A stretch of DNA of 64,000 nucleotides, taken from contig NZ_JAIOUB010000001.1 of assembly GCF_019931215.1 (NCBI RefSeq), positions 1,271,955 through 1,335,954 of the forward strand, given 5' to 3'. The stretch is from Alcanivorax limicola. Lineage in GTDB: Bacteria > Pseudomonadota > Gammaproteobacteria > Pseudomonadales > Alcanivoracaceae. The translations under genes were made by a program, and so were the position numbers. Position 1 is the first letter of the stretch, and each line of letters starts with the position of its first letter. Under the pieces are notes generated by a model, which worked only from the letters and a program-made list of their open reading frames with translations, was not told where the DNA came from and made no database searches. Positions 1 through 64,000 of this stretch are shown here, piece after piece.

Positions 1-912
1 GACAATGGTCAGGTGATCACCGGTACCTTTGATGTGAACGCTGAAGTCGCGACCTTCCAGCCAGACGCGCCTCTGGTCATGCAGGAAAACTATGATGTGG
101 CCATCACGACCAACATCCGCGACCTGGCCGGCAACTCCCTGGAAGCACCGTTCAACAGCGAGTTCCGCACCGGCGGTGTGGTTGTCCTGCTGAACGACGA
201 ACTGATCAGCCAGATCCCGGGGCTGGGCGACCTGCTGAACACTATCGGTGACACCCTGCTCGGCAACCTGGAGCTCAGCGACGGTGAAGGCGGCACTGGC
301 AGCCTCGACAACCTGCTGATCATCAAACTGCCCCTGGTGCCCGGCATTCCGGAAGGCGGCCTGGATGGCTTCGACGGTGTGCAGTTCGAAGACACATTGA
401 TCGCTATCTGTGATCCCTCCACGCCGGGTGAAAACTGCACCCTGGCGCTGGATATCGCACTGGATCCGCTGGCACTGCAGGAGCTGGCAGATGCCTTCAC
501 CGGCGGCGACCCGGAGCAGATCCCGGGCCTGCTGGCAGAAGCACTGATTGGCGAGGGCGGCTTCCTGGGTATCAACCTGGACATCCTTGAGCCCAACGGC
601 CTGGGCGTGCTGCCTGGCCCACTGGAAGACGCACTGAACATGGTGCTGGGTGAGTTGCAAGGCGGCCTGGATCAGGTGCCCGTGCTCAACGAGCTGTTCG
701 CCAACTTTGGTGTCGAGGCGCTGGTCCAGGCCAGCTTGCTCAACGGTGCGCTACTGGATGCTGATGTCGGCAACCTGCTGGCTGTCAACATCCTGGATCT
801 GTCAACCGGCAACCTGATTGATCTCAGCGGCGGCCTCGTGGACGCACTGGATCCGGTCCTGGACCCCTTGTCTGAAATTCTCTGCGCCATCCGCTTGCTG
901 TGCAGCAACTGA
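1..912 (+). CDS. Ig-like domain exported protein, 3' part only
   Basis: The frame is open from base 1, so the true start lies outside the window. The first 55 or so visible residues resemble the end of an SbsA-type bacterial Ig-like (Big_5) domain: an extended strand, then 'AITTNIRDLAGNSLEAPF' and 'SEFRTGG'. The remaining 240 residues are rich in Leu, Gly, Asp and Pro, with repeated short patterns such as 'GDLLNTIGDTLLGNLELSDG' and 'VDALDPVLDPLSEIL', and few charged basic residues. Cysteines occur as two pairs (CDPSTPGENC, and C..RLLC at the end), which suits disulfides outside the cytoplasm. No catalytic motif is visible. A surface or secreted adhesin-like role is inference only. A clear terminator follows about 60 bp downstream. 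Confidence 0.75.
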   Translation, partial: DNGQVITGTFDVNAEVATFQPDAPLVMQENYDVAITTNIRDLAGNSLEAPFNSEFRTGGVVVLLNDELISQIPGLGDLLNTIGDTLLGNLELSDGEGGTGSLDNLLIIKLPLVPGIPEGGLDGFDGVQFEDTLIAICDPSTPGENCTLALDIALDPLALQELADAFTGGDPEQIPGLLAEALIGEGGFLGINLDILEPNGLGVLPGPLEDALNMVLGELQGGLDQVPVLNELFANFGVEALVQASLLNGALLDADVGNLLAVNILDLSTGNLIDLSGGLVDALDPVLDPLSEILCAIRLLCSN

Positions 913-971
913 TCGCAGATGTGAAAGTATGAATAACTGAGTTTGACTCCCGCATACATTATGCGGCTTCC

Positions 972-1004
972 AGGCGCCTCTTCCCTCAGAGGCGCCTTTT
1001 TTTT
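972..1004 (+). terminator. Rho-independent terminator
   Basis: A perfect 9-bp stem AGGCGCCTC/GAGGCGCCT with an 8-nt loop is followed directly by eight T residues. It closes the transcript of the Ig-like gene. Confidence 0.9.
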
Positions 1005-1114
1005 GTGTCGCAGTTGCCTTACGGCCAGCCTCGTCCGGCGAGGAAGTCATTGTGAGCTGTTAACGCCAGCGCATAATCAATCCCCACTTCTTCCGCATAA
1101 CGAGGGATTCCGAT

Positions 1115-2422
1115 ATGGCCAAAGATGCCGTTGGCTACGCCCTGACCGGGCTGAACAAAATGGCCAGTTCCAACCTGCTCGACCGCCTCGGACTGCGTCG
1201 ATTGATCGAGCGCGTCGCCTATTCACTCACGCGCACCGGGTTTCGTGTCATCACTACGTCTGCACGCACATTCGGCAACAGCAAAAAGCTGGATAAGCCA
1301 GAGCGCCTGACCGCGCCGGGACACACTACCGATCTGTTTGACCTGAACATCACGGACGAACAGCAGATGATCCGTGATTCAGTCAAGGGCTTTGCGCAGG
1401 AAGTACTACGCCCCCGCGGCGAAGAGGCCGATGCGGCGCAGCGCACCAGCGATGAGACGCTGGCCGCAGCGCTGGAGCTGGGCCTGAATTTCTTTGCCGT
1501 ACCGGAATCGCTGGGCGGCGCCGCCAGTGAAAGATCGCCGGTCACCACCATGCTTGTCGCCGAGGATCTCGGCTGGGGAGACATGGGTCAGGCTGTAGCC
1601 ATTCTATCGCCCATGGGCGTGGCCAATGCGCTGACCCAATGGGGCTCAGCGGACCAGCAAGCGCGTTACCTGCCGGCTTTTGCGGGCGAAGCGCCCCCCA
1701 AGGCCGCCATCGCCGTCACCGAAGCGCAGCTGATGTTCGATCCCATGAACCTGAGCACCACAGCCGTGCGCAACGGTGACAACTATGTGCTCAACGGCAC
1801 CAAGGCCATGGTGCCGCTGGCGGCCGAGGCCGAACTGTTTCTGGTAGCCGCCCAGACCGAAGACGGCCCCGCCGTATTCATCGTGGAAGGCGGCACCGAG
1901 GGACTCAGCGCGGGTGAAGACCCCGCCATGGGCGTGCGTGCCAGCGGCCAGCGGCCGCTGATTCTGGAAAATGTCACGGTATCCGCTGCACAACGTCTCG
2001 GCGCCGATGACTTTGATTATCGTGCCTTCATTGATCTGGGCACCCTCGCCTGGTGCGCCCTGGCGGTAGGCAACTGCCAGGCGGTGCTGGATTACGTTGT
2101 GCCCTACTGCAACGAGCGCAAGGCATTTGGCGAACCCATCAGCTATCGCCAGGCTGTGGCATTCCTGATTGCTGACATGGCGATCGAAGTGGATGCCATG
2201 CGCATGCTGGTCTGGCGTGCGGTAAGCCGCGCCGAACAGGGCAAGGACTTCAAACGCGAAGCGCATATCGCGCGCACGCTGTGCAAGGAAAAGGCCATGA
2301 AGATCGGCACCGATGGCGTGCAGCTGCTCGGCGGCCACGGCTTCACCCATGAATACCCTGTTGAACGCTGGTACCGCGACCTCCGGGCCGTGGGTGTCAT
2401 GTTCAGCGGCCTGCATCTTTGA
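1115..2422 (+). CDS. Acyl-CoA dehydrogenase family protein, lacking the usual catalytic-Glu segment
   Basis: A 435-residue flavoprotein of the acyl-CoA dehydrogenase fold. The ATG follows GAGGGA with good spacing. Residues 1-60 are a basic amphipathic extension not typical of soluble family members. The family N-terminal domain starts near 'ITDEQQMIRDSVKGFAQEVL'. The middle beta domain and C-terminal helical bundle end in 'GGHGFTHEYPVERWYRDLRA'. Active family members normally continue into a segment like (I/F)(Y/F)EGTxxIQ carrying the catalytic Glu. Here the protein instead stops after 'VGVMFSGLHL', with no Glu there. The FAD/substrate loop is also poor: 'AIAVTEAQLMFDP' replaces the ITEPxAGSD-type motif. 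The next gene starts 19 bp downstream and has both motifs, so the two may form a heteromeric enzyme. A defect in beta-oxidation specificity versus a structural subunit cannot be told from sequence. Confidence 0.85.
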   Translation: MAKDAVGYALTGLNKMASSNLLDRLGLRRLIERVAYSLTRTGFRVITTSARTFGNSKKLDKPERLTAPGHTTDLFDLNITDEQQMIRDSVKGFAQEVLRPRGEEADAAQRTSDETLAAALELGLNFFAVPESLGGAASERSPVTTMLVAEDLGWGDMGQAVAILSPMGVANALTQWGSADQQARYLPAFAGEAPPKAAIAVTEAQLMFDPMNLSTTAVRNGDNYVLNGTKAMVPLAAEAELFLVAAQTEDGPAVFIVEGGTEGLSAGEDPAMGVRASGQRPLILENVTVSAAQRLGADDFDYRAFIDLGTLAWCALAVGNCQAVLDYVVPYCNERKAFGEPISYRQAVAFLIADMAIEVDAMRMLVWRAVSRAEQGKDFKREAHIARTLCKEKAMKIGTDGVQLLGGHGFTHEYPVERWYRDLRAVGVMFSGLHL

Positions 2423-2441
2423 TCAGCGGAGGAGCACGACA

Positions 2442-3650
2442 ATGAATTTCGATCTGCCGAAAAAAATCAGACCGCTGGTTAACAATGCGCATCAGGTTGC
2501 CCTGAGTGTATTCCGGCCCATCTCACGCAAGTATGACCGTGCCGAGCATGAATACCCGAAAGAGCTGGATATGCTCGCCTCGGTACTCGACGGTATGAAC
2601 GACGGTGATCCTGCCTCCAGCGCCGGCGCCAGCCAGACCGGCAAGGGACGCAGCAAGGACACCGCCACCGGCGTCAAGAATGGCGCCAACATGACCACCT
2701 GCCTGGGCGCACTGGAGCTGTGCTACGGCGATGTGGGCCTGTTGCTGTCCATGCCCCGGCAAGGTCTTGGCAATGCCGCCATTGCGGCTGTCGCCAACGA
2801 CGAGCAATTGCAGCGCTTCAAGGGCAAGTGGGCCGCGATGGCCATCACCGAGCCCGGCGCCGGCTCTGACTCTGCCGCGATTCGCACCACCGCGAAGGAA
2901 GATGGCGACCACTATGTGCTTAACGGCGAAAAGATCTATGTAACCTCCGGCGAGCGGGCGGACTGTGTGGTCGTCTGGGCCTCACTCGATCCGGCCCTGG
3001 GCCGCGCAGCGATCAAGTCCTTCGTCGTGGAATGGGGCACACCGGGCATGGAGCTGGCGCGCCTGGAGAAGAAGCTCGGCATTCGCGCGTCCGATACGGC
3101 AGCGATCAATTTCAATGATTGTCGCGTGCCGAAGGAAAACCTGCTCGGCAACCCGGAAGTCGATGTCGCCAAGGGCTTTGCCGGAGTGATGGAAACTTTC
3201 GACAATACGCGACCGCTGGTGGCCTGTTTCGCACTGGGTTGCGCCAAGGCGGCACTGGACCGCACCCGCGAACTGCTGGCCGGGCACGTCAACCTGGATT
3301 ACGAAAAGCCCATTGGCAACGTGAGCGCGGTAGAAGCCGAGCTGTACACCATGGAAGCCGAATGGGAGGCCGCCTATCTGCTGACGGTGAAAGCCGCCTG
3401 GATGGCCGACAACCGCATTGCCAACTCGGTCGAAGCGTCCATCTCGAAAGCCAAGGCGGGGCGCGTCGGCAACTACATCACCCTGCGCTGTGTGGAGTTG
3501 TGCGGCACCCTGGGTTACACCGAGCACGAGTTGCTGGAGAAATGGGCGCGGGATTCGAAAATTCTCGATATCTTTGAAGGCACGCAACAGATCCAGCTGC
3601 TGATCATCGCTCGCCGCCTGCTGGGGCTCAGCTCCCGCGAACTGAAATAA
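2442..3650 (+). CDS. Acyl-CoA dehydrogenase
   Basis: A 402-residue acyl-CoA dehydrogenase, predicted to catalyse FAD-dependent alpha,beta-dehydrogenation of an acyl-CoA in beta-oxidation. The ATG follows GGAGGAG at normal spacing; a longer frame upstream overlaps the previous gene and is not used. Residues about 130-145 carry 'MAITEPGAGSDSAAIRTT', the FAD and substrate loop. 'YVTSGE' follows. The C-terminus has 'LDIFEGTQQIQ' with the conserved Glu expected to be the catalytic base. The N-terminal region has a Gly/Ser/Ala-rich loop around 'DPASSAGASQTGKGRSKD'. It is almost certainly co-transcribed with the preceding dehydrogenase (19-bp gap). Substrate length is not predictable. Confidence 0.9.
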   Translation: MNFDLPKKIRPLVNNAHQVALSVFRPISRKYDRAEHEYPKELDMLASVLDGMNDGDPASSAGASQTGKGRSKDTATGVKNGANMTTCLGALELCYGDVGLLLSMPRQGLGNAAIAAVANDEQLQRFKGKWAAMAITEPGAGSDSAAIRTTAKEDGDHYVLNGEKIYVTSGERADCVVVWASLDPALGRAAIKSFVVEWGTPGMELARLEKKLGIRASDTAAINFNDCRVPKENLLGNPEVDVAKGFAGVMETFDNTRPLVACFALGCAKAALDRTRELLAGHVNLDYEKPIGNVSAVEAELYTMEAEWEAAYLLTVKAAWMADNRIANSVEASISKAKAGRVGNYITLRCVELCGTLGYTEHELLEKWARDSKILDIFEGTQQIQLLIIARRLLGLSSRELK

Positions 3651-3828
3651 CGGTGCAGCGCTGACACAACAAGGTGCCCGCGCAACAGAGTGCCCGGCCT
3701 TCACGGGCCGCGCATCCTGTTGCTGCCCGGCTCTGATACTATCGCCTGACTTCAGGGCGCTCATCTGGCACAACGCACACCAATCGACGCATAATCAGTC
3801 TCTGACAAGGACAGCCGGAGACTCCCCC

Positions 3829-4239
3829 ATGCGCAAGATGCCTGCCCCCTGCATACGACTATTGAGTCTGTCCGCCCTGCTCTCCGCCTCGCTATTCATG
3901 GCCAGCGGCTGCGATGACAGCAGTGCACGGCAAGCACCGGCTGTGTCGACGCCCGTGATACTGCCGCCGGCCGAAACACCGACACTGAGACAGAATACGA
4001 CCACCGATCCACTGAACCGAATCCGCTATCACTGCACGAATGATCTGGTTGTGACCGTCGAATATGGCGGCGACAGCGCCACGCTGACCCTGGCGAATGA
4101 ATCGCACGTGTTGATGCAGGAACCCTCCGGCTCGGGGGCACGGTACAGCAACAAGGATGTGTCGTGGCATGCCAGAGAGCAGGAAGCCATGCTCAGCGCT
4201 GGCGACGATGCCCGGATCTGCCTGCAACTGGCACGATAA
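3829..4239 (+). CDS. MliC-like lysozyme inhibitor lipoprotein
   Basis: A 136-residue predicted outer-membrane lipoprotein. The signal peptide runs to a lipobox 'MASGC' with Cys28 as the lipidation site. The mature part holds an MliC-type domain (membrane-bound inhibitor of c-type lysozyme, PF09864): 'IRYHC' at the start, a beta strand 'VVTVEYGGDSATLTL', then the diagnostic 'GSGARYSNKDVSWHAREQEAML' region (SGxxY plus a W/K-like loop) and a closing Cys in 'ICLQL'. The two mature-domain cysteines would form the family disulfide. The gene stands alone, with a short GC hairpin just after its stop. Confidence 0.8.
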   Translation: MRKMPAPCIRLLSLSALLSASLFMASGCDDSSARQAPAVSTPVILPPAETPTLRQNTTTDPLNRIRYHCTNDLVVTVEYGGDSATLTLANESHVLMQEPSGSGARYSNKDVSWHAREQEAMLSAGDDARICLQLAR

Positions 4240-4400
4240 CGCGGGCACCGCCGCCCGCCTGACCTCAACGATTGGCCGACGCGCCTGTGAAGATGCGCCA
4301 ATTCGCCACAAAATGGTCACAAATGACCACCCGTGGCGGCGCCTGCTTGTGTATGCTTACGCCCAGCCAAAAAAAGGACGACAGGGTGAGGGGGGTTCTC

Positions 4401-4739
4401 ATGAGAGCGGTGATCACAGGCATGACAAGCGCTCTGACAGGGCTGATGATGCTGACCGGTGCAGCACAGGCTGCCAGCGGCGGCACCGTGATTCTCAGCC
4501 AGCAAGAGTGCGGCTATATCATGGTCAATCTCGGTGGCGGCAGCCAGGCACTGCTGAAACTGATTCGTGGCGAGGCGCCTCGCCCGGGTGACCGGGTCGA
4601 CAGCGAGAGCGCTCTGCAAGTGCGCGAATTTGCCGATTTCACCAACCGTCGCGACCAGCAGGAAATCACCGTCTGGGTTGATATGATCGACCGTTCTTCG
4701 CACCGTGCGCTGGGGCGTTACGGCCAGTACTGTAATTAA
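4401..4739 (+). CDS. Small secreted protein of unknown function
   Basis: A 112-residue protein whose ATG follows GTGAGGGGGG. An upstream in-frame ATG at 4272 would put 43 polar residues ahead of a clean signal peptide, so it is rejected. The signal peptide ends near 'GAAQA|ASGG'. The mature protein has two cysteines, 'QECGYIM' early and 'YCN' at the extreme C-terminus, probably a disulfide. There is no recognisable domain. It lies tail to tail with fadH. Confidence 0.65.
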   Translation: MRAVITGMTSALTGLMMLTGAAQAASGGTVILSQQECGYIMVNLGGGSQALLKLIRGEAPRPGDRVDSESALQVREFADFTNRRDQQEITVWVDMIDRSSHRALGRYGQYCN

Positions 4740-4779
4740 TCAGGTGCCGGCACTAATCAGGTACTGAAATGAATTAACC

Positions 4780-4795
4780 GGGCCATCCCTGGCCC
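4780..4795. terminator. Short hairpin between convergent genes
   Basis: GGGCCA-TCCC-TGGCCC, a perfect 6-bp stem in the 69-bp gap between the secreted protein and fadH. There is no T run on either side, so terminator function is uncertain. Confidence 0.35.
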
Positions 4796-4808
4796 TGTGA
4801 TCCGTTTG

Positions 4809-6950
<2,142 letters not shown>

Positions 6951-6966
6951 CTCAAAGGGATGCACT

Positions 6967-7578
6967 ATGGCCACCCACCAGGACAAGCCTGGCTACCACC
7001 ACGGCGATCTGCGCGCCGCGCTGCTGCGCGAGGCAGACCAGCTGCTGCGTGAAGACGGCATCGGCGGCATGAGCCTGCGCAAACTGGCGGAGCGCACCGG
7101 CGTCTCCCGCATGGCGCCCTATCACCACTTCCGCGACAAGAATGCCCTGCTCAGCGCCCTGGCGGAGGAAGGCTTCCGCGATCTGAAAGCCATGATTGAC
7201 AACGCGCGCCTTGGCACCGGCAACGATCCCGCTGAGGGGCTACGTGATTTTGTCCGGGATTATCTGCGCTTTGCCACCGATCACCCGGAGCGTTACGAAC
7301 TCATGTTCGGGCGCCCCCTGTGGAAAAGCGGCGAGCCCACCGACGCCCTGCGCGACACAGCGTTCGCCGCCTTTCGACACTATGCCGACCGGATTGCAGG
7401 GCTGTTTCAGAACGGGACGCTACCGGAAGGCAGCAAACCGTTACGGCTGGCGCAGGCCAGTTGGGCAACGCTGCACGGGCTGTGCAAATTGCTCAACGAC
7501 GGCATCTATGTGGATCGTCAGGATATGGAAGAAGTCAGTGAGGAAGCGGTGCGGTTGATGTTGGCGGTGTTGCGTTAG
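6967..7578 (+). CDS. TetR/AcrR family transcriptional regulator
   Basis: A 203-residue regulator whose ATG follows AAGGGA. Residues 10-60 form the TetR helix-turn-helix: 'LREDGIGGMSLRKLAERTGV' then 'SRMAPYHHFRDKNALLSAL'. The C-terminal part ('DYLRFATDHPERYELMFG...') resembles the TetR_C_33/WHG ligand domain. It is divergent from fadH and shares 112 bp with it that contain three half-sites of one palindrome. Autoregulation and repression of fadH are therefore likely, with a fatty acyl-CoA as a plausible ligand (inference). Confidence 0.9.
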   Translation: MATHQDKPGYHHGDLRAALLREADQLLREDGIGGMSLRKLAERTGVSRMAPYHHFRDKNALLSALAEEGFRDLKAMIDNARLGTGNDPAEGLRDFVRDYLRFATDHPERYELMFGRPLWKSGEPTDALRDTAFAAFRHYADRIAGLFQNGTLPEGSKPLRLAQASWATLHGLCKLLNDGIYVDRQDMEEVSEEAVRLMLAVLR

Positions 7579-7610
7579 GGATAAGGGCGCGCGCGGTATC
7601 TGCGGGTGTG

Positions 7611-7688
7611 GTGCGCTTCGCTTTGCGAAGCACACCCTACGGGAGCGATGCAGGGTGTGCTGAGCGCAGCGAATCGGACTGGCGCACC
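7611..7688 (+). repeat. REP-like intergenic hairpin, copy A
   Basis: A 78-bp sequence beginning GTGCGCTTCGC, with a central imperfect hairpin GCACACCCTAC...AGGGTGTGC, ending GAATCGGACTGGCGCACC. A second copy in opposite orientation lies at 11723-11799. It fills the gap between the convergent ends of the TetR gene and the porin gene. Confidence 0.8.
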
Positions 7689-7699
7689 GGGGCACCAGC

Positions 7700-9190
7700 T
7701 CAGAATTCGAACTGGATGCGCAATGCGTACACCATGCTGGTCCAGTCTTTGGTCTCGCCCACCGGCAGGTCGCGGCTGGACGTGGAGGCATCAACATACA
7801 TGGCGTTGAACTTCACCACGATGTCGTCCACGGGATACCAGTTCACACCCAGGGTGTAATGATCCAGTTCCTGGGCACCACGCGCATCATGGTGATCCGT
7901 ATGGTCGGCATAGGCATAGCGGGCCAACAACTCCAGCGCACCAAAGCCGCCCTGATTGACCGGCTGCAACACACGGGTCTGGCCGAAATCACCGCTGAAC
8001 GCCCGATAGTTACGCCGCTCACCAGTCAGAAAGTAGCTGCTCTGCACATAGTAGCCACCGTTGGACAACGACAGGGGATCAGTGGCCGGGTCACCGGTGA
8101 AGCCGTGCGCGTTGGCGTCCCGGCGCAGATCCTGCACCAGATATTCACCCTGGAAAGACAGTGCCCCCACGCCGTAAGCCGCTTCGAGTGCATAGGTCGT
8201 AAAGTACTTCACATCCTCGAAATCACGCCGCCCGATAACCCGCCCATCAATGGCACGCGTACCCAACCGGCTGCGCATGCGGACGCTGTCATAGTCCCTG
8301 TCACGACCACGACTCTTCTCATGCACATAGGAATTACTGCGGTAGTTCGCTGACACGCCGAGGTGACTCCAGATGCCTCTGTTGACATCAACATAGGGCG
8401 CAAAGGAACTGCGACCCGCCACCGACCAGCCCTCATTGACGTCCCGGCGTCGGGACACATCTGTCCCAAACAGGCCGAGGGCCGCATACCATTCAGGCCG
8501 CAAGGTTTCATACATCACGCCGAGCTGCCTGTCAGGACGATAGGCATCGACAGGCGAGGCGCGCTCAATGAACGAGATACGGCGGGAGCTGGTGGAACTC
8601 TCCAGACTGAACGGCTCCTTGAAGTAACCGAAGGCCAGGCGCCCCTCATCAAACAGGTAGGCGACATAGGTGTTGGCGAACCGAATGCCTTCTATATCGT
8701 CACCCTCTTCAATACCGTAGGTATCCGGGTCACGAAAATCCACCTCCATCTGCCACTCCCATCGATCATAGGCGAGGCCCAGCAAGGCCAGCCGCGCGCG
8801 GCGGATGATAGTGCCGGATCGGCCAAGATCACCGCGATCAAGACGGTCGTCATCCGTGGTTTTGTACGGGTCCTGCAAGCGCGCGTGATCGAACATCACC
8901 CGGCCGCGTACGCCGAAGCGATGTGCGCCATCTGCGCTTTCTACCCGGAATTTGTTCACGCGCGTCCGTGTAAGTTCGTCTTCAATGCGCGTGGTCGGTT
9001 CGTAATTCATGCCGGGATGGCGATCCACCACCGGCGGCTCGGCGCGCAACGACGCGGCCTCAGCGTCACTGAGAATGCCTTTTTCCAGCAGCGTTCTGAT
9101 CAGATCATCGGTGGTATCTGCAAGTGCAGTAACCGGTATTGCCGACGCCATCAGCAGCAAACCTGATATCAACCTTGTCCTTATTTTCAT
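7700..9190 (-). CDS. OprP/OprO-like outer-membrane porin
   Basis: A 496-residue porin. The ATG follows GGAGGAGGG. The signal peptide ends at 'VTALA|DTT'. Next comes a short coiled segment, 'LIRTLLEKGILSDAEAASL', typical of the OprP/OprO (PF07396, phosphate-selective porin) N-terminus. The rest is alternating beta strands ('IIRRARLALLGLAYDRWEWQ', 'RLAFGYFKEPFSLE', 'GWSVAGRSSFAPY') ending in a terminal aromatic 'IQFEF', the outer-membrane insertion signal. Arg-rich strands and loops suggest an anion channel, but the exact ion cannot be read. It is divergent from a CYTH-like/SLC13 pair and preceded by an FNR/Anr box. Confidence 0.85.
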   Translation of the reverse strand: MKIRTRLISGLLLMASAIPVTALADTTDDLIRTLLEKGILSDAEAASLRAEPPVVDRHPGMNYEPTTRIEDELTRTRVNKFRVESADGAHRFGVRGRVMFDHARLQDPYKTTDDDRLDRGDLGRSGTIIRRARLALLGLAYDRWEWQMEVDFRDPDTYGIEEGDDIEGIRFANTYVAYLFDEGRLAFGYFKEPFSLESSTSSRRISFIERASPVDAYRPDRQLGVMYETLRPEWYAALGLFGTDVSRRRDVNEGWSVAGRSSFAPYVDVNRGIWSHLGVSANYRSNSYVHEKSRGRDRDYDSVRMRSRLGTRAIDGRVIGRRDFEDVKYFTTYALEAAYGVGALSFQGEYLVQDLRRDANAHGFTGDPATDPLSLSNGGYYVQSSYFLTGERRNYRAFSGDFGQTRVLQPVNQGGFGALELLARYAYADHTDHHDARGAQELDHYTLGVNWYPVDDIVVKFNAMYVDASTSSRDLPVGETKDWTSMVYALRIQFEF

Positions 9191-9264
9191 GGGAAACCCT
9201 CCTCCGGTATGCGGTGCGCACGAAACGCGGTCTCCATTAGCGCATACGTCTCCCCTCTCCCAGC

Positions 9265-9278
9265 TTGAGCCAGATCAA
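9265..9278. promoter_or_regulatory. FNR/Anr box 1 (porin side)
   Basis: TTGAG-CCAG-ATCAA matches the consensus TTGAT-N4-ATCAA at 9 of 10 positions. Its centre is 41.5 bp from a start point near 9230, with GCTAAT (minus strand, 9236-9241) at the -10 position. This is class II geometry for the porin gene. Confidence 0.75.
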
Positions 9279-9305
9279 TAAAGGCGGGCACCGCACCGGC
9301 AACTA

Positions 9306-9319
9306 TTGATGCAGATCAA
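9306..9319. promoter_or_regulatory. FNR/Anr box 2 (central)
   Basis: TTGAT-GCAG-ATCAA, a perfect match to the FNR/Anr consensus, between the two outer boxes. Confidence 0.8.
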
Positions 9320-9339
9320 CAAACAGCACTCCCTGTTCT

Positions 9340-9353
9340 TTGATGCAGATCAA
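9340..9353. promoter_or_regulatory. FNR/Anr box 3 (permease side)
   Basis: TTGAT-GCAG-ATCAA, a perfect consensus with the same N4 as box 2 and 34 bp from it. Its centre is 41.5 bp upstream of about 9388, with GACAAT (9376-9381) at the -10 position, so it fits class II activation of the CYTH-like gene. Confidence 0.82.
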
Positions 9354-9425
9354 GCGCGGCCTTCTCGTCGGCGTAGACAATGGGCCATGGACAGAGTGGG
9401 CAGTCAGCTGGGCGGGGACAACATC

Positions 9426-10085
9426 ATGGCAGACACCGGGAACCGCTTCGAATGGCGGGCGTTTGCAAAACACTTTGGCGCGCTCGAATACCGCCTGCTC
9501 GAGTACGGGCGCTTCATGGATATGAAAGTGAGCCAGGAGTGGTATCTGATTTCCCGTCACAATACGAATCTGAACATCAAGATCCGCGCGGGCAAACTGC
9601 AGACCAAGGCGCTTGTGCAGACACTCGGCGAACTTGAACAGTGGGCACCTGCGGGCTCAGCCACTCTGCCGGTATCTGCCGACACGTTTCAGGCACAGGT
9701 GCTTGTGCCTCTCCGCATTGCCACCGCCGGCCTGACGATGGAAACCGGGCCGGCATTGCTTGACGAGCATGACCTCAACACCCGTTTTTTTTATCGTTTT
9801 CCGGACATGATCGCTGTGGCATTGCAAAAAAAGCGCATGCGTTATGCGCTGGGCGAGCGACCCGGCGAGGACCAGACTGATAACCAGAACAAGTGCATGG
9901 GGGAACTGGTAGAGCTGGAGATCAATGGCGCCAGCCTGCAATCCCTTTGCATTGAGTCCGTACATCCGGATCAGGTGAAAGAAGCCGCCGCGCTCATCGG
10001 TCTGGATGCCTGGCGCAATCGCAGCTACGTCACGGCATTGCGCGAAACCATGGGGCTGGTGCCGCAAGCACCGCTGCTCAGATGA
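9426..10085 (+). CDS. Hypothetical protein with CYTH-like features
   Basis: About 219 residues from the ATG after GCGGGGAC. Longer in-frame starts at 9306 and 9387 overlap the FNR boxes or the predicted transcript start and are rejected. No signal peptide is seen. The layout resembles a CYTH/triphosphate-tunnel fold: an early beta strand with 'LNIKIRAGKLQTKALVQ', a central acidic strand pair, and a C-terminal 'GELVELEING...' strand followed by a helix and 'RNRSYVTAL'. The canonical N-terminal ExExK is not evident, so enzymatic activity is doubtful. It is followed 13 bp later by an SLC13-type permease and lies opposite an OprP-like porin. A role in handling the transported anion is inference. 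Confidence 0.7.
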   Translation: MADTGNRFEWRAFAKHFGALEYRLLEYGRFMDMKVSQEWYLISRHNTNLNIKIRAGKLQTKALVQTLGELEQWAPAGSATLPVSADTFQAQVLVPLRIATAGLTMETGPALLDEHDLNTRFFYRFPDMIAVALQKKRMRYALGERPGEDQTDNQNKCMGELVELEINGASLQSLCIESVHPDQVKEAAALIGLDAWRNRSYVTALRETMGLVPQAPLLR

Positions 10086-10098
10086 GTATTCAACCCGA

Positions 10099-11703
10099 AT
10101 GAGTACACAGCGCCCTGATTTTGATCCACTGGAAATGGACCATTATCGCATCGACCGTCTGCCGCGACGTGCGCGCTCTGGCATTGAGCTGTGGCTCGCC
10201 CGGCTGGGTATCCCGCTGGCTGTGCTGGCCTTCGTCGTGCTCGGCTATGTCTGGATGCCGGGCTTTCTGCTCAATCTGGACCCGACCACCGTATCGGGCG
10301 CCGCCGCAGCACGTCTTGCTGAAATCGGGCTCACCGACCTGATCCGCAATAATCAGTTGATGCTGGCGGTCTTCGCCGCCGCCATGATTCTCTGGACCAC
10401 TGCGGCGTTGCCCAATTATCTGGTCTCCCTGATTGTCATTTTCGGGCTGATCGCGACCGGCATTCTAAGCGAGCGCGAAGCCTACGCGCAGCTGGGCCAC
10501 CCGGTGATGTGGCTCAACATCATGTCTTTTATTCTCGCCAGCATGCTGGTCAAGACCGGACTGGCGCGGCGCTTTGCGGTCTGGCTGGTGCTGCGGTTCG
10601 GGCACCGGGCATCCGGGGTGTTTCTGAGCTTTATCGTCATCAATACGGTCATGTCCGCCTTCATATCGGCCACCACGGCCAAAGCCGCCATTCTGTTACC
10701 CGTGTTCATGGTCATCGCTGCGATGTACGGCGCCCGACCGGGCGATGGCAAGAACAACTTCGGCCGCAATATCGTTCTGCAGAACCTGCTTTGCATCAAC
10801 CTCGGCGCGGGCGCCTTCATGACCGGCTCCGGGGCGAACCTGCTGGCCGTGGCACTGATCAGTGGTGCGATATCCGGCAGTGTCTATTTTAGTGACTGGA
10901 TGATTGCCATGTTGCCGACCATGGTCGGTCTGATGCTGCTGGGCTACATCCTCGGCTCCCGTGTGTTCTTCCCGCTGGCGCCCGAGGAGCGCATTCCCCA
11001 GGTCGCCGGAGGGCTGGAACGATTACAGGCCGAGTACGAGAAGATGGGGAAATTGTCGTGGACCGAGGTACGGGCCGCAGTGTTGTTTCTGGCCATTCTG
11101 GTGCTCTGGATCACCGACCGCTGGCACGGCATCAGCGCAACAGCCGTCGCCCTGCTGGGCGGTATTGTGGCGCTACTGCCGCGCATCGGCATTGTCGAGT
11201 GGAATGATGTGGATATCCCCTGGCACCTGATGCTGTTTTCCGCAGGTGCCTATTGCCTGGGTGCCGGGTTTGCCCAGACCGGGTTACCGGAAATCAGCGT
11301 TGGTGCTTTTTTTGGCTACGCCGGGATCGACAGCAATACGCCCTTCTGGGCGGTCTATCTGCTGCTGACCGCAATCATGGCGCTCAGCGCGCTGGTGTCC
11401 CAGGCCAAAACCATGCGTGCCATGCTGTTCGTGCCCATTGCCATTGGCGCTGCCGAGACACTGGGCTACAGCGTCATCAGTCTGGCGCTGCCGGTGGCCT
11501 TTCTGATCGAGCATGTTTATGTGCTGCCATTCAACAGCAAGCCGGCGGCACTGCTGTATGAGACGGACCACTACAGTCTGGGCGACGGCTTCCGTTACGG
11601 GATCATCATGATGCTGGCGGGCTGGGTATCTATTGTGGTGCTGGGGGAGACCTGGTTCCGGTTTCTGGGCATTACGCCGGATGGGGTGTTCGGGTTGTTT
11701 TAG
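10099..11703 (+). CDS. SLC13/DASS-type anion permease
   Basis: A 534-residue inner-membrane permease of the divalent-anion:Na+ symporter type (di/tricarboxylate, sulfate or phosphate). The start is an ATG 13 bp after the previous gene; a longer frame inside that gene is rejected. After a 30-residue cytoplasmic start come about 11 hydrophobic segments. The two symmetry-related SNT motifs of the family are altered: 'FISATTAKAAILLPV' near residue 190 and 'ALVSQAKTMRAMLFVPI' near residue 430. No TrkA-C domains are inserted. Altered SNT motifs may mean a different ion or substrate. Probable operon with the CYTH-like gene under FNR/Anr control. Confidence 0.85.
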   Translation: MSTQRPDFDPLEMDHYRIDRLPRRARSGIELWLARLGIPLAVLAFVVLGYVWMPGFLLNLDPTTVSGAAAARLAEIGLTDLIRNNQLMLAVFAAAMILWTTAALPNYLVSLIVIFGLIATGILSEREAYAQLGHPVMWLNIMSFILASMLVKTGLARRFAVWLVLRFGHRASGVFLSFIVINTVMSAFISATTAKAAILLPVFMVIAAMYGARPGDGKNNFGRNIVLQNLLCINLGAGAFMTGSGANLLAVALISGAISGSVYFSDWMIAMLPTMVGLMLLGYILGSRVFFPLAPEERIPQVAGGLERLQAEYEKMGKLSWTEVRAAVLFLAILVLWITDRWHGISATAVALLGGIVALLPRIGIVEWNDVDIPWHLMLFSAGAYCLGAGFAQTGLPEISVGAFFGYAGIDSNTPFWAVYLLLTAIMALSALVSQAKTMRAMLFVPIAIGAAETLGYSVISLALPVAFLIEHVYVLPFNSKPAALLYETDHYSLGDGFRYGIIMMLAGWVSIVVLGETWFRFLGITPDGVFGLF

Positions 11704-11722
11704 GGGGCGGCGGCGGTGCGCT

Positions 11723-11799
11723 GGTGCGCCAGTCCGATTCGCTGCGCTCAGCACACCCTACGGGGCGGTGTAGGGTGTGCTGAGCACGGCGAAGCGCAC
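11723..11799 (-). repeat. REP-like intergenic hairpin, copy B
   Basis: Inverted relative to copy A. Its core GCTCAGCACACCCTAC (11746-11761) and GTAGGGTGTGCTGAGC (11770-11785) form a perfect 16-bp stem with an 8-nt loop. It lies between the convergent ends of the permease and the thiolase gene, where it could act as a transcription barrier. Confidence 0.82.
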
Positions 11800-11815
11800 C
11801 GACCGGACTGCCGGC

Positions 11816-13102
11816 TTACTTTTCGAGGATGGCCACCACGCCCTGACCGCCTGCGGCGCAGACGGAGATCAGGCAACGGCCACTGCCTTTCTCGTTCAGC
11901 AGCTTGGCAGCGTTGGCCACGATACGACCGCCGGTGGCAGCGAACGGGTGGCCTGCGGCCAGTGAGCTGCCCTTGACGTTCAGCTTGCTGCGGTCAATGG
12001 CACCCAGGGGCTTGTCGCGGCCCAGGCGCTCTTTGCAGAACGTGGGATCTTCCCACGCCGCCAGTGTGGACAGTACCTGGGAGGCAAAGGCTTCATGGAT
12101 TTCGTAGAAATCGAAGTCCTGCAGAGTCAGGCCCACCTTGTCGAGCATGCGCGGTACGGCGTAGGCCGGCGCCATCAACAGGCCTTCTTTCTTCTGCACG
12201 AAGTCCACAGACGCTGCTTCACCCAGCGTCAGGTAAGCCAACACCGGCAGACCACGCTCCTGCGCCCACTCTTCAGACGCGAGCAGCACGGCAGAAGCGC
12301 CGTCCGTCAGTGGGGTGGAGTTGGCGGCTGTCATGGTGCCTTCAGCACCACCGAAGACCGGCTTCAGGGTGGACAGCTTCTCAAAGGTCGAGTTGCCGCG
12401 CATGTTGTTGTCCTGTTCCAGCCCCTTGAACGGCGTGATCAGGTCTTTCTGCCAACCTTCGTCGTAGGAGCGGGACAGATTCTGGTGTGAAGCCAGCGCC
12501 AGACGGTCCTGCTCTTCCCGGGGAATGTTCCACTCTTTGGCGGTCACTGCAGCATGATCGCCCATGGACAGGCCAGTACGCGGCTCTGCGTTCTTGGGGA
12601 TGTCTGGCAGGAACCATTTCGGGTTCAGCAGCTTCACGGCCAGCTTGGCTTTTTCGCCCGTGGTCTTGGCCTTGTTCAGGGCCATGAACACCTTGCGCTT
12701 CTCATCGTTGACGCCCAGTGGTGCGTCAGAGGTGGTATCCACGCCACCGGCGATGCCGGCGTCGATCTGACCCAGGGCGATCTTGTTGGCCACCAGGATG
12801 GCGGCTTCCAGACCGGTGCCGCAGGCTTGCTGGAGGTCATAGGCCGGGGTTTCCGGCGACAGGCCGGAATCCAGTACGGATTCCCGCACCAGATTGAAAT
12901 CGCGGGAGTGCTTCATGACCGCGCCGGCAGCCACTTCACCCAGGCGCTCGCCTTTCAGGTTGAAGCGCTGCACCAGCCCCTGCAGGGCGGCGGTGAGCAT
13001 TTCCTGATTGGACGCACCGAAATAGGCGGTATTGCTCCGCGCAAAGGGAATCCGGTTGCCGCCAATAATGGCCACCTTGCGTACACTTTTTCCTGCCAGC
13101 AT
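11816..13102 (-). CDS. Acetyl-CoA C-acyltransferase (FadI-like thiolase)
   Basis: About 428 residues. It cleaves 3-ketoacyl-CoA (or condenses acyl-CoAs). The start at 13102 has GGAGA eight bases upstream; an ATG seven codons earlier has none. The N-terminus reads 'VRKVAIIGGNRIPFARSNTAY'. The nucleophile Cys lies in 'LQQACGTGLEAA' near residue 96. The catalytic His is in 'YEIHEAFA', the second conserved His in 'AAGHPFAATGGR' and the second Cys in 'SVCAAGGQG'. It is divergent from a long FabG-type reductase, the arrangement seen for fadA2-fabG4 in mycobacteria. Confidence 0.92.
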   Translation of the reverse strand: MLAGKSVRKVAIIGGNRIPFARSNTAYFGASNQEMLTAALQGLVQRFNLKGERLGEVAAGAVMKHSRDFNLVRESVLDSGLSPETPAYDLQQACGTGLEAAILVANKIALGQIDAGIAGGVDTTSDAPLGVNDEKRKVFMALNKAKTTGEKAKLAVKLLNPKWFLPDIPKNAEPRTGLSMGDHAAVTAKEWNIPREEQDRLALASHQNLSRSYDEGWQKDLITPFKGLEQDNNMRGNSTFEKLSTLKPVFGGAEGTMTAANSTPLTDGASAVLLASEEWAQERGLPVLAYLTLGEAASVDFVQKKEGLLMAPAYAVPRMLDKVGLTLQDFDFYEIHEAFASQVLSTLAAWEDPTFCKERLGRDKPLGAIDRSKLNVKGSSLAAGHPFAATGGRIVANAAKLLNEKGSGRCLISVCAAGGQGVVAILEK

Positions 13103-13414
13103 CGTGTTGTCTCCGATAATCAAAGCGTCAAGCTAAACAAAACGTGAGCGGCAGTCTAGCGGCATGGCGCCAGCGCTCATTGGCTGCATCGCCGATCACG
13201 CCACCGTCACCGGTCAATACCCGCAGCCCCCGGGGGTGATTCAATAGCGCCTTTCGCGGCCCGGACGGCTGCTGCGGGCGAGGATTAGCGCCCCTCAGAC
13301 ATCCCCGTCTGTGCTATCTTGCGCGGCATCAGCGCGTGTTATGGCGCCGTACAGTGCCCCATGCCCCGCATCGACATACTGTTTACCGTCACTGACATAT
13401 ATAAGGTGAGAATC
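13103..13414. other. Divergent intergenic region, thiolase/FabG4-like
   Basis: 312 bp between two divergent lipid genes. I see no convincing paired -35/-10 or clean palindrome. Ribosome binding sites are at each end (GGAGA for the thiolase, AAGGTGAG for the reductase). It is the probable target of whatever regulates the pair. Confidence 0.5.
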
Positions 13415-14833
13415 ATGAGCGACGTCTATCAGGCCATTGCCAACTCCGCAGTGGGCAAAAAAGTCTTCAGTGCGATGAATCTGCCGATTCCGGTGACGCT
13501 CGAGCGCCACGAGCCGGGCGAAGTGTCCTTCGTCAAAGGCAAGGTCCTGGTGGGTGCCGCCGCCGGCAGCCAGGCAGCCGCCGCCGTGCTGGCGACCCTG
13601 AAAACCGCCCCTCAGGCCAGCGTGGTAACGCTCAGCGGTGCCGCAGCGGAAGCCGAAATCAATGCGGCAGCCGCAGCCGCCGGTGAGACTGTCACCGGTT
13701 ACACGCCGGATCGCGAAGACGGCGAAAAATTCAAGGCGCTGGTGTTCGATGCTACCGGCATTCGCAACACTGCAGAACTGCGCGCCATCTGGGACTTCTT
13801 CAACCCGGTGATTCGCAAACTGGACAAGTGTGGCCGTATCGTTGTGATCGGTCGCACCCCGCAGAAAGCCGATCTGGCGCAACGCATTGCCCAGCGCGGC
13901 CTGGTCGGTCTGGTGAAGAGCCTCGGCAAGGAAGTGAAGAAAGGCGCCATCGCCAACCTGGTGTATGTGGATGACGGCGCGGAGAGCCAACTGGCCAGCC
14001 CGCTGCAGTTCTTCCTCTCGCCGAAGGCAGCGTATGTGTCCGGGCAGCAGGTTCACGTCGGCAGCGGCGATTTCCAGGCCGCCAGCTTCAACTGGCAGCA
14101 GCCACTGGCGGGCAAGACCGCGCTGGTCACCGGCGCGGCACGCGGCATCGGCGCCGCCATCGCCAACGTCCTGGCGCGTGACGGCGCCAAGGTTATCGTG
14201 CTGGACATCCCGCCCATGGCGGAAGACCTGAAGCAGGTAGCAGACCGTATCGGCGGTATCGCCCTGGAGGCAGATATCACCGCGGCAGATGCCCCCAAAC
14301 AGATCAGTGATGCAGCAAAAGCCCAGGGCGGGCTGGACATCATCGTCCACAACGCCGGTGTGACCCGGGACAAGACCCTGGCTGGCATGCCGGACAAGTT
14401 CTGGGACATGGTGATCGACATCAACATCGGCTCGGAAGAGCGCATCAACCAGCAACTGCTGGATGACAAGACCCTCAATGACGGCGGCCGTATCGTCTGT
14501 GTCAGCTCTATTTCCGGCATCGCCGGCAACATGGGCCAGACCAACTACGCCACCTCCAAAGCGGCCGTCATCGGCATGGTGCAGGGCATGGTGCCGCAAC
14601 TGGCCGAGCGCAACATCACCATCAACGCGGTGGCGCCGGGCTTTATCGAAACACAGATGACCGCCGCCATTCCTTTCGCGATTCGCGAAGCGGGCCGCCG
14701 CATGAACTCCATGAACCAGGGCGGTCAGCCGGTGGACGTGGCAGAGACGATCTCGTTCTTCTCCAGCCCCGCTTCACAGGGCATCAGCGGCAACGTGGTG
14801 CGCGTCTGCGGCCAGAGTCTGATCGGCGCCTGA
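13415..14833 (+). CDS. Long-type 3-oxoacyl reductase (FabG4-like SDR)
   Basis: A 472-residue protein, almost twice the size of ordinary FabG. The ATG follows AAGGTGAG. Residues 1-215 form a degenerate, Ala-rich N-terminal Rossmann-like domain. Residues 220-472 form a classical SDR: 'ALVTGAARGIGAAIANVLA' for NAD(P)H, 'IIVHNAGVTRD', catalytic Ser in 'CVSSISGIAGN' and Tyr/Lys in 'NYATSKAAV'. The same architecture is known for high-molecular-weight FabG (FabG4), which reduces 3-oxoacyl-CoA, usually with NADH. The thiolase next door and the MaoC dehydratase at 21.3 kb would complete the route. Confidence 0.9.
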   Translation: MSDVYQAIANSAVGKKVFSAMNLPIPVTLERHEPGEVSFVKGKVLVGAAAGSQAAAAVLATLKTAPQASVVTLSGAAAEAEINAAAAAAGETVTGYTPDREDGEKFKALVFDATGIRNTAELRAIWDFFNPVIRKLDKCGRIVVIGRTPQKADLAQRIAQRGLVGLVKSLGKEVKKGAIANLVYVDDGAESQLASPLQFFLSPKAAYVSGQQVHVGSGDFQAASFNWQQPLAGKTALVTGAARGIGAAIANVLARDGAKVIVLDIPPMAEDLKQVADRIGGIALEADITAADAPKQISDAAKAQGGLDIIVHNAGVTRDKTLAGMPDKFWDMVIDINIGSEERINQQLLDDKTLNDGGRIVCVSSISGIAGNMGQTNYATSKAAVIGMVQGMVPQLAERNITINAVAPGFIETQMTAAIPFAIREAGRRMNSMNQGGQPVDVAETISFFSSPASQGISGNVVRVCGQSLIGA

Positions 14834-14852
14834 TTACGCATTTTTCAGGCAC

Positions 14853-14882
14853 AAAAAAACGGGCTTCGGCCCGTTTTTTTTT
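14853..14882. terminator. Bidirectional Rho-independent terminator
   Basis: A run of A, then CGGGC-TTCG-GCCCG, then nine T. The A and T tracts extend the stem, and the element sits between the convergent reductase and AraC genes, so it works both ways. Confidence 0.92.
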
Positions 14883-14895
14883 GCGTCAGCGCGGA

Positions 14896-15897
14896 TCAAT
14901 CGTCGCTTTTGGCTTTGCGGTATTCGATCGGTGTCATGCCGACCCAACGCTTGAATGCACGGTAGAAGGTGCTTGGCTCAGAGAAGCCGGTGAGATAAAC
15001 GATTTCGTCGATGGACTCTTCGGTGCCCCCCAGCAATCGCTTGGCCAGCCGACACCGGTAATCCGCCACCAGCTGATTGAAGTTGGTGCCCGCATCTGCC
15101 AGCCGAGTGCGCAGTTGACGCGGTTTGATCCCGAGACGGGCCGCCACATCTTCCAGATTCGCGTGACCCGATTCCAGCAATTCGGCGATCAGACGATTGA
15201 CCTGTGCCACCAGATCCTGCTTTTCCAGACGCGCCACCTGCTCGATAGCCAGCTGTTCGTGCAAGCGCAACAACTCAGGCTCATGGTGCGCCGACGGCAA
15301 CGTCATTACTTCCCGGGCAAATCGTAATCCGGTGTAGGGCTGATCAAACAGTATCGGGCAACCGAAAACGCGCTGGTACTCCTGCTCGTCCGCATGCGCC
15401 GAATGTTTGAAACTGATCTGCAAGGGCTCGAAGGCACCGTCGGTGACAAAGCGGAAGAACTTGATCACGCCGACCATGCCGCATTCATTGAAATGGTGCA
15501 GGCGACGGCTCCAGAACATCTGCTTGAGCAGTACGGTGTCGTCATCCTCTTCGAGCTCGCCCTTGGCGGCATCCGATAACAGACGCTGGTAATTGAGCGC
15601 GCGCTTGAGCCCTTCGCCGAACGTCGGGCTGCTGAGGAAGAGATACTCGAGCACCTGACCCTTGAAGATGGGAATGTGCGCACCGAGATGCAGACCGACA
15701 TGGGGGTCGCCGGACACTTCTTCGGCGGCCTGCCAGAACCACTCCTGGGCGTCATGGGGGGTACGCAGGTCGGGCTGACGCATCACGGCGGCATTCAGGC
15801 CCACTTTCTGTAGCACCGCATCAGCATCAATGCCCGCAGCCTGCATGCCCTTGTATGCCATGCGCAGTAATACGCCTGAATCGGTAAGTTCTGCCAT
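14896..15897 (-). CDS. AraC family transcriptional regulator
   Basis: A 333-residue regulator of the OruR/ArgR-like class. Residues 20-205 match the 'Arabinose_bd' type N-terminal sensing domain (PF12625), with 'GLHLGAHIPIFKGQVLEYLFLSS' broadly typical. Residues 230-330 carry two helix-turn-helix units: 'NLEDVAARLGIKPRQLRTRL' and 'SIDEIVYLTGFSEPSTFYRA' followed by 'FKRWVGMTPIEYR'. It lies between the FabG4-like reductase and the desaturase. Regulators of this class often control neighbouring lipid genes, but no target site is visible. Confidence 0.9.
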   Translation of the reverse strand: MAELTDSGVLLRMAYKGMQAAGIDADAVLQKVGLNAAVMRQPDLRTPHDAQEWFWQAAEEVSGDPHVGLHLGAHIPIFKGQVLEYLFLSSPTFGEGLKRALNYQRLLSDAAKGELEEDDDTVLLKQMFWSRRLHHFNECGMVGVIKFFRFVTDGAFEPLQISFKHSAHADEQEYQRVFGCPILFDQPYTGLRFAREVMTLPSAHHEPELLRLHEQLAIEQVARLEKQDLVAQVNRLIAELLESGHANLEDVAARLGIKPRQLRTRLADAGTNFNQLVADYRCRLAKRLLGGTEESIDEIVYLTGFSEPSTFYRAFKRWVGMTPIEYRKAKSDD

Positions 15898-15958
15898 CCT
15901 GCTTTGTTATCCACGCAATGCATCAACAGTAGGCAGGTTAGCACAGCAAGGCCGGACC

Positions 15959-15986
15959 CCGGAACCGGGCAGACGCCCGGTTCCGG
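15959..15986. terminator. Strong intergenic hairpin
   Basis: CCGGAACCGGGC-AGAC-GCCCGGTTCCGG, a perfect 12-bp stem with a 4-nt loop, between the end of the desaturase gene and the start of the AraC gene. It has only CTTT on the plus-strand side and no T run on the minus side. It may stabilise the desaturase mRNA end or act as an inefficient terminator. Confidence 0.6.
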
Positions 15987-16079
15987 CTTTGTGGCTGCCC
16001 TACTCCGTGTGCGCTACTGACGCCAGGGGCGACATGTGGCGCCTGGTGCAACCCCGTGTGGCACCGGCGTTGGTCAGCA

Positions 16080-17198
16080 TCAGGCTGCAGCAGCCTGACG
16101 ACGACGCCCCGGCAGGGCCAGACGGTTGATGCGCTTGAGCACCGTCGCGAACTGGCGCGGCAGGGTCCCGGTGTTGTAAGGCAGGTTGTAGCGTTCACAG
16201 ATCGCCTGCACGCGCGGGCCAATTTCGGCATACCGGTGCGCGGGCATATCCGGGAACAGGTGATGCTCGATCTGATGGCTGAGGTGGCCGGTCAGAATAT
16301 GAAACGCCCGGCCGCCTTCCAGGTTGCTGGAACCCAGCAACTGGCGCAGGTACCACTGGGACCGGGTCTCGTCCTTGACCTCTTCCTCGGAGAACATCTC
16401 GACGCCCTCGGTAAAGTGGCCGCAGAAGATCACCATGTAGGACCAGAGGTTGCGCACCAGATTGGCCGTCGCATTACCCGCCAGCGTGAACAGGAAACCG
16501 GGGCCGGCAAGCGCCGGGAACAACAGGTAGTCCTTGAACACCTGCTTGCGCGCCTTTTTCCAGATCTGCTTCAGCTGCGTCGTCGCTTCCGCCAGGCTCT
16601 TGCCACGACCGATGCGTTCGAATTCCACATCGTGCAGGGCTACACCCCATTGAAAGAAGCTGGCCAGAATCCAGTTGTAGAACGGCTGGAACAGATATTG
16701 GGGCTTCCAGGGCTGGTCGTCAGACATGCGCATGATGCCGTAGCCCACATCGCGGTCTTTGCCCACAATGTTGGTAAAGGTGTGGTGCATATAGTTGTGC
16801 GAGTGCTTCCACTGTTCCGCCGGGCAGGTATTGTCCCAGTCATAGGTGCTGGAGTTCAGCGCCGGATCTTTCAGCCAGTCCCACTGCCCGTGCATGACGT
16901 TGTGGCCGATCTCCATGTTCTCGAGGATCTTGGAGAGTGACAGCAGCGCAGTACCGGCAATCCAGGCCGGCGGCAAAAAGCCGGCAAACAACAGGGTACG
17001 ACCGGCGATCTCGGAGTATCGCTGGGTCTTGAGGATGCGACGGATGTATTTGACGTCGCGCTCGCCCAGCGAGTTCATCACTTCTTCGCGAATGGCTTCA
17101 AGCTCGGCGCCGAAGGCTTCTACCTGCTCGGCACTGAGGTGGCGCCAGCCGCGGCTGGGCGTCGTGTTTGCGGTAAGGTTCTGAACGGCTGCATTCAT
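16080..17198 (-). CDS. Acyl-CoA desaturase (DesB-like)
   Basis: A 372-residue membrane diiron desaturase. The ATG follows AAGGAG. The three His boxes are intact: 'HNVMHGQ' near residue 99, 'HSHNYMHH' near 132 and 'HLSHQIEHHLF' near 302. Hydrophobic stretches around 'TLLFAGFLPPAWIAGTALL' and 'YLLFPALAGPGFLFTLAG' give the membrane parts. It introduces a double bond into acyl-CoAs, drawing electrons from the ferredoxin-reductase-like protein encoded 29 bp upstream. The reductase-desaturase-TetR set matches the desCB-desT module described in Pseudomonas. Confidence 0.9.
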   Translation of the reverse strand: MNAAVQNLTANTTPSRGWRHLSAEQVEAFGAELEAIREEVMNSLGERDVKYIRRILKTQRYSEIAGRTLLFAGFLPPAWIAGTALLSLSKILENMEIGHNVMHGQWDWLKDPALNSSTYDWDNTCPAEQWKHSHNYMHHTFTNIVGKDRDVGYGIMRMSDDQPWKPQYLFQPFYNWILASFFQWGVALHDVEFERIGRGKSLAEATTQLKQIWKKARKQVFKDYLLFPALAGPGFLFTLAGNATANLVRNLWSYMVIFCGHFTEGVEMFSEEEVKDETRSQWYLRQLLGSSNLEGGRAFHILTGHLSHQIEHHLFPDMPAHRYAEIGPRVQAICERYNLPYNTGTLPRQFATVLKRINRLALPGRRRQAAAA

Positions 17199-17227
17199 GA
17201 GTCGTCTCCTTGAGTAGTCGGTGTGTG

Positions 17228-18304
17228 TCAGAGTTCAACGCTGACGGCGCCGGCGGCGGTGTGCACGCACAGCTGAATTTCTTCGTCCTGGACATCACGC
17301 ACTTCGCCGTTGCGCAAATCGCGCACCTGGCCCTGGGTGATGCGGCATTTACAACCCTGACAGATGCCCATACGGCATCCGTGGGGTGGATTCAGACCCT
17401 GTTGTTCGGCCAGTTCCAGCAGGTTGGGCGCGGCATCGCCGGCGGCCTCCAGGCCACTGCGGGAAAAGCTCACCCGGCCTTCGCCAGCGGCGGCCGTGAG
17501 GCGCACCTGGAACTGCTCCTGGGCAGGCTTGTCGCGGCCCTGGGCAATAAAGGCGTCATTGACGCGGTCCATCAATGGCGGCGGCCCACACAGCAGTGCC
17601 ACGCGCTCGGCCACATCGGGTACCAGCTCAAGCAACTGTTCTGCACTGAACAGACCCTGATGGTCGCCTTCTACTGCGGCGCCGTTGCTGATCACCAGTT
17701 TCAGGTTCAGCCAGTCAAACCGGTCAGCCAGCGCCCGCAGCTCGCCATGGAAAATCGTGTCGGCATAGCTGTTGCTGTAGTGCAGGAAGACAACATCCGC
17801 TTCGCGGCCCTGGTGCACCAGCTCGCGCAGCATCGCCATCAACGGCGTGATACCGCTGCCGCCGCTGATCATCAGCAACGGCGCGTTGCCGTCAGGCAGC
17901 AGGAACTCGCCGCGCGCCTGGCTCAGAAACAGCACCTCACCCACCTGGGCGCGGTCCACCAGATAGTTGCTGACCAGGCCATCGCCGTTGCGCTTCACGG
18001 TTACCGTGATGCCGGTATCGCCGGGCGCAGAAGAAATGGAGAAGCAGCGGCTGTGGCGCACGCCTTCGATTTCCACGCCGAGCACCAGGTGCTGGCCGGC
18101 AACGTGGCCTGCCCAGTGGCTGTTAGGGCTGATATGCAGGGTGACCGCGTCAGCCGTTTCGCGCTCGACCCGCTCAATGCGACCACGCACTTCCCCGACG
18201 GACCAGAGCGGGTTGAACTGGCTCAGGTAGTCGTCCACCGACAACGGCGACGCCAGGGCGCGGGTAATAGGGTTATTCAGCAGTTTCCAGGTCACGCTGC
18301 TCAT
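17228..18304 (-). CDS. Ferredoxin reductase (DesC-like)
   Basis: About 358 residues. The start at 18304 follows GGAG; an upstream in-frame ATG ten codons earlier lacks a ribosome site. Residues 45-140 are an FAD-binding barrel with 'RCFSISSAPGDTG' (RxxSxxS). Residues 150-265 are the NAD(P)H domain ('LMISGGSGITPLMAMLREL'). The last 80 residues are a plant-type 2Fe-2S ferredoxin domain with 'PHGCRMGICQGCKC' and a fourth Cys in 'QLCVHTAAG'. It passes electrons from NAD(P)H to the desaturase encoded next in the operon. Confidence 0.92.
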   Translation of the reverse strand: MSSVTWKLLNNPITRALASPLSVDDYLSQFNPLWSVGEVRGRIERVERETADAVTLHISPNSHWAGHVAGQHLVLGVEIEGVRHSRCFSISSAPGDTGITVTVKRNGDGLVSNYLVDRAQVGEVLFLSQARGEFLLPDGNAPLLMISGGSGITPLMAMLRELVHQGREADVVFLHYSNSYADTIFHGELRALADRFDWLNLKLVISNGAAVEGDHQGLFSAEQLLELVPDVAERVALLCGPPPLMDRVNDAFIAQGRDKPAQEQFQVRLTAAAGEGRVSFSRSGLEAAGDAAPNLLELAEQQGLNPPHGCRMGICQGCKCRITQGQVRDLRNGEVRDVQDEEIQLCVHTAAGAVSVEL

Positions 18305-18318
18305 AGGAGTGTCTCCGG

Positions 18319-18332
18319 GTTCATATGTGAAC
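18319..18332. promoter_or_regulatory. Inverted repeat in the desC-like leader
   Basis: GTTCA-TATG-TGAAC, a 5-bp perfect inverted repeat just downstream of the predicted -10 and about 15 bp before the start codon. It is a candidate site for the divergent TetR (DesT-like) regulator. A GTGAAC half-site recurs at 18421. Confidence 0.5.
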
Positions 18333-18340
18333 ATGCGTGC

Positions 18341-18370
18341 ACTTTATTTTGGACACCCCCATCATGTCAA
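18341..18370 (-). promoter_or_regulatory. Sigma70 promoter of the reductase-desaturase operon
   Basis: On the minus strand TTGACA (18365-18370), an 18-bp spacer, then TAAAGT (18341-18346). The -35 is perfect and the -10 matches 4 of 6. It lies in the AT-richer centre of the region shared with the divergent TetR gene. Confidence 0.65.
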
Positions 18371-18502
18371 CACCTGTACACAAAATAATGTAATTATCAT
18401 ATTTATCAACATCTTGGAAAGTGAACACCGCGATACGCTTTCCATCCGCACGCGTACAGGAGACAATGCCGTGCACACAATGAGGCTGAAAACGGACACT
18501 AC

Positions 18503-19150
18503 ATGGACCGGAAAGTGGAGCAGACGGCAGAGACCCGCCGCGACCCGCGACGCGGACGCACGCGCCGAGCACTGCTGGACGCAGCGCTGGAACTTGTTGA
18601 AAAGAAAGATAATTTCACAGCGTTGTCGCTACGACTGGTCGCCCGGAAAGCCGGTGTTGTCCCCACCGCCTTCTATCGTCACTTCCCGGATATGGATGCG
18701 CTGGGGCTGGCGCTGGTGGATGAATCCTTCCGCACCCTGCGTCAGTTGATGCGGGACGTGCGTGCTGCCGGTGTGCCGCACAAGCAGGCCATCAACAGCT
18801 CGGTGCAGACCTATATCCGCTATGTACGCACCAATACCCGGCATTTTCAGTTCGTCGCCAAGGAGCGCTTCAGCGGCAGTCAGTCGATCCGCAATGCCAT
18901 TCGCCAGGAAATACGACTGTTCACAAGCGAACTGGCCACCGATCTGTCGCGCATCCCGCTGCTGGCCAAGACCAGCGCCGAGGATTTGCAGATGATGGCC
19001 TCGCTGATGGTCAACAATATGACGTCCCTGACCGAGCAGGTGCTGGATATCCCGGCGGAAGATGTGGCGGAAGAGTTGTTTCTGGCGCGCATGGCGGAAA
19101 AACAGCTGCGCCTGATTTTTCTCGGCGCCGCCAGCTGGCGCAGCAAGTAG
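18503..19150 (+). CDS. TetR family regulator (DesT-like)
   Basis: A 215-residue regulator. An Arg-rich start ('RRDPRRGRTRR') precedes the helix-turn-helix 'LSLRLVARKAGVVPTAFYRH' near residues 42-62. The C-terminal ligand domain includes 'SSVQTYIRYVRTNTRHFQFV'. It is divergent from the ferredoxin-reductase/desaturase operon, as DesT is in Pseudomonas, where it senses the ratio of unsaturated to saturated acyl-CoA. That function is inferred from synteny and class. Confidence 0.88.
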   Translation: MDRKVEQTAETRRDPRRGRTRRALLDAALELVEKKDNFTALSLRLVARKAGVVPTAFYRHFPDMDALGLALVDESFRTLRQLMRDVRAAGVPHKQAINSSVQTYIRYVRTNTRHFQFVAKERFSGSQSIRNAIRQEIRLFTSELATDLSRIPLLAKTSAEDLQMMASLMVNNMTSLTEQVLDIPAEDVAEELFLARMAEKQLRLIFLGAASWRSK

Positions 19151-19162
19151 TCGTACGGAGAA

Positions 19163-20305
19163 TCAGCGTGCCCCCTGCGGCGGACGGCTTGCCTGCAGCG
19201 GGCTGAACGTACGCTGGATGTCAGTCTGCATGGCGCCGTACTGTTCAGTGAGCACCCGGTCATAAGCCGCCAGCAGGCTGCGAGTCATTTCTTCCTCCAT
19301 CTCATCCAGGCTCTGTTGCAGGGCTGCCAGCAATTGCTCCCGGTTAAGCGCCTCGTCCAGACGCAGCAGCGCCCAATCGGTGGCCAGCCAACCCGCTGCC
19401 CCGGCAACCAGAGCACAGGCCAGCGCCCCGGGGCCGCTGGGCGCACACAGGGTCGCGCCGCCCGCTGCTGCAGTGCCCGCTCGGGCCGCGCCCCGCCCCG
19501 CGCCACGCGCTGCCACGGCGCGCCCTGAGGTTGCCGCTGCCCGGCGGCTGGCGGCGCGCCAGACCATCGGCCCCACCGCGACACCCACGGCCGCCGCACT
19601 GCTCACCGACAAGCGCGCCACAAACTCGGGGCTGCCGTAGCCGGTCAACTGATCCAGCAACGCATCCAGCGCCAGCGGCTGGCTTTGGGGCAGGGGCGCC
19701 ACCGGCATACGGTCTTGCTCCAGCAGCGCCAGCATTTCGGTCAGCCAGCTATCCCGTGTGCTGCGCGCCTGGCGCAAGAGGCGGGCATCGGCTTGATGAC
19801 GCAGGATATCCAGGCGCCCGGAAAAATCGGCCGCATCAAAGATCAGTTCCTCTGCCTTGCGCGCCACATAGCCCTCGTCAGCCAGGCTGGCTTTCTCCAG
19901 CACCAGCATCGACAGCCGCGCGTATTCACCACCCAGGGAGTAGTACCAGTCAGCAAACGCGGGCAGACGCCGCTGAAGATCCTCGAACAGCCGCGCCAGG
20001 CCCTGCTCGATATGCGCATTGACGATCTCCCGCGCCTGCTCTTCCCCCTCACTGAAACGCAACGCCGACAACAGTGCCAGTGTCTGCGCCTGGCTTTCAC
20101 TGATCTGATAGTGCGCATCCCCTACTCTCACCACCACGTCCCGGGTTCCGCCACTGCTCTGCCACTGCGCGCGGTGCAGCAGGGCCACGCACAGCGCGGC
20201 AATGCCGATCAGCAGGCACAACAGCCGCAGCACCGGAAAACGGTGCGCCGAGGGTCTTTGCGCTGAGGACCTTTGCACCGAGGGGACTGCCGCGTCAGGC
20301 ATCAT
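19163..20305 (-). CDS. Membrane-anchored protein of unknown function
   Basis: About 380 residues. The start at 20305 overlaps the stop of the upstream gene as ATGA and has AGGA upstream; an ATG three codons earlier is less well placed. There is one N-terminal membrane segment ('LRLLCLLIGIAALCVALL', residues 25-43), then a long helical, probably periplasmic part (residues 60-215) with many Leu, Glu and Arg. Near residues 232-315 is an unusual Ala/Gly/Arg-rich segment ('RRAAATSGRAVAARGAGRGA') flanked by hydrophobic stretches ('AAAVGVAVGPMVWRA' and 'GALACALVAGAAGWLATDWA'). The C-terminal 60 residues are again helical and charged. I recognise no family. Coupled to the next gene upstream. Confidence 0.7.
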   Translation of the reverse strand: MMPDAAVPSVQRSSAQRPSAHRFPVLRLLCLLIGIAALCVALLHRAQWQSSGGTRDVVVRVGDAHYQISESQAQTLALLSALRFSEGEEQAREIVNAHIEQGLARLFEDLQRRLPAFADWYYSLGGEYARLSMLVLEKASLADEGYVARKAEELIFDAADFSGRLDILRHQADARLLRQARSTRDSWLTEMLALLEQDRMPVAPLPQSQPLALDALLDQLTGYGSPEFVARLSVSSAAAVGVAVGPMVWRAASRRAAATSGRAVAARGAGRGAARAGTAAAGGATLCAPSGPGALACALVAGAAGWLATDWALLRLDEALNREQLLAALQQSLDEMEEEMTRSLLAAYDRVLTEQYGAMQTDIQRTFSPLQASRPPQGAR

Positions 20306-21183
20306 GGAGTCCATCCTGCAACATCACGAGGAAAGGCCGGCAACGGCGCGCTGGACAAGGAAGCGGCGCCGGCGGCAAACACCAGCCAGGCCCAGACAAA
20401 CAGGCCCTCTGCCGCAAGCAGCAGTAACCAGGCGCCCAGCCGTAGCAGCGGGCTGCCCACGCCAGGCAACAGCTGCTGGCCCAGCCACCACACCAGCGCA
20501 TCCTTGCCCGCCGCCACTTGCAACAGCGCCTCAAGCCAGGGGCTGGCGGCGCGCTCGCGCGCCATTTCGTGCCACAGCGCCTGCGACAGCGAGGCGTCGG
20601 AAAAATCCGGGTAATCCCCGAACAGGGCCAGCCATGCCAGCGCTGCAAACATCAGCATGAACTGAGCGGCCAGTGTCAGCCGCCAGCTCAGTTCGGGCAG
20701 ATACAGCGGTGCGATATGCGGGCGCAGGCCCCGCTGCAGCAGGCGGTGCAGGCCCACCAGCACCAGCAGGCTGGCGCCGAGCAGCCACCACAACAGGTCC
20801 TGTTGCAGGCGGACCACCGCCACCAGCAGCACCAGCGCCAGCACGGCGGACTGCAGCCATAACCGCAGGGCCATCACCGGACCGCCACGCAGGCGCCAGC
20901 GCCAGCGGCTGCCGGGGTGCAGATAGGCGCTCAGAAAGGCTCTGCGGCGGCTCAGGGCACGCCGCCAGAGGCCTGCCAGCATCACCAGGCTGATCAGCAA
21001 CCAGCACAGCAGCAGCCAGGGCAACGTCGCGTCGCGCCCGGCGATATTCAATCCCAGCAGCAGGGCCATGACGGGCAGCAGCCACAGCAGGCTGTTGAGC
21101 CAGGCATGGTGATCAGCAGGGCGGCCTGTCGCCACACCTGTCGTCACCCCCGTCGTCACCGCTGTTGTCTGGTCTTTCGTCAC
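20302..21183 (-). CDS. Polytopic membrane protein of unknown function
   Basis: About 293 residues if it starts at GTG 21183. An ATG at 21249 is possible but has no ribosome binding site and would crowd the divergent MaoC gene, so the start is uncertain. There are about six hydrophobic segments: 'LLWLLPVMALLLGL', 'LLLCWLLISLVMLAGLW', 'LWLQSAVLALVLLVAVV', 'LLWWLLGASLLVLVGL', 'FMLMFAALAWLALFG' and a C-terminal pair around 'LGAWLLLLAAEGLFVWAWL'. A loop is Arg-rich ('RRALSRRRAFLSAYLHPGSR'). No family recognised. It overlaps the following gene by 4 bp. Confidence 0.65.
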   Translation of the reverse strand: MTKDQTTAVTTGVTTGVATGRPADHHAWLNSLLWLLPVMALLLGLNIAGRDATLPWLLLCWLLISLVMLAGLWRRALSRRRAFLSAYLHPGSRWRWRLRGGPVMALRLWLQSAVLALVLLVAVVRLQQDLLWWLLGASLLVLVGLHRLLQRGLRPHIAPLYLPELSWRLTLAAQFMLMFAALAWLALFGDYPDFSDASLSQALWHEMARERAASPWLEALLQVAAGKDALVWWLGQQLLPGVGSPLLRLGAWLLLLAAEGLFVWAWLVFAAGAASLSSAPLPAFPRDVAGWTP

Positions 21184-21264
21184 TTCGGCCAATCCACCGC
21201 CCCCGCTTCGCTGCCTATACTTGCCTGCCTGTGAATTCACTTTCTGCATTTGAAGGACGCAACA

Positions 21265-22146
21265 ATGAGCGCCACCGACATCCGTGAACTGCGCAACGCA
21301 CCTGCCATGCTGCCCCTTTTTGCCAAGGCCGTCATCCGTGCGGGCGTCAAGCCGGGTAAAACCCCGCAGTTGCCCGCCATCGGTGTACGCCTCAACGATA
21401 TCGTGCTGGACCCGAAACATCTGGCCACCTATCGCAAAGTCTGCGGCTTCAGCGCGGACGGTTACCTACCGGTCACCTACCCGCACCTGCATGCGCACCC
21501 GCTGTTCATGAGCCTGATTCTGGACAAACAGTTCCCGTTTGCCGCCATGGGGCTGGTGCATGTGCGCAATCGCATCACCCAATACCGCCGCATCAACGAA
21601 CGCGAGCAACTGGATGTGGAGTGCCGTTTCGGTGAGTTGCGTCAGGTGGAAAAAGGCTATGAGTTTTCCATCCTGACCCACATCAGCACAGCCGGGGAGC
21701 TGGTCTGGGAGAGTGAATCCATCATGTTCCGCCGTGGTGGCGGCACCGGTAAAGACGCAGGCAACGACAAGGCGCGCAAGAATGCCGAGGCCACAGCAGC
21801 CACCGATTTCACCGAATGGAAGGTGCCCGGTGATACCGGCCGCAAATACGGCGCCGTGTCCGGTGACCGTAACCCCATCCACCTTTATCCGCTGACCGCC
21901 AAGCTGTTTGGCTTCAAACGCCAGATCGTCCATGGCATGTGGTCAAAGGCACGCTGCCTGGCAGAGGTCAATGCGCAGCTGCCGCAAGGCCCGTTCACGG
22001 TGGATGTCCAGTTCAAACTGCCGATGTTCATTCCGGCAAAAGTGAAGTTCGTGCAAAGCGCGGCGGAGGGTCAGGGTCTGGATTTCCGCCTGCTGGCAGC
22101 GGACGGCATCAAACCCCACCTCAATGGTGAAATTCGCGAGATCTGA
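21265..22146 (+). CDS. MaoC family acyl dehydratase
   Basis: A 293-residue protein. The ATG follows GAAGGACG. The family hot-dog fold occurs twice. The C-terminal unit has the hydratase-2 motif: 'YGAVSGDRNPIHLYPLTAKL' near residues 192-211 (catalytic Asp and His) and 'IVHGMWSKARCLA'. The N-terminal unit is degenerate, with 'YPHLHAHPLFMSLI'. It should interconvert (R)-3-hydroxyacyl and enoyl thioesters. With the long FabG at 13.4 kb and the thiolase at 11.8 kb it mirrors the HtdX-FabG4-FadA2 set of mycobacteria. Confidence 0.87.
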   Translation: MSATDIRELRNAPAMLPLFAKAVIRAGVKPGKTPQLPAIGVRLNDIVLDPKHLATYRKVCGFSADGYLPVTYPHLHAHPLFMSLILDKQFPFAAMGLVHVRNRITQYRRINEREQLDVECRFGELRQVEKGYEFSILTHISTAGELVWESESIMFRRGGGTGKDAGNDKARKNAEATAATDFTEWKVPGDTGRKYGAVSGDRNPIHLYPLTAKLFGFKRQIVHGMWSKARCLAEVNAQLPQGPFTVDVQFKLPMFIPAKVKFVQSAAEGQGLDFRLLAADGIKPHLNGEIREI

Positions 22147-22164
22147 CACACCAAACTGGCAGAT

Positions 22165-22201
22165 CGGTCACCCGCCGCAACGCTGGCGTGGCGGGTGACC
22201 G
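22165..22201. terminator. Convergent-gene hairpin
   Basis: CGGTCACCCGCC / GGCGGGTGACCG, a perfect 12-bp stem with a 13-nt loop, lies between the MaoC and VOC genes. It has no T run, so its strength as a terminator is unclear. Confidence 0.55.
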
Positions 22202-22207
22202 GAATGC

Positions 22208-22648
22208 TCAGCAGCCTGCGACCACGTCACCGGTGTACATGATCATCCACTGCACACCAAACTGATCAATACAGATGCCGTATGACTCCGCCCAATCCGT
22301 ACGTTGCAACGGCATGGCCGGCGTCCCCGCTTGGACCAGCGCATCGAACAGCTGTGTTGCTTCGCTGGCGCTGTCAGTCTCCAGCGTGATGAAGACATTG
22401 TTGCCCACCGTGAAATCCTCGGCATAAGCCCCCACCACATCTGTCGCCATCAGCAAGGTGCCTGAGCCCAGCGGCAGGGCGATATGGGCCAGCTTGTCCA
22501 GATCTGCTTCATCAACGCCCATGGCGTTGTCGGGAAAGTCCCGGTAATGCACTTTGTCCTGAATTTCAGTGCCAAATACCGATGCGTAGAAGGTAAAGGC
22601 CTCGAGGGTATTACCGCGGAAATTGAGGTACGGGTTGACGCTTTTCAT
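22208..22648 (-). CDS. VOC family protein (PhnB-like)
   Basis: A 146-residue protein. The start at 22648 follows AGGAG. It is a glyoxalase/bleomycin-resistance fold of the PhnB/'3-demethylubiquinone methyltransferase-like' group (PF06983): 'VNPYLNFRGNTLEAFTFYASVFGTEI' at the start, 'MATDVVGAYAEDFTVGNNVFITLE' in the middle and 'YGICIDQFGVQWMI' near the end. Members are metal-dependent or binding proteins of unknown substrate. Confidence 0.85.
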   Translation of the reverse strand: MKSVNPYLNFRGNTLEAFTFYASVFGTEIQDKVHYRDFPDNAMGVDEADLDKLAHIALPLGSGTLLMATDVVGAYAEDFTVGNNVFITLETDSASEATQLFDALVQAGTPAMPLQRTDWAESYGICIDQFGVQWMIMYTGDVVAGC

Positions 22649-22768
22649 GGGGAGCTCCTGTGTCAGTGTCCCCCTGGTCGTCCCGGCGGGCGCTGGATCG
22701 ACATGCATGGTGTAAGCAATAGTGCGAGGGATTGTCGATCCGCAGAGGCACTTGTACACTATTTACAC

Positions 22769-22799
22769 AGGCTTTCTCGTAACAGGCTTTCTCATAAAG
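22769..22799 (+). repeat. Short direct repeat in ABC-F leader
   Basis: AGGCTTTCTCGTA and AGGCTTTCTCATA occur in tandem, 16 bp apart, upstream of the ABC-F gene. They could be a duplication or part of a regulatory leader. Confidence 0.5.
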
Positions 22800-22904
22800 A
22801 GGTATTCGTCCAATGCGCCATTGATGCCGCCGTTGTTGTCAAAACGGCCAGTTTCCACCGGCTCCCACCCTCAGGGGGCGCCCCTGGCATCTCTGGAAAA
22901 AAGC

Positions 22905-24524
22905 ATGACGAATACTTACCTCACACTAAAGGGTGTGTCTCACGTTCTGCCGGACGGCACGGCGCTTTTCTCTGACCTCCACGAACAGTTCGATATGCGC
23001 CCCACGGGGCTGGTTGGACGCAATGGCGCGGGCAAGACCGTGTTGGCTCGCATTCTGGCCGGGCTGTTGCCGCCCACCACCGGGCAATGCCTGTGCTCCG
23101 GCAGCGTGCATTACCTCGCCCAGCAAGTGGCGTATGACGATGGCGCCACTGTCGCTGGTCTGGCGGGCGTGAAACACACACTGGATGCATTGGCACGCAT
23201 TGATGCCGGCAGCACCGCGGCGGCGGATTTCGACGCCGTGGACGGCCGTTGGGACATGCACCAACGACTTCACCAGGCGCTCGAGCGCAATGATCTGGGC
23301 CATCTCGAAGCAGGCACACCGGCGCGCACATTAAGCGGCGGTGAGGCCATGCGTGTCGCATTGACTGGCGCCCTGCTCTCCGGTGCAGATTTTCTGATTC
23401 TTGATGAGCCCAGCAACCACCTCGACCGCCCGAATCGGCAGGCGCTGATCGAGCAACTGCAGCGCTGGCCGCACGGGCTGATTGTGGTCAGTCATGACCG
23501 GCAACTGCTGCATGCCATGGAGCGCATCGTGGCACTGTCCTCACAGGGGCTGCGCAGCTACGGCGGCAACTACACCTTTTATGCCCGCGCCAGGGCGCAT
23601 GAAAGGCAAAGCGCCCTTGAGCAACTCAGTCAACGCAAGCTAGAGCGCCAACGCGAGGAACAGGCGCTGCGCAAACAGGATGAACGCCAGGCGCGGCGAC
23701 AGGCACGCGGCCACCGGCATGGCAAGAAAGCCAATCAGGCCAAAGTGCTGCTGGATCGCCAGAAAGAACGCAGCGAGTCATCCGCGGGCGCACTGCGCCA
23801 GAAACAGGCCGCCCGTCGCGCGCAACAGGATCAGCGCGTGCAAGCAGCAGCAGAACACGTTGAACAAGCGCCGGGCATCACCCTGCATGACATACCCGCC
23901 AGGCACAACGCAATGGATAAGCGCCGCACGGTAGACCTGGATCGGGTAACGCTACCGTTTGTGCCCGGTGCCACCCGTCATATCACCCTGGCCCTGAGCG
24001 GGCGGCAACGTATCGGCGTGGTCGGCCCGAACGGTTGTGGCAAGTCTACCCTGCTGCGGGTGCTGGCTGGCCGGATCTCCCCTTTGTCCGGCACCTGCAA
24101 GGTGACCGCCGAACGTGCCGGCCTTGACCAGCGCCTGGGCAACCTTGACCCGGAAAAAACGGTACTGGAACAACTGCAACTGGCCCGCCGCACGGCAACC
24201 GAAGGGGATCTGCGCATGCGGCTGGCGCAACTGGGGCTGGACGCGCAGAAGATAGCGACGCCCAGCGGATTACTCAGTGGTGGTGAACGTTTGAAGGGCG
24301 CACTGGCCTGCATACTCTACGCCGATTCTCCCCCGCAACTGCTGTTGCTGGATGAACCGAACAACCACCTTGATCTGCCCTCGGTAGAGGCGCTGGAAGC
24401 CATGTTGCAGCGCTACCCGGGCACGCTGGTGGTGGTATCTCACGATGACAGGTTTCTGGACAACCTGGCGCTGACAGACCGTTTGCTGGCAACCCCTCAA
24501 GGCTGGCATCTGGAACCGCTATGA
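22905..24524 (+). CDS. ABC-F family ATPase
   Basis: A 539-residue soluble protein with two ABC cassettes and no membrane part, the ABC-F plan (ribosome-associated translation factors or antibiotic protection). Cassette 1 has Walker A 'GRNGAGKT', signature 'LSGGEAMRV' and Walker B 'LILDEPSNHLD'. The linker (residues about 225-330) is very basic and Arg/Gln-rich ('QRKLERQREEQALRKQDERQ'). Cassette 2 has 'GPNGCGKS', 'LSGGERLKG' and 'LLLDEPNNHLDLPS'. The ATG follows a weak ribosome site ('GGAAAAAAGC'), so the start is moderately sure. A 146-bp leader with a direct repeat precedes it. Confidence 0.9.
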   Translation: MTNTYLTLKGVSHVLPDGTALFSDLHEQFDMRPTGLVGRNGAGKTVLARILAGLLPPTTGQCLCSGSVHYLAQQVAYDDGATVAGLAGVKHTLDALARIDAGSTAAADFDAVDGRWDMHQRLHQALERNDLGHLEAGTPARTLSGGEAMRVALTGALLSGADFLILDEPSNHLDRPNRQALIEQLQRWPHGLIVVSHDRQLLHAMERIVALSSQGLRSYGGNYTFYARARAHERQSALEQLSQRKLERQREEQALRKQDERQARRQARGHRHGKKANQAKVLLDRQKERSESSAGALRQKQAARRAQQDQRVQAAAEHVEQAPGITLHDIPARHNAMDKRRTVDLDRVTLPFVPGATRHITLALSGRQRIGVVGPNGCGKSTLLRVLAGRISPLSGTCKVTAERAGLDQRLGNLDPEKTVLEQLQLARRTATEGDLRMRLAQLGLDAQKIATPSGLLSGGERLKGALACILYADSPPQLLLLDEPNNHLDLPSVEALEAMLQRYPGTLVVVSHDDRFLDNLALTDRLLATPQGWHLEPL

Positions 24525-24532
24525 CAGCAACA

Positions 24533-24859
24533 CTACATCAGACTGATTGCCGCCACGACCAGTGCCAACACGGCGACCGTCGTCGCGCCGGCCAGCAGCA
24601 GCTTCATTCTGACCAGTTCCTTTTGCAGGCGCTGGGCGGCCTCATCGACGCCCTCGATGGTGAGCTGGAGTTTTTCGGCCAGCACATGCACAGATTCTGC
24701 GTTGGTGGTCGCCGCCGTCTGCAGTTCTTCGATCTGCTGCGCGACAACCGGATCCACTTTGCCGCTCGCACTGCGGTAGGTGAAGGCGGGAATCGCCGTC
24801 GACACGATCTGGGTAATGTAAGGCAGTGATACCTTGAGGATCGGAATCCAGGCTGGCAT
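24533..24859 (-). CDS. Small membrane protein with coiled coil, unknown function
   Basis: A 108-residue protein that ends 8 bp from the convergent ABC-F gene. The N-terminus 'LPYITQIVSTAIPAF' is hydrophobic. The centre (residues 35-80) is a Glu/Gln/Ala helix likely to form a coiled coil ('QIEELQTAATTNAESVHVLA'). The C-terminus is a clear membrane segment 'LLLAGATTVAVLALVVAAIS'. No known family, but the design (tail anchor plus coiled coil) is common in small conserved proteins. Confidence 0.65.
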   Translation of the reverse strand: MPAWIPILKVSLPYITQIVSTAIPAFTYRSASGKVDPVVAQQIEELQTAATTNAESVHVLAEKLQLTIEGVDEAAQRLQKELVRMKLLLAGATTVAVLALVVAAISLM

Positions 24860-25046
24860 GGCAAATTTCCCCGCTTGAAGCGCTGTGGTTCAGCAAAACA
24901 TCTGTTCCGCACAGCATAACCCGGCGTCAGGGCGGCACCAACGCCAGGCTCTCGGGAAGGTGCGGTGTTTTCCTACAGCATCCGGCGGCATTCGCTGACA
25001 GACAGAGGCATGGCTCAACAGGCATCCTCATCGCCTCGCAAGAATC

Positions 25047-25982
25047 ATGGATGATAATGCGATGCCCGACAGCCATGACCAGAATTTCAAGAATCTGATT
25101 CTTGATTATCCCCGCCAGGCACTGGAACTCTTTGCACCGGACGAAGCCGCCCACTTGGGCGAGGAAGTGACCTTCACGCCGATTCGGGAAGAACAGCTCA
25201 AGGATCGGCTGAGTGATCGTTTTCTCGAGCTCGATATTCCGTTGCTGCTGGAGTGGCCCGATGGGCACCGCGAGGCATTGTTGTTCGTGGTTGAACATCA
25301 CACAGATCCGAGCAGCTTCTCGGTTCACAAACTGGCCCGCTACAGCCTGTCTCTGGCAGAGCTGTTCCACACTGATCGAGTAGTACCCGTGGTGATCTTT
25401 CTCAAGCGGCCACGCAAAGTGCCGGACAGGATCGTGCTCGGCAACGAGTTCTTCAGCTATTTGCAATTCCGGTATATTCGCTGCGTGCTACCTGAGCTGC
25501 CCGGTGAGCACCACATGGAAAGTCCCAATCTGGTGGCCAGGTTGAACTTGCCCAATATGCGCTGGCCGCCGGAGCTGAAACTGGCCATCTACGCCAGCGC
25601 TGTGCGAGGGCTGGAGAGCCTGGAGGGCAACCCGGACAAGCAGGCCAAGTATCTGGGGTTCATCGACATCTACGCCAGGATTGACAATAATGAGCGTATG
25701 CTTTTTGAGCAAATTTATCAGAAGGAGGCGGCGACCATGACAGGATTCGTGGAACGTTACGAGGCTATCGGAAAAGAAAAGGGCCTTCAGGAAGGCCTGG
25801 AACAGGGCATGGAAAAGGGCTTGGAAAAGGGCCTGGAGCAAGGCCAGCGAGAGGCCCGGCTGGCCACCGCTCTGAATCTGGTCCGCAAGACCCCGATGGA
25901 TGACGCCACCATCGCTGATCTCACAGGGCTATCCGAAGCGGAAATTCAGGCGCTGCGTGAGGAAGACGCAAAGCGCTATTGA
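25047..25982 (+). CDS. Rpn-like PD-(D/E)XK nuclease family protein
   Basis: A 311-residue protein of the Rpn/'putative transposase' (PD-(D/E)XK) type, related to recombination-promoting nucleases. Residues 10-120 hold the nuclease core: 'DQNFKNLILDYPRQALELF', then 'DRFLELDIPLLLEW' (Asp) and 'REALLFVVEHHTD' in place of the common E-x-Q. Near residue 245 is a repeated amphipathic run, 'GLQEGLEQGMEKGLEKGLEQ', typical of this family. An alternative ATG five codons in is possible. It does not carry a transposase catalytic DDE and no inverted repeats flank it, so it is not treated as a mobile element. Confidence 0.75.
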   Translation: MDDNAMPDSHDQNFKNLILDYPRQALELFAPDEAAHLGEEVTFTPIREEQLKDRLSDRFLELDIPLLLEWPDGHREALLFVVEHHTDPSSFSVHKLARYSLSLAELFHTDRVVPVVIFLKRPRKVPDRIVLGNEFFSYLQFRYIRCVLPELPGEHHMESPNLVARLNLPNMRWPPELKLAIYASAVRGLESLEGNPDKQAKYLGFIDIYARIDNNERMLFEQIYQKEAATMTGFVERYEAIGKEKGLQEGLEQGMEKGLEKGLEQGQREARLATALNLVRKTPMDDATIADLTGLSEAEIQALREEDAKRY

Positions 25983-26005
25983 GCAATCAAACACACTGCC
26001 GCATA

Positions 26006-26746
26006 TCAGCCGCCACACACCCGGCACCCAGGATCGCGACGCAAGCGGAGTTGGCGCCAGCTCATTGTCGCGCCATCGAAGAGATGCAGTACGCCGCCCA
26101 CATCGGCACCACTCAGCAAACGTAATGCGAGATGGGCCTGAAGCGTGCCCACAGTGCCAACCACCGGGCCCAGAATGCCGGACTCACTGCACAGTGTATC
26201 CGGCCCCTCTCCGTCACCATAAAGACAGCCGTAACACGGGCTATCCGGTTGACGGAAATCGAATACCGCCAGCTGACCTTCCTGCCGAATTGCTGCGCCG
26301 GAGATCAGCGGCACACCAGCAGCATGGCAGGCCCGGTTGACGGATTCCCGCGTGGCAAAGTTATCGCTGCAATCCAGCACCAGGGTCACGCCCGGCACCT
26401 GCGACGCCAGCCAGTTGCCATCCGCCGCCAGCACATGCTCATGGACGCGCACGTCGCTGTTGAGCGCCCGCAGCGTGGCCGCCAACGCGCGCGCCTTGGG
26501 CTGCCCCACATCCGCCTCACGGTAAGCGATCTGCCGATGCAGATTGCTGCTGTCCACCATGTCCGGGTCGACCAGGATCAATTCACCCACCCCGGCGCCC
26601 GCCAGATACAGCGCGGCCGGGCAGCCCAGCCCGCCGGCACCGATCACCAGCACGCGGGCCGCCGCTGCCGCCGCCTGCCCTGCCACGTCAAATTCAGGCA
26701 GCAGGATCTGGCGGCTGTAACGCAGGAGCTGATCGTCAGTGAGCAT
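26006..26746 (-). CDS. moeB: Molybdopterin-synthase adenylyltransferase (MoeB/ThiF family)
   Basis: 246 residues. It adenylates the C-terminus of a ubiquitin-like sulfur carrier (MoaD in molybdopterin synthesis). The nucleotide motif 'VLVIGAGGLGCPAALYLAGAG' is at residues 32-52. Then come 'VDSSNLHRQIAYREADVG' and 'DCSDNFATR'. Zn-binding CxxC pairs are present: 'CYGCLY' and the C-terminal 'CRVC'. It overlaps prmC by 11 bp, the order known from Pseudomonas. MoeB versus ThiF/HesA specificity rests on synteny. Confidence 0.88.
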   Translation of the reverse strand: MLTDDQLLRYSRQILLPEFDVAGQAAAAAARVLVIGAGGLGCPAALYLAGAGVGELILVDPDMVDSSNLHRQIAYREADVGQPKARALAATLRALNSDVRVHEHVLAADGNWLASQVPGVTLVLDCSDNFATRESVNRACHAAGVPLISGAAIRQEGQLAVFDFRQPDSPCYGCLYGDGEGPDTLCSESGILGPVVGTVGTLQAHLALRLLSGADVGGVLHLFDGATMSWRQLRLRRDPGCRVCGG

Positions 26747-27590
26747 GATCCGCTCCTGGCCTGAAACCGAGTGTCACTCGCTCGTGACCGGCCATATCCC
26801 GGTGGCTGGCCACGGCTGTCAGCCCCCCCGCCTCCAGCAATGCACGCACGGCCTCGCCCTGGTCATAGCCGTGCTCAAACGCCAGCAGACCACCCGGGAC
26901 CAGCCGTGGCACGGCCTGGGTGATGATCAGACGAATATCTTCCAGCCCGTCCGGCCCGGACGCCAGCGCGGTTGTGGGTTCGAATCGCACATCGCCCTGC
27001 TCCAGGTGCGGATCATCCTCTGCAACATAGGGAGGGTTGCTGACAATGGCATCGAAGTGGCCGCTGAGTTGCTCGCACCAGTTGGACTGCAGCAGTTGCA
27101 CATTGTGAGCGCCCAGGCGGTGGCAGTTGCGCTCCGCCAGATCCATGATGGCCGCATCCATATCCACGGCCAGCAATGTCCAGTCGGGCCGGGCAAGCGC
27201 CAGGCTGACGGCCACGGCACCGGTGCCGGTGCCCAGGTCGGCAATGCGCAGTGGCGCGTTGCCATCCAGGTGACTGAGCACCATATCCACCAGCAACTCC
27301 GTGTCCGGGCGGGGGATCAGTGTGTCCGGCGACACCAGAAATTCATGCCCGTAAAACTCGCGACGACCAATCAGGTAGGCCACCGGCTCGCCGTCCACAC
27401 GGCGCGCAATCCATTGCTGAAACTGGCGCGCCTCTGCCTCGGTGGGCTGATGTTCCGGCCAGGTAAACAGAAAACTGGAGGGCTTGTTCAGACAATGCGC
27501 CATCAACACCCGCGCATCCACATCCGCCGTAGGCGAGTAGCCCTCCAGGCGCTGGCGGGCGGCGCGCAACAGCTCGCTGATGCTGGCCAT
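26736..27590 (-). CDS. prmC: Release factor glutamine methyltransferase
   Basis: 284 residues. It methylates the Gln of the GGQ loop of release factors. The N-terminal helical domain is followed by an AdoMet fold: 'RIADLGTGTGAVAVSLAL' and the catalytic 'VSNPPYV' motif. The ATG overlaps the prfA stop as TGATG, which indicates translational coupling with its substrate RF1. Confidence 0.94.
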   Translation of the reverse strand: MASISELLRAARQRLEGYSPTADVDARVLMAHCLNKPSSFLFTWPEHQPTEAEARQFQQWIARRVDGEPVAYLIGRREFYGHEFLVSPDTLIPRPDTELLVDMVLSHLDGNAPLRIADLGTGTGAVAVSLALARPDWTLLAVDMDAAIMDLAERNCHRLGAHNVQLLQSNWCEQLSGHFDAIVSNPPYVAEDDPHLEQGDVRFEPTTALASGPDGLEDIRLIITQAVPRLVPGGLLAFEHGYDQGEAVRALLEAGGLTAVASHRDMAGHERVTLGFRPGADHAH

Positions 27591-28678
27591 CAGCTTTGCT
27601 CTGCCAGGGCCGCCAGTTGTTCGGCCTGATGCTCGGCCCGCAGTGCGCCGATCAATTCGCCGAGGTCACCCGCCATCACCTCTGCCAGCTTGTAGAGGGT
27701 CAGATTGATACGATGGTCGGTAATACGACCCTGGGGAAAGTTATAGGTACGGATGCGCTCGGAACGGTCGCCGGAACCCACCAGGGATTTCCGCGTCGCG
27801 GCCATTTCCTGATCGCGCTTCTGCTGCATGCCGTCGTAGATACGGGCTTGCAGCAGTGACATGGCTTTCGCCTTGTTCTTGTGCTGGCTGCGCTCGTCCT
27901 GGCATTCCACCACGATGCCGGTGGGCAGGTGCGTCAGGCGCACGGCGGAATCCGTGGTATTGACGTGCTGGCCGCCCGCGCCGGAGGAGCGGTAGGTATC
28001 CACGCGCAGATCCTCGTTACGGATGACGACTTCAGCCATCTGCTCGGCTTCCGCCATGACCGCAACCGTGCAGGCCGAGGTATGAATACGCCCCTGGGAC
28101 TCTGTTGCCGGTACACGTTGCACGCGGTGGGCGCCGGATTCGAATTTCAGCTGCGAGTAAACGCCTTCACCGCTGACCCGGCAGATCACTTCCTTGTAGC
28201 CGCCCTGCTCGCCCTCGTGGGCGCTGACCTGCTCCACCCGCCAGCGCTGGCTGTCGGCGTAGCGGCTGTACATGCGCAACAGATCGCCGGAAAACAGTGC
28301 CGCTTCATCACCGCCGGTACCCGCCCGGATTTCCAGAAACACATTGCAGCTGTCGCGGGGATCACGGGGCAGCATGAGACGCTGCAACTCGGCTTCAAGC
28401 GCCTCGCAACGTTGCTGCGCGGCGCGGGCCTCTTCGGCGCCCATCTCACGCATGTCCCGGTCGCTGTCCTGTTGCATTGCCTGTGCTTCAGCCAGGGTCT
28501 CGAGGGTATCGCGGTATTCGCCGAAGCACCGCACGACATCTTCGAGCTCTGAATATTCACGAGACAATTCACGAAAGCGGTTTTGCTGCGCGATGATGTC
28601 GGCATCCGATAGCAATCCGGAGAGCTCTTCGTGGCGCTCGCACAGACGTTGCAGTTTTGTTTTCAGGCTGTCTTTCAT
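27590..28678 (-). CDS. prfA: Peptide chain release factor 1
   Basis: 362 residues. It reads UAA/UAG and triggers peptide release. The stop-codon recognition region contains '[12 protein letters not shown]' (PxT motif). The '[18 protein letters not shown]' segment has the universal GGQ. It overlaps hemA by 4 bp (ATGA). Confidence 0.96.
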
Positions 28679-29955
28679 CGGTCGTCCCCGGACATGTCAT
28701 CCCTGAGCAGCAGTTCCCGCGCAATGGCCAGAGATTCTGTCCGGTTTTCCGCCGCAAAGCGACGCAATTGCACGCTGGGTTGATGCATCACCTTGTTCAA
28801 CAGCGCATGCTGGAAACGACGCATCACATCCGCCGGGTCCCCCCCTGCTTCCAGTTGTGACAATGCCTTGATCAACTCCTCTTCCCCCAGGCTGATCACC
28901 TGTTGCCGATAGCCGCGCAGCGTATCCACGGCGGTCAGCTCGCGCTGCTCACGGGCGTAACGGGCGATGGCCTGATCAATGATCTGCTCTGCATCGCGGG
29001 CCGCGTCCTGGCGCTGCCGCACGTTTTCCTCGATGGCTTCGTGCAGATCATCAACGGTATAGAGATAGATATCCTGCAGTGTGCCCACCTCGGGTTCAAT
29101 GTCCCGGGGCACCGCGATATCGACCATGAAAATCGGTTTGTGGCGGCGCTTTTTCAGCGCCCGCTCTACCATGCCCTTGCCCATGACCGGCACCGGGCTG
29201 GCGGTGCAGGAAATCACGATATCCGTTTTTTCCAGCACCACGGGCAATTCTTCCAGCGTCACGGCGCGACCGCCGACCTCCCGGGCCAGCTCACCGGCCC
29301 GCTGCAGCGTGCGATTGGCAATCGTGATTTCCGCCACCTGCTGATCACGCAAGTGACGCGCCACCAGTTCAATCATTTCGCCCGCGCCAATCAACAGGGC
29401 ACGGCTGGTGCGCAGGTCCGCAAAGATATGCCGGGCAAACGAGACGGCGGCATAGGCCACAGAGACCGGGTGCGCACCGATGCCCGTGTCGGTGCGAATG
29501 CGTTTGGCCACGCTGAAGACTTGCTGGAAGGTACGCGCCAGGCTGGCGTTGAGTGCGCCGTTCTCGTGGGCGCGGGCATAGGCGTCACGCATCTGGCCCA
29601 GAATCTGCGGCTCGCCCAACACCAGTGAATCCAGCCCGCCAGCCACGCGCATCATGTGCCGCAACGCCTGATCATCCTGGTGCAGATAAAGCACATCGCG
29701 CAGACGCTTTTCATCCAGCCCGTGCCAACGTGACAGCCAATGCGCCAGGTCCGGTGAGGTTGCGTCACCGGATTCCTCAGCGAGGCAGTAGATCTCGGTA
29801 CGGTTGCAGGTGGACAACAGCGCCACCTCCCGCACACCGGGAAGGCGCCGCAGATCGTCCAGGGCAGCAGGTATCTGCGCCTCGGGAAAGGTGAGCCGCT
29901 CACGCAGGCCCAGCTCCGCGGTAGTATGGTTGACGCCTGTGGCGAATAGCTTCAT
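28675..29955 (-). CDS. hemA: Glutamyl-tRNA reductase
   Basis: 426 residues from the ATG at 29955, where the family N-terminus '[19 protein letters not shown]' begins; the frame upstream is non-family. It makes glutamate-1-semialdehyde for tetrapyrrole synthesis. The nucleophile Cys50 is in '[11 protein letters not shown]'. The NADPH motif is '[17 protein letters not shown]'. First gene of hemA-prfA-prmC-moeB. It is divergent from the TPR lipoprotein with 164 bp between. Confidence 0.95.
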
Positions 29956-30119
29956 GCCCGGTATGCCCGCAGTGCTGCCGCTGTCTGGGTCGCGCATTTT
30001 GCGGGATTTATCCCCTTGAAACAATGTCATAGCCACTATAACGCCAACCGGCACAGTGGGCAGTAAAGGCCCTGTGTGCCATGATTGGCCCTCAATTCGC
30101 CAGCGGACACGATACCGCA

Positions 30120-31865
30120 ATGCCCAAGATGCGCTTCACACTCTGCACCAATCGCCTGATTACCGCAGCCCTGCCCGTGCTGCTGCTCGCCGCGCTGCTG
30201 GGCGGCTGTGCCAGCCGGACGCCCGCCCCGCCGCCCGCCGAGGTGACGAAGCCCCCCGCTGCGCCCCGCGCAACGGCACCCTATGACACGACCGTCATTG
30301 CGGATCTCATGCTGGCTGAGCTGGCCGCACAGCGGCGTCAGCTGGACGTCAGCCTGGCCTACTACACGCAAACCGCCCGGCGCACCCGCAGCCCGGAGGT
30401 CGCCGGCCAGGCGGCGCGACTGGCAGCCTATATGGAAGATCCCGCGCTGGCACTGGAAATGTCAGAGCACTGGCTGACCATGGCACCGGATGACACCACC
30501 GCCATGGAAATTGCCGCGCTGTCCCACGTCAGCCTCGGCAATGCCGATGCCGCAGCCGGTTATATCGACAAGCTTCTGGCCACCAACCCGGAAGCGGCAC
30601 TGGTCCGGCTTGTTACGCAGGCCCGCAATCTGGATCAGGCCGGCAATACCCAGCTGCTGGCCGCGCTGGCCCAGCTCACAGAGCGCTATCCGGACCAGGC
30701 CGCACTGTGGTACGCCCGCGCCCTGCACCTGAAACTGGAGGAGCAGCTGGAAGCCGCTCTCGACGCCAACGACGAAGCCCTGCGCCGGCAGCCCCGGCAT
30801 GAGGACGCATTATTGTTGAAAGGCCGCCTGCTGGCCGAGTTGGGCCGCCCTGACGAGGCCCGGCGGCATATGCGCCGGCTGGTGCGACAATATCCCGAGA
30901 CGCGCCGTGTGCGCGTGCTCTATGTCCGCCTGCTCCTGGAGGCCGGCGATGAGGAGGAAGCCTTTCGCCAGCTTGAAACCCTCTCGCAGCAACACCCGGA
31001 TGACCAGGATCTGCGCCTGTCACTGGCGCTGTATGGCATGGAACACGGTGCCCGCGCACGCGCCATCGGCGTGCTGCAGCAACTGGTAGAGGAAGGTTAC
31101 CGGGAGGACGAAATCCACGGCTATCTGGCACAGGCCGCAGAAACCGACGGCGAGACCGAGATCGCCATCGGCCACTATCTGGCCATCCGCGCCCCGGACA
31201 TGGCCCTGCGCGCACGGGTGCAGGCGGCGCGCCTGTATCAAAAGACGGGTGACACCGCCAACCGGCAAGCCCTGATGGCAGACCTGCGTGATCATTACCC
31301 GGCACAGTTGCCGCTGCTTTACGCTGCCGAAGCAGAAATGCTCACAGAGGAAAACCCCGAGGCCGCGCTGCAACTGCTGGATGAAGGTCTCCACGAACTG
31401 CCAGACAGCATTGAACTGCTCTACGCCAGGGCGCTGGCCAGCGAGCGCCTGGACAAACTGGACCGCACTGAAGCCGATCTGCGCCGCATCCTGACGCTGC
31501 GCCCGGATGATCCCGATGCGCTCAACGCCCTGGGGTACACCCTCACCGACCGCACTGAACGCCACGAAGAAGCCCTGGGCTATATCGAGCGGGCCCTGGA
31601 ACAGCGCCCGGACAATCCCGCCATCATGGACAGCATGGGCTGGGTGCTTTTCAACCTGGGCCGGCCGGAAGAGGCCCTGATCTACCTGGAGCAGGCCTAC
31701 ACCCTGTACCCGGATGACGAAATTGCCGCGCACCTGGGTGAAGTGCTCTGGAGCCTGGGCTACGAAGCTGAAGCACGCAGAATCTGGGCCGACTCGCTGC
31801 AACGCGAGCCCGAGGGGCGGCACGTGCCCCGCGTGATGGAGCGGCTGCTGGAGAATGATGCATGA
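30120..31865 (+). CDS. TPR-repeat lipoprotein
   Basis: 581 residues from ATG 30120 (an upstream in-frame ATG at 30081 adds residues before a clean signal peptide). The lipobox is 'LLGGC', Cys about 28. The mature protein is built of about 12 tetratricopeptide units, the clearest at the C-terminus ('NALGYTLTDRTERHEEALGYIERALE', summarised: A/Y/G-pattern helices; then 'MDSMGWVLFNLGRPEEALIY'). It overlaps lolB by 4 bp. The same TPR gene precedes lolB in Pseudomonas. It probably scaffolds an envelope complex; its partner is unknown. Confidence 0.87.
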   Translation: MPKMRFTLCTNRLITAALPVLLLAALLGGCASRTPAPPPAEVTKPPAAPRATAPYDTTVIADLMLAELAAQRRQLDVSLAYYTQTARRTRSPEVAGQAARLAAYMEDPALALEMSEHWLTMAPDDTTAMEIAALSHVSLGNADAAAGYIDKLLATNPEAALVRLVTQARNLDQAGNTQLLAALAQLTERYPDQAALWYARALHLKLEEQLEAALDANDEALRRQPRHEDALLLKGRLLAELGRPDEARRHMRRLVRQYPETRRVRVLYVRLLLEAGDEEEAFRQLETLSQQHPDDQDLRLSLALYGMEHGARARAIGVLQQLVEEGYREDEIHGYLAQAAETDGETEIAIGHYLAIRAPDMALRARVQAARLYQKTGDTANRQALMADLRDHYPAQLPLLYAAEAEMLTEENPEAALQLLDEGLHELPDSIELLYARALASERLDKLDRTEADLRRILTLRPDDPDALNALGYTLTDRTERHEEALGYIERALEQRPDNPAIMDSMGWVLFNLGRPEEALIYLEQAYTLYPDDEIAAHLGEVLWSLGYEAEARRIWADSLQREPEGRHVPRVMERLLENDA

Positions 31866-32437
31866 GCCTGCGCAACGCAGCGGCCCTGCTGATCATCACA
31901 CTGCTACTCAGTGCCTGCCAGACACGCCAGGTGCTGGATATGGACGATTTCGACCGGGCCGAAGACCTGAAGCACTGGGATATCAGCGGCCGGCTCGGCT
32001 ACCGCACCGCCGCTGATGGCGGTAATGCCAGCCTGGACTGGCGTCAGCGCCAGGAAGGCGGACGCATTCACTTCTCTGGCCCACTGGGATTCGGCAGCGC
32101 GGAACTGGTCTGGGATGACCAACTGGCCACGCTGGATACCGGCCGCGAACAGATGAGCGCAGGCTCGCCGGCGGAGCTGGCCTGGCACCTGACCGGCCTG
32201 CTGATCCCGGTGGACGCCCTGTATTACTGGGTGCGCGGCCTGCCCTGGCCCTGGGCCGCCGCCGAACCGGGCTTCGATGAGGCCGGGCGCATGGCCACCC
32301 TGGAGCAGCTGGGCTGGTCACTGCGCTTCGACCGCCATCAGGAGGTTGCCGGGCTGGCCTTGCCGCATCGCGTGCGCGCCAATCTCAACGGCGACAGCTT
32401 TACCCTGATCATCCAGCGCTGGACGCCGAAGCCGTGA
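31862..32437 (+). CDS. lolB: Outer-membrane lipoprotein receptor LolB
   Basis: 191 residues. It inserts lipoproteins into the outer membrane. The lipobox is 'LLLSAC' (Cys near residue 19). The mature part follows the LolB pattern: 'HWDISGRLGYRT...GNASLDWRQRQEGGRIHFSG', an unclosed beta barrel, and 'YYWVRGLPWP'. It overlaps both the TPR gene (ATGA) and ispE (GTGA). Confidence 0.92.
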   Translation: MSLRNAAALLIITLLLSACQTRQVLDMDDFDRAEDLKHWDISGRLGYRTAADGGNASLDWRQRQEGGRIHFSGPLGFGSAELVWDDQLATLDTGREQMSAGSPAELAWHLTGLLIPVDALYYWVRGLPWPWAAAEPGFDEAGRMATLEQLGWSLRFDRHQEVAGLALPHRVRANLNGDSFTLIIQRWTPKP

Positions 32438-33303
32438 CGTCGGCACCACTGACCCTGCCCGCACCGGCCAAGCTCAATCTGTTCCTGCATATCACCGGAC
32501 GCAGGCCGGACGGCTACCACACACTGCAAACCCTGTTCACCCTGCTGGATGCCGGTGACGTGCTCGAGTTCAGCCCGGCTGACACGCTGACGCTGGCAGC
32601 CCCCGACGTGCCGGGGCCACAGCAGGACAATCTGGTCTGGCGTGCCGCCTCGCTGTTGCAGCAGCACACCGGTTGCCGTCAGGGGGCGCATATCCGGCTG
32701 CACAAACACCTGCCCGCCGGCGGCGGTGTCGGCGGCGGCTCCAGCGATGCGGCCACAACCCTGCTGGGCCTGAACCATCTCTGGGCGCTGGGCTGTTCAC
32801 TGGATGAGCTGGCGCAACTGGGTGTGCAGCTGGGTGCCGATGTGCCGGTGTTTGTGCGCGGCCACAGCGCCTTTGCTGAAGGCATCGGAGAGCAGCTCAC
32901 CGCCGTGGCACTGCCGCCGCAGGATTACCTGGTTGTGCATCCCGGCGTGCCTGTCGCCACCGCACAAATTTTCAATCACCGGGAATTGACAAGGAATACC
33001 CCCGTCAGTACAGTAGCGGCCTTTCTCGAGCCAGCCACCCGCCGCGCTTTTCACAACGATTGCGAACCGGTTGTGCGTCAGCTTTTTTCGGCTGTCGACC
33101 AGGCAATGACATGGCTTGAGAAGGAAGTTGGCGAAAGCCATCTGACCGGAACCGGCGCCTGTGTTTTCGCCCCGGTTACCGACCGGCAGTCCGCCGCAAC
33201 ATTGCTTGCGGGATTGCCACCGCGCTGGACAGGTTTCGTCGCGCGAAGCTGCGCTGTTTCGCCTCTGCATCAGGCATTGGGAGTACACCTCCCGGCACAC
33301 TGA
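32434..33303 (+). CDS. ispE: 4-diphosphocytidyl-2-C-methyl-D-erythritol kinase
   Basis: 289 residues with a GTG start overlapping the lolB stop. It is the GHMP kinase of the MEP isoprenoid pathway. 'PAPAKLNLFLHITGRRPDGYH' is the family N-terminus, and 'PAGGGVGGGSSDAATTL' is the ATP-binding loop. The C-terminal 'GTGACVFAPV' is the third GHMP motif. Confidence 0.95.
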   Translation: MTSAPLTLPAPAKLNLFLHITGRRPDGYHTLQTLFTLLDAGDVLEFSPADTLTLAAPDVPGPQQDNLVWRAASLLQQHTGCRQGAHIRLHKHLPAGGGVGGGSSDAATTLLGLNHLWALGCSLDELAQLGVQLGADVPVFVRGHSAFAEGIGEQLTAVALPPQDYLVVHPGVPVATAQIFNHRELTRNTPVSTVAAFLEPATRRAFHNDCEPVVRQLFSAVDQAMTWLEKEVGESHLTGTGACVFAPVTDRQSAATLLAGLPPRWTGFVARSCAVSPLHQALGVHLPAH

Positions 33304-33342
33304 GCAAGGCAAACCCTGCTTCGCCATGACAAAAGTTTGCGT

Positions 33343-33418
33343 TGGGGTATAGCCAAGTTGGTAAGGCAGCGGGTTTTGATCCCGTCATTCCCAGGTTCGA
33401 GTCCTGGTACCCCAGCCA
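33343..33418 (+). tRNA. tRNA-Gln (TTG anticodon)
   Basis: 76 bases. The acceptor stem TGGGGTA pairs with TACCCCA, the anticodon TTG is at 33376-33378 in the loop TTTTGAT, the T arm is CCAGG-TTCGAGT-CCTGG, and CCA is encoded. Its place between ispE and prs is conserved in Pseudomonas. Confidence 0.97.
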
Positions 33419-33549
33419 CTTTCATTGAGGATGTCCGGCACCACAGCGGGCATCTTCAGGACACGACAGCGCCGGCCCGCCGCTACCTGCATCAGCGTCA
33501 CTCCCTGCGTTGTCTTCGTTTCAACTGACACGATCCTCGGGGAGCGCCA

Positions 33550-34509
33550 GTGTCCAAACTCGTCGTCTTTACCGGAAACGCCAATCCCGAACTCGCCCAG
33601 GCCATGGTGCGCCAGCTGAATATTCCGCTGGGCGCTGCCGATGTCGGCACTTTCAGTGACGGCGAAGTCGCCATCGACATCCATGAGAACGTGCGCGGCA
33701 AGGACGTTTTCATCGTCCAGTCCACTTGCAACCCCACCAACAACAACCTGATGGAAATCCTGGTCATGGCGGACGCCCTGCGGCGCTCTTCCGCAGGCCG
33801 GATCACCGCTGTCATCCCCTACTTCGGTTACGCCCGCCAGGATCGCCGGGTGCGCTCCGCCCGCGTGCCGATCACCGCCAAGGTAGTGGCCGACATGATC
33901 ACCGCCGTCGGCGTGGATCGCGTGGTGACCGTGGACCTGCACGCCGACCAGATTCAGGGCTTCTTCGATATTCCGGTGGACAACGTCTACGCCACACCGC
34001 TGATCGTGGCCGACATCGAACGCCAGAACTACGAGGACATGATGGTCGTGTCCCCGGACGTCGGTGGCGTGGTGCGTGCCCGGGCATTGGCCAAGCAGCT
34101 CAACGATGCCGACCTGGCCATCATCGACAAGCGCCGCCCGAAGGCCAACGAATCCCAGGTCATGCACATCATCGGTGAAGTGGAAGGCCGCAGCTGTGTG
34201 CTGGTGGATGACATGGTGGATACCGCAGGGACGCTGTGCAAAGCGGCCAAGGCCCTGAAAGAGCACGGCGCGACCCAGGTGGTGGCCTACTGTACCCACC
34301 CGGTGCTGTCTGGCGCTGCTATTGCCAACATCAAGGATTCCGAGCTGGATCAGTTGATCGTTACCGACACCATCCCGCTGTCTGCCGCGGCCCGCGATTG
34401 CGGCCGCATCCGGGTGCTGTCACTGGCCCCGATGCTGGCGGAAACCATCCGCCGGGTGAATAACGAGGAATCCCTGTCGGCCATGTTCGACCGTCTCGGC
34501 CTGGTCTGA
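33550..34509 (+). CDS. prs: Ribose-phosphate pyrophosphokinase
   Basis: 319 residues with a GTG start after GGGGAG. It makes PRPP from ribose-5-phosphate and ATP. '[11 protein letters not shown]' is an ATP/ribose-binding region, and '[18 protein letters not shown]' is the PRPP-binding motif. It is tail-to-head with rplY, with a palindrome between. Confidence 0.97.
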
Positions 34510-34524
34510 TCGCCTCTCCCCTGC

Positions 34525-34546
34525 AGTGCCCGGCATGCCGGGCACT
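34525..34546 (+). terminator. Hairpin between prs and rplY
   Basis: AGTGCCCGGCATGCCGGGCACT, a perfect 22-bp palindrome, followed by GGCTTTTCC. It probably ends or attenuates the prs transcript. Confidence 0.6.
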
Positions 34547-34648
34547 GGCTTTTCCCGCGCCGGCGTTACATAATGCGCGCCCATTTTACTGAACCTCCCG
34601 GCGTGGTCTGGTCGCAGGACCCGCCCGGGACATAACGGAGATACACTC

Positions 34649-35287
34649 ATGAGCAATGAGTTTCTGCTTAACGCAGAGGACCGCAGCGATGTAGGGAAAG
34701 GTGCGAGCCGCCGCCTGCGTCGTCTGGAGGCCCGCATCCCGGGTATCATTTACGGTGGCAAATCTGCCCCGCAGATGATTACTGTGGAACTGCGCGAACT
34801 GGTCAAGGCACTGGAAAACGAAGCGTTTTACAGCCACATCCTGACCCTCAGTGTTGACGGCAAGAAGCAACAGGCGGTACTGCGTGACCTGCAGCGCCAC
34901 CCGGCCAAAGGCACGCCGATGCATTGTGATTTCCTGCGCGTCGACAAAACCCACAAGATCACCATGCAGGTTCCCTTGCACTTCACCAATGAAGACAAGT
35001 GCGCCGGCGTCAAGCAGCAGGGCGGCAAGATCACCCACAGCGCTTCCGAAGTGGAAGTCAGCTGTCTGCCGCAGAACCTGCCGGAGTTCATCGAGGTCGA
35101 CATGACCAACGTGGCACTGGACCAGGTTGTTCACCTGTCCGATCTGGCGCTGCCGAAAGGCGTTGAACTGCTGGCGCTGACCCACGGCGAAGAGCACAAC
35201 CTGCCGGTCGCCTCCGTGCACATGCCGAAAGGCACGACGGCAGATGAAGCTGAAGACGACGCCGAAGAAGAACCGAAAGAAGACTGA
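34649..35287 (+). CDS. rplY: 50S ribosomal protein L25/Ctc
   Basis: 212 residues, the long Ctc type: an N-terminal L25 domain binding 5S rRNA ('[20 protein letters not shown]') and a C-terminal TL5-like beta domain ending in an acidic tail ('[14 protein letters not shown]'). The ATG follows GGAG with normal spacing. It precedes pth with an 11-bp gap. Confidence 0.95.
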
Positions 35288-35298
35288 CAGGCAGTATT

Positions 35299-35889
35299 GT
35301 GGCGGACCCGATCAGACTGATCATTGGCCTGGGCAATCCAGGCAACCAGTATGCGGACACCCGCCACAATGCCGGCGCCTGGTATGTGGACGCCCTGGCT
35401 CGTAGCCAGGGCGTTTCGCTTTCCGAGGACAAGAAGTATTTCGGCCTCACCGGCAGCTTTACCTGGCAAGGCGACACCGTGCGCCTGCTGATCCCCACCA
35501 CCTTCATGAATCGCAGCGGCCAGGCAACAGCGGCGCTGGCGAACTTCTTCCGTATTCCCGTGACCCAGATGCTGGTTGCCCATGACGAGCTGGACCTGCC
35601 CCCCGGCGTCATTCGCCTGAAAAAAGGCGGCGGCCACGGCGGCCATAACGGCCTGCGGGACATCATCAGCAAACACGGCAATCAACGGGATTTTGTGCGG
35701 CTGCGCGTTGGCATCAGCCACCCCGGCAGCGCCGACCTGGTAACACCCCATGTCCTGGGCAAGCCCTCTTCTGCCGACCGCGAACGCATTGAGCGCGCCA
35801 TCGACGAAGCGCTGCGCTACACCGGAGAACTGGTGCGCGGTGAGATTGATCAGGCGATGAACAGCCTCAATGGCTTCAAGGCGCCCTGA
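35299..35889 (+). CDS. pth: Peptidyl-tRNA hydrolase
   Basis: 196 residues with a GTG start. It recycles peptidyl-tRNA. The catalytic His is in '[11 protein letters not shown]' (residue 23), Asp/Glu in 'HDELDLPPG', and '[13 protein letters not shown]' is the signature. Its end overlaps the convergent GST-like gene by 14 bp. Confidence 0.95.
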
Positions 35890-36634
35890 GCCCCCTGTCT
35901 TTGGTATAACGACGCATTACCCACTGCCCCGCAGGGCGAGCACGTAACGACGTCATCTGCTCGCGCAGCAGCGCCGGCATCCTGTCCTCGCTCAGCGCCT
36001 CCCAGGGCGTCCCTCCTGGCACCAGCAACGGCGCGTAAAGCGATGCTGCAGCGATGTCCGCCAGCGTCAGCCGTTCCCCGACAAGATACCTGTCCGGGTC
36101 GCCCTTGATGCGTGACTCGATCAGCGCCAGCCCTTCCTGCAGCCGCTGCCAGGAATAGGCCACGGGCTCCGGGCTGATCCGGTACATCCGCGCAATCCCC
36201 TTCTCCGTCACGGCCCCAAGCGCCCGCTGCACCAGGGCAGGCAGTCGATACGGCGCGTAGAAAACCTTCATCACGTCGCTGCGGCCGAGCAATTGCCCGT
36301 ATAGCCAGCGCCGCACGTGGGCGCCGTAACGGTCGAACTGCTGCTCCAGCTCAATCACCTGCTGGCGCGCCTCCGGCGCATCCGGCAGCAGCGGCGCATC
36401 CGGGTAGTATTTTTCCAGGTAGTAGGCAATCCGCGTGGAATCTCCCACCAGCCGTTTGCCGTCACGCAACACCGGCACCGTATTCACGCCTGAGCGGGGG
36501 CGGGTAAACAACCGGTGCGGCCCCGGCAGCAGATTGTGCTCACGATAGGCCAGCCCCTTGCGATCCAGCATCCAGCGGGCTTTCTCGCAATAGTGGGAAA
36601 TGGGGAACTGATACAGCACACGATGCTCTGCCAT
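35876..36634 (-). CDS. Glutathione S-transferase family protein
   Basis: About 252 residues from the ATG at 36634, preceded by AGGAG; a longer frame upstream is not family-like. The thioredoxin-fold N-terminus is '[19 protein letters not shown]', with Cys in an S/C-x-x-K active-site turn, then '[20 protein letters not shown]' (the cis-Pro/gamma-Glu binding loop). The C-terminal helical domain holds '[20 protein letters not shown]'. Substrate unknown. Confidence 0.85.
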
Positions 36635-36860
36635 GACTGGCTGTCTCCTGATTCGATGACGACAGTCTAAAAGCCCGCATGGGCCACGCCACGGCGTGGG
36701 CGCCACGGCCAATTGTCACAAAAGCCAACTTGTCCGGGACTTGCCCGGAACCTGCCCCGGACAGCCCGGCAAATCCCGCCCACCACCGACCATCAATCAA
36801 GTGGCGATTCCCGGCGACTTTCAGTAGCATGGCGCCCCTTGCAAACGGGAGCAGAATCTC

Positions 36861-37952
<1,092 letters not shown>

Positions 37953-38051
37953 GGCCGCTATTTGCGGCACAGGCAGGAATTGTCGGGGATTCAGGGGCTT
38001 CAGCTATTGACACCACGCAGCCCCTGCCGGAAAATTCGCGCTCTTCAAAAA

Positions 38052-38128
38052 GGCTACGTAGCTCAGCTGGTTAGAGCACAGCACTCATAATGCTGGGGTC
38101 GGTGGTTCAAGTCCACCCGTAGCCACCA
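38052..38128 (+). tRNA. tRNA-Met (CAT anticodon)
   Basis: 77 bases. The acceptor GGCTACG pairs with CGTAGCC, discriminator A, encoded CCA. Anticodon CAT is at 38086-38088. The stem starts with a G-C pair, so it is the elongator and not the initiator type. It could also be a tRNA-Ile (CAU, modified) in principle, but the body looks like elongator Met. Confidence 0.95.
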
Positions 38129-38197
38129 TCTTCTCCTCCCTTGCCAACCCCTTGATGTATCCAGGCGCGTACTGCGCCAGGCCAATGCGCTATTGCG

Positions 38198-39079
38198 TCA
38201 GGATCCGCCTGACTCGGCACGGCCCTCTTCTGGTCCCAGGCCAAAGGGCCCGACAATAACGCTGCCCGAATGCACCATGTGGTAATCCAGGCGTGCACGC
38301 CAGGCCTTGCCGTAGCGATAAAACGGAATGGTGGGATAAAGGTGATGCACCAGATGATAGTTCTGGCACATCAGCACCGGCGTGAGCCACCACTCCTGCC
38401 CCATCCGCATCAATGCCGTCGTATTCGGGTCGGTGTCCTGCCGCCCGGTGTGCGGATAATGAGGCAGCACCATGAACACCAGACACATCAGGGAAAAGGC
38501 AAAGTAGGTCGGGATCAGCCACAGCATCAACATGTAGTAAGGCTGCCAGTAAATCAGCGCCGCAAACACCAGCACGCCAATAGCGATTTCGCGATAGATT
38601 TCACGCCTGGACACGCTGGGCAAGAGATCCGGGTTACGCAGATAGCGGGCCAGATAGATAAACGGCCAGAATCCCCACAGCGGCATGGTTTTCAGGCTGC
38701 CGGCCATCCACAGGTCCGGGTCGCGCTCTTCGTTGGTAAAGCGGTGATGCTGCATGTGCAGCAAACGAAACAGTTTGCCTTTGCCAAAGGGCAACGCCAG
38801 AAAGGTGGCGGCCGCCAGAATAAAGTCATTGAGTTTGCCATTGCGGGCGGCGCATCGATGGATTGCTTCGTGGGCCGGAGTAAACAGGGTATAGCCGGTC
38901 ACCGCATTCACGATTGCGCCAAGCCATACCGGCCAGACATCCGTCAATACCAGCGCCCACGAGGCAAAAATCAATGCGTAGGCAATGATCAGGATGGCCA
39001 CGGTGGGCCAGGCCACGACGGGCGTCAGACGCAGCGCCGAAAGTGCCCGAAGGCCGTCCATCTCCTGCTTGGCGTGCAT
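38198..39079 (-). CDS. Fatty acid desaturase family protein
   Basis: About 293 residues. The start at 39079 overlaps the upstream SDR stop as TGATG. The diiron His boxes are 'HEAIHRCA', 'HMQHHRFTN' and 'NYHLVHHLYP', which is closer to the beta-carotene hydroxylase/CrtR group than to DesB. Four hydrophobic segments ('WPTVAILIIAYALIFASWAL', 'YYMLMLWLIPTYFAFSLMCL', and others). It may desaturate or hydroxylate a lipid; the substrate is not known. Operon with the SDR under the divergent TetR (inference). Confidence 0.82.
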   Translation of the reverse strand: MHAKQEMDGLRALSALRLTPVVAWPTVAILIIAYALIFASWALVLTDVWPVWLGAIVNAVTGYTLFTPAHEAIHRCAARNGKLNDFILAAATFLALPFGKGKLFRLLHMQHHRFTNEERDPDLWMAGSLKTMPLWGFWPFIYLARYLRNPDLLPSVSRREIYREIAIGVLVFAALIYWQPYYMLMLWLIPTYFAFSLMCLVFMVLPHYPHTGRQDTDPNTTALMRMGQEWWLTPVLMCQNYHLVHHLYPTIPFYRYGKAWRARLDYHMVHSGSVIVGPFGLGPEEGRAESGGS

Positions 39080-39957
39080 CAGCGAGCCTCCCTGTAAAGC
39101 AGACGGCCAACACTGTTCATCGCGGCTTTGGTGAGCGAAAGGCGAATCACCCATCTGAACAGACTGTTTGGCATCAGTGCGCGGGAAAGGAACAACATTT
39201 TCGCATCAAGACCGACCTGAAAACGCAGGCGGCGACCCTGATCATTGGCGGCGCGAAAAATGACCCGGGCAGCATCCTCGCTGCGGGAACCACCGGGGCC
39301 GGTGCGGTCCATGACAGCAAGCTGCTCGACAGAATAGTCTTCGTAGGCAGTCACGCCGGTGCGGTTCTCACGATCGGAAGAGCGACCAAAAAAATCGGTG
39401 TTAACGGCGCCCGGCTCCACCAGCTTGACGCGAATATTCAGTGGCTCGAGTTCATAGGTCAGCCCTTCGGTAAAGCCTTCCACGGCGTGTTTGCTGGCGT
39501 TGTAGACGCTATAGAGCGGCAGCGGAATACGCCCGACCATGCTGGCGATATTGACGATATGACCCGCCCCCCGAGCACGGAAGTGGGGCAGAATGGCCCG
39601 ACAACCTTCCATCAGCCCATGGACGTTGGTGGCGAACTGGCGCTGGATCTGTTCAACATCCAGCGTTTCAAACGCGCCCATCAGTGCATAACCCGCATTA
39701 TTGATCATGACGTCGATCGCGCCAAAGTGTGCGATGCCTTGCGCCACCGCTGCATGAATCGAGTCGTGATCGGTCACATCCAGGCGGAGGCACAGCACGC
39801 GCGGCAGTATGTGAAGGTCGTTTCGCTTTTCCGGATTGCGGAATGTGGCAATGACGTTCCAGCCCTGCTGTTGAAAGTATCGGGCGGTGGCCAACCCGAT
39901 GCCGGACGAACAGCCGGTGATCATTACGGTTTTTGCATCGCGGGTTTGCGGCGCCAT
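39079..39957 (-). CDS. SDR family oxidoreductase
   Basis: About 292 residues. The start at 39957 follows GAGGAGA; the frame upstream runs into the promoter. Classical SDR motifs: 'VMITGCSSGIGLATARYF' for NAD(P)H, 'MINNAGYALMGAFE', and the catalytic Ser/Tyr/Lys in 'NIASMVGRIPLPLYSVYNAS' with 'K' next. The group resembles retinol/steroid-type SDRs. It is coupled to the desaturase, so it may act on an alcohol or aldehyde of the same lipid. Confidence 0.88.
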   Translation of the reverse strand: MAPQTRDAKTVMITGCSSGIGLATARYFQQQGWNVIATFRNPEKRNDLHILPRVLCLRLDVTDHDSIHAAVAQGIAHFGAIDVMINNAGYALMGAFETLDVEQIQRQFATNVHGLMEGCRAILPHFRARGAGHIVNIASMVGRIPLPLYSVYNASKHAVEGFTEGLTYELEPLNIRVKLVEPGAVNTDFFGRSSDRENRTGVTAYEDYSVEQLAVMDRTGPGGSRSEDAARVIFRAANDQGRRLRFQVGLDAKMLFLSRALMPNSLFRWVIRLSLTKAAMNSVGRLLYREAR

Positions 39958-40025
39958 GGGCAGTCTCCTCATAAGTCGGAGCGCGAGCCGACAGACCCAC
40001 AGGGACAGACCTACCAAGCACGCGC

Positions 40026-40054
40026 TTGGTTTCACCATATTGTCAGTATATACT
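40026..40054 (+). promoter_or_regulatory. Promoter of the TetR gene
   Basis: TTGGTT (40026-40031), a 17-bp spacer, then TATACT (40049-40054), 5 of 6 at the -10. The -10 lies inside the TCAGTATATACTGA palindrome. Confidence 0.65.
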
Positions 40055-40056
40055 GA
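40043..40056. promoter_or_regulatory. TetR operator, perfect palindrome
   Basis: TCAGTATATACTGA is a perfect 14-bp palindrome centred in the 184-bp gap between the SDR and TetR genes, covering the TetR -10. Probable binding site for the adjacent regulator. Confidence 0.72.
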
Positions 40057-40141
40057 TATTCAACTGGCATTAGCCCGGCTGGCACGCCACGGCCGCCACG
40101 CCATGAAAGCGCCCCAAAAGAGACCTACCCAAGAGAGACCT

Positions 40142-40786
40142 ATGAGAAAACAACCACGCCAGCAGCGCTCAAGGGCACTGGTCCAAAGCCTGGTCGAGGC
40201 CACCGGGCGGGTCATAGAAGCACGCGGGCTGGAATTTGCCACCACCAACCATATCGCCGAGTCTGCGGGCGTGGATATCGCGTCCCTGTACCAGTATTTC
40301 GAGAACAAGGAAGACCTGGTGGAGGAGCTACTGCGGCACCACGCCAGCCAGATGGTCGCGATGGCAACGGACTATTTCAAAAGCATCAACATGTTCGAAG
40401 CCAGCCCCAGCGCCCTGCTGCGCGGCGCCCTGTCTCTGGGGCTGGGGCTGGCGCGCACCAATCCGGTACTGCTGGAGCTGGCACAACATCCCAAGTTCTT
40501 CTTCAGCAGTCAGGGCATCGTGCAGCTGGAAAACCATCTGCAGACGGTTGCCACAACCTATTTCATGCACCACTTCCGCAGCTACCCCATGGAAAACCTT
40601 CAGACACGGCTGTATATCGTCAGCAAGAGCGCCTTTACCCTGATTGCCCGCCATCTCTCAGAGCCACATTCGATGATCAGCGACGCGGAGTTGGTCGACA
40701 ATATGGTGCTGCTTTATGCGCCTTTCTTTGAATCCGGGGCTGTCTTGAAAACGGAGCCCCTGCAGCGAGACGACAGCGCGCTTTGA
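40142..40786 (+). CDS. TetR family transcriptional regulator
   Basis: About 214 residues. ATG 40142 follows GAGAGACC; an in-frame ATG at 40103 gives 13 more residues without a better site. The helix-turn-helix is 'FATTNHIAESAGVDIASLYQYFENK'-like at residues 32-55 (the last part 'LYQYFENKEDLVEEL'). The C-terminal ligand domain ends 'LVDNMVLLYAPFF'. It faces the SDR-desaturase operon across a palindrome. Confidence 0.9.
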   Translation: MRKQPRQQRSRALVQSLVEATGRVIEARGLEFATTNHIAESAGVDIASLYQYFENKEDLVEELLRHHASQMVAMATDYFKSINMFEASPSALLRGALSLGLGLARTNPVLLELAQHPKFFFSSQGIVQLENHLQTVATTYFMHHFRSYPMENLQTRLYIVSKSAFTLIARHLSEPHSMISDAELVDNMVLLYAPFFESGAVLKTEPLQRDDSAL

Positions 40787-40907
40787 GGGCGACATCACTC
40801 GCACCCGGGAACCTTGCCGGCGCCGCAGGGGTCCCAGCGTTATGCCTGCCCCCCGCATCACTCACTGAACCGGGCACCCATCACTGAACTGGCAAACGGA
40901 CATCCCC

Positions 40908-41363
40908 ATGAAAAAGCTGGCACGCAACAGTCTCCTTGCCATCACGGCCATGGCCTGGCTCGGCCAGCCTGTCGTGGCCGACACCAAACGCGGTGACGGC
41001 GGCAGCACCCAGATCCACATGCAGCAAAGCAGCGAGGGAGAGCGCCAACCCTCTCGGGGGTACAGCGCCAGCGATCGCGCCCTGTTGCGCAGTCATTTTC
41101 GTCAGGCCGGCGCGACGGATGCCGGTAGCACTGCCTTGAGCAGCACTGCCTTGGGCAACACACTCGCCGACGCTGCCGCGCTGAGTGCCGGCGACACGCT
41201 CGACTTTGACGCGCTCCGCAATGCTCGCACTCTGCCCGCTGACATTCGCAACAGACTGGCCGCCCCGGCGACGGACACACAGGATCTGCTGATCGGCCAT
41301 CAGGCGGTGCGGCTGACACGGGACACGCGGGTGGTCATCGACACTGTGACACTGCAGGTCTGA
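40908..41363 (+). CDS. Secreted protein, possibly RcnB/CigR-like
   Basis: A 151-residue protein. The signal peptide ends near 'QPVVA|DTK'. The middle is polar and repeats 'TALSSTALGNTLADAAAL'. The last 45 residues, 'LPADIRNRL...DLLIGHQAVRLTRDTRVVID', resemble the short C-terminal domain of RcnB/CigR-type periplasmic proteins. That match is weak. No operon partner. Confidence 0.6.
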   Translation: MKKLARNSLLAITAMAWLGQPVVADTKRGDGGSTQIHMQQSSEGERQPSRGYSASDRALLRSHFRQAGATDAGSTALSSTALGNTLADAAALSAGDTLDFDALRNARTLPADIRNRLAAPATDTQDLLIGHQAVRLTRDTRVVIDTVTLQV

Positions 41364-41506
41364 TCCGGCCTTGCCGGATAACGCCAACTCGCCCTCACCA
41401 CTTTCACGACAGAGTGCTCATTTCCGGCATTTGGCCCGTGACACGGGGAACCTGAGAGCGGGTGCTGGTTCATAATGGGCTCAACACCCGCAAAAGGCAC
41501 AGGGAC

Positions 41507-41926
41507 ATGGACAGGACCCATCACAGAGCCCCCGGAAGCGCCATTTCCGGCACTATTTCCGACACCATAGCGGAGCAGGGCGCATCGGAAAGCACTGTTC
41601 CTCCGGCGGCACTGCGTGAGGCCGTACTGGCCGAGGGTTTCCGGTTGATGGCGTTCAGTGCGGCGGACGCCAGCGCCTTGCGGATTTATCTGGCCACGCC
41701 CTTCCAGCTCCCGACCTGGCTTCAGCAGGTGCGCTGCCGTCAGCCGGTCCCCGCCTCCCTGCTGCAGCAGGCGCGCCATGTGCCCCTGCGCCTTGCCGCG
41801 GCGCTGAGCACACCGCCACAGGGCACCCGGGATGTGTATCTGGATGGCTGTGTCATGCGGCTGGTGGTGGACAGCTGGGTACTGGTGGACGTGCTGACAC
41901 CGGAGCGCTGGCGGCCAATCGCCTGA
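41507..41926 (+). CDS. Hypothetical protein
   Basis: About 139 residues from ATG 41507 (a GTG at 41462 would add 15). The basic-acidic mixed N-terminus is followed by a compact alpha/beta region with 'FRLMAFSAADASALRIYLAT' and 'RDVYLDGCVMRLVVDSWVLV'. No family recognised. It ends directly against the convergent DUF1820 gene. Confidence 0.6.
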   Translation: MDRTHHRAPGSAISGTISDTIAEQGASESTVPPAALREAVLAEGFRLMAFSAADASALRIYLATPFQLPTWLQQVRCRQPVPASLLQQARHVPLRLAAALSTPPQGTRDVYLDGCVMRLVVDSWVLVDVLTPERWRPIA

Positions 41927-42280
41927 TCAGCGCCCCGTCTTCGGCCCCGGCGGCATCCCCGGTGGCACCGAGGGCAGGGGAAACGCGTGAATATTGCCAC
42001 TCTGCCCCGCTTCCATGATCTTGCCCACCCCCTCCTTTTCCACTTCGTCGATACGGATCACCGCATGCATGGGGATGAACGACCGCTGCACGCCGGCAAA
42101 TTCATTCTTCAGGCGCTCTTCCGAGGGGTCCACCACCATCTGTGAGCGCTCACCAAACAGGAATTCCTCCACCTCGATAAAGCCGTGAAGATCGCTCTGA
42201 TAGATGTTGGTGGCGTAGACCTCATAGATCTGGCCCAGGTTGTGGAAGATGACTTTATAGATCTGGCGTGGGGTAGACAT
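41927..42280 (-). CDS. DUF1820 family protein
   Basis: About 117 residues; the start at 42280 is the family N-terminus 'MSTPRQIYKVIFHNLGQIYE'. The conserved core 'GFIEVEEFLFGERSQMVVDP' and 'FIPMHAVIRIDEVEKEG' matches DUF1820 (PF08850), a conserved cytoplasmic protein of unknown role. A Pro-rich tail ends it. Confidence 0.87.
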   Translation of the reverse strand: MSTPRQIYKVIFHNLGQIYEVYATNIYQSDLHGFIEVEEFLFGERSQMVVDPSEERLKNEFAGVQRSFIPMHAVIRIDEVEKEGVGKIMEAGQSGNIHAFPLPSVPPGMPPGPKTGR

Positions 42281-42716
42281 CTGCTGTGGCCTGCTCGGGA
42301 CGGTATGCCGGGGGGCGCCAAGGATAGCATATTCGCCGACGGCTTCACCGCGCCGCGTGCGGCCCTTCACACGCGGGACAAATGGCTGAAAACCCTGCAC
42401 TTTGGCTGGACTTTGCCTATCTGAATGACTAGAGTTAGCGCCCACAATGCACCGTGGGGCAATTTGCCGCACCCCGAAGTGTTTCGGTCTGTTCAGCGAC
42501 GCGCTAGCCGCTTGATCTGGCGAAACTTTTCGTAAATTGGCGCAAAAATGATCATCCCCTGATCATAATGGCGCCGACGGGTAAGGGCTTCCTTGCAAGA
42601 GCCCGGCAACGTCTTCACGCGCATCATCCTGAAACGCTTTCCAGGTGCCGCACCTACGGCGATAACACGCGTCTGCCCGCCCAGGCAGTCGCTGGGGAAA
42701 ACAGGGAGCCTACGCA
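42281..42716. other. Long leader region of the cox operon
   Basis: 436 bp with no credible gene. It contains the inverted repeat at 42548-42566 and an AT-richer stretch at 42528-42570. A weak 74-residue minus-strand frame has no family look and is ignored. Confidence 0.6.
42548..42566. promoter_or_regulatory. Inverted repeat upstream of coxB
   Basis: ATGATCA-TCCCC-TGATCAT, perfect 7-bp arms, 150 bp before the coxB start. Candidate operator for a redox or growth-phase regulator of the oxidase; the protein is not known. Confidence 0.5.
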
Positions 42717-43931
42717 ATGCAGTCTACACTGTTCCATCGTGCAGCCGCCCTGCTCACAACACTGATGATCAGTGGTGTAGCAGCAGCTGACTGGACCGAA
42801 CGATCTGATCTCAATATGCGCCCGGGGGTCACGGCAGTCAGCCAGGACGTCTACCACCTGCATATGATCATTCTCGGCATCGTGACCCTTATAGGCGTCA
42901 TCGTGTTCGCACTGATCATGTGGTCAGTATTTGCCCACCGTAAGGAAAAGAATCCGGTACCGGCCAAATTCCATGAAAACGTGGTACTGGAAGTGGTATG
43001 GACCGTCATCCCCTTCTTTATCCTGATCGGCATGGCGATCCCGGCTACCCGTGTGCTGATCAATATGGAGGACACCTCCGACTCAGCGCTGACCGTCAAG
43101 GTCACCGGCTCCCAGTGGCGCTGGCACTACGAGTACCTGGATTACGAAGGCGACAACAATATCAATGTCGGCTTCTTCAGTGATCTGGCCACCCCCCCGG
43201 AAGTCTGGCAGCGCCCGATTCTCTCCGGCGGTCTGTTCCCGGTGGGCACAGCCCAGGAGCAGGTGGGTGTCGAGCGTGAGCCCCTGACGCCAGAGAACGC
43301 CTTCAACTACATGATCGAAGTGGACAAGCCCCTGGTCCTCCCCGCCGGGCAGAAAATCCGCTTCCTGATCACCGCTGACGACGTCATCCACTCCTTCTGG
43401 GTGCCGGACTTCGGCTTCAAGAAAGATGCTATCCCCGGTTTCGTCAACGAGTCCTGGACCGAGATCCCCGAGTCAGCCATCGGCATGACGCTGCGCGGCC
43501 AATGCGCGGAGCTGTGTGGTCGCCTGCACGCCTTCATGCCCATCGAGGTAGTGGTCAAATCGCAGGAAGACTTTGCGGCCTGGCTGGCTGAAGAACAGGA
43601 AGCTGCAGCGGAAGGCCCGGACATGACACCGTTCGCCAGCCTTGACGACGCCATGGAGCAAGGCAAGCCCATCTATGACCGCGCTTGCGCCATGTGTCAC
43701 GGCGCCCAGGGCCAGGGCGGTATCGGCCTGAGCTTCCAGGGCACGGATTACATGACCAATCCGGATCGCCTGCAAGACAACATCGACATCCTGCTTCAGG
43801 GTCGCGGCGCCATGCCCGCCTTCCGTGCGCAGTTGTCACCGAAAGAAATAGCCGCCGTCATTACCTACCAGCGTAACGCTTTCGGTAATGAAACTGGCGA
43901 TCTCATTCAACCTGACGACGTGCAGAAGTGA
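42717..43931 (+). CDS. coxB: Cytochrome c oxidase subunit II with fused cytochrome c domain
   Basis: 404 residues. The signal peptide ends near residue 24 and two membrane segments follow (about 48-72 and 93-112). CuA ligands are visible: His225, Cys263, Glu265, Cys267, His271 and Met274 in 'GQCAELCGRLHAFM'. A C-terminal c-type heme site CAMCH at 324-328 makes this the caa3-like fused type. It accepts electrons from cytochrome c in the periplasm and passes them to subunit I. Confidence 0.96.
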   Translation: MQSTLFHRAAALLTTLMISGVAAADWTERSDLNMRPGVTAVSQDVYHLHMIILGIVTLIGVIVFALIMWSVFAHRKEKNPVPAKFHENVVLEVVWTVIPFFILIGMAIPATRVLINMEDTSDSALTVKVTGSQWRWHYEYLDYEGDNNINVGFFSDLATPPEVWQRPILSGGLFPVGTAQEQVGVEREPLTPENAFNYMIEVDKPLVLPAGQKIRFLITADDVIHSFWVPDFGFKKDAIPGFVNESWTEIPESAIGMTLRGQCAELCGRLHAFMPIEVVVKSQEDFAAWLAEEQEAAAEGPDMTPFASLDDAMEQGKPIYDRACAMCHGAQGQGGIGLSFQGTDYMTNPDRLQDNIDILLQGRGAMPAFRAQLSPKEIAAVITYQRNAFGNETGDLIQPDDVQK

Positions 43932-43945
43932 CGGAGGGGAGCATA

Positions 43946-45532
43946 ATGGCAGACCATCACGAACATCACGCCCCGACCGGCTGGCGCCGCTGGCTACTGA
44001 GTACCAACCACAAGGACATCGGCAGCCTGTACCTCTGGTTCAGCTTTGCCATGTTCCTGGTTGGCGGCCTGCTGGCCATGGTTATCCGCGCCGAGCTGAT
44101 GTACCCCGGCATGCAGGTTGTGGATCCGGACTTCTTCAACCAGATGACCACCACACACGGCCTGATCATGGTATTCGGTGCCGTGATGCCCGCCTTTGTG
44201 GGCCTGGCCAACTGGATGATCCCGCTGATGATCGGCGCGCCGGACATGGCGCTGCCGCGGATGAACAACTGGTCCTTCTGGATCCTGCCCGCGGCCTTCT
44301 CGATCCTGATCGGCTCCGTGCTGATGAGCGCCTTCGGCCCCGGTAACCCGCCAGCACCGAACTTCGGCTGGACCTTCTATGCACCACTGTCCACCACCTA
44401 CGGCCCGGCTTCTACAGACTTCTTCATTCTTTCCGTCCACCTGATGGGTATCTCCTCCATCATGGGCGCGATCAACGTCATCGTGACGGTCATGAACATG
44501 CGCGCGCCCGGCATGACCATGATGAAGATGCCGCTGTTCGTCTGGACCTGGCTGATCACTGCTTTCCTGCTGATTGCCGTCATGCCCGTACTGGCTGGTG
44601 CAGTCACCATGATGCTGACCGATCGCCACTTCGGCACCAGCTTCTTTGATGCCGCCGGTGGCGGTGACCCGGTCCTGTTCCAGCATATTTTCTGGTTCTT
44701 CGGGCACCCCGAGGTGTACATCATGATCCTGCCGGCGTTCGGCGTGGTCTCCGCGATCATCCCGACCTTCGCCCGCAAGCCGCTGTTCGGTTACGCCTCC
44801 ATGGTCTATGCAACAGCGTCTATCGCACTGCTGTCCTTCGTCGTGTGGGCGCACCACATGTTCACGGTGGGCATGCCGCTGGCGGGGATGCTGTTCTTCA
44901 TGTACATGACCATGCTGATTTCCGTACCCACAGGCGTAAAAGTCTTCAACTGGGTTGCCACCATGTGGCGCGGCTCGCTGACCTTCGAACTGCCGATGAA
45001 GTGGGCCCTGGCCTTCGTCATCCTGTTCACGATTGGCGGCCTGTCCGGTCTGATGCTGTCGATCACCCCGGCTGACTTCCAGTACCACGACTCCTACTTC
45101 GTTGTGGCACATTTCCACTATGTACTGGTATCCGGCGCGATCTTCTCCATGTTTGCTGCCGTCTACTACTGGCTGCCGAAGTGGAGCGGCGTGATGTATG
45201 ACAAGTTCTGGGGTGAAGTACACTTCTGGAGCTCGCTGATCTCCGTGAACCTGCTGTTCTTCCCGATGCACTTCGTCGGTCTGGCGGGCATGCCACGGCG
45301 TTATTCTGATTACGCCCTGCAATTCGCCGACTACAACTGGTGGATCAGCATCGGCGCCTTCTGGTTCGGTATCTCCCAGCTGTTCCTGCTGTGGGTACTG
45401 ATCAAGGCCTGCTTCCTGAAGAAAGGCGAGAAGGCCACCGACGAAGTATGGGAAGGCGCGGAAGGCCTGGAGTGGACTGTTCCGTCCCCGGCACCCTTCC
45501 ACACCTTCGACACACCGCCGGTTGTGAAATAA
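43946..45532 (+). CDS. coxA: Cytochrome c oxidase subunit I
   Basis: 528 residues from ATG 43946 (after GGAGGGGAG). A 12-helix heme-copper oxidase core: 'HGLIMVFGAVMPAFVGLANW' (heme a His), 'WFFGHPEVYIMILPAFG' (CuB His-Tyr crosslink region), 'WAHHMFTVGMPL' (His pair) and 'VVAHFHYVL' (heme a3/a His). It pumps protons in aerobic respiration. The gene is followed by a strong intergenic hairpin. Confidence 0.97.
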   Translation: MADHHEHHAPTGWRRWLLSTNHKDIGSLYLWFSFAMFLVGGLLAMVIRAELMYPGMQVVDPDFFNQMTTTHGLIMVFGAVMPAFVGLANWMIPLMIGAPDMALPRMNNWSFWILPAAFSILIGSVLMSAFGPGNPPAPNFGWTFYAPLSTTYGPASTDFFILSVHLMGISSIMGAINVIVTVMNMRAPGMTMMKMPLFVWTWLITAFLLIAVMPVLAGAVTMMLTDRHFGTSFFDAAGGGDPVLFQHIFWFFGHPEVYIMILPAFGVVSAIIPTFARKPLFGYASMVYATASIALLSFVVWAHHMFTVGMPLAGMLFFMYMTMLISVPTGVKVFNWVATMWRGSLTFELPMKWALAFVILFTIGGLSGLMLSITPADFQYHDSYFVVAHFHYVLVSGAIFSMFAAVYYWLPKWSGVMYDKFWGEVHFWSSLISVNLLFFPMHFVGLAGMPRRYSDYALQFADYNWWISIGAFWFGISQLFLLWVLIKACFLKKGEKATDEVWEGAEGLEWTVPSPAPFHTFDTPPVVK

Positions 45533-45554
45533 GCTGAAGCACACGTACTAGCGA

Positions 45555-45584
45555 CGACCCGGACTGCCTCGGCAGTCCGGGTCG
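45555..45584 (+). promoter_or_regulatory. Hairpin between coxA and ctaG
   Basis: CGACCCGGACTGCC-TC-GGCAGTCCGGGTCG, a perfect 14-bp stem around two bases, with no T run. It could stabilise the coxBA mRNA end and lower expression of the assembly gene downstream. Confidence 0.6.
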
Positions 45585-45623
45585 GACCGGCGCAACAGCG
45601 CCGCCGTTTTTCAGGAGGGCAGC

Positions 45624-46202
45624 ATGGCTGATGAACCGCTCAAACGACGCACCCGACTTTCCGTAGCAAAGCTGCTGGTAGTCTGCGTGTGCATGTTTGG
45701 CTTTGCCTACGCACTGGTTCCCCTCTACGACGTCATTTGCGAAGCCCTGGGCATCAACGGCCGCACCAACAGTGTTGCCATTGTGGATGTGCCCGAGGAC
45801 ATGACCAAAGACGAGGACCGGACCGTGCTGGTGCAGTTCGTGACCCGCGCAGCAAAAGACATGCCCTGGGATTTCGAACCGATGGAGCGCAGCGTGCGCG
45901 TCCACCCCGGTGAGATCAAGGCAGTCAACTTCCGTGTGCGCAACCGTACCGGCGAGGACATGGTGGGCCAGGCAATCCCGTCACTGGTGCCTGGCCAGGC
46001 CGCCAGTCATTTCAAGAAGACGCAGTGCTTCTGTTTTGACCAGCAGCCACTGATGGCCAATGGCGAAGAAGTCATGCCGATGATCTTCTATCTGGATCCG
46101 GCGATACCGAAAAGCGTCAATACCATCACCCTGTCCTACACGCTTTATGACATTACAGAAAGGACGAGTGTCGGCGGAGTTGCCGCTCGCCAGACGCGCT
46201 AA
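45624..46202 (+). CDS. ctaG: Cytochrome c oxidase assembly protein CtaG/Cox11
   Basis: 192 residues. It delivers copper to CuB of subunit I. One N-terminal membrane segment ('LLVVCVCMFGFAYALVPLYD'). The periplasmic beta domain has the copper-binding 'TQCFCFDQQPL' (CxC) and 'EVMPMIFYLDP'. RBS AGGAGG. It lies between coxA and coxC. Confidence 0.95.
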   Translation: MADEPLKRRTRLSVAKLLVVCVCMFGFAYALVPLYDVICEALGINGRTNSVAIVDVPEDMTKDEDRTVLVQFVTRAAKDMPWDFEPMERSVRVHPGEIKAVNFRVRNRTGEDMVGQAIPSLVPGQAASHFKKTQCFCFDQQPLMANGEEVMPMIFYLDPAIPKSVNTITLSYTLYDITERTSVGGVAARQTR

Positions 46203-46226
46203 AAACAGGTTTCAGGAGACTCAGGC

Positions 46227-47114
46227 ATGTCAGAGAAAACAACCAGCTACTATGTGCCCGACAGCAGCCCCTGGCCGCTGCTGGGCTCAGTGGGTCTTTT
46301 CCTGATCGCTATCGGCGGCGGGAACTACATCCAGCAGAGCACCAGCAAAGTGGCCAATGATGGCTCCATGGGCGGTATCATCCTCGCTATCGGCGTGCTG
46401 TGGATGATCGGCGTCATGTTCATGTGGTGGCGTGACACCATCAAGGAATCCATCGGCGGTCTGCACAGTGACCAGATGGACCGTTCCTACCGCCAGGGCA
46501 TGCTGTGGTTCATCTTCTCCGAGGTGATGTTCTTCGGCGCCTTCTTCGGCGCCATGTTCTATGCCCGCTGGCTGATCGTCCCCTGGCTGGGCGGTGAAGG
46601 CATCGGTGCCATGACCCACGAGCTGCTGTGGCCAGACTTCCAGGCCATGTGGCCGGTCACCACCGCCCCTGACGGCCGCACGACCCAGGCCATGGGCGCG
46701 TGGGGCCTGCCGATGATCAACACGGCGATCCTGCTGACCAGTTCGGTGACACTGTCCATCGCGCACCACGCGCTGATCGCCGGCGACCGCGCCAAGGTGC
46801 TGTGGGCACAGGGCGCCACCATCATCCTGGCGCTGATCTTCACCGGCGTTCAGGCTTATGAGTATGTGCACGCTTACCGGGATCTGGGTCTGACACTGGA
46901 ATCCGGTATCTACGGTTCCCTGTTCTTCCTGATGACCGGGTTCCACGGTATCCACGTTGTCATCGGCAGTCTGTTCCTGATCGTGACGTTCTTCCGGGTA
47001 TTGAAGCGCCACCACATGGATGGCAACAACTTCGCCTGGGAAGCTGCGGCCTGGTACTGGCACTTCGTGGACGTGGTCTGGCTATTCCTGTTCATCACGG
47101 TGTACTGGCTGTAA
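46227..47114 (+). CDS. coxC: Cytochrome c oxidase subunit III
   Basis: 295 residues with seven membrane helices. The family pattern 'YYVPDSSPWPLLGSVGLFL', 'QGMLWFIFSEVMFFGAFFGA', 'TGFHGIHVVIGSLFLI' and 'AAWYWHFVDVVWLFLF' is clear. The last structural gene of the block, closed by a terminator. Confidence 0.97.
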   Translation: MSEKTTSYYVPDSSPWPLLGSVGLFLIAIGGGNYIQQSTSKVANDGSMGGIILAIGVLWMIGVMFMWWRDTIKESIGGLHSDQMDRSYRQGMLWFIFSEVMFFGAFFGAMFYARWLIVPWLGGEGIGAMTHELLWPDFQAMWPVTTAPDGRTTQAMGAWGLPMINTAILLTSSVTLSIAHHALIAGDRAKVLWAQGATIILALIFTGVQAYEYVHAYRDLGLTLESGIYGSLFFLMTGFHGIHVVIGSLFLIVTFFRVLKRHHMDGNNFAWEAAAWYWHFVDVVWLFLFITVYWL

Positions 47115-47142
47115 GACGCAAGCCACACACAGCACCATCGAG

Positions 47143-47170
47143 AAAGGCGCCCTTCGGAGGCGCCTTTTTT
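47143..47170 (+). terminator. Rho-independent terminator after coxC
   Basis: AAAGGCGCC, a 7-nt loop, GGCGCCTTT, then a run of T. It ends the coxB-coxA-ctaG-coxC transcript. Confidence 0.9.
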
Positions 47171-47190
47171 GTTTATGGTCCATGCGTATT

Positions 47191-47336
47191 AGCGGGGGGG
47201 GGCGGGGATGTATTTTCAGGACTGTGTGAGACAAGGATGTCGAACACAAGCCCCCAGGGATGGGTTTACGGCGTGTCCTGAAAACCTTTCCCGCCCCCCG
47301 AGGGCCATAACCACCAAACCAGCAAAGAATGGAAAA
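47191..47336. repeat. Inverted-repeat element, copy 1 (degenerate)
   Basis: The right arm GTCCTGAAAACC...CGAGGGC (47275-47305) is identical to that of copy 2 at 57 kb. The left arm (47191-47222) is decayed and carries a G9 run. Internal 'caagcccccaggg' and 30 bp after the right arm, ending 'aaagaatgga', are also shared. It follows the coxC terminator. Confidence 0.72.
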
Positions 47337-47342
47337 CACCCA

Positions 47343-47606
47343 TCAAGGCGCAGGGGTAGATTGCTCGATGGGCACGCCATCGCGGAGGGTCGGGTTGACG
47401 TCGTGGGGCTCCAGCCACCCCATCCAGGCTGACAGCATCATCAAGCCGAAGACCGCCACAGAGAAAATCACCCGCCAGGTCAGCGCCCGCGCCGTACCAC
47501 TGTCCTTGCCCCGGGCATCACTGCGCATCAGCGCACCCAGTCCACGGAACAGAGAAACCACCGCCGCCGCGAACAACAACAGGATCAGGAGCTTTAACCA
47601 CCACAT
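47343..47606 (-). CDS. Small twin-transmembrane protein (DUF2909)
   Basis: About 87 residues from the ATG at 47606, preceded by AAGGTG; a GTG three codons upstream is also possible. Two membrane segments, 'LLILLLFAAAVVSLFRGLGA' and 'VIFSVAVFGLMMLSAWMGWL', with a basic loop. It matches the DUF2909 'twin transmembrane' proteins encoded inside oxidase clusters. It runs opposite to the cox genes. Confidence 0.8.
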   Translation of the reverse strand: MWWLKLLILLLFAAAVVSLFRGLGALMRSDARGKDSGTARALTWRVIFSVAVFGLMMLSAWMGWLEPHDVNPTLRDGVPIEQSTPAP

Positions 47607-47655
47607 AACGCGCACCTTGTGTACAATGAGCGCCCTATTCTAAGGCCCGGACGTT

Positions 47656-48399
47656 ATGCCTGCACGTGAGTTTCGCCCCAGTTGGATGGGTTTTCTGGCC
47701 ACCCTGGTCGTGGCGGCAGTGTGCCTGCAAGCCGCAGTCTGGCAGTTGTCCCGCGCGGATGAGAAACGCACGCTGGCACGCGACTTCGAGACACGCGCCG
47801 ACGCAGGGTACCTGAACCTGCCCGAACTGCTGGTGAAGGACGAAGCAGGCAACTACCCCGTCACCCTGCGCGGCGTGCCCGATAACAGCCGCCACATACT
47901 GCTGGATAACCGCACTCTGGAAGGCATTGCCGGCTATCACCTGCTCACGCCGTTGCGCAGCGAGAACGGCCAGTGGCTCCTGGTCAATCGTGGCTGGCTG
48001 CCCAGAGGTCGTGACCGCGCGGTTTTACCCGATATCCCGCCCCTCCCCGCCGACAACGACGACGGGATGGTGACGGTTAATGGGCGAAGCTATATCTATA
48101 GCCCGCGCACCTTTGTTCTCGCTGATGACGACCTGTCTGCCGTGACTTGGCCGTTGCGCGTGCAAAAAGTCGAAATGGACGCACTTTCCGCGCTTCTTGG
48201 GGTAGAATTGGCGCCCTTCGAAATCCGGGTGGACCCGGGCTTTGCGCTGGAGACCGGGGAGCAGCTACCCCGCATCTGGCATGACCCTGTCATGGGTCCG
48301 GAGCGGCACCACGCCTATGCCGTGCAGTGGTTTGCCCTGGCCGGCGCCGTCGTGGTGTTCTTCATCGCTATCAGCCTGCGCCGACGCGAGGCAGATTGA
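47656..48399 (+). CDS. SURF1 family cytochrome oxidase assembly protein
   Basis: 247 residues. It assists heme A insertion into subunit I. N- and C-terminal membrane segments ('FLATLVVAAVCLQAAVWQL' and 'WFALAGAVVVFFIAISL') flank a periplasmic domain with the hallmark 'WLLVNRGWLPRG'. First gene of the second oxidase-biogenesis transcript. It is divergent from the DUF2909 gene. Confidence 0.93.
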   Translation: MPAREFRPSWMGFLATLVVAAVCLQAAVWQLSRADEKRTLARDFETRADAGYLNLPELLVKDEAGNYPVTLRGVPDNSRHILLDNRTLEGIAGYHLLTPLRSENGQWLLVNRGWLPRGRDRAVLPDIPPLPADNDDGMVTVNGRSYIYSPRTFVLADDDLSAVTWPLRVQKVEMDALSALLGVELAPFEIRVDPGFALETGEQLPRIWHDPVMGPERHHAYAVQWFALAGAVVVFFIAISLRRREAD

Positions 48400-48430
48400 G
48401 CTTTTTTGCAGACCAGAATTGAGTTGACCC

Positions 48431-49045
48431 ATGCAGGAACGCAGCAAGAATTTTCTGATCCTCGGGCTGATCATCGGTGTGTTCATCGCTTTTTTTCTGG
48501 CGGGCCGCTTTCTGATCAACCCTGACGAGATGCCGCGCCTGAATAAAGGGACACTGATCGTCCCCCACGTCAGCGTGGACGATCTCGGCTTCACCCAGGC
48601 AGATGGCACGCCGTACCGCAGTGACGACATGGCCGGCAAATGGACACTGGCATACATGGCCGACGGCACCTGCGATGCGGCCTGCAAGAATGGTTTGTTC
48701 TATCTGATTCGTCAGTTGCAGCGATCTCTCGACCGGGATGCCTCCCGCGTCAGACGCGTGATCATGCATACGGCCGAACCGGATAACACTTTACGCACAT
48801 TCCTGGACGAGAATGTGCCTGGCATGGTGGAAGTCAGCGTCGATCGCGACCTGGCCGACACCCTGCTACTCCCCGCGATGGAAAGCAGTACTGACAGCGC
48901 CAGTCATCACATTTTTCTGATCAGCCCCGACGGCATGATTTTCATGTGGTACCCCACCCATGCGGATCCGGATGCCACGCTGCTCGAGGCCGACAATATT
49001 CGTGATGATCTCAAGCGCACCCTGAAAGGCTCACTGATAGGGTAA
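48431..49045 (+). CDS. SCO1/SenC-like thioredoxin-fold assembly protein
   Basis: 204 residues. One N-terminal membrane anchor ('LILGLIIGVFIAFFLAG'). The periplasmic part has 'TLAYMADGTCDAACKNGLFY', a CxxxC in the Sco copper-site position, and ends with 'HHIFLISPDGMIFMWYP'. The distal His typical of Sco may be one of these. It probably supplies copper or redox power for CuA. Confidence 0.8.
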   Translation: MQERSKNFLILGLIIGVFIAFFLAGRFLINPDEMPRLNKGTLIVPHVSVDDLGFTQADGTPYRSDDMAGKWTLAYMADGTCDAACKNGLFYLIRQLQRSLDRDASRVRRVIMHTAEPDNTLRTFLDENVPGMVEVSVDRDLADTLLLPAMESSTDSASHHIFLISPDGMIFMWYPTHADPDATLLEADNIRDDLKRTLKGSLIG

Positions 49046-49050
49046 CCTTC

Positions 49051-50094
49051 ATGTCGACTGTGAATCGTTCGTTGATCTGGCAACGCCGTCTCGCCGTGGC
49101 TTCGGTAATACTGGTCGCGGGTGTCATCATTCTGGGCGCCTGGACGCGCCTGACGGACGCCGGGCTCGGCTGTCCGGACTGGCCAGGCTGTTATGGCCAC
49201 ATGGATGTGCGCAAGGCGCATTCCTATGTGAGCGAAACCAATGTGCATCAACCCGGCACCTACCGTGACGCCTTCAAGACAGTGCCGGAGATGGTGCATC
49301 GCTACTTCGCAGGCTTCCTGGGCATCATGATTCTGGCGCTCACCACCATGGCCTGGCTCAACCGCAAAAAAACGGGGCAAGGCGTGCTGCTGCCCACGGC
49401 CTTGCTGGTGCTGGTGATCTGCCAGGGCATTCTGGGCAAATGGACCGTGACCATGGGGCTACAGCCCACCATCGTCATGCTGCATCTGATGGGCGGTTTT
49501 TCCACCATGATCCTGTTGTGCTGGCATACGGCACGACTCTACAACTGGCCAAGTTTTCGCAATGATTGCGATGTGCGGACGCTGAAACCACTGGCCATTG
49601 CCGCACTGGGCGTGGTCATGCTGCAAAGCGCGCTGGGGGGCTGGACCACCGCCAACTACGCCGCCGTGGTCTGCACCGAACTGCCGATTTGCGAGAGTGG
49701 CTGGACCACGCACCTGAATTTCGGTGATGCCTTCACATTCTTCGGCCACGAACATGATGGCGAGGACTACGAGTTTGGGGTGCTCGCCAGTGATGCCCGC
49801 ACCACCATCCATGTGATGCACCGCTTCGGCGCCATCGCTACACTGCTGGTGGTGGGCCTGCTGGCCATCAAGATACTGGCACGCGCCCGCTGCACGCTCT
49901 TCCGCCGCTTTGGCCTGACCATCGGCGGTGTTTTGCTGGCGCAATTTGCGCTGGGTGTCAGTAACATCATTTTCCACGTACCGTTGAAGGTGGCGGTAGC
50001 GCATAACTTTGGCGCGGTCGTGCTCCTGGTCACGCTGGTATTGTTCCTGCGGGCATTGAATATACAACCGGAACGGAGACAAACAGATGCCTGA
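49051..50094 (+). CDS. ctaA: Heme A synthase (COX15/CtaA)
   Basis: 347 residues with eight membrane helices. It oxidises heme O to heme A. '[21 protein letters not shown]' opens the family, and conserved His lie in 'MVHRYFAGF', 'LHLMGG', 'VMHRFGA' and 'AHNFGA'. Cys pairs 'CPDWPGC' and 'CTELPIC' occur. It overlaps cyoE by 8 bp. Confidence 0.95.
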
Positions 50095-50983
50095 AGCGGC
50101 GGGCTGGCGTGATTACCTGGCCCTGACCAAACCCGGCGTAGTGCTGTTGCTGATGGTAACGGCCATCGCCGGCATGTTCCTGGCCACTGACCCGCCCGGC
50201 ATGGTGCCGCTGGGGGTGTTGATCCCTGCCTTCATCGGACTGACGCTGGCGATGATGGCGTCAGCCGCCATCAACCAGATCATGGATCAGAAAATCGATG
50301 CCATGATGGCGCGGACCGACAAGCGCCCGATTGTCACCGGGCGCATCAATACCCGCTCGGCGATCGCGTTTGCCGTCGTCCTGGCACTGATTTCGATGCT
50401 GGTGCTGGATCAGCTGGTCAACCGTCTGACCGCCCTGCTGACGCTGTTCGGATTTGTGGGCTATGCCTTTATCTATACGCTCTATCTGAAGCGAGCCACG
50501 CCGCAGAACATTGTGATCGGCGGGCTCGCCGGTGCGATACCGCCGTTGCTGGGCTGGACCGCCGTTGCTGGCGAGTTGCACCCCTATGCCTGGCTGCTGG
50601 TGCTGATCATTTTTGTCTGGACGCCGCCGCACTTCTGGGCGCTGGCCATTCACCGCCGGGATGAGTACGCCAAGGCAGAAATCCCGATGCTGCCGGTCAC
50701 CCACGGCATCCCGTTTACGCGCAGCAGCGTGCTCTACTACACGGTCTTGCTGGTGATCACCTCGCTGCTGCCCTACCTGACCGGCATGAGTGGCCTGATC
50801 TATCTGGTCACCGCCGTGGTGCTCGGTGCGGTGTTCCTGTTTCATGCCATGCAATTGCGCTTTGGCGATGACCCGCGCACCCCGATGAAAACCTTCGGTT
50901 ACTCGATCACCTATCTGTTCGTACTCTTCGGTGCGCTGCTGGTGGATCATTATTTCCCGCTGGGCGTGGTCACCGGCAGCTGA
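50087..50983 (+). CDS. cyoE: Protoheme IX farnesyltransferase (heme O synthase)
   Basis: 298 residues, a UbiA-type prenyltransferase, also called ctaB. It turns heme B into heme O for CtaA. '[19 protein letters not shown]' is the Asp-rich prenyl-diphosphate motif, and '[20 protein letters not shown]' is the family signature. Nine membrane helices. Confidence 0.95.
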
Positions 50984-50994
50984 TTGCCGGTGAC
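50969..50994 (+). terminator. Terminator-like hairpin after cyoE
   Basis: GTCACCGGCA-GCTGAT-TGCCGGTGAC, a 10-bp perfect stem that overlaps the stop codon, followed about 25 bp later by TTTTT. Confidence 0.6.
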
Positions 50995-51132
50995 GACCCC
51001 GGGTTCCGGGTCCCCGTTTTTGCTACACACGCCACTGTGCACCTGCCCCTGCTTGCGTTAATCTTGCTCACATAACACTGACGCTTATAACAACAGGCAT
51101 TCGGGAACGCATAGCAGATACGGGGGCGAATC

Positions 51133-51723
51133 ATGAGTGGCACACTGATCTTTCTTGTCATCCTGGCAGCACTGGTGGTCTTCATCATTGCTATCTATAA
51201 CCGTTTGATAGCACTCAAGAACCGCTTCAAGAACGGCTTCGCCCAGATTGATGTGCAGCTGCAGCGCCGCCATGATCTGGTCCCCAATCTGGTGGAAACC
51301 GCGCGGGCCTATATGACCCATGAGCGCGAGACGCTGACCCAGGTCACCGAGGCCCGCAACCAGGCCGTCAATGCCCGCCAGGCCGCCAAGGCCAACCCGG
51401 ACAATGCGAGCGCCATGGGCGCGCTCGGCAAGGCAGAGAGCATGCTCTCCGGCTCCCTTGCCAACTTCTTCGCCCTGTCGGAAAACTACCCTGATCTGAA
51501 AGCCAACCAGACCATGAGTCAGCTGATGGAAGAGCTGACCTCCACCGAGAACCGCATCGGTTTTGCCCGCCAGGCGTTCAATGACGCCGTGATGGAATAC
51601 AACACCTACCGCGAGCAGTTCCCGAACAACTTCATCGCCGGCCTGTTTGGCAGCTTCAAATACGCAGAGCTGCTGCAGATAGAAACACCGGAGGCCCGGC
51701 GGGCGCCCAGCGTCAGCTTTTGA
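51133..51723 (+). CDS. lemA: LemA family protein
   Basis: 196 residues. A single membrane segment at the N-terminus ('LIFLVILAALVVFIIAIYN') and a four-helix bundle with 'VQLQRRHDLVPNLVETARAY' and 'SENYPDLKANQTM', the LemA core. It is followed 6 bp later by an M48 protease gene, a common pairing. Confidence 0.93.
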   Translation: MSGTLIFLVILAALVVFIIAIYNRLIALKNRFKNGFAQIDVQLQRRHDLVPNLVETARAYMTHERETLTQVTEARNQAVNARQAAKANPDNASAMGALGKAESMLSGSLANFFALSENYPDLKANQTMSQLMEELTSTENRIGFARQAFNDAVMEYNTYREQFPNNFIAGLFGSFKYAELLQIETPEARRAPSVSF

Positions 51724-51729
51724 TAGCCG

Positions 51730-53709
51730 ATGAATTTCTTTGCGCAGCAGGCGCGGGCCCGGCGACGTACCAGCCTGCTGACTGTCTATTTCGTCGCGGC
51801 AGTGCTGGCCACAGCCCTGGCAGTGAACCTGGTCCTGTATCTGGGTCTGTTCTGGCTGACTGACGGCACCTATCCCCTGGGGGAATGGCTGCTCTCACCC
51901 GGCGCCATCTGGGCCGCTCTGCTCACACTCGGCATTATCCTCGGCGGCAGCCTGATCAAATTCTGGCGTCTGCGCGGCGGCGGCCCGGCGCTGGCTGACA
52001 TGCTGGGCGCCCGCCGGATTGATCCCGCCAGCAAGGATGTTCACGAGCGGCGGCTGATCAATGTGGTGGAAGAAATGGCCATCGCGTCAGGCATCCCCGT
52101 GCCGCAGCTTTTTGTGCTCGGCGAGGAAACCACCATCAATGCCTTTGCCGCCGGCTTCCGCCCCACCGAAAGCACCATCATGGTGACCCAGGGGGCGTTG
52201 GAACAGCTCAACCGGGACGAGTTGCAAGGCGTCATCGCCCACGAATTCAGCCATATCTTCAACGCCGACATGCGCCTCAACCTGCGCCTGATGGCGGTAC
52301 TGGCGGGTATTCTTGCCGTCGGCAAGGTCGGCGAGCTGATGCTGCGCAGCACCCACCGGCGTGGCGTGATGGTGCGCACCAACAACAGCCGCAACGCCGC
52401 TGGCGGCATTGCCGCCGCCATAGGACTGGGTATGGCACTGGTCGCCATCGGTTACATCGGCCTGTTTTTCGGGCGGCTGATCAAAGCGGCCATCTCCCGT
52501 CAGCGCGAACTGCTGGCGGATGCGTCGTCAGTGCAGTTCACCCGCAACCCGGCAGGTATTGCCGGTGCGCTGATCAAGATACGCAATGGCCAGGGCTCAC
52601 TGCTGACCAGCACTCAGGCAGAAGACATGAGCCACATGTGCTTCGCCGACACGGTGTCCTTCAATATGCGGCGCTTGCTGGCCACGCACCCGGAGATGGA
52701 CGAGCGGCTGAGTGCCATCGGCCCGGAGTGGGTGGCGCGGGCACGCAACAGAGCCCGGCAACAGCTCGCCAGCGACACCGCCGCTGCCACGCAACCCGGC
52801 GCTACCGAAGGGCTGGCGGCCGCCAGCGGCGCGGCACTGTTCGGCGGCGCCACAGCGCTCGCCGGCACTGCGCTGCACGCAGGGCGGGCACCGCAATCAC
52901 AGCACGGCGCATCACAGCAGGTCGGCACCGTCACCCCCGCCCACATGGGTTACGCCAGCCGTATCCTCGAGTCGGTGCCACTGGGGCTGCGAGACCAACT
53001 CCATGACAGGCCCGGCGCCGAACAACTGATGTATGCGCTGGCCATCAGCGTCAGCCAGAGCACCCCGGAAGACCTGCTGCCCGCGCTGGATCTGACACCG
53101 CAAGCGCGCGACGCGGTGGCCGCACTGGTGCCCGTCGTGCAGTCACTGGGCACGCGACTGCGATTGCCGTTGATCGATCTGGCCATCCCGACCCTCAAGC
53201 AAGGTGATCAGGCGACCCGCGATGCCATGCTGCAGCGGCTGACCACACTGATCCATGCCGACCGGCGTATGACCCTGTTCGAGTTCGTTCTGCTACACCT
53301 GCTGCGCGATCATCTCGGCGCGAAGGCCGGTCGCAACCAGCCCGTTCGCCATCGCAGCTACCGCGCTGTGGCACCGGCCATGCAGGTACTCTTGTCGATG
53401 ATGATCTATGTCGGCGGCCAGCGTGGCGAGGCGGCGCAAGCCCTGTTCCGCCGCATTACCGGCGTGCTGCTGCCGCCAGGCACGCCACTGCTGGCCATTG
53501 AGGCTTGCACACTGGACCGACTGACGCCGGCACTGACAGAACTGGCCGGGCTGACGCCCTTGCTGAAAGCCGGGCTGGTGGATGCCTGCGCAGACGCCGT
53601 GCTGGCCGACAACAGGGTCCAGGTCGCTGAAGCAGAACTGCTACGGGCCGTGTGCACCCTTCTGGATTGCCCGATGCCACCGCTCTTCACCCCGGCACCC
53701 GAAGCATAG
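51730..53709 (+). CDS. M48 family metalloprotease
   Basis: 659 residues, longer than HtpX. Membrane helices lie at about 15-42, 60-80, 185-205 and 225-250. The zinc site is H171-E-F-S-H175, with the third ligand Glu probably in 'RQRELLADASSVQF'. The extra C-terminal 300 residues, mostly helical and rich in Ala and Leu, have no clear domain. A LemA partner suggests envelope protein quality control. Confidence 0.9.
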   Translation: MNFFAQQARARRRTSLLTVYFVAAVLATALAVNLVLYLGLFWLTDGTYPLGEWLLSPGAIWAALLTLGIILGGSLIKFWRLRGGGPALADMLGARRIDPASKDVHERRLINVVEEMAIASGIPVPQLFVLGEETTINAFAAGFRPTESTIMVTQGALEQLNRDELQGVIAHEFSHIFNADMRLNLRLMAVLAGILAVGKVGELMLRSTHRRGVMVRTNNSRNAAGGIAAAIGLGMALVAIGYIGLFFGRLIKAAISRQRELLADASSVQFTRNPAGIAGALIKIRNGQGSLLTSTQAEDMSHMCFADTVSFNMRRLLATHPEMDERLSAIGPEWVARARNRARQQLASDTAAATQPGATEGLAAASGAALFGGATALAGTALHAGRAPQSQHGASQQVGTVTPAHMGYASRILESVPLGLRDQLHDRPGAEQLMYALAISVSQSTPEDLLPALDLTPQARDAVAALVPVVQSLGTRLRLPLIDLAIPTLKQGDQATRDAMLQRLTTLIHADRRMTLFEFVLLHLLRDHLGAKAGRNQPVRHRSYRAVAPAMQVLLSMMIYVGGQRGEAAQALFRRITGVLLPPGTPLLAIEACTLDRLTPALTELAGLTPLLKAGLVDACADAVLADNRVQVAEAELLRAVCTLLDCPMPPLFTPAPEA

Positions 53710-53732
53710 AAGAGAACGATCGTTCACCGACA

Positions 53733-53756
53733 TGTAAGCCCAGGCTTACATTTTTT
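53733..53756 (+). terminator. Rho-independent terminator
   Basis: TGTAAGCC-CA-GGCTTACA followed by six T. Perfect 8-bp stem. It ends the lemA-protease transcript. Confidence 0.88.
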
Positions 53757-53828
53757 GTGGCAATTGTCTTATTTCGCTTATTGTTGAAGCTGTCAAACTG
53801 AGTACGGTCGGAAAAGGGAGCGACACCA

Positions 53829-54200
53829 ATGGAATTTCACAAAGCCAGCGAGCAGAACGCATGGGATGCGGTAGCCGAGGCCACACACGCAGTACGCCGC
53901 AATGAGACAGCACACGCTGACCTGCTGGAGTGGCTGCAAGAACAGGGCGTGGACATCAGTCAGGCAGTATTCCCGTGTATCGGGTTATTCGACAATGACG
54001 TCTTTTCCGGCACACTGGTCTCTCAGAATCGCCGCGTCTACGAGTACTTTGTTGACCTGAGTGATCGCGCATCCGGTGATTTCGAAGACGTGACCGATCA
54101 GCTCGGCCCCAAAGACCCTGCTCACCCGAACAGCGATGTCCGTGATCTGATTACCATGGCGCTGGTCTACTTCGACAATCAGCGCGGTCAGGCCGCCTGA
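53829..54200 (+). CDS. Hypothetical acidic protein
   Basis: 123 residues. The ATG follows AAAGGGAGCG. Cytoplasmic and acidic, with a helical N-terminal half ('EFHKASEQNAWDAVAEATHA') and an alpha/beta part ('QAVFPCIGLFDNDVFSGTLV', 'RRVYEYFVDLSD'). One Cys. Not recognised. Confidence 0.65.
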   Translation: MEFHKASEQNAWDAVAEATHAVRRNETAHADLLEWLQEQGVDISQAVFPCIGLFDNDVFSGTLVSQNRRVYEYFVDLSDRASGDFEDVTDQLGPKDPAHPNSDVRDLITMALVYFDNQRGQAA

Positions 54201-54227
54201 GACGGGCGGCTTACCGCCCTGCCCTCA

Positions 54228-55379
54228 TCACCCCGCTTTCTCGCGCTGCATCGCCGGCACCTGACGGTGCAGAAACCAGCGCTCCGTCACCACCTTGCGG
54301 GTAAACCAGTGGCTACGCATGAGCGGCCCGACCAGCGTGTCCCTGACCCAATCCGGCAAGGGCACCGGTGCACGCTTCTCGTCACCGCGTACACCAAAGC
54401 GTTTCCGCACCGCCGCTTCATAGCCGTACAGTGTCGTGCCTGGCGACGCCTCCTCCAGCGCACTGGCCGCCAGCAGCGCTGACTCCACGGCGGGCCGGAT
54501 ACCCTCGCCACTCTGGGTATAGGCCAGCCCCGCCGCATCACCGATCAGGCAAACGCCCGGCGCCACCAACGGCCGCCGGGCGTGCCCGTAGAGCAGATAG
54601 GCGTGCCCCTTGTAGCGCTCGGGCAAGGATTCAGGAAGACGCCCGGTACGCTGCATCATGGCCACGAACTCGCCGAGGTGCTCTGTCAGCCGATGATTGT
54701 CCTCCCGGCCCAGCCCGATATTCAGGTAGTCCCCTTTGCGGAACACCCAGGCATAGCCCTTGAGATCCCGGCAGAACCATAACTCAGGGCAATCTCCCGC
54801 CACCGCGCAAGCAGCCACCTGCTCGGGCTGCAGGCGAAACTCCACCTCTTTTGCCGTCACCGCCAGTTCGTGCTTGCCCGGCCCATCGCCAAGCAGCCGC
54901 GCCACCGGACAAAAGTGCCCACCAGCCCCTACCAGCCAGGGCGCCTGATAGCGGCCGTTCACACACCACTCGCCGTGCTCGTGTGTCAGATCATTCACGC
55001 TCTCGCCGAGCACCTTCTCCACGGAAGCCCGCGCCAGCAGGTAATGATCGAACTCGCACCGGCGGATACCGTAACTGACCGGTGCGCCGCCATGATCGTT
55101 GACGCAGGGCGCCTGCCCCATCAGGCCGATACTGAAGCGGTGGATCGGCTGCAGCACACGACCGTCACGGGCGTACGCTTCGGATGTAATACCCAGAGTG
55201 GTCAGTACTTCCGGGGTAACCCAACCGGCGCAGGTCTTGTCACGGGGAAACGCCGCCTTGTCGAGAATCAGCACCCGCCAGCCACGCTCCGCCAGCACTG
55301 TAGCCAACGTGCTGCCCGCCGGACCGCCCCCTACAATGATCAGGTCATAGTGCACCGGATCCGTCGTCGCATCAGACAT
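54228..55379 (-). CDS. FAD-dependent oxidoreductase, geranylgeranyl-reductase type
   Basis: About 383 residues from the ATG at 55379. The dinucleotide motif 'DLIIVGGGPAGSTLATVLAE' is at residues 11-30. Then 'KTCAGWVTPEVL' near 50, a conserved cysteine-Gly region of this family, and 'APGVCLIGDAAGLAYTQSGEGI' (second FAD motif, residues about 275-296). Such enzymes reduce isoprenoid or alkyl double bonds. It is the second gene after a cyclopropane-synthase-like gene, 22 bp apart, so it may finish or alter the same lipid. A run of 11 C on the plus strand (G11 in the message) lies just before its start. Confidence 0.82.
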   Translation of the reverse strand: MSDATTDPVHYDLIIVGGGPAGSTLATVLAERGWRVLILDKAAFPRDKTCAGWVTPEVLTTLGITSEAYARDGRVLQPIHRFSIGLMGQAPCVNDHGGAPVSYGIRRCEFDHYLLARASVEKVLGESVNDLTHEHGEWCVNGRYQAPWLVGAGGHFCPVARLLGDGPGKHELAVTAKEVEFRLQPEQVAACAVAGDCPELWFCRDLKGYAWVFRKGDYLNIGLGREDNHRLTEHLGEFVAMMQRTGRLPESLPERYKGHAYLLYGHARRPLVAPGVCLIGDAAGLAYTQSGEGIRPAVESALLAASALEEASPGTTLYGYEAAVRKRFGVRGDEKRAPVPLPDWVRDTLVGPLMRSHWFTRKVVTERWFLHRQVPAMQREKAG

Positions 55380-55387
55380 GGACTCTA

Positions 55388-55398
55388 CCCCCCCCCCC
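55388..55398 (-). promoter_or_regulatory. G11 tract at the ribosome binding site
   Basis: Eleven G in a row on the minus strand, 8 bases before the FAD-reductase ATG, with only 'TAGAGTCC' between. The tract takes the place of a normal Shine-Dalgarno. Homopolymer G runs of this length can slip in replication, so spacing could vary. Confidence 0.6.
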
Positions 55399-55401
55399 GC
55401 A

Positions 55402-56766
55402 TCATGGCTTTGCCTCGACGGCGTTAGCGCCACTGGCGAGCGCACTGTGACGGTACATATGGCGGCGGTTTTGCGGTATCCGGTTGGATGCCGCCGGGGC
55501 AAACACCACCTGGAACAGCTGCATGGTGCCCGTGGTAAAACCGGCCACTGACCCGGCCAGATACAGATCCCAGGCGCGCACAAACGTCTCGTCGTACTCG
55601 GCGCTCACCTGCTGCCGGTGCGACAGAAAACGCTCTCGCCAGTGACGCAGCGTGCGTGCGTAATGCAGGCGCAGGTTCTCCATATCCAGCACCGAAAGAT
55701 CGCTCTCCTCGAACAATTGCATCAGTTCTACCGGCCCCGGCACATGGCAGCCAGGGAATATGCGCTTCTCAATCCAGCCGTTGACCGGTGCCGCGCGATT
55801 GCGGCCGATGGTATGAATCAGCCCGATGCCTTCCGGCTTGAGCACGCGGTTGATGGCCTGCCCCAGAGAGGCATAATTGGCTGGCCCCACATGCTCGAGC
55901 ATGCCCACCGACACGAAGGCATCACAGCGCGTCATGGCGCGAGTGCTCATGCTGGTACTGTGCCCGATGTTACGGCCGATATTCCGATAGTCGTCCTCGA
56001 TATACTCCACCCGGTCCGCCAACCCCTCCTCCTGAGCCCGCTCCCGCGCCCAGCGAATCTGTTCCGGCGAAATATTGAATGCCTTCACTCGCACACCGTA
56101 ATGGCGCGCCATATAACGGGCCAGCCCGCCCCAACCACAGCCGGCCTCGATCACCGTCTGCCCCGGCTTGAGACAGAGCTTGCGGCAGACATGCTCCAGT
56201 TTGGAAAGCTGTGCCTGCTCCAGGGAGTAATCCGTCTCCTCGTAGTAGGCACAGGTATATTGCATGGCGGCGCTGTCCAGCCACAGGCGATAAAAGTCGT
56301 TACCGAGATCGTAGTGATGATGAATATTGAGCCGGGCATCCTGCTCACTGGCACCCTGCCGATCAGGGTCTCGCCACAATCTGGCGAGCCAGCCAGGTCG
56401 TGATGCCGCGCCCTTTGCCAAGGCGGGATACAGCTGTATCAGAAACGCGTCCAGTGCCCCACTGACCGTAATGCGGCCACTGGCATACAGGTCACCAAAA
56501 GCGATATTGGGGCTGCGCAGGAGTTGATACAGCGCACCGCGATCCGCGATGGTCACGGTGTACGGCGCCTGGTCGGGCCCGGTAACTGATCCATCCCAGA
56601 GTTGCAGCCGTATGGCGGGAGCACCGGCCATGCGGTGCAGCCAGGCGAGCAGGCGCCGTTCAGGGGGCCAGGCCGGCGTTGATGTCAACGCGGGCGGACG
56701 GGACTCCGGGCTTGCAGCTGCCCGGGATTGACGACGGGGCGCTATACTTGCAGTGTCGCGCGGCAC
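55402..56766 (-). CDS. Cyclopropane-fatty-acyl-phospholipid synthase family methyltransferase
   Basis: 454 residues with a GTG start after GGGAGGTG. Against the family length of about 380 it has a longer N-terminus and an insertion. AdoMet motif 'VIEAGCGWGGLARYMARHYG' near 217. Active-site residues by analogy with E. coli Cfa: Cys in 'MQYTCAYY', Glu in 'MLEHVGP' and His in 'IHTIGRN'. A 16-residue insertion 'RNIGHSTSMSTRAMTRC' follows the DYR motif. It adds a methylene (or methyl) to an unsaturated acyl chain in phospholipid. Confidence 0.88.
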   Translation of the reverse strand: MPRDTASIAPRRQSRAAASPESRPPALTSTPAWPPERRLLAWLHRMAGAPAIRLQLWDGSVTGPDQAPYTVTIADRGALYQLLRSPNIAFGDLYASGRITVSGALDAFLIQLYPALAKGAASRPGWLARLWRDPDRQGASEQDARLNIHHHYDLGNDFYRLWLDSAAMQYTCAYYEETDYSLEQAQLSKLEHVCRKLCLKPGQTVIEAGCGWGGLARYMARHYGVRVKAFNISPEQIRWARERAQEEGLADRVEYIEDDYRNIGRNIGHSTSMSTRAMTRCDAFVSVGMLEHVGPANYASLGQAINRVLKPEGIGLIHTIGRNRAAPVNGWIEKRIFPGCHVPGPVELMQLFEESDLSVLDMENLRLHYARTLRHWRERFLSHRQQVSAEYDETFVRAWDLYLAGSVAGFTTGTMQLFQVVFAPAASNRIPQNRRHMYRHSALASGANAVEAKP

Positions 56767-56984
56767 AGTTCACCTCCCACAATTCCATGTCGAAAGTTTC
56801 ACCACGCACCACGGCCGTCCGGGACGGCCACTGCCCGGATGCGTCACCCGAGTATAGCGGAAACCCGCAACGAGAAAACACCGGCCCTGTTTGGCGCAGG
56901 TCGGGCTCTGGAAGGTCTCCTCACGAATTGACGAACCTGAAAACAGGCTGGTTTCCAGCAGGTGGGTCACCCTCCATCAAGTAC
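56767..56984. other. Intergenic region upstream of the cfa-like gene
   Basis: 218 bp without a gene or clear promoter pair. It ends where the palindromic element begins. The cfa-like gene must be transcribed from here leftward. Confidence 0.5.
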
Positions 56985-57095
56985 GCGTTGAGCCGGGGCA
57001 CTCCCTTCCGGGACCGCTCAAGCCGTCCCTGGGCGCTCGCGCTTTGGCCATCCATGGCCAAAGAGGTCCCTTCAGGGAGTGCCCCGGCTCAACGC
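56985..57095. repeat. Nested palindromic element
   Basis: Outer arms of 31 bp (56985-57015 and 57065-57095) with three mismatches, opening GCGTTGAGCCGGGGCACTCC. At the centre is a second palindrome CTTTGGCCAT-CC-ATGGCCAAAG (57042-57063). It is a cruciform-capable sequence with no coding content. Confidence 0.82.
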
Positions 57096-57189
57096 TGGCA
57101 GGAAATTCCGAGCTCGGTGTCTATACCAACTTTCTGGAGGAACAAAACCGCTAGTTGGCTTCCAGCCAGTTAACCGGGCTGGGCGTGAC

Positions 57190-57381
57190 GGCCCTCGGGG
57201 GGCGGGAAAGGTTTTCAGGACTGTTTGAGGCAGGATGCCGAAACCAAGCCCCCAGGGGTGAGACAAGCGTGTTGCGACGCATGCGTCGCGCGCAGTCGAA
57301 CGCACGGCATCTGTGATGGCGGGCCGGACCCGGAGGGGGTCCACGGCGTGTCCTGAAAACCTTTCCCGCCCCCCGAGGGCC
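57190..57381. repeat. Inverted-repeat element, copy 2 (32-bp perfect ends)
   Basis: The arms 57190-57221 and 57350-57381 are perfect inverted repeats of 32 bp, opening GGCCCTCGGGGGGCGGGAAA. The 128-bp interior has a 16-bp palindrome GCGACGCATGCGTCGC (57274-57289). The right arm plus about 30 flanking bp match copy 1 at 47.2 kb. It looks like a MITE or a REP-type element; no transposase is present. Confidence 0.85.
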
Positions 57382-57421
57382 ACAACCACCCAACCAACAA
57401 AGAATGGAAACGCACTGAACG

Positions 57422-58501
57422 TCACAGATGGCCGGCACGGAAGGGCAGCAGGGTCAGGGCTTCTTCGCGATAGGCGGCGACGGCAGCCGCCTCGCGGTGG
57501 CAGAAATCACCGATGGCGTCCTGGAATCGCGGGTCCACCAGATGGTGGAGAGACCAGGTGATGACGGGCTCGAAACCGCGCAGCAGCTTGTGCTCGCCCT
57601 GGACGCCGGGGTCGAACTCATCTAGACCCTGCTCGATGCTGAATTCGATGCCCTGGTAATAACAGAGCTCAAAATGCAGGGCGTCATAGTCCCGCAAAGC
57701 GCCCCAGTAACGCCCGTAGAGGCGACGGTCATCGAACAGATAGAGCGCCGCTGCAACGGGGATATCGGTGCCCGCCGTCGCCGGGTCGCGCTCATCAAAC
57801 GCGACACTCATCATCAACTGCTCGGGCATACGTGCCGCCAGCAGACGAAAAAACTGCTGGCTCAGATAAGGCGCCTGACCACGCTTGAGGTAGGTACTGG
57901 CATAACAGGCGTAGAACGCATCCCACCAGGGCTCCGGAATAGCGCTGCCGCAGGCACGCGCCGTGCGCAGGTGTTGCTCGCTGATGCGGCGACGCTCGCG
58001 GCGCAAGCCCTTTCGTTTGCGTGATACCAGCGCATCAAGAAACGCATCAAAATTCGCATAGTTGCGATTGAACCAGCGGAAATGACAGGCCTGCCGGGAG
58101 ATCAGCGGCAACTCACTCAGCGCCTCACGGGCTGCTGTATCGGGAAACAACAGATGCCAACCGGACGCGCCCGTCTCCTGCAACTGCGCCTGAATCCGCG
58201 GCCACAACCAGTCCGCCGGGTCCACGCCAGCCGGCAGGGACCAGCGTGGGCCAGGCACGGGCGTATAAGGTATGGCGGTAACCAGTTTGGGATAATAGGC
58301 GAGCCCGTAACGCTGGTAGGCATGGGCCCATTGGTGGTCAAACACATACTCACCCCAGGGATTGTCCTTGGCATACAGCGGCATCCAGCCATCTGCGGCA
58401 TTGCCGGGAGAGAGGTCGTGCCAGCCAGCGGCCCGCCCGGTGGCACCGGTATCCGCCAGAGCGTCCAGATAGGCAGTGCGTAGAAAGGGGTAAAGGGCCA
58501 T
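57422..58501 (-). CDS. FemAB-like acyltransferase (GNAT family)
   Basis: 359 residues of the 'peptidogalycan biosynthesis/FemAB-like' group (PF04339). 'PFLRTAYLDALADTGATG' and 'DNPWGEYVFDHQWAHAYQR' are family-like; 'RKRKGLRRERRRISEQ' follows in the middle, and 'YQGIEFSIEQGLDEFDPGVQGEHKLLRGF' is summarised as the usual GxQGEHK C-terminal motif. The family N-terminus is slightly short here, but no better start is visible in frame. Substrate unknown. Confidence 0.85.
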   Translation of the reverse strand: MALYPFLRTAYLDALADTGATGRAAGWHDLSPGNAADGWMPLYAKDNPWGEYVFDHQWAHAYQRYGLAYYPKLVTAIPYTPVPGPRWSLPAGVDPADWLWPRIQAQLQETGASGWHLLFPDTAAREALSELPLISRQACHFRWFNRNYANFDAFLDALVSRKRKGLRRERRRISEQHLRTARACGSAIPEPWWDAFYACYASTYLKRGQAPYLSQQFFRLLAARMPEQLMMSVAFDERDPATAGTDIPVAAALYLFDDRRLYGRYWGALRDYDALHFELCYYQGIEFSIEQGLDEFDPGVQGEHKLLRGFEPVITWSLHHLVDPRFQDAIGDFCHREAAAVAAYREEALTLLPFRAGHL

Positions 58502-58604
58502 GAATTCCCATGAATATTGATGCCGGCGTTCAAATCTTGTCCGGCTTGGTTACAATGCGCGACTTCGACTATATGTAATCACTAGCAAGGTGACGTCAAC
58601 TGTT

Positions 58605-59276
58605 ATGCAAGATGTGCGATTTCTGACTCCTTTTTATCTGTTCTTTGCCGTGCTGTTCGGCCTGTGTGGTCTCGCTCTGGCATTTTTTCCCGGCAGCCTT
58701 TTCAGCCTCTGGCACCCGCAGCAAGACAGCAACGCGATGGTCCCGGTTCTGGCGCGCCAGGCGGGTGCAGGGCTGCTGCTGGCCGCTGCCATTACCGCAG
58801 TTTGCCTGCGCGCCAGCCCACTGCGCGCCGTGCTCCACAGCCTGGTGTTGCTGTTCCTGATCGGCTTCGCTGCCAGCCATGGCGCCACACTGCTGGCCGG
58901 CCCGGCGTGCTGGATGCTGCTGCCCGTCGCCGTGTTTGCCCTGCCGCTGCTGATCACCGGCGCCGGTGCGCTGAAGCGCCAACTGTCTGGCCCCGGCCGC
59001 TTGCCTGCGGTCAAGGCGACCCGGCATAGCGATAAAGCGCCGAAGAATAAAGCGCCGAAGGCAGTCCAGGGCAGCCTGCAGGGTGAAATCAAGTGGTTCA
59101 ATCCGAACAAGGGCTTCGGCTTTATCCAGAGCGATGACGGCCGCGAGATCTTTGTGCATTTTCGCGCACTGCAGAACGGCGGCCGCCGCACCCTGCGCCA
59201 GGGAGCCCGGGTCAGCTTCGAGGTCCACGATACAGACCGGGGCGAACAGGCCCGGGATGTCTACGTCGAAGATTGA
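58605..59276 (+). CDS. Membrane-anchored cold-shock-domain protein
   Basis: About 223 residues (ATG 58605; a GTG at 58590 is also possible). Four hydrophobic segments fill residues 5-120 ('FYLFFAVLFGLCGLALAFF', 'GLLLAAAITAVCL', 'LVLLFLIGFAASHGA', 'WMLLPVAVFALPLLI'). A Lys-rich linker leads to a C-terminal cold-shock domain: 'GEIKWFNPNKGFGFIQSDDG' with RNP1 (KGFGFI) and RNP2 (EIFVHF) intact. It would hold a nucleic-acid-binding domain at the membrane. A good -10 (TACAAT, 58551-58556) precedes it. Confidence 0.88.
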   Translation: MQDVRFLTPFYLFFAVLFGLCGLALAFFPGSLFSLWHPQQDSNAMVPVLARQAGAGLLLAAAITAVCLRASPLRAVLHSLVLLFLIGFAASHGATLLAGPACWMLLPVAVFALPLLITGAGALKRQLSGPGRLPAVKATRHSDKAPKNKAPKAVQGSLQGEIKWFNPNKGFGFIQSDDGREIFVHFRALQNGGRRTLRQGARVSFEVHDTDRGEQARDVYVED

Positions 59277-59287
59277 TGGCGAAGGGC

Positions 59288-59950
59288 TCACGCCCGGGAA
59301 GACGGAACAGGCCCGGCAGCCTTGCCCGGCCTGACCAGGGCAACAACCACTGTCAGCATGCCTCCCAGCCACAACCAGGGATCAATCAGGTAATCCCAGA
59401 GATTGCCTGACGGTAACAGCTGCAGGGCGAACGCGCATTGGGCGGCAACAAGCAGCAGGCAAAGGTGATAGGCGCGCAGCACCCACAGCGCCAGCCCCAG
59501 ACAAAGCAAGATGGTGGCGAGCCGAAAATCGCCAAAGCCACTGCCCTGGATATCCATCGTCGCCGTACCCGGCAAGGCCATCCCCAGGGCGGCGGGATAC
59601 AACACCAGACCCGCCACGATCACACCGAAGATCAGCATGCGCCGCTGCCCGTCAGGCAGCGCCATGTGTCGCCAGCCCGGCCGGGACAGGAACAGCGGGT
59701 GCAGCAGGTACAACAACGCCAGCAGACCACTGGTCATGCTGAAACGCCCGAATCCTGCCCAGGCCGCCAGAGCTGCGGTCTGCCCCGGCAAGGCCATCAA
59801 GGCCGCCACAACTGCTGCGACAACAGCCACCACCGACCATCGCGAGGCCGGCGTCTGTGCTGGAAACAGGACAGCGAGCAAGGCGCTCGCCAGTGCCGCA
59901 TAAACGAGGGTTGCCAGCACCAGGCTGACCCACAGATGCAACGTCATCAT
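59288..59950 (-). CDS. Polytopic membrane protein
   Basis: About 220 residues. The start at 59950 follows GGGAGAG and overlaps the upstream stop. Six or seven hydrophobic segments ('LWVSLVLATLVYAALASALL', 'SVVAVVAAVVAALMALPG', 'LIFGVIVAGLVLYPAALGM', 'LATILLCLGLALWVLRAY'). No family recognised. Translationally coupled to the BNR-like gene. Confidence 0.68.
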   Translation of the reverse strand: MMTLHLWVSLVLATLVYAALASALLAVLFPAQTPASRWSVVAVVAAVVAALMALPGQTAALAAWAGFGRFSMTSGLLALLYLLHPLFLSRPGWRHMALPDGQRRMLIFGVIVAGLVLYPAALGMALPGTATMDIQGSGFGDFRLATILLCLGLALWVLRAYHLCLLLVAAQCAFALQLLPSGNLWDYLIDPWLWLGGMLTVVVALVRPGKAAGPVPSSRA

Positions 59951-61122
59951 GATGACTCTCCCGTCCAGGCCGCGCTGAATATCTGGTGTCGTAACCGGCA
60001 ACCCGCATCGGCATACAGCAGATGCACCATGCCATCAGCGGCCAGCGTCAGCGCCGGCGCCCCGGTGGGCTCGCCATCAGGTCGGCGGCACTGGCCGCCA
60101 CGATCTGACAGCGTCACCGGCGTACTCCAGCGCTGGCCCGCATCCTGCCCCCGATACCACTGCACGGCGCCGCCCTCACTGACGACTGCCAGACCCCAGT
60201 CTCCTGCCGCAAGACGCAGCGTCGCGAGACTGTTGCCCGGGGCCACGGCGCCGGCCGCTGTCAGTGGCTGTGGCACAGACCAGCGCTCGCCCCGGTCCGC
60301 CGTGCCGGACCAGAGCAGAGGGCCGGGCTGCGCCGCCGGGGTCAGCCATTGCAGCGCGCTGTCGCCGCTGTTGGCCAGCAGTATCGCTGTGCCGGCATTC
60401 TGCTCATCGGGCAGGCGCTGCTGGCCAGCAATGTAAGGTCTGCCCTGCTCCGCCGACACGCGCAGCCAGACCAACCGCTCACCGCGCCGCGCCAGCATGG
60501 CCAGGCTGCCATCGGTTTTCCGGGCCACCGGGCCTGCCAGGCTGACCCTCTGACCGGGCAGCGGACTCAACAGCGGCCCGGTGTGCATGTGCCACTGCGT
60601 GCCGTCCTGCACCGCCAGTGTCAGCGCGGCTGTCGCCCCGCCCTGCACAGAATAGATATTGAGTTGATCGTTCCCGTCGCTCACCAGCACTACCCCGCGG
60701 GCCAGCCCCTCGCTGCCACCGTGGACATGCGCGGGCAGCGTTTCCACGTCGCTCCAGTGCCCGTGCTCTTGCTCGCCTCCTGCCGGGGTGTAAACGGCGG
60801 TGTGCAGCGCACCCTGGTCCTGCCAGAACGCCTGCAAGCGCCCTGCCGTCAGGTTCACCCAGGATGGCGAGTGCCCGTCTCGTACGGACAAGGGCAATGG
60901 TACGGCGACGGCGCCGTCAGTTGGCGCCGCCGAGGCAGCCCGCTGCGGCACCGGTGCGATCTGATACGCGGGGGACGCTTGCCACAGGTGGCCGGGCAGA
61001 CTGGCGTAATAACCCAGCACCAGCAGCGCGCCGATCCCGAGGTGCAAGCCCTTTCGCTGAAAAAAGTGGCGGACAGACTGCCCGATCCCGTTGGCAGAAT
61101 CAGGCACTTGAGGCTCTTGCAT
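59947..61122 (-). CDS. BNR-repeat (sialidase-like fold) membrane-anchored protein
   Basis: About 391 residues from ATG 61122 (AGGATC upstream). One membrane anchor near residues 25-45 ('LHLGIGALLVLGYYASLPGH'). The periplasmic part reads as a beta-propeller with Asp-box-like repeats: 'SDVETLPAHVHGG', 'SGTADRGERWSVPQPL', 'RGQDAGQRWSTPVTLS'. Substrate residues of a true sialidase are not evident. Both it and the next gene look like a small envelope pair. Confidence 0.72.
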   Translation of the reverse strand: MQEPQVPDSANGIGQSVRHFFQRKGLHLGIGALLVLGYYASLPGHLWQASPAYQIAPVPQRAASAAPTDGAVAVPLPLSVRDGHSPSWVNLTAGRLQAFWQDQGALHTAVYTPAGGEQEHGHWSDVETLPAHVHGGSEGLARGVVLVSDGNDQLNIYSVQGGATAALTLAVQDGTQWHMHTGPLLSPLPGQRVSLAGPVARKTDGSLAMLARRGERLVWLRVSAEQGRPYIAGQQRLPDEQNAGTAILLANSGDSALQWLTPAAQPGPLLWSGTADRGERWSVPQPLTAAGAVAPGNSLATLRLAAGDWGLAVVSEGGAVQWYRGQDAGQRWSTPVTLSDRGGQCRRPDGEPTGAPALTLAADGMVHLLYADAGCRLRHQIFSAAWTGESS

Positions 61123-61339
61123 GATGTGATCCTGTATTACTTGCAGCGTGCCATGGTACACCTCATGGCCTGCGTACAGTGACGTCTGGTACGTGATCGG
61201 GTTGTCGTGGCGGATCAGTAAAACGGGCTCTTGTGCAATGCACCTCTCACTGATAGTTTGAACTGGTTCAACAAATTGCCCGCCACACGGCGGCGCAGGC
61301 CCGCTTCATAACACATAAAAACACTGCGGGGTATTACAC

Positions 61340-63112
61340 GTGTCTGCCAATCTGAAATTGGCCGCCGGCACCGCGCCGGGCGGCGATCACCAGCTTTTGC
61401 GTATTGCGCGGCGCCTTGCCGACCAGGAAGGCCTGAGCCGGGCACTGCAGGACACCGCCGACATCGTCGTGCTGACGCAGGACGCCAAAGGCCGGTTGTT
61501 GTCTGTCAATCGTTACGGCCGCTGGCTGTGGGGCCAACCCGCCCGCCAGCTTCGGCGGCGCACCTTCGCCAGCCTGCTGGATGACCCGCCTGCGACACTG
61601 GCCCGGCAACTCGAAGATGTGGCCGCCGGACGCGTGCACTCACTCCGTCACGAAAGCCCCCTGGCACGTCCCGATGGCGATGCACTGTTGATGTCCTGGT
61701 GGCACACACTCTGGCAGTCCGGCGCCGGACGCAAACAACGCATCGTCTCCATCGGTCTGGACGTCTCCGACCAGCGTATTGCGGAAGCGCACATCGGCTG
61801 GCTGGCCAGCCATGATCCCCTGACCGGCCTGTTCAACCGACGGCGCTTCATCGAGGAAGGCCGGCGCTGGCTGGACGCGGCCGAGTCCGGCGAGTCGCCC
61901 GGGTTCAGCTTGTTATTGCTCGATCTCGATCAGTTTCGCGACGTCAACGACCTCAACGGTCATCAGCAGGGGGATCGCTTGCTGCAACGCGTTTCCCTGC
62001 TGTTGAGCGCCTGCCTGAGACCAACGGATGTCATTGCCCGCCTGGGCGGTGATGAGTTCGCCATCCTGCTGGCCAGCAATGACGCCGAGTTTGTCCTGGC
62101 AACCGCGAAACGCTGCTGCAACACCCTCAACGAGCAGGCCATGAAAGACGGCAGCTCCCATCTGCCAGTCACCACCAGCATCGGCATCAGCCACTATCCG
62201 CAACACGGGCGCAGCATGGAAACCCTGCTCGCCAATGCGGATATCGCCATGTATCAGGCCAAGGCCATTGGCCGCAACGCCTGGCATGTGTTTGATGGTG
62301 ACGAGCTGCACCGGGCAAGAATTCAGGAACGTATGCTCTGGGAGAAACGGGTCCGGGCACTGCTTGCAGGCGACAGCATCACGCTGCACTTCCAGCCGAT
62401 CATGCATATTCAGAGTCAGCGCATCAGTCACAACGAAGCGCTGCTGCGGGTCGCCGACGATGACGGGGGCTGGCTGGACACCCAGGAACTGATCAGCACC
62501 GCTGAGCAGGGCGGCATGATTCAACGGCTTGACGAGCGTATCATCGCCCGGGGCTGCGAGTTGCTGGCGAAACAGGGCCCGCCGGGTGAACGGCCGCCGC
62601 TGGCCATCAACCTCTCCGGGCTGTCCTGCCACAACCCGCGCCTGGTCCCGCATGTGCGGCATGTCATGCAGACCTGTGGCATCGCCCCCGGGGAACTGAT
62701 TTTCGAGATTACCGAGACCGCTGCACTGGCGGATGTCCATACCACCATCGACGTGATGCAGGATCTGCGCGCGCTGGGCTGCCGTTTTGCCCTGGATGAT
62801 TTCGGTGTCGGCTTCTCTTCCCTGTATTACCTGAAGAAACTGCCGGTGGATTTCGTCAAGATCGACGGCTCCTTCATCCGTCAGCTGGATGAAAGCGATG
62901 AGCACCGCGTGCTCATCCGGGCCCTCGTCGATGTGGCCCGCGCCTTTCGTTTGCAGACTGTGGCCGAATTTGTCGAGAACGACCGGGTGCTTGCACTGCT
63001 CAACGGTCTGGGAGTGGACTACGCTCAGGGCTACCATATAGGCAAACCGGCCGCGCCAGCGGGAGGTCCCGTCCCCGGTGATGTCCAGTTATCTCTCCGC
63101 AGGGCGCGATGA
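61340..63112 (+). CDS. PAS-GGDEF-EAL cyclic-di-GMP protein
   Basis: 590 residues with a GTG start. PAS near 33-150. GGDEF intact at residues 236-240, with an I-site RPTD five residues upstream. EAL at 366-368 ('NEALLRV'), then 'DDFGVGFSSL' and 'VKIDGSFI' of the phosphodiesterase. Both active sites are complete, so it could make or break c-di-GMP depending on the PAS signal. No membrane segment. Confidence 0.92.
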   Translation: MSANLKLAAGTAPGGDHQLLRIARRLADQEGLSRALQDTADIVVLTQDAKGRLLSVNRYGRWLWGQPARQLRRRTFASLLDDPPATLARQLEDVAAGRVHSLRHESPLARPDGDALLMSWWHTLWQSGAGRKQRIVSIGLDVSDQRIAEAHIGWLASHDPLTGLFNRRRFIEEGRRWLDAAESGESPGFSLLLLDLDQFRDVNDLNGHQQGDRLLQRVSLLLSACLRPTDVIARLGGDEFAILLASNDAEFVLATAKRCCNTLNEQAMKDGSSHLPVTTSIGISHYPQHGRSMETLLANADIAMYQAKAIGRNAWHVFDGDELHRARIQERMLWEKRVRALLAGDSITLHFQPIMHIQSQRISHNEALLRVADDDGGWLDTQELISTAEQGGMIQRLDERIIARGCELLAKQGPPGERPPLAINLSGLSCHNPRLVPHVRHVMQTCGIAPGELIFEITETAALADVHTTIDVMQDLRALGCRFALDDFGVGFSSLYYLKKLPVDFVKIDGSFIRQLDESDEHRVLIRALVDVARAFRLQTVAEFVENDRVLALLNGLGVDYAQGYHIGKPAAPAGGPVPGDVQLSLRRAR

Positions 63113-63200
63113 AGGATGCGCCCAAGGAGGCCCGACATCGCCTGGCGAGCACGCATCAGCCCCGGCGTTGTTGGCAAGAAAGCCTTTCAAGGAGTTTGAC

Positions 63201-63953
63201 ATGGCATACCGATCACCCCCTGGCTTGCGCGGCCGGGCACCCGCTCCGCCGCTGTGGGGGCTATTGCTTCTGTTGCTGTACTGGGGGCCGGCTACCGCTG
63301 CAGATCCCATGGAAGAGCTGGACGACACCTGGCGCCTGGTCAGTGATCGCAACGACATCCGGGTCTACATGCGACACCGGGATGACTCACGACTGAAAAC
63401 CTTCCGCGGTGTCACCCATATCACTCTGAAAGACCAGTACGCCCTGGCCGCCGTGCTGGAGGACTACGGCAACTACCCCCGCTGGCTGCATTTCGTGGAC
63501 GGCGCGGAAGAGTTTGCCCGCGACTCCCCGCTGCTGCGTTATCTGCGCTTCACCACACACCTGCCCTGGCCACTGGCCAACCGGGAAGCGGTATTGCAGG
63601 CCGATGTGGTACAGGACCCCGCGTTCCCCCAACACGGTGTGACCGTCTACCTGCAAGGACGGCCGGAACTGCTACCGGAGAACGATCGCTATGTGCGCTT
63701 CCCGGAGATGTCCGGCATTCTCGCGGCACGCTTTCTGGACAATGATCAGGTGGAATTCACCTACCAGCTGATTCTGGACCCCGGCGGCTATATTCCCGCC
63801 TGGCTGGCCAACATCCTGTTGCGAGATGCGCCGTATTTCACGCTGGATCGGCTGCGCCGCATGGTGCTGCGCCCGGAGTATCACGGCAAATACTACGACT
63901 ATCTGGATCTCTCCGGCCCCGGCAGGCCCGCTGAGGAGGACGACACGCCCTGA
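63201..63953 (+). CDS. START-domain lipid-binding protein
   Basis: About 250 residues from ATG 63201 (AAGGAG). The signal peptide ends near 'PATAA|DPM'. The remainder is a START/Bet v1-like fold: 'DTWRLVSDRNDIRVYMRH', 'TFRGVTHITLKDQYALAAVL', 'YLRFTTHLPWPLANREAVLQ'. It probably carries or senses a hydrophobic ligand in the periplasm. No clear partner in the window. Confidence 0.85.
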   Translation: MAYRSPPGLRGRAPAPPLWGLLLLLLYWGPATAADPMEELDDTWRLVSDRNDIRVYMRHRDDSRLKTFRGVTHITLKDQYALAAVLEDYGNYPRWLHFVDGAEEFARDSPLLRYLRFTTHLPWPLANREAVLQADVVQDPAFPQHGVTVYLQGRPELLPENDRYVRFPEMSGILAARFLDNDQVEFTYQLILDPGGYIPAWLANILLRDAPYFTLDRLRRMVLRPEYHGKYYDYLDLSGPGRPAEEDDTP

Positions 63954-64000
63954 CACGGCCTAGCCCCTTCGATCCCCCGTGCGCACGCCGTCATGACGGG

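Follow-up and report, generated by a model that had tools for sequence, protein, structure and literature searches.

The genes ccoN and nap are classical targets of FNR and Anr, while the Pseudomonas porins OprP and OprO are under Pho control. Permeases of the DASS family mostly carry carboxylates or sulfate, and the SNT motif of these carriers binds both substrate and sodium. In yeast, an SLC13-type phosphate carrier (Pho91) is paired with the tunnel-type VTC polyphosphate polymerase. The hallmark of CYTH proteins is an ExExK motif, which is missing from one CYTH cluster (PMC8233210). In Escherichia coli, the yfiD promoter contains an upstream FNR site at −93.5 that tunes the promoter down (PMC10208419), and in Candidatus Accumulibacter, a polyphosphate accumulator, FNR boxes are found before the genes of the cbb3 oxidase, other respiratory genes, hemN, and uspA (PMC6446978).

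The locus of Alcanivorax limicola described here shares with class II and tandem FNR/Anr promoters, such as that of yfiD, the TTGAT-N4-ATCAA boxes, one at about −41.5 and another on the same face further upstream, but here the upstream box is at −82.5 rather than −93.5, it is shared with a divergent promoter, and the transcription starts are inferred ones. Likeness to the FNR regulon of Accumulibacter consists in an oxygen switch in a polyphosphate-storing bacterium, whereas the part of that report available to us names no porin, DASS or CYTH-like target (PMC6446978). The porin belongs to the PF07396 family together with OprO and OprP, its nearest solved relatives, but FNR-type rather than phosphate-starvation control is suggested for it. 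By sequence, the permease has the family fold (PF00939) of CitT, TtdT, VcINDY, and NaCT, whereas it has SAT(T/S)AK and (Q/E)xKTxR at the sites of SNT and SNV in SLC13A5. The third protein resembles CYTH/triphosphate tunnel metalloenzymes in the way its basic and acidic residues are conserved, and true CYTH proteins are often encoded nearby, but it has RxExR instead of ExExK, no match in Pfam, and a negative profile comparison. The yeast Pho91/VTC pair, in which an SLC13-type carrier meets a tunnel-type polyphosphate protein, may serve as an analogy only.

Gene content of the locus

The window, that is, the whole stretch of 64,000 nucleotides analysed, corresponds to positions 1271955–1335954 of contig C1 in the 3.55-Mb genome of A. 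limicola (G000; other G numbers denote the genomes compared), and all coordinates are window positions unless another sequence is named. The genes are arranged in the order TetR regulator (plus strand), PF07396 porin (minus), intergenic region, CYTH-like gene (plus), DASS permease (plus), and thiolase (minus). The three genes of interest are:

7700–9190, minus strand: outer-membrane porin of the OprO/OprP family, 496 aa (PF07396, 162.3 bits, cut-off 20.9; nearest solved proteins Porin O and Porin P)
9426–10085, plus strand: CYTH-like protein, 219 aa, without Pfam or NCBIfam match
10099–11703, plus strand: DASS/SLC13-type permease, 534 aa (PF00939, 161.8 bits, cut-off 27; TIGR00785, 195.8 bits, just below the cut-off of 198.6)

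The description of the porin as OprP-like in the initial annotation holds at the level of the family. For the CYTH-like gene, a start codon at 9387 was rejected in favour of ATG 9426, which is the most likely start because the homologues of the genus begin there and 9387 precedes the inferred transcription start.

A palindromic, GC-rich element is present in inverted copies on both sides of the three genes (7610–7696 and 11715–11800). The copies have 45-nt arms that are 96% complementary, with 4,018 nt between them, and the 13-base core of the element occurs in the window at these two places only. In G033, the gaps at the two ends of the module are just 50–60 bp. It is suggested that the element is REP-like or mobile.

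FNR/Anr boxes in the intergenic region

The initial annotation placed three FNR/Anr boxes between the porin and CYTH-like genes, and their positions and scores proved to be exactly as given there:

9265–9278, unstranded: box 1, porin side, TTGAGCCAGATCAA, 9/10 (one mismatch), about −41.5 from the inferred porin start
9306–9319, unstranded: box 2, 10/10, about −82.5 for the porin and −75.5 for the operon (arithmetic from the inferred starts)
9340–9353, unstranded: box 3, operon side, 10/10, about −41.5 from the inferred operon start

Boxes 2 and 3 (TTGATGCAGATCAA) have no mismatches to TTGAT-N4-ATCAA. Measured from start to start, boxes 1 and 2 are 41 bp apart, and boxes 2 and 3 are 34 bp apart. 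The entire 3.55-Mb genome contains just seven perfect TTGAT-N4-ATCAA sites, two of which are found here, and 115 positions with at most one mismatch. At the latter threshold, the window has six matches, compared with 0.89 expected from dinucleotide shuffles of the whole window, and three of the six are located within the 235-bp region 9191–9425. At the genome-wide rate of such sites, the probability of at least three in this region is about 6 × 10−8, a figure that applies to one stretch chosen beforehand and carries no correction for how many intergenic regions there are. Among 20,000 mononucleotide shuffles of 9191–9425, 38 contained one box and none contained more. A chance origin of the boxes was rejected, as they lie far above chance expectation. 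No Rfam family reached its gathering score within 9100–9500.

Promoter geometry

On opposite strands, a hexamer with some resemblance to a −10 element follows each of the two outer boxes:

9236–9241, minus strand: possible porin −10 element, GCTAAT, 4/6, 23 bp after box 1 (read from 9241 to 9236)
9376–9381, plus strand: possible operon −10 element, GACAAT, 4/6, 22 bp after box 3

With the porin start inferred near 9230 and the operon start near 9388, the centres of box 1 (9271.5) and box 3 (9346.5) both fall at −41.5. Box 2, at −82.5 for the porin, would be close to a class I position. Each −10 element taken alone is weak, because about 6% of randomly chosen positions in the window have a hexamer of at least 4/6 at a gap of 20–24 bp, and a scan of 9000–9600 with a generic sigma-70 consensus returned no promoter. 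The earlier assignment of the outer boxes to class II distance from opposite-strand −10 elements is correct in its distances, but the elements themselves match at 4/6 only. In two relatives that carry the locus, G033 and L017 (see below), the hexamer on the porin side scores 3/6 at a gap of 22 bp. On the operon side, L017 has AACAAT 22 bp after a displaced perfect box, which is the same gap as in the window, and G033 has no such hexamer after box 2 (best score, 1/6).

Conservation of the boxes in relatives

Within the family, the CYTH-like protein was detected in four of the 46 genomes (G000, G033, G037, and G044), and porin orthologues of at least 58% identity were found in the same four; a weaker porin relative is present in G045, and G033 and G037 contain second porin copies. 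These second PF07396-like porins (L031, 6269–7804, in G033; L032, 6359–7789, in G037) are 50–51% identical, and each is encoded beside an unnamed protein of about 515 aa. The locus-bearing relative L017 is Alcanivorax sp. isolate PBR18_bin07 (Alcanivoracaceae); its length and match coordinates equal those of contig C22 of G037, with which it is apparently identical.

All three genus members that have the genes show boxes 1 and 2 in register in the alignment, always 41 bp apart. A search with a relaxed form of the pair (TTGA-N6-TCAA, 27 bp, TTGA-N6-TCAA) gave a single match, at this locus, in each of G000, G033, and G037, and none in the other 43 of the 46 family genomes, including G044. Box 1 and box 2 score 8/10 and 10/10 in G033, and 10/10 and 8/10 in L017. 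Between the window and G033, 13 of 14 bases of box 1 and 14 of 14 of box 2 are identical, compared with 101 of 190 other aligned intergenic bases; for L017, the corresponding values are 10/14, 11/14, and 85/191. Box 3 is missing in G033, and in L017 a perfect operon-side box lies about 40 bp further away, having moved together with its −10 element; the constant part of the arrangement is thus the pair on the porin side.

Outside the genus, the pattern is more varied. In the more distant family genome G044, which has the porin and CYTH-like genes, the interval from tctA to the porin gene contains two one-mismatch boxes at a spacing of 50 bp. In G332, from another family of the order, the CYTH-like, permease, and porin genes point in one direction, with one-mismatch boxes 58 bp upstream of the CYTH-like ATG and 99 bp upstream of the earliest start codon in the porin frame. 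The Citrobacter freundii plasmid discussed below has a single one-mismatch site, 147 bp before its CYTH gene. In G054, no box with two or fewer mismatches is found in the stretch common to the CYTH-like and permease genes, and the scanned upstream stretches of the second G054 copy and of G985 contain two-mismatch sites only, with none at one mismatch or fewer. Since G054 and G985, the fullest clusters, have no boxes at that threshold where scanned, control by Anr is not general to the module. The absence of the boxes from relatives that keep the genes had been named beforehand as evidence against the proposal. It turned out that the pair at 9265 and 9306 is kept in three of three genus members, but the box at 9340 is absent from G033 and displaced in L017, and G044 retains two of the genes and not the 41-bp pair.

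Regulator and other candidate target sites in the genome

The genome of A. limicola contains seven HTH_Crp_2 matches, three of them above the family cut-off. One of these three is an Fnr/Anr protein (NCBIfam NF008365, 283.3 bits, cut-off 228) encoded next to hemN, and in our reading its predicted sequence has an FNR-like spacing of cysteines. A homologue of Fnr was found in all seven module-bearing genomes tested, and absent boxes consequently do not mean an absent regulator.

The same genome provided two positive controls: ccoN is preceded by a perfect and a one-mismatch box at a distance of 72 bp from each other, and napA, together with a preceding short frame that we read as putatively NapE-like, by one perfect box. 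Of the remaining three perfect sites, two lie inside open frames and one is in a stretch next to no nameable target. Elsewhere in this genome, at L009 3835–3957, a one-mismatch and a perfect box are 109 bp apart next to genes without a name, which may be a further Anr target. A literature search, with most subscription journals outside its coverage, found no paper joining Alcanivorax, Anr, FNR, and oxygen.

The permease and the CYTH-like protein

The seven permeases linked to CYTH-like genes share SAT(T/S)AK and (Q/E)xKTxR where SLC13A5 has SNT and SNV; the SNT motifs usual in DASS/SLC13 carriers are absent from all of them. They are 19–25% identical to CitT, TtdT, and YbhI of E. coli, and group apart (98/96, with 100/100 for the CitT group) in a midpoint-rooted tree of 11 rows. 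Based on this separate clade and low identity, the permease was rejected as an orthologue of CitT or TtdT. Among solved structures, its nearest relatives are dicarboxylate transporters of plant plastids and citrate/dicarboxylate carriers of the SLC13 family.

In the alignment of the CYTH-like family, 16 positions are invariant in all 16 rows: R7, E9, R11, Y40, K52, R54, K61, P82, K135, R137, E160, G168, E177, L193, N198, and Y201. Judged from sequence, this pattern of basic and acidic charges would suit a phosphate tunnel. The N-terminal ExExK is absent, and RxExR is found instead in all 16 rows. None of the 16 members matched the Pfam CYTH model (PF01928) at E ≤ 10, and a profile–profile comparison of the family with six true CYTH proteins encoded nearby gave a negative result. 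A profile search of the PDB gave no match with eight rows, four weak matches (two of the HAD type) with 14 rows, and only two matches, both weak, with 16 rows: 1yem (E-value, 0.048) and 2dc4 (E-value, 0.077), which we take to be CYTH proteins. The AlphaFold2 model of the CYTH-like protein, built from a two-sequence alignment, had a pLDDT of 42. Given no Pfam match, a negative profile comparison, and two weak PDB matches, a CYTH fold is plausible but not proven. The label CYTH-like, carried over from the initial annotation, accordingly rests on sub-threshold matches that do not establish membership of the CYTH family.

Distribution and neighbourhood of the module

In an even draw of 390 genomes of the order, the CYTH-like profile and the permease (E ≤ 1e−60) were found in exactly the same four genomes (G000, G037, G054, and G332), with at most three candidates scored per genome, so that weaker copies could be missed. 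The CYTH-like profile matched in four of 369 genomes drawn from the class and in seven of 374 drawn from the phylum, the genome of A. limicola included. Among 72,556 plasmid records, the CYTH-like protein of the window matched two, a Citrobacter freundii plasmid and a Cupriavidus megaplasmid, and queries with three other members of the family retrieved the same two records and no more. The viral contigs searched contained no relative, and the Citrobacter-type module had no megablast match in E. coli genomes.

Altogether, 18 places with a CYTH-like gene were compared: G000, G033, G037, G044, G054 (two), G332, G662, G704, G433, G985, G810, G845, G896, G1047, G983, the Citrobacter freundii plasmid, and the Cupriavidus megaplasmid. 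A DASS gene lies beside seven of them and a PF07396 porin near eight. A true CYTH protein is encoded near eight (G054 twice, G985, G810, G845, G896, G662, and Citrobacter), four of these neighbours having been tested with Pfam and the rest assigned by similarity. A PHO4-family carrier together with DUF47 was observed near two (G054 and G985); the PHO4-family gene of G054 also resembles a sulfate permease model, far below its cut-off. Phosphatases of PF00149, which we read as ApaH-like, occur near three of the 18, and in two cases (Cupriavidus and G1047) the CYTH-like domain is fused to Ppx/GppA. Three places have none of these neighbours: G704 (a 3-kb contig), G433, and G983. G704 and G433 (E-value, 8.8e−7, inside a 418-aa frame) were omitted from all alignments, and G983 (E-value, 3.2e−18) was included only in alignment A8 (16 rows). 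At the Alcanivorax-type loci, no phosphate gene adjoins the module. TctA and TctB genes are found beside the porin gene in G044, and a TctA gene lies about 3.6 kb beyond the permease on the Citrobacter plasmid.

Several further genes were seen in these clusters. Frames with an integrase core (PF00665) adjoin the module in G054 (L033, 17695–18705, just below the cut-off) and in G985 (L054, 5069–6073, above it), which, together with the plasmid copies, suggests that the module moves. A protein of 430–490 aa without a family match is encoded in the modules of G054 (L033, 4803–6152), G985 (L054, 9169–10470), and the Citrobacter plasmid (L060, 11162–12637); the first two are 30% identical, and the plasmid protein matches over 113 residues. 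Proteins with a signal-peptide-like start are encoded in the clusters of G054 (L033, 481–1302 and 15357–16193) and G985 (L054, 12140–12967). The G054 copies have a sub-threshold CYTH match (E-values, 0.003 and 0.006) and the G985 copy has none; these proteins are possibly periplasmic relatives. In G054, a cytochrome c552 of the nitrite reductase type (PF02335; L033, 9585–10940) directly follows the DASS gene, a possible link to anaerobic respiration.

Proposed mechanism and alternative explanations

Control of the region by Anr at low oxygen is probable and well supported by the boxes, by the spacing of the pair kept in the genus, and by the regulator encoded in the genome. Our overall explanation, to which we assign a probability of roughly 0.6, is that of an Anr-activated bidirectional promoter driving an anion route, with phosphate or a short phosphate chain as the likeliest cargo. 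When oxygen falls, Anr would become active and its dimers would bind the boxes. Acting as class II sites, box 1 would drive leftward transcription of the porin gene and box 3 rightward transcription of the CYTH-like/permease operon. Box 2, which keeps a distance of four helical turns to box 1, would be a second site of the porin side; it might assist as a class I site or, like the upstream site of E. coli yfiD, serve as a brake when oxygen is entirely absent. Because active Anr would bind and activate both sides, the porin, the carrier, and the CYTH-like protein would be made together and could form one anion route, with the porin in the outer membrane, the DASS carrier in the inner membrane, and the CYTH-like protein probably in the cytosol, where it may bind or process the cargo.

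The module may serve uptake or release of its cargo, which we infer from gene context. The neighbours and fusions of the CYTH-like genes point to phosphate, pyrophosphate, or short polyphosphate, and a phosphate-type cargo is our first guess, at close to even odds; an organic acid is also conceivable because of the carrier family and the TctA/TctB genes of G044. It is in this respect that the most serious alternative differs, an unlikely one in our estimate, in which control by Anr is right and the module is an anaerobic organic-anion route, the porin and DASS carrier exchanging or excreting di- and tricarboxylates in the manner of the succinate antiporters CitT and TtdT. The solved relatives nearest to the permease, plastid dicarboxylate and SLC13 citrate/dicarboxylate carriers, would agree with such a route, as would the annotation of CitT and TtdT as succinate antiporters and the Tct genes, namely TctA and TctB beside the G044 porin and TctA about 3.6 kb past the Citrobacter plasmid permease. 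Against it, the permease is just 19–25% identical to CitT, TtdT, and YbhI and falls into a separate clade (98/96), both of its binding-loop motifs differ from those of these three proteins and from SNT, and such a route would not account for the phosphate-type neighbours of the CYTH-like genes or for their fusion to Ppx/GppA.

The two other alternatives concern the switch itself. Anr may bind and repress one or both sides, the module then serving an oxic function that is shut off at low oxygen. FNR is known to repress genes as well (PMC10208419), FNR-motif genes of Accumulibacter are reported to be lowered by FNR (PMC6446978), and the start positions are uncertain because the −10 elements are weak; nevertheless, boxes 1 and 3 are at class II distance and the operon-side box of L017 has shifted along with its −10 element, which makes repression improbable. 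That the boxes are a product of chance, a relic, or sites of another CRP-type protein is the least credible of these possibilities, and very improbable indeed. Two other CRP-type proteins of the genome do exceed the HTH_Crp_2 cut-off, and the consensus scan found no promoter, but the boxes have a probability of about 6 × 10−8 by chance (for one stretch chosen beforehand), the conserved pair of boxes 1 and 2 is unique in the family genomes, boxes of the same type precede ccoN and nap, and the L001 protein is the only match to the Fnr model among the proteins tested with it.

Returning to the Anr-activated anion route, a more ambitious form of it can be outlined, which we regard as speculative and, on balance, doubtful. 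It would be an oxygen-switched module for the exchange of phosphate or polyphosphate, composed of an OprO/P porin, a divergent tunnel-type polyphosphate protein, and a bacterial SLC13-type carrier that has come to transport phosphate or oligophosphate instead of carboxylates. In bacteria, such a module would correspond to the SLC13/VTC pair of yeast, drawing on or releasing the phosphate of polyphosphate when respiration fails, and would have spread on mobile DNA.

The control by FNR is of an already known kind, and the gene module is undescribed as far as searched. The proposal that the locus is not a common, named system stands within the literature covered, which left out most subscription journals, and in which no pairing of CYTH with SLC13 was found. 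The three genes, a PF07396 porin, a CYTH-like protein, and a DASS permease without the usual SNT motifs, form a rare module that may handle phosphate or polyphosphate. The switch is thus ordinary FNR control set on unusual genes, and the main interest lies in the module, whose outer-membrane, inner-membrane, and cytosolic parts recur together in distant bacteria, and one part of which is a family without any Pfam match that is elsewhere joined to exopolyphosphatase-type domains. If the cargo is phosphate or polyphosphate, the locus would tie oxygen sensing to phosphate storage and would give a branch of the bacterial SLC13 carriers a new substrate.
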